35,599 bases of DNA, from positions 1 through 35,599 of the IMG/VR virus record IMGVR_UViG_3300009000_001139; one strand, given 5' to 3'. Both the position numbers and the translations under genes were made by a program. Positions 1 to 35,599 of this stretch are shown one piece after another. The notes below the pieces were generated by a model that was not told the DNA's origin, did not search any database, and saw only the letters and a list, made by a program, of their open reading frames with translations. Each line of letters begins with the position of its first letter. Position 1 is the stretch's first letter. The DNA is from a virus.

Positions 1-2
1 AG

Positions 3-38
3 GTAAATGTCTTTGCCTCGTGGGGAGATGCCTTTTGA
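3..38 (+). CDS. 3' end of an upstream gene (partial)
   Basis: The third frame is open from the window edge to a TGA at 36-38 and reads VNVFASWGDAF. Its codons look like those of neighbouring genes, whereas the alternative frame over the same bases is unusually rich in cysteine. The gene is cut by the window edge, so no function can be given. The TGA overlaps a possible TTG start of the next small gene. Confidence 0.35.
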   Translation, partial: VNVFASWGDAF

Positions 39-154
39 TTAGGTATATCATTGACTGCATCATCCGAGGTCTTGGTATGATGATGTCGTTCACTCTATTG
101 GGATATGGTATCATTCATATCATATTATCCATCCGAAAGAAATTCAAACCTTAA
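35..154 (+). CDS. Small single-pass membrane protein, possible TTG start
   Basis: This frame gives about 39 residues with one hydrophobic segment (GMMMSFTLLGYGIIHIIL) followed by a basic tail, SIRKKFKP, typical of a tiny inner-membrane protein. The TTG at 35 overlaps the TGA of the preceding frame, as often seen in translational coupling. The frame stays open to the window edge, so it may be longer. Its TAA lies inside the first TTAACA box of the promoter at 151. Function unknown. Confidence 0.4.
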   Translation: MIRYIIDCIIRGLGMMMSFTLLGYGIIHIILSIRKKFKP

Positions 155-206
155 CAATTATTTAACATTATAAGTTTGGTGATTCCGACATTTCTCCTTA
201 TATTTA
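151..206 (+). promoter_or_regulatory. Composite Bacteroidota-type promoter with paired TTAACA boxes
   Basis: TTAACA at 151-156 and 162-167 (11 bp apart) is followed after 7 bp by TTTG (175-178), then 20 bp, then TATATTTA (199-206). The last two elements match the Bacteroidota housekeeping -33/-7 boxes. The two TTAACA boxes lie upstream at a spacing repeated in seven other places in this window. It drives the gene starting at 217. Confidence 0.8.
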
Positions 207-216
207 CTATGTAATA

Positions 217-471
217 ATGAGAGAGATGAAAACACCACTATCAGTTAACCAAATGGCCATCCGAGATATCGCTAACGAAAATAAGATAAATCGTGAGGGT
301 GAGAAGAATCATTACTTCGACCACAAGTACCTTTATACAATAGGTAAACTTCACATCGCTAGAACTGACTCACGATATGAGTCTTATATTCTCCCGACCC
401 ATATGTTAGACACTGCCGAGACACGGGCTCTCAATCGTGAGTTAGGTCTTCATTTGGTAAATAAAGTTTAA
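217..471 (+). CDS. Hypothetical small phage protein
   Basis: An 84-residue soluble protein with no recognised domain and no hydrophobic segment. The first ATG lies 10 bp after the -7 box, so the message would be nearly leaderless; an ATG at 226 (MKTPLSVNQ) is an alternative. The bases around 210-225 (taataATGAGAGAGAT) match the leaders at 534 and 21044, so the first few codons could be untranslated leader. The TAA is embedded in the next promoter's first TTAACA box. It is probably an early gene, judging by its dedicated promoter and small size. Confidence 0.7.
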   Translation: MREMKTPLSVNQMAIRDIANENKINREGEKNHYFDHKYLYTIGKLHIARTDSRYESYILPTHMLDTAETRALNRELGLHLVNKV

Positions 472-523
472 CAATTTCTTAACATTATAAGTTTGGTGAT
501 ACCATCAATTATCACTATATTAG
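468..523 (+). promoter_or_regulatory. Composite Bacteroidota-type promoter with paired TTAACA boxes
   Basis: TTAACA at 468-473 and 479-484, then 7 bp, TTTG (492-495), 20 bp and TATATTAG (516-523). The first 30 bp are nearly identical to the copy at 151, while the -33/-7 spacer differs. This argues that the TTAACA pair is a conserved functional site. It serves the operon 552-1852. Confidence 0.8.
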
Positions 524-551
524 TAAGGTAATAATGAGAGAGATAAAAGTT

Positions 552-824
552 ATGACACCATTTCAGATTTTAGTTGACAAAGTTGCCGTGAGATTGGCAC
601 AAGGTAAGAAACCACACACGAAGACATTGAACAAGATGTACAATTATCCAGGTATCACTGCCGAGACTCGTATGAAGATGTTGGATGAGAGATACAAGTA
701 CTTCCGTGAGAGACACTTACAACAACAAAAGGAAATGGAAGAAATGTTTGCTCGTGCTATGAAAGGTACGATGTGGGAGACAGTCGGTGAACCAGTTGAA
801 CACAATATTAAGTTTGTAAAATAA
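552..824 (+). CDS. Hypothetical small phage protein
   Basis: About 90 residues, predicted mostly helical, with a charged glutamine-rich stretch (YFRERHLQQQKEMEEMF) that may form a short coiled coil. I chose ATG 552, preceded by AAAAGTT, the start context used repeatedly here. An in-frame ATG at 534 would add MREIKV, but those bases form a leader shared with 217 and 21044. It is the first gene of a small unknown operon; the next gene begins 6 bp after the stop. Confidence 0.7.
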   Translation: MTPFQILVDKVAVRLAQGKKPHTKTLNKMYNYPGITAETRMKMLDERYKYFRERHLQQQKEMEEMFARAMKGTMWETVGEPVEHNIKFVK

Positions 825-830
825 TAAGTT

Positions 831-1163
831 ATGTCAGTATTTCAAAACACTAAACCAGTAAATTCGATTCAAGAGTTTGAGACTCAGTTAGTTAACCAAT
901 TGACTGAACACTACAATCAGTATAATCACGTTTCAGTTCCCGAAATCAAAATCAACAAAGGGAATAAGTTCTATAAGGTTATCGTAGGTAGTTCGGTATG
1001 GGGGTTCATTGCTCGTATCCCATTCGTTCATAAAGGAATCCAATTACAAAAGGGTGACTTGATGAAACCTGCTGGGTGGTCTGTTGCTGCAAAACATCCA
1101 AGAGGTAATGTCATTCAAGGTACTGCTGCTTATACTCCTTATGGTCCTTTATATCTAAAATAA
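831..1163 (+). CDS. Hypothetical phage protein
   Basis: A 110-residue protein whose C-terminal half reads as small beta strands ending in GDLMKPAGWSVAAKHPRGNV. Patterns of this KPAxWxxxAKxxRGN kind are familiar from other marine phage proteins of unknown function, but I cannot name a family. The start has the AATAAGTTATG context. It lies 6 bp after the upstream stop and 6 bp before the next start, so it is co-transcribed from the promoter at 468. Confidence 0.75.
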   Translation: MSVFQNTKPVNSIQEFETQLVNQLTEHYNQYNHVSVPEIKINKGNKFYKVIVGSSVWGFIARIPFVHKGIQLQKGDLMKPAGWSVAAKHPRGNVIQGTAAYTPYGPLYLK

Positions 1164-1169
1164 AAAGTT

Positions 1170-1661
1170 ATGACAACTGCTGAAAAATTCAAACAAGGGT
1201 GGTCTCTTATGATGGAGGCTTGTTCTGAAGGTGGGTGGGGTGACCCATTCTCATACGCGCGAAGTAGGGAAATTCTAATGGCCGTTGAATTAGGTCATAG
1301 TATATCAGAAACATTGAGTGGTGCGGATGGCATTGATGAGGATGGTGAATGTGAATACAAGTCTACGATTGGTAAGAGTATCAAGGCAAAGTATAGTGGT
1401 ATTTCAATTCAACCCACTTGGGAACTTCAGTTGAGTTATTTGAAAAATGAAAAGATTGGTAAATACCCAAATCATTATATTGCACGTTTTGATTCAAGTG
1501 GAATTGCTGAATGTTGGAAGATGACATCCAACTCGGTATTAGAATGTTTACTTCCCAAGTTGGAGAAGAACTATTACACAGTAGGTAAAACAAAAGACCC
1601 TCGTTTATACGCAGACCTTTCTATGTCTGAAATTAAAAAGCACGGAATTAGAGTAATCTAA
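1170..1661 (+). CDS. Hypothetical phage protein
   Basis: A 163-residue soluble protein of mixed charge with no motif I recognise. The N-terminal part is helical (TAEKFKQGWSLMMEACSEGG). The start sits in ATAAAAAGTTATG. It is the third gene of the 552-1852 operon. A reverse-strand open frame inside it is a shadow. No function can be assigned. Confidence 0.75.
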   Translation: MTTAEKFKQGWSLMMEACSEGGWGDPFSYARSREILMAVELGHSISETLSGADGIDEDGECEYKSTIGKSIKAKYSGISIQPTWELQLSYLKNEKIGKYPNHYIARFDSSGIAECWKMTSNSVLECLLPKLEKNYYTVGKTKDPRLYADLSMSEIKKHGIRVI

Positions 1662-1672
1662 AATAAAAAGTT

Positions 1673-1852
1673 ATGAACAAGTTAAAGAAGAAATTGTTAA
1701 CAAAGTGGTTTATGGAATGGGTAAAGACTGAGACTGATGTCGAGACTCTACAAGCTACTACTATGTTTATTAGAAATCGTAAGGTTGAATTAGTAGGTGA
1801 AGAGAAACCACCAATTGGATTCCGAAGAAATAATTTGGAAATGTCAAAATAA
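1673..1852 (+). CDS. Hypothetical 59-residue protein
   Basis: The start ATG 1673 is preceded by AATAAAAAGTT, the common start context. The product begins MNKLKKKLLTKWFMEW, basic and amphipathic, and ends PPIGFRRNNLEMSK. Its last codons contain the -33 box and spacer of the promoter at 1834, so coding and regulatory sequence overlap. It is the last gene of the 552-1852 operon. Function unknown. Confidence 0.65.
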   Translation: MNKLKKKLLTKWFMEWVKTETDVETLQATTMFIRNRKVELVGEEKPPIGFRRNNLEMSK

Positions 1853-1865
1853 TTCCGTACTTTAG
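1834..1865 (+). promoter_or_regulatory. Bacteroidota-type promoter for the HNH-helicase gene
   Basis: TTTG (1834-1837), 20 bp, TACTTTAG (1858-1865), without TTAACA boxes. The -33 box and most of the spacer are identical to the promoter at 3601. The -33 box lies within the end of the upstream coding sequence. Confidence 0.7.
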
Positions 1866-1884
1866 TAAAGTAAGATTAAGAGAT

Positions 1885-3600
1885 ATGAGTTATACTAAGA
1901 AAGATTATTGTGAGAATACTATTGGTGACCCACCATATGGAGTGTGTAAGCAGGATAAATACCATCATTCAGAATTACACGTTGACCATATAGATGGTGA
2001 CACATCTAATAATGATATCTCAAATTTACAAACCATATGTTCAAATTGCCACGAACGAAAAACACATTTTATGGGAGACCACAAAACCAAGGGTAGAGGT
2101 AACATAACCCAAAACCCACAAACCTTTTCAGAGATTGTAGAATTCTTAGTTGAGATATTCAGTTCCGATGCGTATCAAGAATTAAGAAGGAGTATTCGTA
2201 GAAAGTATTTTATCAACCCATTCAAAAAAGCATATGGTAATGGTTTGGTAAATTGTCTACAAGGTGCAACTGGGTTTGGTAAAACGTATGGATTGTTTGT
2301 CGAGGCAGCACCATATCATTTTAGTCAAGGTGGTCGAGTTCATATTGCACTATCTCCAATGAGGGATTCACAGGGATATGATGAGATACGAAAGTATGTC
2401 AACAAACTTGCAGAATATGAAAAGAACGAACAACGACCAACACTATATCATAGTGACTTACCTGGTGGTATAAATTGGACTCGTGTTAAAAGTGATTTAG
2501 CAAATGGGGAGAATGTTACGATTGTAATGTCTGACCAATACTTTCATAATGAAGAGTACATACGACTTGCAACTGAAATCGTTGGTGAGTATAATACATT
2601 GATTACTCGCGATGAGGCAAGTTATGGTATGTTAAGTAGTTGGGAACTTGCAAAACAAAACAATGGTCATAAGTACCCACCAACTGCAAAATCTGCATAC
2701 TACAACAAATTTATGAAACTCCATAAAGCAGGTGCACATACATTCGGAATCACTGCGACTCCGACACGGGAAATGCAAGACTTAATGTTTGGTGCGGAGT
2801 GGAATATGGCAAACGAAATACCTAACTCTAATGAACTAATCGTATTTAGAAAATGGCATCGAAATCTAACTCTTGCAGATTGGAGTCACGATGACTATGG
2901 TGATAAAACTATTATGCCAACTGAACTCAATAAAATCTTTACATCAGTTGACTCCGAGCAATCAAAGGTGGATGAGTTTAATGAGAAGTATGGGTGTGGT
3001 CACATAAAACGAGAAAAGATAACTGCGTTAATTGTAGCACAAACTGACCAAGGTTCTCGTGAAAAAATTCGACCTACTGATATCGTGGAGTTTCTCAATA
3101 CACCAGAATCAAAAATGCCATCAAACCACACTTTGATAACTGCAACGGCTGAAGGTTGGAAAGAGTACGACTCAACTGGGAAAGAGATAAACTCGGGTGA
3201 TGGTGAGGAATATCAAGATAAGTTGAACAGCTCAGATGAAAAAGCACATTACTTAGTTGTTATGAACAAGGCTGTGTATGGTGTGAATATAAACACACTT
3301 GGGTTTCAATTATGGTTCAGACAATACCAAAACGAAAACGAAGATGGTGAGTCAATCACCAATTCAGCACAACAGGGGTTGGGTAGAATGAACCGAGTAA
3401 ATTTCTCGACTGAGAAAATCGTTCACCTTGCTAAGAACCACGGACCTCATGCAGTGTATGAGTATTTCTTATTTGCAGGTATTGGTTGTTTTGATGTGAA
3501 GGCCCCAAAGAGTCAACACTTTGAGACTGCGTTCTCTAACTTCAAAGAGAATCACGGAACTCACATAATGGATGCCCTCGGTTATTTATTTCAATACTAA
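1885..3600 (+). CDS. HNH endonuclease-SF2 helicase fusion protein
   Basis: A 571-residue protein in two parts. Residues about 5-65 form an HNH nuclease: H35 within HVDHIDGD, N47 in ISNLQ, H56 in CSNCHERK, with C52/C55 as one zinc knuckle and C9/C21 as possible partners. From about 120 it is a superfamily 2 helicase: Walker A GATGFGKT (127-134), a DEAS motif II (243-246), TATPT motif III (290-294) and QQGLGRMNR motif VI (496-504). Such helicases translocate on or unwind nucleic acid using ATP; the HNH part should cut DNA. The role could be repair or recombination (like T4 UvsW), host DNA attack, or a mobile nuclease that fused with a resident helicase. It has its own promoter and is followed directly by another. 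Confidence 0.85.
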   Translation: MSYTKKDYCENTIGDPPYGVCKQDKYHHSELHVDHIDGDTSNNDISNLQTICSNCHERKTHFMGDHKTKGRGNITQNPQTFSEIVEFLVEIFSSDAYQELRRSIRRKYFINPFKKAYGNGLVNCLQGATGFGKTYGLFVEAAPYHFSQGGRVHIALSPMRDSQGYDEIRKYVNKLAEYEKNEQRPTLYHSDLPGGINWTRVKSDLANGENVTIVMSDQYFHNEEYIRLATEIVGEYNTLITRDEASYGMLSSWELAKQNNGHKYPPTAKSAYYNKFMKLHKAGAHTFGITATPTREMQDLMFGAEWNMANEIPNSNELIVFRKWHRNLTLADWSHDDYGDKTIMPTELNKIFTSVDSEQSKVDEFNEKYGCGHIKREKITALIVAQTDQGSREKIRPTDIVEFLNTPESKMPSNHTLITATAEGWKEYDSTGKEINSGDGEEYQDKLNSSDEKAHYLVVMNKAVYGVNINTLGFQLWFRQYQNENEDGESITNSAQQGLGRMNRVNFSTEKIVHLAKNHGPHAVYEYFLFAGIGCFDVKAPKSQHFETAFSNFKENHGTHIMDALGYLFQY

Positions 3601-3632
3601 TTTGGAAATGTCAAAATAATTTTGTATATTGT
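3601..3632 (+). promoter_or_regulatory. Bacteroidota-type promoter for the surface and nucleotide island
   Basis: TTTG (3601-3604), 20 bp, TATATTGT (3625-3632). It shares TTTGGAAATGTCAAAATAAT with the promoter at 1834, starting immediately after the helicase stop codon. The -7 box ends only 6 bp before the next ATG. It is the only clear promoter before 10.7 kb and may drive the whole 3639-10717 run. Confidence 0.7.
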
Positions 3633-3638
3633 AACACT

Positions 3639-3887
3639 ATGGAAAACTATACTAACCGATATGGTGATGAGTTCACCTTTGAATTAAACGAGCAAGGTAA
3701 CATCCAATGGAGTGGTAACTTTAGACATTGCCGTTTCGCAGGTAATGATACTATTACTATGGTAGACCCAAGTGGTGGCCCATACATTTCAAGTGAAATG
3801 GATATGGGGGAGTTTGGGTTTGATGGTAAGATTGTAAATGGATTCATCTCCAACGAAGATGGATACGAAATAGTTGTAGAGAAATGA
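3639..3887 (+). CDS. Hypothetical 82-residue protein
   Basis: A small acidic protein, probably all beta, with short alternating strands (FTFELNEQGNIQWSGNF). No family recognised. The ATG is 6 bp after the -7 box, so the transcript should be leaderless or nearly so. Its TGA overlaps the ATG of the next gene in ATGA. Confidence 0.65.
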   Translation: MENYTNRYGDEFTFELNEQGNIQWSGNFRHCRFAGNDTITMVDPSGGPYISSEMDMGEFGFDGKIVNGFISNEDGYEIVVEK

Positions 3888-3976
3888 GTACATTCATTGA
3901 CATAGGATTTTTATTATCAGGTGTACTTACACTTGCGATTATAACACATACAATATTTAGAAAAGAAGAGGAATAG
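3884..3976 (+). CDS. 30-residue single-span membrane peptide
   Basis: Begins with an ATGA overlap with the previous gene and encodes MSTFIDIGFLLSGVLTLAII followed by a charged tail (FRKEEE). One transmembrane helix covers nearly the whole peptide. kdsB starts 4 bp after its stop. The coupling on both sides supports it as a real gene, although it is very short. Function unknown. Confidence 0.5.
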   Translation: MSTFIDIGFLLSGVLTLAIITHTIFRKEEE

Positions 3977-3979
3977 TAG

Positions 3980-4702
3980 ATGACACCAAAAGTTGCAGTA
4001 GTCATTCCGGCACGATTCAAATCAAGTCGTTTACCAGGAAAACCTTTGATTAAACTCAAGGGTAAGGAAATGATAGTGAGGGTTGCTGAAATTGCTCAAG
4101 GGGCAGTTGGTAAGGAAAACGTATATGTTGCTACTGATACTTATGATATTGCAAGTGTGGTTGAAGGATATGGGTTCAATGTAATTATGACATCCGATAC
4201 TTGTATGACTGGCACGGATAGAGTTGCTGAAGCAGCCACTCAAATCGATGCTGATATGATTATCAATGTTCAAGGTGATGAACCATTACTAAACCCAAGT
4301 GATATTGTAAAGGTACGTGATGCTAAACTCAAGTACCCAAATCATATCATAAATTGTGTTGCACCTATGAATAGATTTGAGGATGGTGCTAATCCTAAGT
4401 TTGCTAAGATTGTATCTAACTTAGATAATGAGATGATGTATATATCACGTGCTCCTATCCCAGCAACAAAAGATGGTTCGTATTCAACACCTATGAAGAA
4501 TGTGTCTATATATGGATTCAATAAAGAACATTTAGAAGGGTTCACTTCAGTAAATGGTAGAACACCACTTGAAGCAATTGAGGATATTGAAACACTTAGG
4601 TTCTTAGAGTTGGGTTACAAAATTAAACTTATAGAAGTAAGTGGGGATTCATATTCAGTAGATTACCCCGAAGATATTAAAGTAGTAGAAGAATTATTAT
4701 AA
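3980..4702 (+). CDS. kdsB: 3-deoxy-manno-octulosonate cytidylyltransferase (CMP-KDO synthetase)
   Basis: A 240-residue nucleotidyltransferase that activates KDO with CTP to give CMP-KDO, the donor used to build the lipopolysaccharide inner core. The N-terminal signature VVIPARFKSSRLPGKPL (residues 7-23) holds the CTP-binding loop, and QGDEP (98-102) is the metal and sugar-binding motif. The length is close to the usual ~245-255. kdsA and a small HAD phosphatase lie 5 kb downstream in the same gene run, so the phage carries the enzymes needed from KDO-8-phosphate formation to CMP-KDO. No KDO transferase is visible. Known KdsB relatives act on similar sugars, so the exact sugar is inferred. Confidence 0.9.
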   Translation: MTPKVAVVIPARFKSSRLPGKPLIKLKGKEMIVRVAEIAQGAVGKENVYVATDTYDIASVVEGYGFNVIMTSDTCMTGTDRVAEAATQIDADMIINVQGDEPLLNPSDIVKVRDAKLKYPNHIINCVAPMNRFEDGANPKFAKIVSNLDNEMMYISRAPIPATKDGSYSTPMKNVSIYGFNKEHLEGFTSVNGRTPLEAIEDIETLRFLELGYKIKLIEVSGDSYSVDYPEDIKVVEELL

Positions 4703-4715
4703 TACCATTTAGTAG

Positions 4716-5600
4716 ATGAATACATTAGACAATCAATACCACACGTTACTCAAACGTGTATTAGATTATGGTATCCAAAAGGATGACCGAACTGGAACTG
4801 GAACACTCTCAGTATTTGGTGGTCAGTTCATTCACGATATGTCCGAAGGATTCCCACTCTTAACCACAAAGAAGATGGCAGTCAAAACTATGATGACTGA
4901 GTTGAAGTGGTTCTTAAAAGGAGATACCAATATCAAATACTTAGTTGATAATGGTTGTAACATCTGGAATGGCGATGCTTATAAGAATTATGAAAGATAT
5001 GCAATGGATAATTCTTATGGTGTTGATATCTTATCAATGGATGAGTTTATCAACGAAATCAAAACCAATGATGAGTTTGCTAAGAAGTGGGGTGAGTTAG
5101 GTCCTATCTATGGTAAACAATGGAGAGATTGGGATGGTACTGACCAAATCCAAAACCTCATCGATGCATTAAAAAATAATCCCGATTCTCGTAGACATAT
5201 AGTATCTGCTTGGAATGTGGGTGAGATGTACAATATGGTTCTACCACCGTGTCACTATGGATTTCAATGTTATGTATCTGATGGTAAGCTATCCCTAATG
5301 TGGAATCAGAGAAGTGTGGATACATTCTTAGGATTACCATTCAACATTGCATCATATGCTACATTACTCTTACTATTATGTGAAGAGACTGGATATCAAC
5401 CAGGTATGTTAATCGGAAATCTTGGTGACATACATATCTATAATAACCACATAGATGCAGTGAACGAACAAATGAGTAGAAGTTCATTTGAATTACCAAC
5501 CATTGAGTTCTCTAATGTAGATATTCTAAATGGTGAGTTTGATTATAAATTGAATGGGTACGAATCCCACCCAAGTATAAAAGCACCTTTGTCTAATTAA
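4716..5600 (+). CDS. thyA: Thymidylate synthase ThyA
   Basis: A 294-residue homologue of the classical folate-dependent thymidylate synthase, which methylates dUMP to dTMP with methylenetetrahydrofolate. Visible landmarks are DDRTGTGTLSVFG near the N terminus, the catalytic cysteine C179 in PPCHYGF, and NQRSVDTFLGLPFNIASYA followed by GDIHIYNNH, the dUMP and folate-binding core. Length and order are normal. It is a common phage gene that raises dTTP supply during replication. It begins 13 bp after kdsB. Confidence 0.95.
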   Translation: MNTLDNQYHTLLKRVLDYGIQKDDRTGTGTLSVFGGQFIHDMSEGFPLLTTKKMAVKTMMTELKWFLKGDTNIKYLVDNGCNIWNGDAYKNYERYAMDNSYGVDILSMDEFINEIKTNDEFAKKWGELGPIYGKQWRDWDGTDQIQNLIDALKNNPDSRRHIVSAWNVGEMYNMVLPPCHYGFQCYVSDGKLSLMWNQRSVDTFLGLPFNIASYATLLLLLCEETGYQPGMLIGNLGDIHIYNNHIDAVNEQMSRSSFELPTIEFSNVDILNGEFDYKLNGYESHPSIKAPLSN

Positions 5601-5614
5601 ATTGGAATTATAGT

Positions 5615-5773
5615 ATGACACACGAAGAAGAGATTGAAGAAATTCTATTTGAAGCATCAGCACACGGAATGATGATTGAAGTAATGGAATGGGCTAAGAA
5701 AGAAATGGAAGAGAATCCTAAATTAAGTAGAGTAGATGCGTATCATCGTGGATACTTAGAATGGTGTAAGTAA
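5615..5773 (+). CDS. Hypothetical 52-residue acidic protein
   Basis: Begins 14 bp after thyA and ends 1 bp before the next ATG. It encodes MTHEEEIEEILFEASAHGMM and finishes DAYHRGYLEWCK. Predicted to be helical, strongly acidic at the N terminus and without hydrophobic spans. Short helical proteins of this look are common in marine T4-like phages, but I cannot assign a family. Confidence 0.6.
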   Translation: MTHEEEIEEILFEASAHGMMIEVMEWAKKEMEENPKLSRVDAYHRGYLEWCK

Positions 5774-5774
5774 T

Positions 5775-5900
5775 ATGGTAGCAGTTATAATCGCGATAAT
5801 TATGTTGTCAATATTTGGTGTAGGTCTATATCAAATTTATTTAGATAACCAAGACAAGAAGAACCAATGCCCTTGTGGTGGTAATTGTAAATGTAAGTAA
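5775..5900 (+). CDS. 41-residue membrane peptide with cysteine cluster
   Basis: One transmembrane helix (VAVIIAIIMLSIFGVGLY, residues 2-19) followed by a polar linker and the C-terminal cluster CPCGGNCKCK, with four cysteines in CxC...CxC spacing. The cluster could bind a metal or Fe-S centre on one face of the membrane. Its TAA shares an A with the ATG of the sulfotransferase-like gene (TAATG), indicating coupling. The clear one-helix-plus-cysteine design makes a real product likely. Confidence 0.55.
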   Translation: MVAVIIAIIMLSIFGVGLYQIYLDNQDKKNQCPCGGNCKCK

Positions 5901-6541
5901 TGGTATATAATCGGTATGGGTTGGTATTCATTGCAATACCCAAATGTGCTACTACAAAAGTACACGAATTATTATCAAGCAAGGATTTAGATATTGAGGG
6001 GACGCACGAGCATATTCGGATGGTTGACTTAGAACATTCACACGAATGTCAAATGACTAACTACAACAAACACACCTTAATTAGATATCATGCATTTACT
6101 ATTGTAAGAAATCCATACGATAGAATATGGAGTGCTTGGAAACATTTAAACCTAAAGAACCAAACTGAGGGTGAGGATGGTATGATTGATAAGTTTCGGG
6201 AGTTTATAAAGACCGAACTAACCACTTGGTTTGGTAATCCAGATAAATTTGGATTAGAAAGTAACTATCACTTTATACCACAAGCTGATTGGATATATAG
6301 TAGAAGAAGATACCTGATAGTAGATACAGTAATGCGGTTTGAAACTTTACAAGAAGATTGGAAATCATTTAGTGAGTGGTACTCAGAGCAAACCGAAGGG
6401 CGATTAGAACTTCCGTGGTTATCACCTACTGATAAATCCAATGCAACCATATCAATAGATGAAGACCCATACGATGATGAGTGTCGTAGAATAGTTAAAA
6501 AATTATATTCATTAGATTTTAAATTACTTGATTATGAATAA
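5900..6541 (+). CDS. Sulfotransferase-family protein
   Basis: A 213-residue protein with the two PAPS-binding signatures of the sulfotransferase superfamily: the 5'-phosphosulfate loop PKCATTK (residues 14-20, after FIAI) and the 3'-phosphate motif VRNPYDRIWSAW (69-80). The arrangement resembles the carbohydrate sulfotransferase families, which move sulfate from PAPS to a sugar hydroxyl. The acceptor cannot be read from sequence. Among KDO genes and a secreted surface protein, a cell-surface glycan is the natural guess. The overlap with the upstream peptide gene suggests joint translation. Confidence 0.7.
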   Translation: MVYNRYGLVFIAIPKCATTKVHELLSSKDLDIEGTHEHIRMVDLEHSHECQMTNYNKHTLIRYHAFTIVRNPYDRIWSAWKHLNLKNQTEGEDGMIDKFREFIKTELTTWFGNPDKFGLESNYHFIPQADWIYSRRRYLIVDTVMRFETLQEDWKSFSEWYSEQTEGRLELPWLSPTDKSNATISIDEDPYDDECRRIVKKLYSLDFKLLDYE

Positions 6542-6731
6542 AAAATCAATGTCAGATAGAGATAATGTAGAACTCTACATCTTACCAGACGATGAAGAGC
6601 AAATGTTGGTTGACTTTATTATGGAGTTAAATGAAATAGATGGTTGGATAGACTTAGAACCAAATCCCGATGATTTACCTAAACTCCAACCGTGGCAAGA
6701 AGAAATCTTAAACAAAGAAATAAATAAATAA
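6534..6731 (+). CDS. Hypothetical 65-residue acidic protein
   Basis: Overlaps the end of the sulfotransferase-like gene by 8 bp. Starts at 6528 (TTG), 6534 and 6549 are all possible; I chose 6534. The product contains VELYILPDDEEQMLVDFI and a proline-rich acidic middle (DLEPNPDDLPKLQPWQEE). It is strongly acidic with no recognisable domain. Function unknown. Confidence 0.6.
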   Translation: MNKKSMSDRDNVELYILPDDEEQMLVDFIMELNEIDGWIDLEPNPDDLPKLQPWQEEILNKEINK

Positions 6732-6738
6732 TTTAGTG

Positions 6739-7047
6739 ATGTCAAACGAGAAACAATTTTATGCCGTGGTAAAGGTAAGGAAAGCTGAACTACTCAAACC
6801 TACCGATGCACAACTGATGTCTTACTACATAGACTATGGATACAATACCATAGAAGAAGTTGTAGAAGATTATGGTATGGAAGAGATGTTAAGAGAGTGG
6901 TACAACAATACCAACTTTACTTCTGAGTTTGGAGAACACCAACACAAATCAAATATCTTTCCTATCGATTGGGACTCCGATATGGAGCAGGTAGATATCA
7001 TTGCCAAAGAAGATTGGGAGGAAATTTATGATAACCACTATGTTTAA
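6739..7047 (+). CDS. Hypothetical 102-residue protein
   Basis: The start is ATG 6739 (MSNEKQFYAVVKV); a GTG one codon earlier is possible. The N-terminal strand pattern FYAVVKVRKAELL is followed by an acidic helical part. No family recognised. The end of this frame overlaps the next gene by 20 bp, where the SD for that gene (GGGAGG) is also located. Confidence 0.65.
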   Translation: MSNEKQFYAVVKVRKAELLKPTDAQLMSYYIDYGYNTIEEVVEDYGMEEMLREWYNNTNFTSEFGEHQHKSNIFPIDWDSDMEQVDIIAKEDWEEIYDNHYV

Positions 7048-7252
7048 AATTCTATTATATTATTTTCTTATAGGTTCAGTTCAACTTATTATTATGGATT
7101 TCTTCATCAACAAACTTGCTGAGTTAATGGATGATAAAGAACCCCTTACCAATAAGGAACGACTTATTGTATTAATCTTATGGCCAATCTATTCAATAGT
7201 CTTTTGGTTCAACTTTATTAAGTCTTTCTTTTGGGGAGATAACGAAAAATAA
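7028..7252 (+). CDS. 74-residue two-span membrane protein
   Basis: ATG 7028 lies 5 bp after GGAGG (7018-7022), one of the few clear Shine-Dalgarno sequences in the window. This decides the start over an upstream TTG. Two hydrophobic segments (FKILLYYFLIGSVQLIIMDF and LIVLILWPIYSIVFWFNFI) flank a short charged loop (DDKEPLTNKER). The ends place both termini on the same side. Function unknown; it lies in the surface-related island. Confidence 0.65.
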   Translation: MITTMFKILLYYFLIGSVQLIIMDFFINKLAELMDDKEPLTNKERLIVLILWPIYSIVFWFNFIKSFFWGDNEK

Positions 7253-7253
7253 A

Positions 7254-7415
7254 ATGAGTAAAGTAGTTTGTAGTATATGCAATTCAGAGAATACCGATGA
7301 TGATTTCGTTGAAGGTCACTTTGGTATTCTTCCAATTGCATTTTGTGTATGGTGTATGAGTTCCATATTAGATATGGCAGACCAATTAAATCCGTGTGAA
7401 TGTGAAGAGGAGTAG
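7254..7415 (+). CDS. 53-residue zinc-ribbon-like protein
   Basis: Encodes MSKVVCSICNSENTDDDF and later FCVWCMSS, two CxxC pairs separated by 21 residues, plus a terminal CECEEE. The spacing fits a small zinc ribbon. It ends 1 bp before the start of the T9SS-sorted protein, with GAGGAG of its last codons serving as that gene's likely ribosome binding site. Function unknown. Confidence 0.6.
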   Translation: MSKVVCSICNSENTDDDFVEGHFGILPIAFCVWCMSSILDMADQLNPCECEEE

Positions 7416-7416
7416 T

Positions 7417-9471
7417 ATGAAAAAGTTAATTACATTAATAGTAGTTTTAATGACCCTACCAATGATGGGGTCTCACCTATCGGGTGGTGATATCCAATAC
7501 CGATACATTGGAGACTCGACTGGAGTAGCGAGACAATATGAAGTGTTACTCAGAATCTATCGAGACCAAGCAGGTATTCCGATGGGTAATACTCAGACTG
7601 TGTACATTAACTCATCGTGTTATTCTCAACAAAGTTTAGTGGTAACACTACTACCAGGTTCGGGTGGAATAGCACCAACCTTATTTGATTGTGTAGTACC
7701 ATCATCAACAACAAAGACCTTAGAGATATACGCATATAAAGGGGTGGTAACACTACCTGGTAATTGTAGTAACTTCAACTTCTCTTGGAATCAATGTTGT
7801 AGACCTGGTGGTATCGATAACATAAATGCATCCAACGGATTTGGGTCTGATGGGTTTTACTTTGATGCTACATTAAATAACACTAAAGGTCAGAACTCTT
7901 CACCAATCTTTGTATCGGAGCCAGTTCGAGCATTTTGTGTGAACAATCCTTTCAATTGGAAGCAGACCGTGATTGAGGCAAATGGAGATTCAATCCACTT
8001 CTCAATGATTAAGTGTAGAGAGAATGCATATCCAGGTACGGATATAAACTTCGATGCAGGGTGGACTGCTACTCAACCAATCACATCAACCTACTTCAAT
8101 ATTAATCCATCAACAGGTCTGATTCAATTCTTACCTACGATGCAAGAGATTGATGTTGCTTCAGTATTGGTAGAAGAATATAGATACGATTCACTCTATG
8201 GTGTTTGGTATAAGATAGGTTCTGCTTCAAGGGATATGATGATTCAGATTGAAGCACAATGTTCTCCTGCCGTTATGGATGGGGTGGGTTTGGATTATGA
8301 TGCACCTGGTCATTATATTGATACAGCAACGGGATTACCAACGGTAGATTATAATTGTGGTGATACTGCAATTACAATGTACTTTGATATTCAATTGGAT
8401 TGCTTTACCATTTCACCTGATGGAACGGATTTTAGATTAACCTCACCCAATGGACAACCTTGGGCAATTAAAAACATTGTAGGTAATTGTAATGTAAATG
8501 GTGAGACTGATTCACTAACAATCATTCTAAACAAACCACTTGCAGTAAACGGAAAGTATTATCTATACTCTAAGGTTGGTAATGATGGTAACACACTATA
8601 CAACAAATGTGGTATTGGTATGGATGAGTTCGATACATTGGTTCTGAATGTAGAGGATTGTATTGACTTAGTAATGGAGTTAGATAACGTGACCATTGTA
8701 AATGACAACCACCCACAAGCCCAATGGTCGGTTGATACTAACTCATTCTTTGAAGACCAATTCGAAAGATATGAAATCCTTAGAGAAGATTTAGGATGGG
8801 GTATTGTAGGCAGTGTATACAATCCAAAGAAATATTTCTTCGATGATTTCTCAGCAACTAACGTAGATAATCAAATCTACAACTACAAAGTGTATATGGT
8901 CTACAACTCATTTAATATGGATACTACACGAGATGTACATTCTATTGTGTTGGAGTCTGATGGTGATTGTGATACGTTATGTTTCAATTGGAATAACTAC
9001 AATGGGTGGGATTCTGCTAAATACCACATCTTGATTAAAGACATTGTAAGTGGTAATTGGGATACCCTAACACCATTAGCAATTATGGATACTACATATT
9101 GTGGTTACTTCGATTCATTACCAGTTGGAATCAATACATTTAAAGTAGTCACTTCAAACGGAGTTGATACTTCTGAGAGTAATTACGTAACGTGCTTCCA
9201 ACCAACTCCACCTGAGATATCACTTCCAAATATTATTACACGTAATGGGGATGGGTTTAATGATATCTTATATATCAATCACCTCGACCTTTACGATGTT
9301 AAGAAGTTAACAATCTACAATAGGTGGGGCACTCCAGTCTACGAAAGTGATGATTACCAAAACGATTGGGATGGTGGTGATGTTGCTGATGGTGTTTACT
9401 TCTATGTATTAGATTTACAAAAGGGTAATAGTGTTGGTGCTTGTTATGGAACTTTAACAATTATACGATGA
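7417..9471 (+). CDS. Secreted surface protein with T9SS gliding-motility-type C-terminal domain
   Basis: A 684-residue protein starting at ATG 7417, just after GAAGAGGAG. Residues 1-19 are a signal peptide (KKLITLIVVLMTLPMM). The N-terminal region starting SHLSGGDIQYRYIG and including SWNQCCRPGGIDNI matches the opening domain seen in many Bacteroidota gliding-motility-associated proteins. The last ~85 residues carry the type B T9SS sorting domain hallmarks: NGDGFND (610-616), IYNRWGTPVYES (NRWG at 635-638), DWDGG and GVYFYVLDL. The family is exported by Sec and then the type IX system to the cell surface. It ends in an ATGA overlap with kdsA. I infer display on the infected host or release outside; its target is unknown. 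Such a gene in a phage is unusual and was probably taken from a host. Confidence 0.88.
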   Translation: MKKLITLIVVLMTLPMMGSHLSGGDIQYRYIGDSTGVARQYEVLLRIYRDQAGIPMGNTQTVYINSSCYSQQSLVVTLLPGSGGIAPTLFDCVVPSSTTKTLEIYAYKGVVTLPGNCSNFNFSWNQCCRPGGIDNINASNGFGSDGFYFDATLNNTKGQNSSPIFVSEPVRAFCVNNPFNWKQTVIEANGDSIHFSMIKCRENAYPGTDINFDAGWTATQPITSTYFNINPSTGLIQFLPTMQEIDVASVLVEEYRYDSLYGVWYKIGSASRDMMIQIEAQCSPAVMDGVGLDYDAPGHYIDTATGLPTVDYNCGDTAITMYFDIQLDCFTISPDGTDFRLTSPNGQPWAIKNIVGNCNVNGETDSLTIILNKPLAVNGKYYLYSKVGNDGNTLYNKCGIGMDEFDTLVLNVEDCIDLVMELDNVTIVNDNHPQAQWSVDTNSFFEDQFERYEILREDLGWGIVGSVYNPKKYFFDDFSATNVDNQIYNYKVYMVYNSFNMDTTRDVHSIVLESDGDCDTLCFNWNNYNGWDSAKYHILIKDIVSGNWDTLTPLAIMDTTYCGYFDSLPVGINTFKVVTSNGVDTSESNYVTCFQPTPPEISLPNIITRNGDGFNDILYINHLDLYDVKKLTIYNRWGTPVYESDDYQNDWDGGDVADGVYFYVLDLQKGNSVGACYGTLTIIR

Positions 9472-10274
9472 TTGATTCAGTAAAAATAAAAGATGGTATA
9501 GTCATTGGAAAGTCTACCCCATTTGTTCTAATAGCAGGACCTTGTGTTATAGAGAGTGCAGAACACACATTTCATATGGCGAGTGAGATTAAAAAAATCA
9601 CTAATAGATTGGGGATACCATATATCTTTAAAGCATCCTTTGATAAAGCAAATCGGACACGATTGGAAAATTATAGAGGAGTTTCCATTGATGTTGCCAT
9701 TGAGGTATTTACTAAGATTCGTAACGAATTAAAAATTCCAATTACTACCGACATCCACGAACCGTGGCAGGCAGATGCATTGAAAGACTACATTGACCTA
9801 ATACAAATACCAGCATTTCTATGTAGACAAACCGACCTATTAGTTGCTGCAGCTAAGACTGGGTTGCCAGTCAATATCAAAAAAGCACAATTTGTAAATG
9901 GGGTTGATATGGAACGTGCTGTCAATAAAGTTATTCAGAGTGGAAATGATAATGTAGTTCTTACTGAACGTGGTAACACGTTTGGGTATGGTGATTATGT
10001 TGTGGATATGAGAAACCTTGTAACTATGAGAGACTACGCTCCTGTTATTTTCGATGCAACCCACTCGGTCCAAAAGGGGTGTTCGGGTGGAAGTAGTGGG
10101 TCTAATAGACATTTCATAGAACCACTATCTAAAGCTGCAGTTGCAGTTGGGGTTGATGGTTTGTTCTTGGAGACTCACGATGACCCGACCAATGCACTAT
10201 CGGATGGGACAAGTTCTATACCATTAAATCAATTAGAAGAAATGTTAAATAATATATGTAAAGTTATTGGATAA
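9468..10274 (+). CDS. kdsA: 3-deoxy-8-phosphooctulonate synthase (KDO-8-P synthase)
   Basis: A 268-residue enzyme that condenses phosphoenolpyruvate with arabinose 5-phosphate to KDO 8-phosphate. Motifs in order: LIAGPCVIES (residues 21-30), FKASFDKANR, TTDIHEPW, QIPAFLCRQTDLL, NIKKAQFV, FGYGDYVVDM, VIFDATHSVQ and LFLETHDDP. Cysteine 26 in GPC marks the metal-dependent class; the E. coli type has Asn there. Length is normal. The start ATG 9468 overlaps the TGA of the T9SS protein, so the two are translated together, and its TAA overlaps the start of the HAD phosphatase gene. DAHP synthase is related, but the FDKANR and AFLCRQTDL motifs favour KdsA. Confidence 0.92.
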   Translation: MIDSVKIKDGIVIGKSTPFVLIAGPCVIESAEHTFHMASEIKKITNRLGIPYIFKASFDKANRTRLENYRGVSIDVAIEVFTKIRNELKIPITTDIHEPWQADALKDYIDLIQIPAFLCRQTDLLVAAAKTGLPVNIKKAQFVNGVDMERAVNKVIQSGNDNVVLTERGNTFGYGDYVVDMRNLVTMRDYAPVIFDATHSVQKGCSGGSSGSNRHFIEPLSKAAVAVGVDGLFLETHDDPTNALSDGTSSIPLNQLEEMLNNICKVIG

Positions 10275-10579
10275 TGAATATATACGTTGATATAGATGAA
10301 ACCATTTGCTTTTACGAGAATCGGGATTATGTAAATCCAGATTACTCAGAAGCAATACCACACTTTGAGAACATAGATAAAATAAATAAACTATACGACC
10401 AAGGTCATACGATTACATATTATACTGCCAGAGGAGGCACCACTGGTATTGATTGGTTTGATATTACAAAGAACCAATTAGAACAATGGGGGTGTAAGCA
10501 CCACGACCTAAGTGTTGGTGAAAAACCAAACTACGACTTACTGATTTGTGATAAGACAAAACGAATAGAAGAAATATAA
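10274..10579 (+). CDS. Small HAD-family phosphatase (capsule/LPS type), possible KDO-8-P phosphatase
   Basis: A 101-residue HAD-fold protein beginning MNIYVDIDETICFYE, with the DxDxT nucleophile motif at D6 and D8. TARGG follows as motif II, and the conserved tail is QLEQWGCKHHDLSVGEKPNY...ICDKTK. This matches short HAD phosphatases found in capsule and LPS gene clusters. It overlaps the kdsA stop by 1 bp (TAATG). The context suggests it removes the phosphate from KDO 8-phosphate, the KdsC step between KdsA and KdsB. KdsC itself is longer (~180), so this would be a functional analogue; that role is inferred. Confidence 0.7.
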   Translation: MNIYVDIDETICFYENRDYVNPDYSEAIPHFENIDKINKLYDQGHTITYYTARGGTTGIDWFDITKNQLEQWGCKHHDLSVGEKPNYDLLICDKTKRIEEI

Positions 10580-10717
10580 ATGAAAATGCGATTACATTCG
10601 GTATGGGGACAAGCGTATTTATTGCCATACATAAAGACAACAAACACAAGAGCACTCAATGGTGATTTAGAACTCATCATCGGTTGGTTAAGTTATGGAA
10701 TAAGTTTTAGTATTTAA
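10580..10717 (+). CDS. Hypothetical 45-residue protein
   Basis: The ATG directly follows the TAA of the HAD gene. It encodes MKMRLHSVWGQAYLLPYI and ends ELIIGWLSYGISFSI, a likely short membrane-associated or beta-strand peptide. The TAA at 10715-10717 lies inside the first TTAAC box of the next promoter. It is the last gene of the surface island. No family recognised. Confidence 0.5.
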   Translation: MKMRLHSVWGQAYLLPYIKTTNTRALNGDLELIIGWLSYGISFSI

Positions 10718-10768
10718 CTAAATATTAACACTATAATTTTGATATTCCAAAAATATTTTGTATATTTG
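10714..10768 (+). promoter_or_regulatory. Composite Bacteroidota-type promoter with paired TTAAC boxes
   Basis: TTAACT (10714-10719), 5 bp, TTAACA (10725-10730), 7 bp, TTTG (10738-10741), 19 bp, TATATTTG (10761-10768). The -7 box is a perfect match to the Bacteroidota consensus. It drives the 10792-11982 genes and perhaps the tRNA cluster. Confidence 0.8.
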
Positions 10769-10791
10769 TAAAGTAATAAAAAATAAAAGTT

Positions 10792-11145
10792 ATGAATGGA
10801 TATAAGATGAAGACCTCTAAGTATGATAAGATTGTCAATGAAGAGAATGCACTAAAATTAATTAGTGGTACTTCCCTTAAAGACCGAATGATTGGTTGCA
10901 ACTATAAACAACTCACACTTGCATTTGGCCAACCAACATTCTCAAAAGAGAGTGGTGATGGTAAAGTACAAAAAGAGTGGGTATTCGTTCGTAATTCAGA
11001 TGGTGCTATATTCACCATTTACGATTGGAAAACTTACGATGTGAATTACACGACCACAATGAATCAGAATTGGAACGTTGGTGGTAATGTTTATGCAGGT
11101 GAGTTTGTTACTGATATGATTGCTGAACTTAAAAGAAAGAACTAA
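10792..11145 (+). CDS. Hypothetical phage protein
   Basis: A 117-residue protein with the start context AATAAAAGTTATG. The central pattern LAFGQPTFSKESGDGKVQKE, then WVF, DGAIFTIYDWKTY, then a hydrophilic tail is reminiscent of a small phage family with GxP...EWxF...DG...TIYDWK, whose function I do not know. It is the first gene behind a strong composite promoter. An internal ATG at 10807 is possible. Confidence 0.7.
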   Translation: MNGYKMKTSKYDKIVNEENALKLISGTSLKDRMIGCNYKQLTLAFGQPTFSKESGDGKVQKEWVFVRNSDGAIFTIYDWKTYDVNYTTTMNQNWNVGGNVYAGEFVTDMIAELKRKN

Positions 11146-11146
11146 T

Positions 11147-11284
11147 ATGGCAGATTACATTTACATTATCGAACTAAATAATGGTACTAAGTATAGATAC
11201 GAGGGTAATGATGAGATGGTTGAAAGACATATCAAGGCTAACGAAGGTATGGGTGCTAAGATAGTATCTAAGAATAAAGTTTAG
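11147..11284 (+). CDS. Hypothetical 45-residue protein
   Basis: Starts 1 bp after the previous stop and ends 2 bp before the next ATG. It encodes MADYIYIIELNNGTKYRYEG and ends GAKIVSKNKV, a compact beta-beta-alpha-beta looking mini-protein. No family recognised. Close spacing on both sides supports it as a gene. Confidence 0.6.
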   Translation: MADYIYIIELNNGTKYRYEGNDEMVERHIKANEGMGAKIVSKNKV

Positions 11285-11286
11285 AT

Positions 11287-11604
11287 ATGAATGAACACCA
11301 ACTGCATAAGTTATTAGAGATTCAATACCTCAAGGGGAGATTGGATGAACTACATAAAGCACTACCAACTATTACTGACTTAGGTCGTAGTCGTGAGTTA
11401 GATGTTAGATTGGATAAGTACTACAACAAGTTAAAAGCAGTTGATGAGATTGCATACCACTTGTATCAAGTAGAACACCTCAATCAACAAATCTCAAAGA
11501 AGAAATCAAAAGATTTTATGAAGTCGTTGTTGGAAGAATTGATTCCACACTTAACCGACAACGAGTTAATTCAGAAAGTTAAAATTCAAATATCTAAATA
11601 TTAA
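11287..11604 (+). CDS. Hypothetical helical protein
   Basis: A 105-residue protein predicted to be almost entirely helical, with heptad-like leucines (LEIQYLKGRLDELHKAL; LYQVEHLNQQISKKK). It could be a coiled-coil adaptor or structural accessory. No catalytic motif. It is co-transcribed with the neighbours at 11147 and 11608 with spacings of 2-3 bp. Confidence 0.65.
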   Translation: MNEHQLHKLLEIQYLKGRLDELHKALPTITDLGRSRELDVRLDKYYNKLKAVDEIAYHLYQVEHLNQQISKKKSKDFMKSLLEELIPHLTDNELIQKVKIQISKY

Positions 11605-11607
11605 ATT

Positions 11608-11982
11608 ATGTCTGAAAAGATTTATGTCCGTAAAGTAGAGACTTGGACCATCTCATCTGCAAGTGACCCGATTGAGGTCAATGTAGAAGCACTTCGTAAA
11701 TGTGAACCCCCATATGAAGGTGACTCTGAACAAGAGTTAGTTAACTATCTTCAAAACAATGTATTTATGGAGTATGAATTCTATGAGAACGAAAACAACA
11801 TCGAGGTATATGGTGAAGATGCCGTATTTGATTTGGTTATGGAAGAGGCATATGTGGATAATGAGTTCTTTGATTCACGTACTAAAAGTGAAGATGCATC
11901 ACTTCAGGTAGGTATTCCCAATGAGGAGTGGTCAAAGTATGGCGGTTTCCAACCATTAGCAAACGGAGAATACGAATATTAA
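11608..11982 (+). CDS. Hypothetical acidic phage protein
   Basis: A 124-residue strongly acidic protein with blocks such as YENENNIEVYGEDAVFDLV and EEAYVDNEFFDS. No recognisable domain or membrane segment. The ATG at 11608 follows 3 bp after the upstream stop. It is followed 7 bp later by tRNA-Arg, so the tRNAs may be processed from the same transcript. Confidence 0.65.
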   Translation: MSEKIYVRKVETWTISSASDPIEVNVEALRKCEPPYEGDSEQELVNYLQNNVFMEYEFYENENNIEVYGEDAVFDLVMEEAYVDNEFFDSRTKSEDASLQVGIPNEEWSKYGGFQPLANGEYEY

Positions 11983-11989
11983 TTAAAAG

Positions 11990-12063
11990 GGACTCGTAGC
12001 TCAGTTGGATAGAGCATCTGCCTTCTAAGCAGACGGTCACAGGTTCGAATCCTGTCGGGTTCA
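11990..12063 (+). tRNA. tRNA-Arg (UCU)
   Basis: Acceptor stem GGACTCG/CGGGTTC with discriminator A. The anticodon arm TCTGC/GCAGA has loop CTTCTAA giving anticodon TCT (12024-12026). The T arm is ACAGG, TTCGAAT, CCTGT. No CCA is encoded. It reads the AGA codon, which the phage genes use often. Confidence 0.95.
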
Positions 12064-12068
12064 CAATA

Positions 12069-12150
12069 GAGTAGGTTATATAGTTCAACACACCTCTGCA
12101 GGGGTAAAGCTAAGTTGTTGTTAATAGGACGGGCATCCTAACGCTTACTC
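12069..12150 (+). ncRNA. Unidentified structured RNA-like element between tRNAs
   Basis: A closing helix GAGTAGG (12069-12075) with CTTACTC (12144-12150) encloses two further hairpins. One is ACCTC/GGGGT around a TGCA tetraloop (12092-12105). The other is GTT..AGGA/TCCTAAC around CGGGCA (12120-12142). CAAC (12086-12089) can also pair with GTTG (12114-12117). The size, a 7-bp terminal helix and the position between two tRNAs look tRNA-like, but there is no T arm or normal anticodon loop. It may be a degenerate tRNA, a processing signal or a small phage RNA. Read by eye; no folding programme was run. Confidence 0.4.
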
Positions 12151-12156
12151 TTATTT

Positions 12157-12228
12157 GCTCCGTTCGTCTATCGGTTAGGACACGGCCCTTTCACGGCCGA
12201 GAGAGGGGTTCGATTCCCCTACGGAGTA
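12157..12228 (+). tRNA. tRNA-Glu (UUC)
   Basis: Acceptor GCTCCGT/ACGGAGT (a G-U closing pair) with discriminator A. The anticodon stem CGGCC/GGCCG has loop CTTTCAC and anticodon TTC (12190-12192). The T arm is GGGG, TTCGATT, CCCC. No CCA is encoded. Confidence 0.95.
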
Positions 12229-12234
12229 CAACAT

Positions 12235-12306
12235 TGCCCGATGGTGTAATTGGCAACACTACTGGTTTTGGTCCAGTCATTTTAGGTTCGAGTCCTAATC
12301 GGGTAA
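12235..12306 (+). tRNA. tRNA-Gln (UUG)
   Basis: Acceptor TGCCCGA/TCGGGTA with discriminator A. The anticodon stem ACTGG/CCAGT has loop TTTTGGT and anticodon TTG (12268-12270). The T arm is TTAGG, TTCGAGT, CCTAA. The whole sequence is close to ordinary bacterial tRNA-Gln. Confidence 0.95.
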
Positions 12307-12311
12307 CTACG

Positions 12312-12339
12312 TTTATTAAAGTTTTGTAAACTATTTATA
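12312..12339 (+). promoter_or_regulatory. Candidate second-class (possibly late) promoter
   Basis: A 28-bp block, TTTATTAAAGTTTTGTAAAC then TATTTATA, recurs with only four differences at 24897-24924, in both cases 20-25 bp before an ATG. It does not fit the -33/-7 spacing of the other promoters. The shared core is GTAAACTATTTATA. A phage-specific sigma such as the gp55-like protein at 30590 could read it; this is inference. Confidence 0.45.
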
Positions 12340-12359
12340 GAAGACTAAAAAGAAAAGTT

Positions 12360-12617
12360 ATGAGTAAGATTTCAAGAAGACTATTCCAAGCATTGGAGGC
12401 AAAGTACACGGCAGAGATTATGGATGCACGAGCTCGTATCTCTATCTACTTTGAATCACCAGTTGCAATCGGAGAACACCCACAACATACTGAAGAGATT
12501 GATTTGTTAGTAGCACAATTGACTGATGCTACTGATAAACTATCTACCCTACGTGATAACTTTGGTGAAGAGTATGGTGGGTTTGATAACAATGATAAGG
12601 AATTACTAAAAGGGTAA
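12360..12617 (+). CDS. Hypothetical helical phage protein
   Basis: An 85-residue protein sitting between tRNA genes, with the start context GAAAAGTTATG. It is helical throughout (KISRRLFQALEAKYTAEIMD; EEIDLLVAQLTDATDKLSTL) and has an acidic glycine-containing tail. Small two-helix proteins like this occur in T4-like marine phages, but I cannot name a family. It is probably driven by the element at 12312. tRNA-Ser begins 7 bp after the stop. Confidence 0.7.
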   Translation: MSKISRRLFQALEAKYTAEIMDARARISIYFESPVAIGEHPQHTEEIDLLVAQLTDATDKLSTLRDNFGEEYGGFDNNDKELLKG

Positions 12618-12624
12618 TTCTAAT

Positions 12625-12709
12625 AGAGGAGTGCCAGAGTGGTCGAATGGACTTGACTTGAAATCAAGCGTACTTCACGGTACCGGGGGTTCGAATCCCT
12701 CCTCCTCTG
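12625..12709 (+). tRNA. tRNA-Ser (UGA)
   Basis: An 85-nt class II tRNA with the expected long variable arm. Acceptor AGAGGAG/CTCCTCT with discriminator G, the usual serine identity base. The anticodon stem CTTGA/TCAAG has loop CTTGAAA and anticodon TGA (12659-12661). The T arm is GGGGG, TTCGAAT, CCCTC. Confidence 0.95.
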
Positions 12710-12744
12710 CAATCGCAGTCAAGTATTTTATTAAGTTGAATATT

Positions 12745-12817
12745 GCGAAAGTAGCTCAGTTGGTAGAGCATCACCTTGCCAAGGTGAGGGTCGCCGGTTC
12801 GAACCCGGTCTTTCGCT
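12745..12817 (+). tRNA. tRNA-Gly (GCC)
   Basis: Acceptor GCGAAAG/CTTTCGC with discriminator T. The anticodon stem TCACC/GGTGA has loop TTGCCAA and anticodon GCC (12778-12780). The T arm is GCCGG, TTCGAAC, CCGGT. It ends 22 bp before the first radical SAM gene. Confidence 0.95.
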
Positions 12818-12839
12818 CAAAATATTAAAAGGATAAGTA

Positions 12840-13763
12840 ATGAATAAACCAATAACATATGCATACTTGGAGACTACAAACTATTGTAATCTTCAATGTT
12901 CGTTTTGCAATAGGGATGAGGTTATTGGTGCTTTACAGCATATGCCTTTAACTAAGTGGGGTGAGTTGTTAGATAGTATCAAGCACCATCCAATTAAAGA
13001 AGCTAAACTGATGGGTATGGGTGAACCTATGTTACATCCTCAATTCGATGAGGTGTGTCGTATGTTCAAGGAAACATTCCCAGACGCATTTTTAATTGTA
13101 GCCACTAATTGTCAATATCCAATCCGTGAGGGTTCTAAAATGAGAACCAAGTTTGAGAATTGTATGAACTATATTGACTTGTTGTATTTCAGTATTGATG
13201 GATATATGGAATCATACGAACGAGATAGGTCTCCAGCAAAATGGAGTAAATTAATTTCGTTCTTGGATGATTTTAAAAATGTAGATAGAAAGACTTGTAG
13301 AGTCACTTGTAACTATGTTGTTAATCCAGATAACGTAACGGACATCCAAACTATTTACGATGAGATTGTAGTTCCTTATAATCTTGTAGAGTATCGTTTG
13401 AATATTGCACAAAATTGGTCTGAAGATGAATCAATGCCAGGTGGGTATACTCAAGAACAAATTCAATACCTAAAAGACAATTGGAGTTCCAATATCAAAG
13501 GCAAGTCTGAGTGGGATTACGAAGATTGCTTCTGGGTTAATGAAGGATTGTATACCACAGTGGAAGGTGATGTTAAGATGTGTGCTTTGAATACGGGTGC
13601 GGATTCTTTTGGTAATCTATTTGAATCAAGTATTGAAGACATTCGTGAGTCCGATGATTTCCAAAATGTAAAACGTGGGTGTAATACAAATAACCCTACA
13701 TCACATTGTAAGAATTGTTCGTATAAAGAATTAGCACCAATGCTATCTGAACTCGGTGTGTAA
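12840..13763 (+). CDS. Radical SAM protein with SPASM-like C terminus (1)
   Basis: A 307-residue radical SAM enzyme. C16, C20 and C23 (TTNYCNLQCSFCNRDE) form the CxxxCxxC site for the 4Fe-4S cluster that splits S-adenosylmethionine. GMGEPML is the following SAM-contact motif. The C terminus holds further cysteines (GDVKMCAL; GCNTNN; HCKNCSY) in a SPASM-like arrangement for extra clusters. This group includes enzymes that modify peptides, sugars and alcohols by radical chemistry; the substrate is not visible. It is the first gene of a compact block to 18575, and the next gene starts directly after its stop. The start uses AAAGGATAAGTA before ATG. Confidence 0.85.
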   Translation: MNKPITYAYLETTNYCNLQCSFCNRDEVIGALQHMPLTKWGELLDSIKHHPIKEAKLMGMGEPMLHPQFDEVCRMFKETFPDAFLIVATNCQYPIREGSKMRTKFENCMNYIDLLYFSIDGYMESYERDRSPAKWSKLISFLDDFKNVDRKTCRVTCNYVVNPDNVTDIQTIYDEIVVPYNLVEYRLNIAQNWSEDESMPGGYTQEQIQYLKDNWSSNIKGKSEWDYEDCFWVNEGLYTTVEGDVKMCALNTGADSFGNLFESSIEDIRESDDFQNVKRGCNTNNPTSHCKNCSYKELAPMLSELGV

Positions 13764-14735
13764 ATGAGAAAGTTCAACCCATCGGTATCACATAATAAGT
13801 TAAGACTACACTCTGCTGAACGAACTACGGAGTGGGAACGATATGTGTTTGATGATTTTATTTCATCAATAAAAGATACCGATGTTAGGTATTACCCAAA
13901 CGTAGATGAGGTGCGTTCGCAACTTAAAGAGTTCTACGACTTATCACCATCAATGGATTTGATTGTAGGTGCAGGTAGTGATAGATGTAATAAATATTTC
14001 TTTGAACTACATCGTGAAAAACACATTGTGTTATCAGAACCGTGCTTTGGTATGTATGATGTATATTCAAATATGATGGATATGCCTACTACTAAAGTAC
14101 CATATCAGTTTGGAAAGTTTGATGTAAAGAACACGATTCGTAGTATTACAAAAGATAGTGTTGTTGTATTATCAAACCCATCATCACCCATTGGGGATGT
14201 TATATCAAAAGGTGACTTGATTAAGATACTAATGTGTGGTGTTCCTACTTTGGTAGATGAGGCTTATATTGAATTCTCTGATATTGATAGTGCCGTTGGA
14301 TTGATTGACCGATTCCCTAACCTATATGTAACACGAACGATGTCTAAGGCAATGGGTTCTGCTGGTGTTAGGGTTGGTGTTATTATTTCATCAAATTCAA
14401 ATATAGAAATTGTGTCTCAGTTTAGAGATATGTATGAAATTGGAGGCTTATCAATGAGATGGGTTCAGTCAATTATAAAAAATAAAGATAGTGTATCACA
14501 TTACATTAATCAAGTAAAGTCGACTAAACTAACTTTAGCAAAACTACTTATAGAACACGGATACCAAGTATTTGATGGCAGTTGCAATTGGATTCACATA
14601 AGAAGTGATTTACCAATTACACTACCAAGTACAATGGTGTTTAGAACAAATTGTGAAATACCTGGAGACTACAATTCAGATTGGATTAGACTTCAAGTGT
14701 CAACTGATATAACTGATTATAATTTTTTATTTTAA
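13764..14735 (+). CDS. PLP-dependent aminotransferase, class I/II (HisC-like)
   Basis: A 323-residue aminotransferase-fold protein related to histidinol-phosphate aminotransferase. SNPSSPIGD (N138-P139), VDEAYIEF (D165, Y168) and TMSKAMGSAGVRVG (K195, the PLP-binding lysine) are all intact, so it should be active. Length is a little under the usual ~350, mostly at the N terminus. HisC relatives act on amino-phosphates, amino acids or keto acids, and also as C-O or decarboxylating enzymes. The start is immediately after the first radical SAM gene; the next gene follows 1 bp after its stop. The substrate is probably set by the pathway of this block. Confidence 0.85.
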   Translation: MRKFNPSVSHNKLRLHSAERTTEWERYVFDDFISSIKDTDVRYYPNVDEVRSQLKEFYDLSPSMDLIVGAGSDRCNKYFFELHREKHIVLSEPCFGMYDVYSNMMDMPTTKVPYQFGKFDVKNTIRSITKDSVVVLSNPSSPIGDVISKGDLIKILMCGVPTLVDEAYIEFSDIDSAVGLIDRFPNLYVTRTMSKAMGSAGVRVGVIISSNSNIEIVSQFRDMYEIGGLSMRWVQSIIKNKDSVSHYINQVKSTKLTLAKLLIEHGYQVFDGSCNWIHIRSDLPITLPSTMVFRTNCEIPGDYNSDWIRLQVSTDITDYNFLF

Positions 14736-14736
14736 T

Positions 14737-15372
14737 ATGTACAGATACGACATAATTAATAAGATAATAAAAGAAAACGGATTTAAGTCATACCTTGAAA
14801 TTGGGGTATGTAATCCTGCGGATTGTTTTGATAAGATTGAATGTGAGAATAAGGATAGTGTAGACCCTGGTGTTGAGTTTACTGACAATCCTGTTAAGTA
14901 TCCTGTAACATCAGATTACTTTTTCTCTCTTTTAAACAATAATGATTTGGATTTACATCCCGATTATAAATGGGATGTTATTTTCATAGATGGTCTACAC
15001 ATATCCACTCAGGTAATGAAGGATGTTTTAAATTCACTACAACATTTAAGTTGGAATGGTTATATATTATTACACGATTGTAATCCACCTACCATTGATA
15101 TGGCACGAGAGGATTATAAAATAAATGGTGTGTATAAGCCGTGGAATGGCACTACTTGGAAAGTTATGTATTGGGTCAGAACACATCGTGGTGATTTACA
15201 ATCGTGTGTTGTGGATACCGATTGGGGTATTGGTATTATCCGTAAGGGAATGTCATTGCCTATATCATTCGACAATCCATTTTATGAGTATAACCAAATG
15301 TCGAGTAATCGTGTAAATGATTTGGGATTAATTTCGATTAATGAGTTGGACTCTTGGTTGAATGGAAAGTAA
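14737..15372 (+). CDS. Class I SAM-dependent methyltransferase-fold protein
   Basis: A 211-residue protein with YLEIGVCNPADCF (residues 19-31) as a modified SAM-binding loop and WDVIFIDGLHIS as the downstream acidic and metal-binding strand. LSWNGYILLHDCNPPT completes the pattern. This resembles the Methyltransf_24 group common in marine phage and polysaccharide clusters, which mostly methylates sugar hydroxyls. The glycine loop is less glycine-rich than in classical methyltransferases. The end overlaps the next gene by 11 bp. Confidence 0.75.
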   Translation: MYRYDIINKIIKENGFKSYLEIGVCNPADCFDKIECENKDSVDPGVEFTDNPVKYPVTSDYFFSLLNNNDLDLHPDYKWDVIFIDGLHISTQVMKDVLNSLQHLSWNGYILLHDCNPPTIDMAREDYKINGVYKPWNGTTWKVMYWVRTHRGDLQSCVVDTDWGIGIIRKGMSLPISFDNPFYEYNQMSSNRVNDLGLISINELDSWLNGK

Positions 15373-15649
15373 GAAAGATTACATCACTAAACTATGGGGT
15401 CGTAAATCACCATCGGAAATTGTGCTGGTGATGTACAATCTTATAGAAAACTCTAAGTGGAGTAAGTTAGAAAAGGATAGAACCTATTCTGTGATGAAGG
15501 GTATAATTGCATACCTCGATAGGGGTGATGATTTGCTATCACATCATAGAGACTATCTACATAACGAATGGCAATTGGCGTGGGAAGAACAAAAAGACAA
15601 TTCAGTTAAACAAGAAATAAAAGAGTGGTTATTAGAACCACCATTTTAA
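15362..15649 (+). CDS. Hypothetical protein in the radical SAM block
   Basis: A 95-residue helical protein (PSEIVLVMYNLIENSKWSKL; WQLAWEEQ) without membrane segments. Its start lies inside the methyltransferase end and the following gene begins 2 bp after the stop. No family recognised. Its conserved position inside a biosynthetic-looking block suggests a small partner or carrier, but there is no phosphopantetheine-type serine motif or core-peptide-like sequence. Confidence 0.65.
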   Translation: MESKKDYITKLWGRKSPSEIVLVMYNLIENSKWSKLEKDRTYSVMKGIIAYLDRGDDLLSHHRDYLHNEWQLAWEEQKDNSVKQEIKEWLLEPPF

Positions 15650-15651
15650 CT

Positions 15652-16593
15652 ATGATTACATTTAATATAGATGACTTTTGGAATACATTATCAGATGAAC
15701 ATAAATTAGGTGGTTATGAGACCATCAAGGAGTTGGGTGCTTCAAATAATCACAACGACCTTATGTATGAGTATCGAAATACTAACTACTTTATAGAATT
15801 AGCAAACGATACACCTGATGTGATTCCTGAAGAGGGTTATATGAAAACATTCGATGACATCGGGGCTTGGTTATTGGATTTTGAAAGGTCAAACCCAAAT
15901 GTAACATATGATGTTGTTAAAACAGTATCACTAAAGTGGGCAGAACACTTATTAGCATCTGGTAGTTTCGGTGTTTTTGATAGATATCGATTTACTCCAA
16001 ATCATTTAAATAAAAAGCAGGATACATATGATGTGTTGACTTATACGATTGACTTGTATAATAACATAGTATCCGATGAGTATCCAAGTGGTATTGATTA
16101 CCATACGATATGTTCTGGCCTTTGGACACTATGTGATGCTGGACAAACTGATATGGTAATTACTATTGGTGAAATGTTTAAAACATTGGGAGAAGACATT
16201 GAGTCGGAGTTTACCAAGAAATATACAAAACCACCAATGAGGTCAATCGATATGCTTGAGAGATTTATTATGAGTTTGTCCTGGCCTATTGCACAGGCAT
16301 ACAAACATCAAGGTGATTTTGATAATGCAAAGAGGATATATCGTGATATTATGAATCTTATGTTTATTGAAAAAACACGAAGTGGTATTCATTATTATTG
16401 TGGTAACAATCGTGGATTAGAAGCAGGGTTAGAATTATATAAATTAGAACCAACTGAAGAGGTTAGGTCTTGGTGTTTTAACCAATGGAAGCGTTTGACC
16501 GAATTAGATATTGAGAATACAACCGAGTCTCTGAACGAAAGACTTATGATATCTTATATGTTCTTGAAGGTTATATACAATGTGGATTTGTAA
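15652..16593 (+). CDS. Hypothetical helical-repeat protein in the radical SAM block
   Basis: A 313-residue protein of unknown family, starting at ATG 15652 directly after the upstream stop; an upstream TTG frame extension overlaps the previous gene and is unlikely. It is mostly helical, with segments such as GLWTLCDAGQTDMVITIGEM and IAQAYKHQGDFDNAKRIYRD that look like TPR or alpha/alpha-barrel repeats. It resembles in style the helical toroid enzymes acting on glycans, but I see no catalytic signature. The TAATG overlap ties it to the second radical SAM gene. Confidence 0.7.
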   Translation: MITFNIDDFWNTLSDEHKLGGYETIKELGASNNHNDLMYEYRNTNYFIELANDTPDVIPEEGYMKTFDDIGAWLLDFERSNPNVTYDVVKTVSLKWAEHLLASGSFGVFDRYRFTPNHLNKKQDTYDVLTYTIDLYNNIVSDEYPSGIDYHTICSGLWTLCDAGQTDMVITIGEMFKTLGEDIESEFTKKYTKPPMRSIDMLERFIMSLSWPIAQAYKHQGDFDNAKRIYRDIMNLMFIEKTRSGIHYYCGNNRGLEAGLELYKLEPTEEVRSWCFNQWKRLTELDIENTTESLNERLMISYMFLKVIYNVDL

Positions 16594-17543
16594 TGAAGAT
16601 ACAAAGAGCAGTAATAGAAATCAATGGAGGGTGTAACTATTCTTGTGAAATGTGCCCACAAACCAATCCAGGAAGACACAAGGGGTTTTTGAAAAAGATG
16701 CCGTTGGGTATGTTTGAGGATTTGGTAAAACAATCAGTAGACGCAGGTGCCACTGTTATCAATCTTGAAGGTAGTGGTGAGGCAACCTTACTAAACAATC
16801 TACCAGACTATATTCGTATCGTTAAGAAGTATGGTGCTAAAGCAGATATATGTTCTAATGCATTCAGATTTCGTGGTCAGTTTATGAAGGATTGTATTGA
16901 TGCTGGATTAGATAGGTTACGGATTTCAGTAATTGGGTATGATAAAGAAACATATAATAAGTGGATGAATCGTAATGCATTTGAATACATCAAACAAAAT
17001 GCAAAAGATGCGATTGAGTATATAAAAGAAACTAACTCCACTTGTAGGATAGCATCGTATCATTTAATATTGGATAACGACCAATCGGATTATGAGGTTG
17101 AGCAATATAGAAAAAACTTTATAGATGAAGTAGGTACATTTGCAGAGATTTGGAAGATGCACAATTGGAGTGGTGCTTATGAAAATCCAAACGAAAGAAA
17201 AGGTGGTGTAAAGACTTGTGGTAGACCATTCGCACCTGAGATTACGATTCGTGCAGGTGGTCTTGATGGAAAGACCGGGGCAGTTCATCCGTGTTGTCAA
17301 GTACTTGGTAGAGATGAAGAAGCAGTGTTGGGTCACACATCAGAGAACACCATTGAGGAAGTTTGGAATGGTGAGGAATTTAATAAATTAAGAGAGGGGC
17401 ATACGACTGGAAATTACCCATCGTATTGTAAGGATTGTGATTTTTTAGTTGATGACCCTGAAATATTAGTATACACAAATTACGAAAGAGATGTTCATAA
17501 ACTATATGGGACAACCTTTAGTTTAGAAGATTATAGAAAATAG
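16593..17543 (+). CDS. Radical SAM protein with SPASM-like C terminus (2)
   Basis: A 316-residue radical SAM protein only distantly like the one at 12840. The cluster site is C14, C18, C21 (GGCNYSCEMCPQTNPG). GSGEATL stands where GxGEP is usual, so the proline is lost. The C-terminal half has HPCCQVLG and YCKDCDF cysteine groups, again SPASM-like. VINLEGSGEA and LRISVIGYD are typical barrel strands. The ATG overlaps the previous stop. Two different SPASM enzymes in one block imply two successive radical steps or two substrates. Confidence 0.85.
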   Translation: MKIQRAVIEINGGCNYSCEMCPQTNPGRHKGFLKKMPLGMFEDLVKQSVDAGATVINLEGSGEATLLNNLPDYIRIVKKYGAKADICSNAFRFRGQFMKDCIDAGLDRLRISVIGYDKETYNKWMNRNAFEYIKQNAKDAIEYIKETNSTCRIASYHLILDNDQSDYEVEQYRKNFIDEVGTFAEIWKMHNWSGAYENPNERKGGVKTCGRPFAPEITIRAGGLDGKTGAVHPCCQVLGRDEEAVLGHTSENTIEEVWNGEEFNKLREGHTTGNYPSYCKDCDFLVDDPEILVYTNYERDVHKLYGTTFSLEDYRK

Positions 17544-17545
17544 TT

Positions 17546-18187
17546 ATGGAATTATATTTAGACTCAGTTAATAAGGAAGAGATTAACGAAGCACTTAGTA
17601 TTGGTATTATTAGTGGACTGACTACCACACCTACGTTCATGCATCGTGAAGGAATTGTAGATGTTGATTCGGCAATTTTAGAACTATCTAAGAAAGTACC
17701 CATCTTACAAATTGAGGCATTGGGTAGAACTTCCGAGGAGATTATTGATGAAGCATATAGGCAAGAGTCATTAGGACTATCACGTGATACCACGGTTTAT
17801 AAAATTCCAATGTCAATGGAGGGGGTTAAAGCATGTAGCTATTTAACCAACTTGGATTTTAAAGTTAATTTACATTTAGTGTATACATTACAACAAGCAT
17901 ATATGGCAATGGAAGCAGGTGCGACCTATGTATGTCCGTTAGTCGGAAGACTTCAAGACCAAGGTGGTGATGGATTGGGGTTGGTTAAAGCAATGGTTGA
18001 TGTTACTAAAGAGTATGGGTATGATACGAAGGTAATGTTTAGTTCAGTACGTACATCACAACACGTAAAGGAAGCACTTAAAGCAGGAGCACATACAATT
18101 ACTATTCCGTGGAAGATTATGAAGCAACTAACTGAGCATCACTTAACTACGGTACATACAGAGCAATTTTTTCAACATACTAAGTAA
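17546..18187 (+). CDS. Transaldolase/fructose-6-phosphate aldolase-like protein
   Basis: A 213-residue TIM-barrel aldolase of the short TalC/FSA group. Visible are LYLDS (D6), GLTTTPT (24-30), the Schiff-base lysine K86 in VYKIPMS, and the barrel-end pattern AGATYVCPLVGRLQDQGGDG. Length matches the family (~215-220). Compared from memory with E. coli FsaA, the Asn of TTNP is Thr28 and the residues near T109 and Y131 are changed (NLHLVY, CPLVGR), so the substrate may differ. Phage TalC is known from cyanophages, where it diverts sugar flux. Here it is 2 bp after a radical SAM gene, so it may act in this pathway. Confidence 0.82.
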   Translation: MELYLDSVNKEEINEALSIGIISGLTTTPTFMHREGIVDVDSAILELSKKVPILQIEALGRTSEEIIDEAYRQESLGLSRDTTVYKIPMSMEGVKACSYLTNLDFKVNLHLVYTLQQAYMAMEAGATYVCPLVGRLQDQGGDGLGLVKAMVDVTKEYGYDTKVMFSSVRTSQHVKEALKAGAHTITIPWKIMKQLTEHHLTTVHTEQFFQHTK

Positions 18188-18188
18188 T

Positions 18189-18575
18189 ATGCAGCTAATC
18201 ACTACACATCCAGTTAAAAAATCGGATTTAGGATTTCATTCAAATTTATTTGGTGGTAAACTCCTTGCGTGGTTAGATGCCGCAGGTGTTTCTTATGCGA
18301 TGGAAGTATGTGATACTCCACGAATGGTTACTATTAAGATTGATGAATGCATATTTAAACGACCTGCTAAAGAAGGTCAGCTCCTTAAAATATATGGTGA
18401 TGTTTCTTCGATAGGTAACACTTCAATCATTGTATATTTAGAAGCAAGAGCACATAATGTATATTCTGGTCAGCAGAATGTAATTCTATCCACCAATATA
18501 ACGTTCGTTAGGATAGATGAGAACGGAGATTCAATACCTATCTCGGATAGAGTCCGTTCTAAATTTAACATTTAA
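18189..18575 (+). CDS. Acyl-CoA thioesterase (hotdog fold, YciA-like)
   Basis: A 128-residue hotdog-fold protein. The helix signature NLFGGKLLAWLDAAGVSYAM (residues 19-38) carries the catalytic aspartate region of the YciA/BACH acyl-CoA thioesterases, and the following strands (VTIKIDECIFKRPAKEGQLL) fit. The family hydrolyses acyl-CoA thioesters; related proteins act on other acyl carriers. It begins 1 bp after the aldolase stop. It may release a product of the block or change host acyl-CoA pools. Its stop lies between the two TTAACA boxes of the next promoter. Confidence 0.8.
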   Translation: MQLITTHPVKKSDLGFHSNLFGGKLLAWLDAAGVSYAMEVCDTPRMVTIKIDECIFKRPAKEGQLLKIYGDVSSIGNTSIIVYLEARAHNVYSGQQNVILSTNITFVRIDENGDSIPISDRVRSKFNI

Positions 18576-18620
18576 TTAACATTTAGTATTTGGTAGTCTC
18601 CAACTTTTTCATTACATTTG
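18565..18620 (+). promoter_or_regulatory. Composite Bacteroidota-type promoter with paired TTAACA boxes
   Basis: TTAACA at 18565-18570 and 18576-18581, 7 bp, TTTG (18589-18592), 20 bp, TACATTTG (18613-18620). The -7 box is a full match to TAnnTTTG. It drives the small basic protein gene at 18633. Confidence 0.8.
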
Positions 18621-18632
18621 TATATATCAATA

Positions 18633-18800
18633 ATGGGAAAGAATAAAAAGACATATCAAGAAGAATTAGACTTCAACGGAGGTTGGTCTGCTGGCGAAGC
18701 CAGTCACCACATCGGTAAGAAGACCACTCAGAAGACCCATAGGTCCAAGAAGACTTATTCCCGTAAAGAAAAGCACAAAAAAGATTTAACAAATTCTTAA
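18633..18800 (+). CDS. Small highly basic protein
   Basis: A 55-residue protein starting at ATG 18633 (MGKNKKTYQEELDFNGGW). Its C-terminal half is almost all lysine, arginine, serine and threonine (TQKTHRSKKTYSRKEKHKK), so it probably binds nucleic acid or sits disordered on another complex. It has its own composite promoter, with the -7 box 12 bp upstream of the ATG, pointing to strong expression. Its stop codon falls inside the second TTAACA box of the next promoter. Confidence 0.65.
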   Translation: MGKNKKTYQEELDFNGGWSAGEASHHIGKKTTQKTHRSKKTYSRKEKHKKDLTNS

Positions 18801-18841
18801 CATTAAGAGTTTGGATAAGTCCGTTATTTTCACTACTTTAG
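18786..18841 (+). promoter_or_regulatory. Composite Bacteroidota-type promoter with paired TTAACA boxes
   Basis: TTAACA at 18786-18791 and 18797-18802, 7 bp, TTTG (18810-18813), 20 bp, TACTTTAG (18834-18841). The TTAACA boxes lie within the last codons of the small basic gene. It drives the HExxH+VWA gene. Confidence 0.8.
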
Positions 18842-18866
18842 TAAAGTAATCATTGAGATACATATT

Positions 18867-20981
18867 ATGAAAAAACAAATGAATTATTCATCGTTCTGGC
18901 TTGACTCTTCAATCTTTGAAGATAGTGATGACAACCTATCTACGGTTGAAAAGAAGTCAAATGACCTAATGAAGTTGATGGCCTACAAACGTAGTATCCG
19001 TAACTTCGTTTCCATCGTAACTGGCCAAAGTATTCCCGTGACATTTGACTCACGTGGTGATGACTCTTATACTGATGGTAAAGAAGTTGTTATCTCAGCT
19101 AAGTTAGATGACAAAGAGTTCGACCCAGTTGTTGGTCTTGCTCTTCACGAAGGGTCTCACATTGCTTTGACCGATTTTGAAACTCTAACTAAAATGAGAA
19201 ATGGTTACCTACCATCTACGATTGACGCACCTTGGTTGATGAATAAGTATGGTTATGTTGAAGACTATGAGTTACAAAATCACTTGAGTAATAACCTCAA
19301 GTCACTTCTTAACTACGTTGAGGACCGAAGAATCGATAACCACATTTACACTACGGCTCCTGGCTATCGTGGTTACTATGAGTCTATGTATGATAAATAC
19401 TTCCACTCTAAGGTGGTTGATAAAGGTCTCCAATCGGCTGAGTATCGTACTGAGGATTGGGACTCGTATATGTTCCGTATCATCAACTTGACTAATGAGA
19501 ATCGTGACCTCGATGCTCTTAAAGGTCTTCGTGAGATTTGGAACGTACTTAACCTACGTAACATCTCTCGACTCAAAACATCGTGGGACGCACTTGAGGT
19601 TGCTGGTGAGATTCTTATGATTGTTGAAAAACAATTGGAGTCAAATGGTCAATCCCCATCATCATCCAATGGTGAGGGTGAACCTCAAGAAGGTGAGACC
19701 AATGGTAACTCACCAATGACTGGCGATACTGAGAACCAACCAACTGGTGGTAGTGGTATGAATGCAAGTGGTAAAGGTGACTCCTCTCCAAGTGACTCCG
19801 ATGAGGGTGAAGAGAGTGATGAGACTACTGATGTATATGGTGGTGAACAATGTGGTGCAAGTGCTAACCCACACGGAGCAGGTGGTCATTACGAACCACT
19901 CTCAGACCGTCAAAAGAAGATGTTGGACAATGCAATCCAAAAACAAAAAGACTTCCAAGAGGGTGATATCAAAAAGAAGAAGGTATCTCAAGGTGATAAG
20001 ACTAAGATTGAACAATTAGACAAAGCTGATATCAAGACTGAGGTCACTGGTAAGGGTTTCAATAGAAACAATTGGTCGACTGGCTCGAATGGAGTTCAGA
20101 CCTACATTATCAATAACCTCACCAAGGGGTTGGTTGCGTCCGGTATGATTGGGATGTTGTCTGACTCACAATGGTCCGTTGAACGACTGAATGATAATGT
20201 CAAGAAAGGTATTCAGTTGGGTACGTTACTTGGTAAGAAGCTAAAGACTCGTAATGAAGAACGTGTCCTTACTACCCCACGTATGAAGAGTGGTAAGTTG
20301 AGTGGTCGTATGATTCACGAGATTGGGTTTGGTAACTTCGATATCTTCGAACAAACTTTGATTAACAAATCAACACCAGTTCTACTACACATCTCAATTG
20401 ATGCAAGTTCATCTATGAATGGTAATAAGTGGAACAATACCCAAACTGCTGCAGTCGCAATTGCCAAGGCCGCTTCGATGACTGAAAATATTGATGTGGT
20501 TATCTCATATCGTGGTGTCTACTACAACCGACACAATTGGTCGAGTGTTCAACCTCTGATGTTGATTGCTTACGATAGTCGCAAAGATAAGTTCTCTAAG
20601 ATTCAACAATTATTCAAGTACATCCAATCTGATGGAACTACACCAGAGGGGTTATGTTACGAGGCTGTGTTGAATGAGATTACTAAGACTTCAAATGGTA
20701 CTGATACGTACCTCATCAACTTCTCAGATGGTTTCCCTGGCTTTGACAACAGTCAGATTAACTATGGTGGTGTTGCTGCTCGCCAACACACTGCTGACCA
20801 AATTAAGAAGATTAAGAAAGCAGGTGTTAACGTTCTTTCTTACTTCATCTCAGATTGGGGTGATGGATATGGTAGTGATGGTTTCCGTGAAATGTATGGT
20901 AAGGATTCTGAGTTCATCGATGTGAAGAGTGTTGCTCAGTTGGCTAAGACATTGAACAAAAAGTTCGAAGTTAAAGTTTAA
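18867..20981 (+). CDS. HExxH metallopeptidase-like + VWA domain protein (CobT-like)
   Basis: A 704-residue protein. The N-terminal domain holds HEGSH (94-98) and EDRR (152-155), the zinc-site pattern of the VWA-associated peptidase-like family. A low-complexity acidic linker rich in Ser, Gly, Asp and Glu (about 260-345) follows. The C-terminal von Willebrand A domain has a complete metal site: DASSS (512-516), the DGTTPEG threonine and NFSDG. Such proteins pair with MoxR/CobS-type AAA+ ATPases, and the probable partner is encoded at 21318. The pair could remodel, insert metal into or degrade target proteins. Cobalt chelation is possible by name but not supported, since no cobalamin genes are here. 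Its TAA starts the next composite promoter. Confidence 0.85.
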   Translation: MKKQMNYSSFWLDSSIFEDSDDNLSTVEKKSNDLMKLMAYKRSIRNFVSIVTGQSIPVTFDSRGDDSYTDGKEVVISAKLDDKEFDPVVGLALHEGSHIALTDFETLTKMRNGYLPSTIDAPWLMNKYGYVEDYELQNHLSNNLKSLLNYVEDRRIDNHIYTTAPGYRGYYESMYDKYFHSKVVDKGLQSAEYRTEDWDSYMFRIINLTNENRDLDALKGLREIWNVLNLRNISRLKTSWDALEVAGEILMIVEKQLESNGQSPSSSNGEGEPQEGETNGNSPMTGDTENQPTGGSGMNASGKGDSSPSDSDEGEESDETTDVYGGEQCGASANPHGAGGHYEPLSDRQKKMLDNAIQKQKDFQEGDIKKKKVSQGDKTKIEQLDKADIKTEVTGKGFNRNNWSTGSNGVQTYIINNLTKGLVASGMIGMLSDSQWSVERLNDNVKKGIQLGTLLGKKLKTRNEERVLTTPRMKSGKLSGRMIHEIGFGNFDIFEQTLINKSTPVLLHISIDASSSMNGNKWNNTQTAAVAIAKAASMTENIDVVISYRGVYYNRHNWSSVQPLMLIAYDSRKDKFSKIQQLFKYIQSDGTTPEGLCYEAVLNEITKTSNGTDTYLINFSDGFPGFDNSQINYGGVAARQHTADQIKKIKKAGVNVLSYFISDWGDGYGSDGFREMYGKDSEFIDVKSVAQLAKTLNKKFEVKV

Positions 20982-21033
20982 CAATTTCTTAACATTGGGG
21001 ACTTGGTAGAGTCCCCTTTTTTCACTATATTTA
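20978..21033 (+). promoter_or_regulatory. Composite promoter overlapping a terminator
   Basis: TTAACA at 20978-20983 and 20989-20994, 7 bp, CTTG (21002-21005), 20 bp, TATATTTA (21026-21033). The -33 box begins at the last base of the 5' stem arm and runs into the loop of the hairpin at 20997; the T-run lies in the -33/-7 spacer. It drives the small gene at 21062. Confidence 0.75.
20997..21022 (+). terminator. Rho-independent terminator of the VWA gene
   Basis: The stem GGGGAC (20997-21002) pairs with GTCCCC (21011-21016) around an 8-base loop, followed directly by six T residues (21017-21022). It starts 15 bp after the VWA stop codon. Confidence 0.8.
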
Positions 21034-21061
21034 CTATGTAATAATGAGAGAGATAAAAGTT

Positions 21062-21226
21062 ATGAAAAACAAGATTGGAAATTACGAGATTCAACTTCAA
21101 GGAAGTTCAATTTCAATTCGCAACAACGGAATGTTAACTCGTGTCATCGAGTGTCAACCTATCAACGCCATTGAGAAATATATGGAGTTAGGTATTAAGT
21201 TGGGTGAACTTGTTAAAAAAGGTTAA
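21062..21226 (+). CDS. Hypothetical 54-residue protein
   Basis: The start ATG 21062 follows AGATAAAAGTT. An in-frame ATG at 21044 would add MREIKV, but that stretch is the leader shared with 217 and 534. The product (KIGNYEIQLQGSSISIRNNG; then AIEKYMELGIKLGELVKKG) looks like a few beta strands and one helix. It lies alone between two composite promoters, inside the VWA/AAA+ pair. A role with that pair is possible but unproven. Confidence 0.6.
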   Translation: MKNKIGNYEIQLQGSSISIRNNGMLTRVIECQPINAIEKYMELGIKLGELVKKG

Positions 21227-21234
21227 TCCAAACT

Positions 21235-21290
21235 TTAACAATTCTTTAACACTAAAGGTTTGGATGTTCCAAATATATTCCTTACATTTA
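21235..21290 (+). promoter_or_regulatory. Composite Bacteroidota-type promoter with paired TTAACA boxes
   Basis: TTAACA at 21235-21240 and 21246-21251, 7 bp, TTTG (21259-21262), 20 bp, TACATTTA (21283-21290). It drives the AAA+ gene. A five-codon frame (MSNNN, 21301-21318) lies in the leader and its TGA overlaps the ATG at 21318. Confidence 0.8.
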
Positions 21291-21317
21291 CAAAGTAATA
21301 ATGAGTAATAATAATTG

Positions 21318-22589
21318 ATGTTTATGAAAGCACAAAAATCAGTTTTCGGTAAGATTGTCGAGGTGGACAATCAACTAATGTTCCAAGACTCTGAAGGAGT
21401 CAACTTCCTCATCGAGGAACTTAACGAGAAGGGTTCTTCTCTTTACAAACGTGCCAGAGCGGCCGCTAACAACCCATCTAAGTGGGGTTGGAAGGTTCGT
21501 GTGGTAGGAACACTAAAGTCCGGTACAATCGGTCATACACGTGTCCCCTCTGATAAGATTGAGTCTAATCCAGAACCAGTCGGTAATTTCACTGCCCCTA
21601 ATGGTGGGTTGATGTCTATGAAGTATGAAGTGACTCCACAAGTTACTCCTACATCAGTTGAGATGCCAGATGATGTCCTCAAGTTTATCCACGAGGATGC
21701 AAGTGGGTTGAAACCTCAGATGTTGTTTATGAACCCACTCAAGTGGAAGTATTTGATTCGTAACATCATTCGTGGTAAGAACATTATGATGACTGGACCT
21801 GCTGGGTGTGGTAAGACTATGGCTGCCAAGGCTGCTGCCAATTCGATTGAGGGTTACAATACATTCGTAATTAACTTGGGTGCAACTCAAGACCCACGAA
21901 CCACTCTGATTGGGAACACTCAGTTCGAATCTAAGAAGGGTACGGTCTTCAATGCAAGTCCGTTCGTGAAAGCAATTCAAACACCAAACACGGTTGTCGT
22001 GTTGGATGAGTTGACACGTGCTCACCCCGAAGCACACAACATCCTAATGACGGTACTTGACCAAGGTCAACGATACCTACGATTGGATGAAGCTGCCGAT
22101 GCTCCGGTTGTAAAGGTTGCTGAAGGTGTTTCCTTCATTGCCTCTGCCAACATTGGTAATGAGTACACTGCGACTCGTGCACTTGACCGTGCAATCCTTG
22201 ACCGATTTATGATTATCGAAATGGATACCTTGACTATGGATGAAGAGACTTCACTTCTTCAAATGATGTATCCTTCAGTTGAACTTGACACTCTCAAGTC
22301 AGTTGCTGAGATTACTTCAATGACTCGTTCTGAGTTGTTGTCCGAGTCACCAAAGTTGACCAACGCACTTTCAACTCGTACTGCAGTTGAGATTGGTTCT
22401 CTACTCTACGATGGGTTCTCACTTGAAGAGGCTGCTGAGATTACGGTCTACCCTCTCTTCGATAAAGATGGTGGTGCTGATTCTGAAAGAACTTATATGA
22501 AACAATACGTTCAAAAGTTCTTGGGTCAAACACCAGAGAATGAAGATTTGTTCAACGTTGAAACTGAAGACATCTCTAACCCTTTCTAA
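21318..22589 (+). CDS. MoxR/CobS-type AAA+ ATPase
   Basis: A 423-residue AAA+ ATPase. Walker A is GPAGCGKT (160-167), Walker B is VVVLDELTRAH (D230, E231), and sensor 1 lies in FIASANIGNEY, followed by DRAILDRF, the arginine-finger region. The N-terminal ~110 residues, which include ESNPEPVGNF, have no named domain. MoxR-group ATPases work with VWA-domain partners, and the gene at 18867 fits; CobS-like genes are also common in marine T4-like phages. Starts at 21318 or 21324 are both possible (MFMKAQKS); a TTG at 21315 is less likely. The stop codon lies within a hairpin (22576-22596). Confidence 0.85.
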   Translation: MFMKAQKSVFGKIVEVDNQLMFQDSEGVNFLIEELNEKGSSLYKRARAAANNPSKWGWKVRVVGTLKSGTIGHTRVPSDKIESNPEPVGNFTAPNGGLMSMKYEVTPQVTPTSVEMPDDVLKFIHEDASGLKPQMLFMNPLKWKYLIRNIIRGKNIMMTGPAGCGKTMAAKAAANSIEGYNTFVINLGATQDPRTTLIGNTQFESKKGTVFNASPFVKAIQTPNTVVVLDELTRAHPEAHNILMTVLDQGQRYLRLDEAADAPVVKVAEGVSFIASANIGNEYTATRALDRAILDRFMIIEMDTLTMDEETSLLQMMYPSVELDTLKSVAEITSMTRSELLSESPKLTNALSTRTAVEIGSLLYDGFSLEEAAEITVYPLFDKDGGADSERTYMKQYVQKFLGQTPENEDLFNVETEDISNPF

Positions 22590-22596
22590 GGGTTAG
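22576..22596 (+). other. Perfect 9-bp hairpin over the AAA+ stop codon
   Basis: CTAACCCTT pairs with AAGGGTTAG around a TCT loop, spanning the end of the AAA+ gene. No T-run follows, so it is not a standard terminator. It lies 11 bp before tRNA-Tyr, so it may guide RNA processing or protect the 3' end of the mRNA once the tRNA is cut out. Confidence 0.5.
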
Positions 22597-22607
22597 GGTG
22601 TCCCTAA

Positions 22608-22690
22608 TGGAAGGTGGCCGAGTGGTTAAAGGCGACTGACTGTAAATCAGTTCTCATAAGAGTACGGGGGTTCGAATCCCTCCCTTCCAA
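22608..22690 (+). tRNA. tRNA-Tyr (GUA)
   Basis: An 83-nt class II tRNA. Acceptor TGGAAGG/CCTTCCA with discriminator A. The anticodon stem ACTGA/TCAGT has loop CTGTAAA and anticodon GTA (22642-22644), with a long variable arm. The T arm is GGGGG, TTCGAAT, CCCTC. Confidence 0.95.
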
Positions 22691-22707
22691 CTAAATTAAA
22701 ATTAACT

Positions 22708-23121
22708 ATGGGATTTAATCCGTTCAAATGGTACACCAAAGGTAAAAAGAAACGCTTGCCCCAAAGCGCTCACTTGTTTGACAAGATTCAAAATGGGGAC
22801 TTTGATTACTCTCATTATTACAAGGAAGCGGAGGAGGCTCGTAAAGAGTACTCCTCCCTATTCCAAAAAACGTTAGATGAGACTGGTGACTATTCAGCTG
22901 CCAGATGGAAAGCAAAGATGAAGAACGTTCGTGCTTTGAAACTTGATGAAGAAGCATTTAACGATGAGCAAAAGATGTTATGGTCTCTGAAGAATGAACT
23001 ACGAGAAGAGTTTGGGTTTTGTCTTTGGGACACGATGATGACTGAAGAAGCAATGGACCTCGAAGAACTCTATGATTATTATTGTCAAGAAAAAATGCGT
23101 AGAGAAGGTTTGGATATTTAA
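22708..23121 (+). CDS. Hypothetical helical protein
   Basis: A 137-residue charged helical protein starting MGFNPFKWYTKGKKKRLPQS, with later segments YYKEAEEARKEYSSLFQKTL and EEAMDLEELYDYYCQEK. No domain recognised. The gene begins 18 bp after tRNA-Tyr with no promoter of its own visible, so it is probably read through from the AAA+ transcript. The -33 box of the next promoter lies in its last codons. Confidence 0.65.
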   Translation: MGFNPFKWYTKGKKKRLPQSAHLFDKIQNGDFDYSHYYKEAEEARKEYSSLFQKTLDETGDYSAARWKAKMKNVRALKLDEEAFNDEQKMLWSLKNELREEFGFCLWDTMMTEEAMDLEELYDYYCQEKMRREGLDI

Positions 23122-23140
23122 AAATTAATTTGTATATTTG
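23109..23140 (+). promoter_or_regulatory. Bacteroidota-type promoter, leaderless start
   Basis: TTTG (23109-23112), 20 bp, TATATTTG (23133-23140), a full consensus match and no TTAACA boxes. The ATG at 23146 is only 5 bp beyond the -7 box, so transcription should begin at or next to the start codon. Confidence 0.75.
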
Positions 23141-23145
23141 TAGAG

Positions 23146-23427
23146 ATGATTTACGACCCTAATAATGAATTAACTGAAGAACAACTATCTAACCTATCCG
23201 AAGATGCATTCTTTGAGTATATAGATAGTAAGGCAGAATACTTAAAACAATTTAGTAGACCATTACCAGGTCACTTGTTAAAGAAGTATGCATACATCGA
23301 TGCTGCAAATCGAGGTGATAAAGTCTCAGACTCACACCACGAGAATTTAAAGAAGATGGCTAACGAGTATAGTACTAAAGCAACTCAACACATTGTTGAT
23401 AAATTAAATGAGGATGGGATTCAATAA
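23146..23427 (+). CDS. Hypothetical protein
   Basis: A 93-residue soluble protein (NELTEEQLSNLSEDAFFEYI; ...LKKMANEYSTKATQHIVDKL), predicted helical and acidic. No family recognised. The near absence of a 5' leader is its notable feature. The next gene begins 20 bp before its end, so several genes to about 24.9 kb may be co-transcribed from here. Confidence 0.65.
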   Translation: MIYDPNNELTEEQLSNLSEDAFFEYIDSKAEYLKQFSRPLPGHLLKKYAYIDAANRGDKVSDSHHENLKKMANEYSTKATQHIVDKLNEDGIQ

Positions 23428-23587
23428 AAGAATATTACCCAATAAGATTACACTTCAGAATATGGTGTACGACTTTGGAGTTGAGTCAGTAGTTAAAAAG
23501 TATATAAACGCAGATGTATTGTTTGGTGATGCTGAATCTAAGACATACTTCGAAACAATAGTAAGAGAATATGAGTTGGGAAAGTGA
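23408..23587 (+). CDS. Hypothetical 59-residue protein
   Basis: Starts MRMGFNKRILPNKITLQNMV (an ATG two codons later is equally possible) and ends YFETIVREYELGK. It overlaps both the upstream gene (20 bp) and the downstream ATG at 23571 (17 bp). The basic N terminus and helical middle carry no known motif. The frame stays open with typical codons, and the overlaps look like the coupling seen elsewhere here. Confidence 0.55.
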   Translation: MRMGFNKRILPNKITLQNMVYDFGVESVVKKYINADVLFGDAESKTYFETIVREYELGK

Positions 23588-24191
23588 TAATGAGTTTGAG
23601 GAAATGTTCTCAGAAATCCGTAAGGAGTTGTATAAGGATGACTTCTTTCATTTGATGCTGATTGAGGATGTTGAAAGATATTTACATTACCTACGTGAGC
23701 ATCTACAAAGTGCAAATGATAATGACCTACTTGCTGACATACTAAAGTTGGCATTGGATGACTACCAAAAAGATGAGGTCGATATGGCTTTAGATGAATT
23801 GTCTGAGAAGGGTCTCATTCAAATGGTGGTGCGTGAAGATGGTAAACTTGCTTACCAAGCAACTGAACAAGGGTTAGAGGTTAATGAATTGATTAACTTC
23901 GCAGGAAATCAAATCGAGGAACAATCAAATAACATTATGGATATTAAATATTCACCCGACCTATTTAGGGTAACTGGAGTTGATGACTCAATTAGATTCA
24001 TTGACCAATCGGATAACTTTGAGTTCATTGTTATCCCAGCAGGAAGACAACACAATGGTGAGGAGTTCGTTAGTTTCTACCACACTATTTTTCAAGACTA
24101 CCATTGGGGAAGTCCGAACGGAGAATACAAATTGGTTGATGAGATTCAACTATTTGATATGTTAAACACTAATTATAATCAATCTAAATAA
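23571..24191 (+). CDS. Hypothetical protein with a possible winged-helix segment
   Basis: A 206-residue acidic protein. Residues about 65-105 (DEVDMALDELSEKGLIQMVV, then DGKLAYQATEQGLE) look like a winged helix-turn-helix wing region, as in small transcription regulators. The rest does not match a family I know. The acidic charge makes direct DNA binding uncertain. It is in the middle of the 23146-24895 operon. Confidence 0.65.
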   Translation: MSWESDNEFEEMFSEIRKELYKDDFFHLMLIEDVERYLHYLREHLQSANDNDLLADILKLALDDYQKDEVDMALDELSEKGLIQMVVREDGKLAYQATEQGLEVNELINFAGNQIEEQSNNIMDIKYSPDLFRVTGVDDSIRFIDQSDNFEFIVIPAGRQHNGEEFVSFYHTIFQDYHWGSPNGEYKLVDEIQLFDMLNTNYNQSK

Positions 24192-24199
24192 TAGAAACT

Positions 24200-24400
24200 A
24201 TGGCTTATTACATTGCTAAAGTAAAGGTTCATCACGAAGATGACAAAGGAAGAGTTAAGAAAGTAACGGAACAATACGTTGTGAATGCAGTATCGGTTAC
24301 CGATGCAGAAGCAAAAATTGTTGCTGACTTTGAAGGAAGTAACTTAGAGTATGAGGTGACTGCTGTTACTGATACTAAAATTATTAGTATTATCGAATGA
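24200..24400 (+). CDS. DUF4494-like protein
   Basis: A 66-residue protein. The pattern YIAKVKVHHEDDKGRVKKV, TEQYVVNAVSVTDAEAKI and a terminal ITDTK-like strand match, from memory, the DUF4494 family, found mainly in Bacteroidota and their phages. Its function is unknown. This is further support for a Bacteroidota host. The TGA overlaps the next ATG (ATGA). Confidence 0.6.
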   Translation: MAYYIAKVKVHHEDDKGRVKKVTEQYVVNAVSVTDAEAKIVADFEGSNLEYEVTAVTDTKIISIIE

Positions 24401-24609
24401 TATACGAAGCAGGAGATAGTGTAATTGTAAATGTGAACGGCACCTACCGAGTGGGTGTCGTTACACAAAAAATCAAACTAAAGAAAGGTTTGGTTTATTC
24501 AGTCGAGTTAGAAAACGGCAAGACACTTGAACGTTGTTCCGTAAATAAAGAATTAAGTTCATACCACATACATCGTGGGCTTTCTAAACAATTAAAGAAT
24601 GGTAATTGA
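24397..24609 (+). CDS. Small beta-barrel (SH3/KOW-like) protein
   Basis: A 70-residue protein. The strand pattern GDSVIVNVNGTYRVGVVTQK then GLVYSVELENGKTLERC resembles small SH3-like or KOW barrels, which often bind nucleic acid or ribosomal proteins. It begins in an ATGA overlap and ends 11 bp inside the next gene. Function unknown. Confidence 0.6.
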   Translation: MIYEAGDSVIVNVNGTYRVGVVTQKIKLKKGLVYSVELENGKTLERCSVNKELSSYHIHRGLSKQLKNGN

Positions 24610-24895
24610 TACAAAGAAATTCAAATCTCTCAAACGTAGAGTTCTAAAGAAATACCCAAATGCTAAAACCCAAATGAATTCCAATGGTAAATATTATGTT
24701 GCCGATGGTATGGGTTCAGCAATTGGTGATGAGTTTATGATTCCAGCACAAGAGTCGGTTCAAATGGCTTGGTACTGGGCAAACGAATCTGCTAAGTTAG
24801 AACAAAACCTAAGAAGAACACATCCAGATAAAACTGGGTTGGATTTTAATGAGAAAAAGTTTGATAGAATTTCACGTAGAAATCGTAAGAAGTAA
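24599..24895 (+). CDS. Hypothetical basic protein
   Basis: A 98-residue basic protein (KFKSLKRRVLKKYPNAKTQM; ending FDRISRRNRKK). The central pattern NGKYYVADGMGSAIGDEFMI then AWYWANES is distinctive but not one I can name. Basic ends suggest nucleic-acid contact. It is the last gene of the coupled run from 23146 and ends just before the repeated element at 24897. Confidence 0.6.
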   Translation: MVIDTKKFKSLKRRVLKKYPNAKTQMNSNGKYYVADGMGSAIGDEFMIPAQESVQMAWYWANESAKLEQNLRRTHPDKTGLDFNEKKFDRISRRNRKK

Positions 24896-24896
24896 T

Positions 24897-24924
24897 TTCA
24901 TTAAGGTTGTGTAAACTATTTATA
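24897..24924 (+). promoter_or_regulatory. Candidate second-class (possibly late) promoter
   Basis: Near-identical to the block at 12312-12339 (24 of 28 positions match): TTCATTAAGGTTGTGTAAAC then TATTTATA. It lies 24 bp before the ATG at 24948 and lacks the -33/-7 layout. Confidence 0.45.
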
Positions 24925-24947
24925 CTTGAATCATAAATCATTTAGAT

Positions 24948-25247
24948 ATGAAAAAACACAACAAAAAGTGGAGTGGGACTGTAAACCATTCTTACGCAGT
25001 TACGGAAAGTGAGGTAGAAAGACAGGCAAAGGCATATGGGAAGAACTATACTTCTATTGACTTTGGATTTAATCCTGACTTGAAACCCGAAGACTTCCCT
25101 ATGAGAAATTCAATGGAGATGGGAGTGCTTATGATTGGTAACCATCAAATTGAATTGACTAAAGCTGAAGCAGTTAAGATTATTACTACTCTTGATACTG
25201 CCATCTCATCTACCCAGCAACGTTATCGTGTTGGAACTCTACAATAG
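24948..25247 (+). CDS. Hypothetical protein
   Basis: A 99-residue protein with a very basic N terminus (MKKHNKKWSGTVNHSYAV) and a C-terminal helix rich in isoleucine and alanine (ELTKAEAVKIITTLDTAI). No family recognised. It is the first gene behind the 24897 element. The ATG follows CATTTAGAT. Confidence 0.65.
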   Translation: MKKHNKKWSGTVNHSYAVTESEVERQAKAYGKNYTSIDFGFNPDLKPEDFPMRNSMEMGVLMIGNHQIELTKAEAVKIITTLDTAISSTQQRYRVGTLQ

Positions 25248-25253
25248 TAGAAC

Positions 25254-25607
25254 TTGGATAAGGACATCATATCTCGAATCCTTGAAAAAGGTGAATCATT
25301 TGATAATGAGTTAGCATCATTTTTAGATGATGGGGTTTCTTCAATCTTAGTTGAACGAAGAGACCCCTACTTCACTATCGCAAAAAACAAAGTTAAATTA
25401 TTGATATCGGTTACCAACCCAACTGGTGAGGTGCGTTCCTCATATACTGAGGAGATGATAACTCGATTAAACAAACTATATTTTAGTTTGAATGATAAGT
25501 TTGGTAAGATTTTTACTGAGATATGTATTGAGTCCGTTAAGGAGGGTGAATACTTAAATAAAGAAGCATTATCATTACTTAACGAGATACATAAGTCAAT
25601 ACGATAG
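25254..25607 (+). CDS. Hypothetical protein, TTG start
   Basis: A 117-residue soluble protein starting at TTG 25254 (MDKDIISRILEKGESFDNEL). No ATG is available until deep in the frame, and the codons upstream of it are not open, so the TTG start is forced. Mixed helix and strand with no recognised domain. It lies 6 bp after the previous stop. Confidence 0.6.
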   Translation: MDKDIISRILEKGESFDNELASFLDDGVSSILVERRDPYFTIAKNKVKLLISVTNPTGEVRSSYTEEMITRLNKLYFSLNDKFGKIFTEICIESVKEGEYLNKEALSLLNEIHKSIR

Positions 25608-25633
25608 ATACTTATTATAAAGGAGGAGTTCGT

Positions 25634-25987
25634 ATGGAAGATTACGGTGATTGGATTTGGGATGAGTCCGAATACAACTTCTTTATGTCGTTGGGTGATA
25701 TTGCAAAGTTAGAGTATATGTATGACTACTTCAACTTAGATGATGATGAAATCACCGAGTTTGAATTAGACTTTGATGATGAGGAAGATGGTGGTCCATC
25801 TGCTACAAGCATCGATGTGGTCATTACTGATACTCACTTTCTTATAACGTGCTCCAATAAGGAAATCTTAAAGAAGACTATTGGGATGTTTAAAATGGAT
25901 GGGTATATTATCGTACCCGATAAGGTCAGGGGTGACACACATTACTACAAATATGTAGGGATGTCATCACCATTCTCGGTAAACTGA
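25634..25987 (+). CDS. Hypothetical acidic protein with strong Shine-Dalgarno
   Basis: A 117-residue, very acidic protein (FNLDDDEITEFELDFDDEED). The start ATG 25634 lies 5 bp after AGGAGGAG (25621-25628), the strongest ribosome binding site in the window, in contrast to the SD-less neighbours. The C-terminal half has an alpha/beta pattern (SIDVVITDTHFLITCSNKEI) like a small ferredoxin-like fold. Function unknown; DNA mimicry by the acidic part is only a thought. Confidence 0.65.
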   Translation: MEDYGDWIWDESEYNFFMSLGDIAKLEYMYDYFNLDDDEITEFELDFDDEEDGGPSATSIDVVITDTHFLITCSNKEILKKTIGMFKMDGYIIVPDKVRGDTHYYKYVGMSSPFSVN

Positions 25988-26020
25988 CAACGTGTCATAA
26001 AAAATACAAATGGTATGTCT

Positions 26021-26052
26021 ATTGTTATATTAATAACACATTAATAATTTAA
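26021..26052 (+). promoter_or_regulatory. Possible promoter with palindromic operator before hsp20
   Basis: ATTG (26021-26024), 20 bp and TAATTTAA (26045-26052) form a weak -33/-7 pair. Between them a perfect inverted repeat, TATTAAT (26028-26034) and ATTAATA (26040-26046) around AACAC, touches the -7 box, as a repressor operator would. Confidence 0.4.
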
Positions 26053-26066
26053 CAAAAGGATATATT

Positions 26067-26411
26067 ATGACATTTAATCAATTTAACACTTTGGTATCTG
26101 ACTTTATGTTAGGTGAATGGGGAACTGAGTCCGGTTTATCTGCCAACACTGCTTTCCTAAAGGATGATGTATTAACTATGGAGTTTGAAGTTCCTGGTTT
26201 GTCTAATAAAGACATTGAGGTTTTAGTAGAAGACCGAATGTTGGAAATTAAGGCAGAGAAAGAACATCGTAAGTTCCACAAGAGATACAAAATCCACGAT
26301 GCATTTGATATCAACGAAACTTCGGCAATTGCTAAAGATGGATTGCTAACCATTACTATCCCTAAGTATGAGGACCGAAGAGCAAAATCAATTACAGTAA
26401 AAGTTAAGTAA
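26067..26411 (+). CDS. Small heat shock protein Hsp20
   Basis: A 114-residue alpha-crystallin domain protein, an ATP-independent chaperone that holds unfolded proteins. The core reads LTMEFEVPGLSNKDIEVLVE then LEIKAEKE and AKDGLLTITIPK, the family's beta sandwich with the GLLTI signature. The N-terminal arm (residues 1-25) is short; the C terminus ends ITVKVK, a weak IxV anchor. Phage Hsp20 is common in marine T4-like phages and may protect capsid or replication proteins. The start follows AAAAGGATATATT. Confidence 0.9.
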   Translation: MTFNQFNTLVSDFMLGEWGTESGLSANTAFLKDDVLTMEFEVPGLSNKDIEVLVEDRMLEIKAEKEHRKFHKRYKIHDAFDINETSAIAKDGLLTITIPKYEDRRAKSITVKVK

Positions 26412-26412
26412 G

Positions 26413-26610
26413 ATGTTTAGATTCTTCAGGTCTCAAAAAGTTACGTTTAATAATAAGTTGTTCATCGTGGTCAGAAAGATTCGTGCTGACCATAATCCGA
26501 TAATTGAAACTTGGAAAGACCACCTCGGTGTTGACACGGTATTGAAGAGAGATGGTTATTACTATTTTTGTGAAGAGATTCCAAATATAGACTTTGAAGA
26601 ATTAACATAA
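26413..26610 (+). CDS. Hypothetical 65-residue protein
   Basis: Begins 1 bp after the hsp20 stop and encodes MFRFFRSQKVTFNNKLFIVV then a beta-rich middle and an acidic end (EEIPNIDFEELT). No family recognised. Its stop codon lies between the two TTAACA boxes of the next promoter, and a terminator follows 7 bp later, so it is the last gene of this transcript. Confidence 0.6.
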   Translation: MFRFFRSQKVTFNNKLFIVVRKIRADHNPIIETWKDHLGVDTVLKRDGYYYFCEEIPNIDFEELT

Positions 26611-26657
26611 ACTTAACAAAGGGGGCTTGTAAAAGTCCCCTTTTTTTTGTACTTTTA
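26602..26657 (+). promoter_or_regulatory. Composite promoter overlapping a terminator
   Basis: TTAACA at 26602-26607 and 26613-26618, 7 bp, CTTG (26626-26629), 20 bp, TACTTTTA (26650-26657). The hairpin and T-run of the upstream terminator occupy the -33 box and the spacer, the same layout as at 20978. It drives the UV endonuclease gene. Confidence 0.7.
26618..26648 (+). terminator. Rho-independent terminator after the hsp20 operon
   Basis: AAAGGGGGC (26618-26626) pairs with GTCCCCTTT (26635-26643, one G-T pair) around TTGTAAAA. The T-run covers 26641-26648. Confidence 0.85.
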
Positions 26658-26677
26658 TATAGTAAAAGAAAAACACT

Positions 26678-27583
26678 ATGACAAACCTCGGATATTGCTG
26701 TATCAATATGACCCTACGAAAGGACAAGATTACCACCAATCGTAGTATGATTAAACGAACATTCTTAAAGGAGGGTGTCGATAGGTCTTCAGAACTTGCT
26801 TTAGAGAACGTTAGAGACCTTGTAAAGATTATTAAGTGGAATCATACCAACGGATTTAAATTGTTCCGTATGTCCTCTGATTTAGTTCCGTGGGCAAGTG
26901 AGTTTCAATTGTCTGATATGAAGGATTATGAAAAGTTTGCTAATGTACTCAAGGGTGCAGGTGCTCTTACTAAGTCGTATGGTCAACGTATCACATCTCA
27001 CCCTGGTCCATTCAATGTTTTAGTATCACCTAATGACCGAGTGGTAGACAATACTATCAGAGACCTTTCCATTCACGGAGAGATATTTGACCTTATGGGA
27101 TTGGAACGTAGTTACCAAAACCCAATCAACATTCATTGCAATGGTGTCTATGGTGATAAAAAAGCTGCGATGGATAGATTCATCAAGAACTTCAAACGAC
27201 TGCCTGAGTCAGTTCAATCACGATTGGTTGTTGAGAATGATGATAAGGCAAGTATGTATTCAGTCAAAGACCTTATGTATCTACACGAACATATTGGTAT
27301 TCCAATTACGTTTGACTATCACCACCACAAGTTCAACACTGGTGGGTTATCGGAGCAAGAAGCATTGGAACTTGCTATGTCAACTTGGGGTGACTACAAA
27401 CCATTGGTTCATTACTCTGAGTCAAGACAAATAGAAGAAGAGGGTGTAAAAGCACAAGCTCATTCTGATTACATCTATTCTGAGATTAACACCTATGGTC
27501 ACTCTTTGGATATTGAGGTGGAGGCTAAGATGAAGGAACTGACTGTGTTAAACTACTTTTCAAATTTTGGAAAACACAATTAG
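26678..27583 (+). CDS. uvsE: UV damage endonuclease (UvdE/UvsE family)
   Basis: A 301-residue TIM-barrel repair nuclease that nicks DNA 5' of UV photoproducts. Typical segments are LGYCCINMTLR at the start, FRMSSDLVPWAS, ITSHPGPFNVL, INIHCNGVYGDK, RLVVENDDK, ITFDYHHHKF and VHYSESR, with the histidines and acidic residues of the metal centre in place. Length is normal. UvsE homologues are known in marine phages and let infection proceed in sunlit water. It has a dedicated composite promoter and stands alone, followed by a non-coding gap. Confidence 0.92.
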   Translation: MTNLGYCCINMTLRKDKITTNRSMIKRTFLKEGVDRSSELALENVRDLVKIIKWNHTNGFKLFRMSSDLVPWASEFQLSDMKDYEKFANVLKGAGALTKSYGQRITSHPGPFNVLVSPNDRVVDNTIRDLSIHGEIFDLMGLERSYQNPINIHCNGVYGDKKAAMDRFIKNFKRLPESVQSRLVVENDDKASMYSVKDLMYLHEHIGIPITFDYHHHKFNTGGLSEQEALELAMSTWGDYKPLVHYSESRQIEEEGVKAQAHSDYIYSEINTYGHSLDIEVEAKMKELTVLNYFSNFGKHN

Positions 27584-27751
27584 ACACAGGAAGGGGATTA
27601 GCTTAATAGAAATGTTTTATAAACTTATTTTTCTATATTTATGTTTATGAACTGACAAGTTCTAAACTTATTAGCTTATTAGCTTTAAACAATAATGTTT
27701 GGAAATAAATACAAGTTGTGAAGTTAGTAAACATAGATTTTGGAAAAAAAA
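27584..27751 (+). other. 168-bp non-coding gap with short repeats
   Basis: No open frame of use is seen. It holds GTTTTATAAACTTATTT (near 27614), partly like the 12312/24897 element, a small hairpin GAACT-GACA-AGTTC (27649-27662), and a tandem repeat CTTATTAG x2 (27667-27682). No clear -33/-7 pair was found, though TATATTTA occurs near 27634. It is the longest gap in the right half and lies before the membrane, protease and sigma genes. Confidence 0.4.
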
Positions 27752-28861
27752 ATGAAAAAATTTTTAAATAGAAAGAATTGGTTCATCTTACTGATGTCAA
27801 TTAGTACCTTAGCACTTGCTGGTTCTGCAGCATACTACTCCGTATTTGGATTGAGTTCATTGTTTGCTGGAGCACGATTTGAGGTAATCGTAATGGCATC
27901 TTCATTGGAGTTTAGTAAACTTATCATAGCATCATACCTACATAATAATTGGAAGACTGCTGGGTGGATGAAATGGTATCTTACTATTGCAGTTGGTATT
28001 CTAATGGTGATTACATCGGCCGGTATCTATGGATTCCTAACATCAGCATATCAAAAGACTGCTGACCAATTAGGAGTAATGGATAAGCAAGTCCAAGTGA
28101 TTGACTTAAAGAAACAAAGATTCCAAGAACAATTGGATTACTTTAATATAGAAAAGAAACAACTATCAGAATCTATCACCGACCTACGAAATGGATTATC
28201 TAATAACCAAGTTCAGTATCGTGATAAAGAGACTGGTCAGATTATAACAACAACCTCATCATCTCAACGTAAGGCATTGGAAAGACAATTGACCTCAGCA
28301 GTTGAATCAAGAGATGGGGTATCAAAGAAGATTGAGGTGTTAACGGATTCCATAACCTCTCTCGACTTACAAATATTAGATTTGGAATCCAACAATGAAG
28401 TTGCGGCAGAGGTTGGTCCTTTAAGATATATGTCTGAAATCACAGGCAAATCTATGGCGACTATTGTGAATTGGTTTACACTATTAATTGTATTTGTGTT
28501 TGACCCACTCGCAATCTCAATGGTAATTGCATTAAATAAACTAACTAAAAAGGATGAAGATGGAAATAATCTTAATGTGCTCACTTTTACTAATAACGAC
28601 CTTGGGGATACCATTAGTGATGATACCTCAGATGAGGACAATGGCGAATCGATACCAATACCTACAAATGAAGTGGGAGAAGAAAGAAACGAAGAGGTTC
28701 AAGAAACTCCTGAAGAAGTCAAAAAAGAAAAAGAAGAAGTAGAGTTTATACCTACTGATGAAGAAGCAAAGGACTTATACGGCGAAACTCCTAAAAAGAA
28801 AAAACAACCCAAACCTAAACACACCTATATGGCAGTTCAGCGTGGAGTTCGTAATAAGTAA
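27752..28861 (+). CDS. Membrane-anchored coiled-coil protein
   Basis: A 369-residue protein with three hydrophobic spans in the first 100 residues (FILLMSISTLALAGSAAYY; VIVMASSLEFSKLIIASYL; YLTIAVGILMVITSAGIYGF). A long coiled coil follows (about 100-225) and a fourth span near 240-262 (NWFTLLIVFVFDPLAISMVI), ending in an acidic, lysine-ended tail. Proteins with this N-terminal pattern are widespread in marine T4-like phages; their function is not known to me. I took ATG 27752; a TTG at 27740 would add four residues. It may act in envelope remodelling, lysis control or superinfection immunity. Confidence 0.75.
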   Translation: MKKFLNRKNWFILLMSISTLALAGSAAYYSVFGLSSLFAGARFEVIVMASSLEFSKLIIASYLHNNWKTAGWMKWYLTIAVGILMVITSAGIYGFLTSAYQKTADQLGVMDKQVQVIDLKKQRFQEQLDYFNIEKKQLSESITDLRNGLSNNQVQYRDKETGQIITTTSSSQRKALERQLTSAVESRDGVSKKIEVLTDSITSLDLQILDLESNNEVAAEVGPLRYMSEITGKSMATIVNWFTLLIVFVFDPLAISMVIALNKLTKKDEDGNNLNVLTFTNNDLGDTISDDTSDEDNGESIPIPTNEVGEERNEEVQETPEEVKKEKEEVEFIPTDEEAKDLYGETPKKKKQPKPKHTYMAVQRGVRNK

Positions 28862-28862
28862 A

Positions 28863-28894
28863 TTTGGATTACTCGATTATTTTTTGTATATTGT
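28863..28894 (+). promoter_or_regulatory. Bacteroidota-type promoter for the protease-sigma-baseplate run
   Basis: TTTG (28863-28866), 20 bp, TATATTGT (28887-28894). It has the same -7 box as the promoter at 3601 and no TTAACA boxes. It is the last clear promoter in the window and precedes clpP-like, HD, sigma and baseplate genes. Confidence 0.7.
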
Positions 28895-28918
28895 ATACAA
28901 ATAAACAAGTTATAAACA

Positions 28919-29545
28919 ATGGATGAATTGTATGATGGTGCTACAAGCACTGGTAAATATAAAGTAGGGTATAGTGAGTCTGATAAAGAAGACACTCAAT
29001 TAAATTATTATAGAGAGTTTGATTATGGTATCGATACTACTGATAACGTAATCTTAATCCAAGATGAAATCACTTCGGGGTTAACTTTTGATATCGTATC
29101 AAAGGTTCGACTACTCAAGAAAATTAATGGTGATATCTCATCAATCAATATCTTACTTAACTCACCAGGTGGTGATGTTATCGAGACTCTTGCTTTAATC
29201 GATTTTATCCAATCACAAAAAGAACAAGGTATTACGTTCAACATTATTGTTCGTGGAGCTGCAATGTCGGCAGCTGCCTTGCTATTGACTTGTGGAACTG
29301 GAGTTAGAGCTGCAAGTAAACACTCTAAGATTATGGTCCACCAATTATCTACTGTTGTAGTGGGTAAGTTGAGTGACATCAAGTCAAACGCAAAGTTCTC
29401 AGAACAATTAGAGGATGATTGTAATCAATTGATGGCAGATTACTCAAAGATGGATAAAGAGTATTGGGAGGACATCTCATCTTCAGACTATTTTATGTCA
29501 GCAGATAAAGCATTAGAATTGGGAATTATAGATAAAGTAATTTAA
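28919..29545 (+). CDS. ClpP-like serine protease
   Basis: A 208-residue member of the ClpP/crotonase-like peptidase fold. SINILLNSPGGDVIETLALI is the conserved GG strand. S117 in RGAAMSAAALLL aligns with the ClpP nucleophile, H141 in KIMVHQLS is the histidine, and D190 in SSDYFMSADKALELGIIDKV is a candidate acid. It is therefore likely active. It may work with a host Clp ATPase to redirect proteolysis, or mature capsid proteins. The first ~40 residues are not conserved. The next gene starts 1 bp after its stop. Confidence 0.85.
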   Translation: MDELYDGATSTGKYKVGYSESDKEDTQLNYYREFDYGIDTTDNVILIQDEITSGLTFDIVSKVRLLKKINGDISSINILLNSPGGDVIETLALIDFIQSQKEQGITFNIIVRGAAMSAAALLLTCGTGVRAASKHSKIMVHQLSTVVVGKLSDIKSNAKFSEQLEDDCNQLMADYSKMDKEYWEDISSSDYFMSADKALELGIIDKVI

Positions 29546-29546
29546 T

Positions 29547-30329
29547 ATGTTAGACTTTTTTACAGCAGAAGAACTTGTAGGGAACTACGAGAAGTTTCGT
29601 AAACTAATCAATCAAACATTTAGTGGTGACCGATTGGAATCCCTAAATAAAATGTATGACCACTTTGAGGACCGTATCTTATATACACCTGCCTCATCGT
29701 TTGAGCATTTCCATAATGCATTTCCTGGTGGATACATTGACCACGTTCTTCGTGTGACTCGTAACGCAGTTAAGACTTACGAACACCACAAAGACTTAGG
29801 GATTGACTTAGAAGATTTAAGTAAAGAGACTGTAATCTTTACGGCACTACACCACGACCTTGGTAAGTTAGGTAATGTTGATGAAGACTTCTATATCAAG
29901 AACGACTCTGAATGGCACGTTAAGAATCAAGGTAAGATTTACAAAACAAACCCAGACATTCATTGGATGAATACTAACGATAGAACTTTCTATTTGTTAA
30001 ACTACTTTGGTGTTAAGTGTACTGAGGAAGAATGGATTAGTATGAAACTTACCGATGGTCTTTATGATGATAGTAACAACGAGTATCTTACTAAAACATT
30101 TGCAGGTCAGAAGTTAAAGACACCACTACCACACATCATGCATCAAGCAGATTTAAATGCTTGTACATTCGAGTTCCAACGATGGAGTAAAGAAATGAAT
30201 CCAGTTAAATCAACTCGTAAACCATCTACTGGTAGACCTGCTAAAGGTAACTTGACTGAGACCTTTGCTAACAACGATGTTAAACCCACGAGTGTATTTG
30301 ATGCATTTAAAGGAATTATAGAGGATTAA
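29547..30329 (+). CDS. HD-domain phosphohydrolase
   Basis: A 260-residue protein with an HD metal site: H66 in GGYIDHVLRVTRN and H103-D104 in TALHHDLGKLGN, and a probable last ligand in MHQADLNA. HD enzymes cut phosphate esters of nucleotides, including cyclic and alarmone nucleotides. The substrate is open. Relatives with the GGYxDHVLRV pattern occur in marine T4-like phages, often near structural genes. The C-terminal tail is basic and probably flexible (KSTRKPSTGRPAKGN). Confidence 0.8.
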   Translation: MLDFFTAEELVGNYEKFRKLINQTFSGDRLESLNKMYDHFEDRILYTPASSFEHFHNAFPGGYIDHVLRVTRNAVKTYEHHKDLGIDLEDLSKETVIFTALHHDLGKLGNVDEDFYIKNDSEWHVKNQGKIYKTNPDIHWMNTNDRTFYLLNYFGVKCTEEEWISMKLTDGLYDDSNNEYLTKTFAGQKLKTPLPHIMHQADLNACTFEFQRWSKEMNPVKSTRKPSTGRPAKGNLTETFANNDVKPTSVFDAFKGIIED

Positions 30330-30330
30330 G

Positions 30331-30612
30331 ATGATTGTTACAATTATTATATTATCAATAACCACTATTGTGTTTTTGTATACCACAATAAACCTTCTTC
30401 GTAAGAATGAAGCACACGAAGATGTGGTTGTAGAGCAGGAGGAATTAATAGCAGAAATTGCCAAGAAAGTAGATGAGTCTATGGCACGGATGAAGGATAT
30501 AGATAAGTTAGGTTCGTTTGAAGCAGATGATGAGACTGGGTATATCTTTAAAAATTTATATGAAGTAATCGAAGATTTAGAAAAATACTATGGGACGCAA
30601 GAGGAAGAATAA
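30331..30612 (+). CDS. Membrane-anchored small coiled-coil protein
   Basis: A 93-residue protein with an N-terminal transmembrane helix (IVTIIILSITTIVFLYTTI) and a charged helical domain (HEDVVVEQEELIAEIAKKVD). It begins 1 bp after the HD gene and overlaps the sigma-like gene by 23 bp. This resembles an N-anchored spanin or scaffold in shape, but no lipobox or partner is seen. Function unknown. Confidence 0.65.
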   Translation: MIVTIIILSITTIVFLYTTINLLRKNEAHEDVVVEQEELIAEIAKKVDESMARMKDIDKLGSFEADDETGYIFKNLYEVIEDLEKYYGTQEEE

Positions 30613-31306
30613 AAGGTATTTTACTAAAATTACCGAGATTGCAATTAACGCATATAATAATTGTGATGACCAACGAATGAAGAATAAAATCTACAATAGA
30701 TTTATTCACTACCCATTCGATAAACTTTCTGAAAATGTAATCCATACATACAAGACTTACTACTTTGAAGTTCCATATGAGGATGTAAAAGCAAATGTAG
30801 TTGCATTCCTAAATGAAAAGATTCATAAGTTCAATGGTGATAATGGTAGAGCATTCTCATACTTCACCGTAATCGCACGTAACTATTTGTTTAACGAGAA
30901 CAATAAGAACTACGAACGTATGAAGGCACGAGACGGCATCGAAGTGATTGATTCATCTCGTAATATCATCAACGAAGTATACGACCTAAAACAACAAGAA
31001 GCATTGAAAGACTTTATGGACTACTACGTTCGTTATATGGACTACAATGTGTTTATGTTATTCAACAAAGATAGAGATAGAAAAATTGCTGACTCCTTAA
31101 CTGAATTATTCAGAACAAGAGATAACCTTTACTCATACAACAAAAAGGCACTCTACATACTTATTAGAGAGAGGACTGGTGTTCAGACTCAATACATCAC
31201 AAAGGTGGTTGGTAAAATGAAATTAATTTATAGAGAACTATACCTTGACTATATGATGGGTGATGTTCTACCAATAACTCACCGAGTGGAGGAATTTAAT
31301 GGATAA
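30590..31306 (+). CDS. 55: Probable late transcription sigma factor (gp55-like)
   Basis: A 238-residue helical, basic protein. The segment KFNGDNGRAFSYFTVIARNY (residues 80-99) followed by LFNENNK matches the region 2 signature of T4 gp55-type sigma factors in marine phages, where RAFSYF..IARNYL is typical. The C-terminal part (KKALYILIRERTGVQTQYIT) could contact the clamp or promoter. gp55 directs host RNA polymerase to late promoters. It overlaps its neighbours on both sides and precedes the baseplate genes, fitting a late switch. Divergence is high, so the call rests on pattern memory. Confidence 0.65.
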   Translation: MGRKRKNKRYFTKITEIAINAYNNCDDQRMKNKIYNRFIHYPFDKLSENVIHTYKTYYFEVPYEDVKANVVAFLNEKIHKFNGDNGRAFSYFTVIARNYLFNENNKNYERMKARDGIEVIDSSRNIINEVYDLKQQEALKDFMDYYVRYMDYNVFMLFNKDRDRKIADSLTELFRTRDNLYSYNKKALYILIRERTGVQTQYITKVVGKMKLIYRELYLDYMMGDVLPITHRVEEFNG

Positions 31307-31661
31307 GGATAGTGAATTATTTAAAGGTAAAAGTTTCTCGGATATAATGTCCGATATATACTCGAACCAAAAAAAGAAAGACCGACAAATTAAATTGTTG
31401 ATTGCACAACTTGAACCTATGGTCAAGAACCTCAACGATGCTGCTGTGGTCGTTCCCCTTATTAAAGAATACTTAGACATCTCAGTAAAGAACGATGATG
31501 CATTAATCAAACTTGCTGCAATCGTTCAACGAATGATGAAGGATAGTAATAGTGGAGAGTCGGGTGGTCTAATCCTAAGTGATGAAGAGAAGCGCCAACT
31601 GATGGATGCTATCGATGAGGTAGAGAAAGACATCCCTAAAGAAGATGGAGATGATGAATGA
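31299..31661 (+). CDS. Hypothetical helical protein next to the sigma factor
   Basis: A 120-residue helical, acidic protein (KDRQIKLLIAQLEPMVKNL; IKEYLDISVKNDDALIKLAA). Overlaps the sigma-like gene by 8 bp and the spike gene by 4 bp. No family recognised. An adaptor of late transcription (as gp33 is in T4) or a baseplate chaperone are both conceivable from position alone; neither is shown by the sequence. Confidence 0.65.
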   Translation: MDKDSELFKGKSFSDIMSDIYSNQKKKDRQIKLLIAQLEPMVKNLNDAAVVVPLIKEYLDISVKNDDALIKLAAIVQRMMKDSNSGESGGLILSDEEKRQLMDAIDEVEKDIPKEDGDDE

Positions 31662-32674
31662 AGTTAGGAACAGTAGTTGGGGTATATCTTTCGGATGATA
31701 CCTACGAAAACTTTAATTCTATAACCGTATCCCTAAGAGATAGAGGTTCTAAAAATTTATTAAGATGCACACCCTTGGACACCAACTCACGGAAGATACC
31801 CGTGATTGGTGAACAAGTGTATGTATTGGTAGGTAATTCAGATGAAGCATCAGGTGCTTCTAACTCTACAAAGAATTATTATCTATCAACGGTTGGTATA
31901 CAAAACAATGTAAACCATAATGCTCTACCAAAGTTAACCAAAGCAGAGGGTAGTTCAGTACCAAACTTTGGTCAAGTATCAAATGGTATACCAGCACAAT
32001 CATCAACTGATAGTCCAAACGATTTGGGTATTGGATTTGAAGAGGTGAGTAACTTATCACAATTACAACCATTCATTGGTGATGTAATTCACGAGGGTAG
32101 GTTTGGGCAGTCTATAAGATTTGGATACACACCACAGGGGACTAAGGGTAGTGACAATCGAATCAAAGGTGTTGTTACTGAGCCATCTTGGAAATCAACT
32201 GACCCTAAGTCACCAATTACTATAATTAGAAATGGTGCTGGTGAATCACGTGGATATAATAAATTTGTGATAGAAGATATCAATAAAGATGACTCATCAA
32301 TTTGGTTAGGGTCTAAACAAACTATTGGACTAACCCCATCCAACTCATTTACACTTGGAGTAACACCCACTAACTTATATAAGAATCCACAAATCGTATT
32401 GAACTCTGACCGAATCGTATTGAACTCAAAGTCAGACTCAGTTTTAATTAGTGGTGACAAGTCGGTAAATGTATCAACTCCAAATTGGAAAGCCGATATG
32501 GATGTGATATTCAGTCAGTTGGAATCGATAACTGATGCACTATTACAATTAGCACCTGCTATAACTGCAGCTACTGCAGGACCTTTCCCAGTTCCAAGTC
32601 TTGCTACTGCAGGACCTCAATTGTTATCGACAATTACACAAGTCAAAACTCAGTTAACATTAATGAAACAATAA
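31658..32674 (+). CDS. 5: gp5-like baseplate hub/spike protein
   Basis: A 338-residue protein. The N-terminal ~70 residues (GTVVGVYLSD...IPVIGEQVYVLVG) look like the OB-fold of baseplate hubs. The middle holds GDVIHEGRFGQSIRFGYTPQ, seen in marine T4-like hub proteins. The repeat QIVLNSDRIVLNSKSDSVLI (about 247-266) is the triple-stranded beta-helix pattern of cell-puncturing spikes. No lysozyme domain is visible, unlike T4 gp5. A direct repeat coding ATAGP lies near the C terminus. It should form the membrane-piercing tip under the tail tube. Confidence 0.72.
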   Translation: MKLGTVVGVYLSDDTYENFNSITVSLRDRGSKNLLRCTPLDTNSRKIPVIGEQVYVLVGNSDEASGASNSTKNYYLSTVGIQNNVNHNALPKLTKAEGSSVPNFGQVSNGIPAQSSTDSPNDLGIGFEEVSNLSQLQPFIGDVIHEGRFGQSIRFGYTPQGTKGSDNRIKGVVTEPSWKSTDPKSPITIIRNGAGESRGYNKFVIEDINKDDSSIWLGSKQTIGLTPSNSFTLGVTPTNLYKNPQIVLNSDRIVLNSKSDSVLISGDKSVNVSTPNWKADMDVIFSQLESITDALLQLAPAITAATAGPFPVPSLATAGPQLLSTITQVKTQLTLMKQ

Positions 32675-32699
32675 TTATACTTAGATAATATTTATAACT

Positions 32700-33197
32700 A
32701 TGGATACAAAGAAACTAATCAAAGCAATTCAACTCATTATTAAAGAAGAGGTTAGGAAGGAAGTGGCTAAAGAAAAGAAAGCACTTCGTAAATCTCTTAT
32801 GAACGAAATGAAAAAATCTCAACCACAAGTGGTGGAAAGAGACCCATTGGATATTGAGCACGTTTTTGAACAAAGAACTCAACAACCAACTCAACCTGCT
32901 AAATCATTTACTAACAATTCTATGTTGAATGAAATGTTAAATGAAACTGCTCAAGGTGGTGAGTGGAGAAGTATCAACTCAAACGGAGTTGGTGGTGGTA
33001 TGTTTAACTCATCACAAGCACAAGCATTTGGTGGTGGCATGATGAATCAGCAACCACAAGTTTTACAAACAGCAGAAGGTCGTGCCGTATCTACTGAGCA
33101 ACTACAACAAACTGAAGCAGGTCAAGCAGTGGTAAATGCACTAACACGTGACTATTCTAAGTTGATGAAACATATGAATGATAAGAAGGGTAAATAA
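32700..33197 (+). CDS. Hypothetical structural-region protein
   Basis: A 165-residue protein. The N-terminal third is a basic helix (KEEVRKEVAKEKKALRKSLM), the middle is glutamine and glycine rich (GGGMFNSSQAQAFGGGMMNQ), and the end is helical and basic. The composition suggests a flexible scaffold or baseplate accessory. It lies between the spike and gp25 and overlaps gp25 by one base (TAATG). TATTTATA occurs at 32689-32696, directly before the ATG. Confidence 0.65.
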   Translation: MDTKKLIKAIQLIIKEEVRKEVAKEKKALRKSLMNEMKKSQPQVVERDPLDIEHVFEQRTQQPTQPAKSFTNNSMLNEMLNETAQGGEWRSINSNGVGGGMFNSSQAQAFGGGMMNQQPQVLQTAEGRAVSTEQLQQTEAGQAVVNALTRDYSKLMKHMNDKKGK

Positions 33198-33631
33198 TGC
33201 CAATTCGTAAAGAGTATAAGAGAAATCCATTAGACCTTAAACCAAACAAGGCTATTGGTGTAAAGTTACCATTAGGTGGTGACCCTATATTTCAATTGTC
33301 TTATACTACCGAAGACCAAGCATTATCCAATCTCAAAAACTTATTATTGACTCGTAAGGGTGAGAGACCATTTCAACCATTATTTGGTTCAGACATTTTC
33401 TCATTACTATTTGAACAAATAACAGAAAATCTAAATACGGAGTTAGAAGACTCAATCAGAGATGATATTAGATTTTGGTTACCTTACATTATAGTAGATG
33501 ATGTGAGTGTTGATACTGAAGAAGATAATAACAAAGTATCAATCACATTGAGAGTTAGAGTTACCGAAAATGGTGCAAATACACAAATAACAATACTCGT
33601 TACCGAACAAGGTAATGTTTCTATTGTCTGA
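33197..33631 (+). CDS. 25: Baseplate wedge protein gp25-like
   Basis: A 144-residue member of the gp25/lysozyme-like wedge family. The signature LKNLLLTRKGERPFQPLFGS then DIFSLLFEQ is the family core (LLT..GER...P.FGSDL...LFE). T4 gp25 is about 132 residues. It joins gp6 and gp53 in the baseplate wedge of contractile tails. gp6 follows after 9 bp, the standard order. Confidence 0.92.
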   Translation: MPIRKEYKRNPLDLKPNKAIGVKLPLGGDPIFQLSYTTEDQALSNLKNLLLTRKGERPFQPLFGSDIFSLLFEQITENLNTELEDSIRDDIRFWLPYIIVDDVSVDTEEDNNKVSITLRVRVTENGANTQITILVTEQGNVSIV

Positions 33632-33640
33632 GGATAGAAG

Positions 33641-35554
33641 ATGGCAGATAAAGTAAAAAAAGATGTAAACTTAGTTGGTAGGGATTTCGGTGATATCCGT
33701 AAGAACCTAATTGACTTTACTAAAAACTATTTCCCAAATACCTACAATGACTTTAATGAGTCATCTCCAGGTATGATGTTTATGGAAATGGCTTCATACG
33801 TTGGTGATGTATTATCATACTACACCGATGTTCAGTTAAGAGAATCCATCTTAGAAGAAGCACAAGAAACATCAAATGTATTTACAATAGCACAATCATT
33901 TGGATACAAACCAAAGTTATACGTTCCTGCTACAACAACCCTAACAGTCTATCAATTAGTTCCTGCTCAGGGGAGTGGTGATAACGTAAGACCAAACTTT
34001 GATTACGCACTCACTTTAAAAGAAGGCATGGTAGTTGGGTCATCAACAAACTCAGATGTTGAATTCACCACCATAAATAAAGTAAGATTTGGGTTTTCAT
34101 CATCATTCGACCCAACCGAAGTATCGGTTTACCAAATCGATGAGACTACTGATGAGCCAGTATATTACCTACTCAAAAAATATGTAAAAGCAGTTAGTGG
34201 TAAAGAGAAAGAAGTAACCTTTGATTTCGAATCACCAAAACCATACGACAAGATACGATTATCTGATGATGAAGGTTTGATTGATGTTATAGAAATCATA
34301 GATGATGATGGTGATGAGTGGACTAAGGTGGAGTACTTAGCACAGGATACTGTGTTTGAAGAACTACCAAATACAACCGACTACTCAATCGCTATGTCGG
34401 GTTATGCTAATGAGACTCCTGCTTTACTCAAACTAAAAAGAGTTCCTAAAAGATACATAACTCGTATTACTGATGAGGGTGAGATTGATATTCAATTTGG
34501 TGCAGGTGTATCATCGAATGCTGATGAAGAGATTCTACCAAATCCAGATAATGTTGGTTCAGCATTATATCCAGCAAGTGGTGACCTTGACCAAGGTATC
34601 GACCCATCTAACTTTATGTATGCTAAGACCTATGGAGTTGCTCCATCAAATACAACTTTAACTGTTAAGTATAGAGTTGGTAATGGTGTGGATGACAACG
34701 TACAATCCTCAGACCTTACTGAATTGGTAGAACGTGTAATTGAAACCGACACTTCAGCATTGGTAAGTGATGTTGTTAATGTTGTACAAAATTCAATCGC
34801 AGTCACTAACGAAGTAGCAGCAGGTGGTGGTGCATATGAAGAAGAGATTGAAGAAGTTCGTAATAATGCAATAGCATATTTCAGAGCACAAAATAGAGCA
34901 GTGACTCGTGAAGATTACTTGTTGAGAGCATACGCATTACCACCACAATTTGGGTCGGTAGCAAAAGCATATGTTGCACCTGACTTCCAAATCAATACAT
35001 TATTGGATGATGGTATAGACCCAATTCCAAACCCATTAGCCATCAACTTCTATACATTAGGGTATGACTCTAATAAGAAATTGACTCAACTAAATCCTGC
35101 AACAAAACAAAACCTACAAAACTACCTATCGTATTATCGCATTCTAACCGATGCCGTAAACATTAAGAATGCATATGTGGTAAACATTGGTATTGACTTT
35201 GAAATTATTGTTCTTCCAAACTACAACTCGAATGAGGTTCTATTAAAATGTATCGATGCACTTAAAAAGTTCTTTGATATTGATAGGATGGGAATCAACA
35301 AACCAATCCAACTTACTGATGTGTATGTGTTATTAGATGGTGTCGATGGAGTTCAATCAGTAGTAAGACCTGATAAAGAAGGATTGGGTGGATTACAAAT
35401 AGTAAACAAGTATGGTGGTAATTACTCATCAAACAAATATAACATCCAAAACGCAACTCGTGATGGTATCGTGTATCCACCAAAAGACCCAACGTGTTTT
35501 GAAGTGAAGTATCCCGATGTAGACATCAAAGGCCGTGTGGTATCATTATTTTAA
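33641..35554 (+). CDS. 6: Baseplate wedge protein gp6-like
   Basis: A 637-residue homologue of T4 gp6 (about 660 residues), in the baseplate J superfamily. The N terminus reads GRDFGDIRKNLIDFTKNYFP then SSPGMMFMEMASYVGDVLSY, the classical start of marine gp6. The C-terminal half has AQNRAVTREDYLLRAYALPP and TDAVNIKNAYVVNIGIDFEI, the baseplate J core. gp6 forms the ring of the baseplate that holds the wedges together. Upstream ATG context AGGATAGAAG is weakly SD-like. Confidence 0.93.
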   Translation: MADKVKKDVNLVGRDFGDIRKNLIDFTKNYFPNTYNDFNESSPGMMFMEMASYVGDVLSYYTDVQLRESILEEAQETSNVFTIAQSFGYKPKLYVPATTTLTVYQLVPAQGSGDNVRPNFDYALTLKEGMVVGSSTNSDVEFTTINKVRFGFSSSFDPTEVSVYQIDETTDEPVYYLLKKYVKAVSGKEKEVTFDFESPKPYDKIRLSDDEGLIDVIEIIDDDGDEWTKVEYLAQDTVFEELPNTTDYSIAMSGYANETPALLKLKRVPKRYITRITDEGEIDIQFGAGVSSNADEEILPNPDNVGSALYPASGDLDQGIDPSNFMYAKTYGVAPSNTTLTVKYRVGNGVDDNVQSSDLTELVERVIETDTSALVSDVVNVVQNSIAVTNEVAAGGGAYEEEIEEVRNNAIAYFRAQNRAVTREDYLLRAYALPPQFGSVAKAYVAPDFQINTLLDDGIDPIPNPLAINFYTLGYDSNKKLTQLNPATKQNLQNYLSYYRILTDAVNIKNAYVVNIGIDFEIIVLPNYNSNEVLLKCIDALKKFFDIDRMGINKPIQLTDVYVLLDGVDGVQSVVRPDKEGLGGLQIVNKYGGNYSSNKYNIQNATRDGIVYPPKDPTCFEVKYPDVDIKGRVVSLF

Positions 35555-35564
35555 GAGGTAGAAA

Positions 35565-35599
35565 ATGATTTATAGAATATATCCAAGTAAAGACACAAC
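35565..35599 (+). CDS. Start of next structural gene (partial)
   Basis: An ATG 10 bp after gp6, preceded by AGAGGTAGAAA, opens a frame reading MIYRIYPSKDT up to the window end. Only 11 complete codons are present. This opening resembles tail or baseplate proteins of marine phages that start with a YPSKDTxIY pattern. In T4 order a baseplate protein is expected here. Confidence 0.5.
   Translation, partial: MIYRIYPSKDT

Follow-up and report, generated by a model that had tools for sequence, protein, structure and literature searches.

Cargo B, the 684-residue product of the open reading frame at 7417–9471 (+ strand) of the window (the whole 35,599-nucleotide stretch analysed, IMG/VR record IMGVR_UViG_3300009000_001139), is assigned as a phage-encoded type B cargo protein of the type IX secretion system (T9SS) from its CHU_C domain, its viral homologues and the purifying selection acting on it. 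The gene truly belongs to the phage and is conserved. Judged from its sequence, the protein bears both tags required for export through Sec and the T9SS, and the most economical role for it would be to alter the surface of the infected cell, whether by shielding it, by acting as an adhesin or by competing for shuttles.

Domain organization and export tags

The N terminus of cargo B (approximately residues 1–18; 7417–7470, + strand) consists of MKKLITLIVVLMTLPMMG followed by SHLSGG, with no lipobox cysteine. It contains a KK pair and then a hydrophobic helix (residues 2–17), which is a single helix in the structural model, and every complete phage copy of the protein retains this hydrophobic N terminus. 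The segment reads as a predicted Sec signal peptide, in agreement with the first-pass annotation.

The C-terminal end carries a type B T9SS sorting domain (CTD; 9220–9429, + strand). The Pfam profile PF13585 (CHU_C) matches residues 602–671 of 684 with an E value of 9.7e-21 and a score of 74.1 bits (cut-off, 27); when the window record was searched, the match scored 79.7 bits (E = 4.9e-24). PF13585 was found in all 30 aligned cargo B relatives, and CHU_C exceeded its cut-off in each of the 25 viral records tested. The motifs NGDGFND, NRWG, DWDGG and GVYFYV, on which the proposal of a complete type B CTD had been founded, are present and mostly kept among the relatives in the alignment, and that proposal is borne out. 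Of the two kinds of profile suggested for checking it, the CTD model thus matched far above its threshold, and TIGR04131 (E = 1.5e-8, 34.7 bits) fell 0.3 bits below its cut-off of 35 on the window protein, while reaching E ≤ 0.01 in 30 of 30 family members (best, 1.1e-13). The combination of a CHU_C match and a signal peptide is not a product of chance. From the cargo B tag alone, we infer that the host of the window phage possesses a T9SS.

Between the tags, the model of cargo B (pLDDT 82, pTM 0.50) is composed entirely of β-structure. Residues 19–415 (7471–8661, + strand) form tandem Ig-like β-sandwiches and are the best-conserved part of the protein, as judged from the alignments, the model and the lowest dN. 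They are followed by two FN3-like domains (residues 416–598; 8662–9210, + strand), the first part of which, residues 416–509, superposes on FN3 domains with a Z score of 11.6 and 2.0 Å over 88 residues. The top Foldseek matches were mainly Ig/FN3-type chains; over the whole chain these matches are generic, with low TM-scores, and name the fold class, not the function. No enzyme domain was recognised in the model, the fold searches or the profiles, a PHROGs search returned no family, and searches of PDB sequences with cargo B and its alignment gave one chance-like match, to a ribosomal protein. The fold search also returned a BFVD entry from an uncultured phage that is named after the gliding-motility CTD, which indicates that the domain had been seen in phage data earlier.

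The family comprises two forms that share the signal peptide, the N-terminal region and the CTD: one of approximately 684–690 residues with the two FN3-like domains, and one of approximately 521–532 residues with a short Pro-rich linker in their place. In the alignment, the short form (approximately 525 residues, without the FN3-like pair) occurs in loci L003, L036 and L044, among others. Cargo B proteins contain 11–18 cysteines each across the family, in keeping with an extracytoplasmic location.

Phage origin, relatives and selection

The window is a 35.6-kb virus record containing baseplate genes. A gp25-like baseplate wedge gene (33197–33631, + strand; PF04965, E = 3.2e-15) and a gp6-like wedge gene (33641–35554, + strand; phrog_219, E = 1.1e-23) identify the window as part of a contractile-tailed phage. 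Structural markers recur in related records, with gp25 in 6 of 25, tail sheath in 3 of 25 and terminase in 2 of 21, these being the two largest; the scarcity of terminase is put down to the contigs being fragments.

Relatives of cargo B, with 53–80% identity, were found on 36 other viral contigs of up to 173 kb (a protein scan of IMG/VR returned 3 other contigs and an alignment scan 36, including those 3). Several of the 36 are near-identical, and the alignment comprised the window and 22 further sequences. Between copies, dN/dS is approximately 0.07–0.25 (dN 0.134 and dS 1.93 for the window against L001; dN 0.108 and dS 1.02 for L001 against L002), and in most pairs the N-terminal part is the segment with the lowest dN.

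The first-pass annotation had described the N-terminal domain as common in Bacteroidota gliding-motility-associated proteins and had suggested a phylogeny with flavobacterial homologues. The N-terminal region is found in T9SS cargo proteins of Bacteroidota: its profile matched 18 genomes in a sample of 296 (E ≤ 1e-20), and full-length bacterial relatives share 25–32% identity with cargo B. A maximum-likelihood tree with 49 rows separates the 23 phage copies from the bacterial T9SS cargoes by a long-stemmed branch supported at 99/100. This is most simply explained by a single old acquisition of cargo B from Bacteroidota and later diversification within phages, a history limited by sampling and by long bacterial branches.

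The family is known from metagenomic contigs only: INPHARED yielded no cultured phage carrying cargo B, its sole relatives there being CTD-only matches in uncultured phage records. Two uncultured phages, LR745206.1 and LR756502.1 (approximately 640 kb), have two or three type B CTD matches each, so T9SS cargoes may also occur in megaphages.

Gene neighbourhood

Cargo B lies in an operon between a zinc-ribbon-like open reading frame and kdsA, as first annotated. The former, recognised by sequence (53 residues; 7254–7415, + strand), stops 1 base ahead of cargo B, and the latter (KDO-8-phosphate synthase; 9468–10274, + strand; TIGR01362, 353 bits, cut-off 314) overlaps its end through ATGA. The G+C content of the cargo B stretch equals that of its flanks. 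Further upstream are thyA (4716–5600, + strand; PF00303, E = 1.8e-95), which in L002 and L003 is likewise found approximately 6 kb or less upstream of cargo B (open-reading-frame lists; PF00303 in L002), and, between a kdsB-like gene (3980–4702) and kdsA, a sulfotransferase-like gene (5900–6541). With its kdsB-like gene and kdsA, the window phage looks as if equipped to supply CMP-Kdo for surface glycan synthesis. In L036, L037 and L042, cargo B is placed directly between nrdB and nrdA, the genes for the small and large chains of ribonucleotide reductase, and downstream of 5′–3′ exonuclease and DnaB-like genes (one or two of these loci examined per family). Because these neighbours belong to nucleotide metabolism and replication and not to virion assembly, the gene context suggests early or middle expression of cargo B.

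By a simple rule, the gene immediately upstream of cargo B is of the secreted or lipoprotein type in approximately 10 of 18 loci. In L041 (5398–7932; a viral contig by its record) it encodes an 845-residue TonB-dependent receptor (barrel, E = 1e-16; plug, E = 1e-12). Related secreted proteins occupy this position in L044 (6394–7944), L043 (6455–7963), L003 (6819–7997) and L050; those of the L044 group have a weak type A CTD match and are possibly a third T9SS cargo. In two different phages, a secreted DNA/RNA non-specific endonuclease adjoins T9SS cargo genes (L003, 6254–6844; L155, 7338–7916). Elsewhere in the window, positions 12840–18187 hold an uncharacterised biosynthetic set of two radical SAM proteins, a HisC-like aminotransferase and a transaldolase/fructose-6-phosphate aldolase-like gene, and a 571-residue open reading frame at 1885–3600 has an N-terminal HNH domain and, by eye, a helicase-like remainder, an unusual fusion.

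A cohesin–lectin cassette in related phages

Many cargo B phages also carry a gene with a type A CTD (PF18962), which was present in 14 of the 25 cargo B records, in 13 of them above cut-off. The window record, a 35.6-kb fragment whose own CTD is of type B, had no PF18962 match; G002, a close relative of the window phage, does carry the cassette described here. The main type A genes form one homologous family, cargo A (approximately 630–650 residues; L044, 13767–15698; G002 contig C1, approximately 100.6–102.6 kb; homologues across L194–L272), in which a signal peptide, dockerin-like repeats and a cohesin domain (E = 1.3e-9) precede the type A CTD.

A scan of the IMG/VR viral contigs revealed 318 stretches related to cargo A, and the best 79 of these loci were used for cassette counts. 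In them, the genes downstream of cargo A encode a small transmembrane-like protein (77 loci), a CsgG-like lipoprotein (74) and a secreted, barrel-like protein of 425–600 residues (69) with a conserved C-terminal part. A protein of 265–401 residues is often found downstream as well, and is either a C-type lectin (E = 1e-14 to 1e-18) or, elsewhere, a GEVED-domain protein. Both share an end with a D-x-N-x-D loop, here called dockerin-like on the basis of the Ca-loop pattern and weak profile matches (E = 0.01–0.5; 5 of 12 to dockerins). Examples are found at L269, 6001–11693, and L155, 7930–13271, and across L194–L272. The CsgG-like protein had no Pfam match above cut-off, and a CsgG sequence search gave one chance-like match; the top 25 fold matches of its model (pLDDT just 63) were all CsgG structures, the best with an E value of 9.5e-9.

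The cultured phage Immutovirus immuto contains the cassette as gp013–gp018, with the lectin gene first. Its cargo A is split into gp014 and gp015 (L155, 9001–10825), the latter with a separate signal peptide ahead of its cohesin domain and type A CTD, and the pair is an apparent natural fission of a T9SS cargo. The cassette genes are annotated as hypothetical, lectin and cohesin proteins (NC_055915), and no account of the immuto cassette was found in the literature as incompletely covered here.

The arrangement suggests a T9SS-anchored cohesin that displays phage lectins. More tentatively, a lineage of large Bacteroidota phages might run a T9SS surface programme, in which cargo B would be joined by a cohesin-bearing cargo A that docks phage C-type lectins through their dockerin-like ends, and a phage outer-membrane protein of CsgG fold would aid export, giving the infected cell a virus-specified coat.

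Shuttle dependence and role in infection

In Flavobacterium johnsoniae, type B CTDs are handled by PorP/SprF-like shuttles, not PorV, and also determine the final location of the cargo; fusions to such CTDs are exported only with the cognate shuttle co-expressed (PMC12618676). PorP-like proteins may in addition anchor type B cargoes (PMC9143113). An adjoining PorP/SprF gene is the usual but not a defining companion of a type B cargo, as 3 of 12 F. johnsoniae type B cargoes are orphans that share one shuttle (PMC12618676). A profile search for PorP_SprF at E ≤ 1 found no such gene in any of the 25 phage records. Given the need of type B cargoes for a shuttle, cargo B would thus be an orphan that has to borrow a shuttle from the host. 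A signal-peptide-bearing gene just upstream of cargo B in L001 and L002 was considered as a PorP/SprF shuttle, and Pfam and NCBIfam gave nothing convincing for it. The first-pass proposal that the phage uses the host T9SS to display or release its own protein is the natural reading of the two tags, and stands with the added condition of a host shuttle, which it had omitted.

In the explanation that we favour, the cargo B gene would have been acquired once from a Bacteroidota adhesin-type T9SS cargo. During infection the protein would cross the inner membrane by Sec, its type B CTD would bring it to the host T9SS translocon, and a host PorP/SprF-like shuttle would take it over, so that the infected cell would display cargo B as an Ig/FN3 rod. 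The remodelled surface would then stop the adsorption of rival phages, either by shielding or because host T9SS adhesins are displaced from their shuttles. We give this explanation as a whole an even chance. Its parts differ in strength: passage through the host T9SS to the cell surface is very probable from the tags, retention there rather than release is probable, and exclusion or shielding as the benefit is plausible at somewhat short of even. The evidence here fits alike the purposes listed in the first-pass annotation, namely masking of receptors, exclusion, effects on gliding and release. Exclusion of rivals is a usual reason for a phage to change the surface of its host. For this reason, and because superinfection exclusion was among the uses proposed by Bellas et al. 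(PMC7468147), it is ranked first among the benefits. Other envelope and surface genes are present in cargo B phages. Rapid variation might be anticipated in a shield, and the strong conservation of the N-terminal part speaks against exclusion.

The same export could serve another benefit, with the displayed protein acting as an adhesin that sticks infected cells to sister cells or surfaces and so lets progeny reach new hosts. The adhesin-like string of Ig/FN3 domains and the C-type lectin and cohesin-bearing T9SS cargo of related phages fit this idea, which has already been proposed, as ‘sibling capture’, for the curli genes of pelagimyophages (PMC7029224); we regard it as doubtful, with no ligand-binding domain recognised in cargo B and no clumping shown by phage Melnitz, which carries curli pore genes (PMC9004378). 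Less likely again is that cargo B is a decoy substrate that occupies T9SS translocons and PorP/SprF shuttles, thereby blocking the export of host adhesins, halting gliding and removing receptors, with any surface role of its own being secondary. Its status as an orphan type B cargo, with no shuttle of its own in 25 records, and the dependence of F. johnsoniae CTD fusions on a co-expressed cognate shuttle (PMC12618676) would suit a decoy; a CTD alone would suffice for this purpose, however, yet it is the N-terminal 400 residues that are best conserved.

Two further readings would take cargo B off the cell surface or out of the phage. Ig/FN3 domains are frequent in phage tail proteins and turn up among the fold matches of cargo B, and the protein might decorate the tail or capsid with its CTD as a remnant. 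The presence of a signal peptide in all complete copies and of a CTD in 25 of 25 records, together with neighbours (thyA, kdsA, nrd) that serve nucleotide metabolism and other functions outside the structural block, makes a virion protein highly improbable. The cargo B family is ultimately of bacterial origin, and the first-pass annotation had itself raised the concern that the gene was host DNA joined by assembly error, to which a recent neutral capture may be added. That concern is answered by the 36 other viral contigs that carry the gene: with 37 viral contigs in all, a single phage clade at 99/100, dN/dS well below 1, a tight operon with its ATGA overlap and matching G+C, the host-DNA reading is refuted for practical purposes. 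Display of cargo B on the infected cell remains the preferred reading, and its conservation as a family shows that selection has maintained this strategy among a lineage of large phages, which makes it more than an oddity.

Comparison with known systems

To our knowledge, phage proteins displayed on the surface of a Gram-negative host are seldom known. One earlier report of phage use of the type IX system was found, concerning one phage: Bellas et al. (2020) described ‘Cryophage’ as carrying three genes for T9SS cargoes of type A (PMC7468147), contrary to the statement in the first-pass annotation that no phage system of this kind had been described. The Cryophage cargoes resemble cargo B in being phage proteins with a T9SS sorting domain that are thought to use the host system; their CTDs are of type A, are borne by an endoglucanase, a GH39 protein and a PA14 protein, and belong to variable genes of one phage (PMC7468147), whereas cargo B has a type B CTD and no recognised enzyme domain, and is conserved across a phage lineage.

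The type B cargoes of Bacteroidota (PF13585/TIGR04131; SprB and Fjoh_3952) share with cargo B a signal peptide, adhesin-like domains and a terminal CHU_C domain. Cargo B differs from them in being phage-borne, in its size of approximately 520–690 residues, in forming its own clade and in having no PorP/SprF gene in 25 records. Phage immuto (NC_055915; host Flavobacterium sp. LMO8) encodes within gp012–gp018 the type A cargo gp015, with signal peptide, cohesin and Por_Secre_tail domains, and the same cassette as occurs in cargo B phages; unlike these, it has no cargo B homologue, and its CTD is of the other type. The curli CsgG/CsgF genes of T4-like pelagimyophages and of phage Melnitz encode an outer-membrane secretion component (PMC7029224, PMC9004378). 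They supply a type VIII pore, whereas cargo B would be a substrate of the host type IX system, and the CsgG-fold protein of related phages, unlike these curli proteins, adjoins a T9SS cargo.

Cargo B opens testable questions: which host shuttle serves a type B cargo of foreign origin, whether display through the T9SS excludes superinfecting phages, and whether infection costs gliding bacteria their receptors or alters them. The cohesin cassette, which a cultured phage shares with approximately 70 of the 79 loci inspected, offers an experimental way in. Within incomplete coverage, the literature yielded neither a description of a phage-conserved type B cargo family nor one of the cohesin–lectin cassette. 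The principle of a phage T9SS cargo was already known (PMC7468147); what is new here is the type B tag, the conserved phage family that carries it and its company of cohesin, CsgG-fold and lectin proteins.
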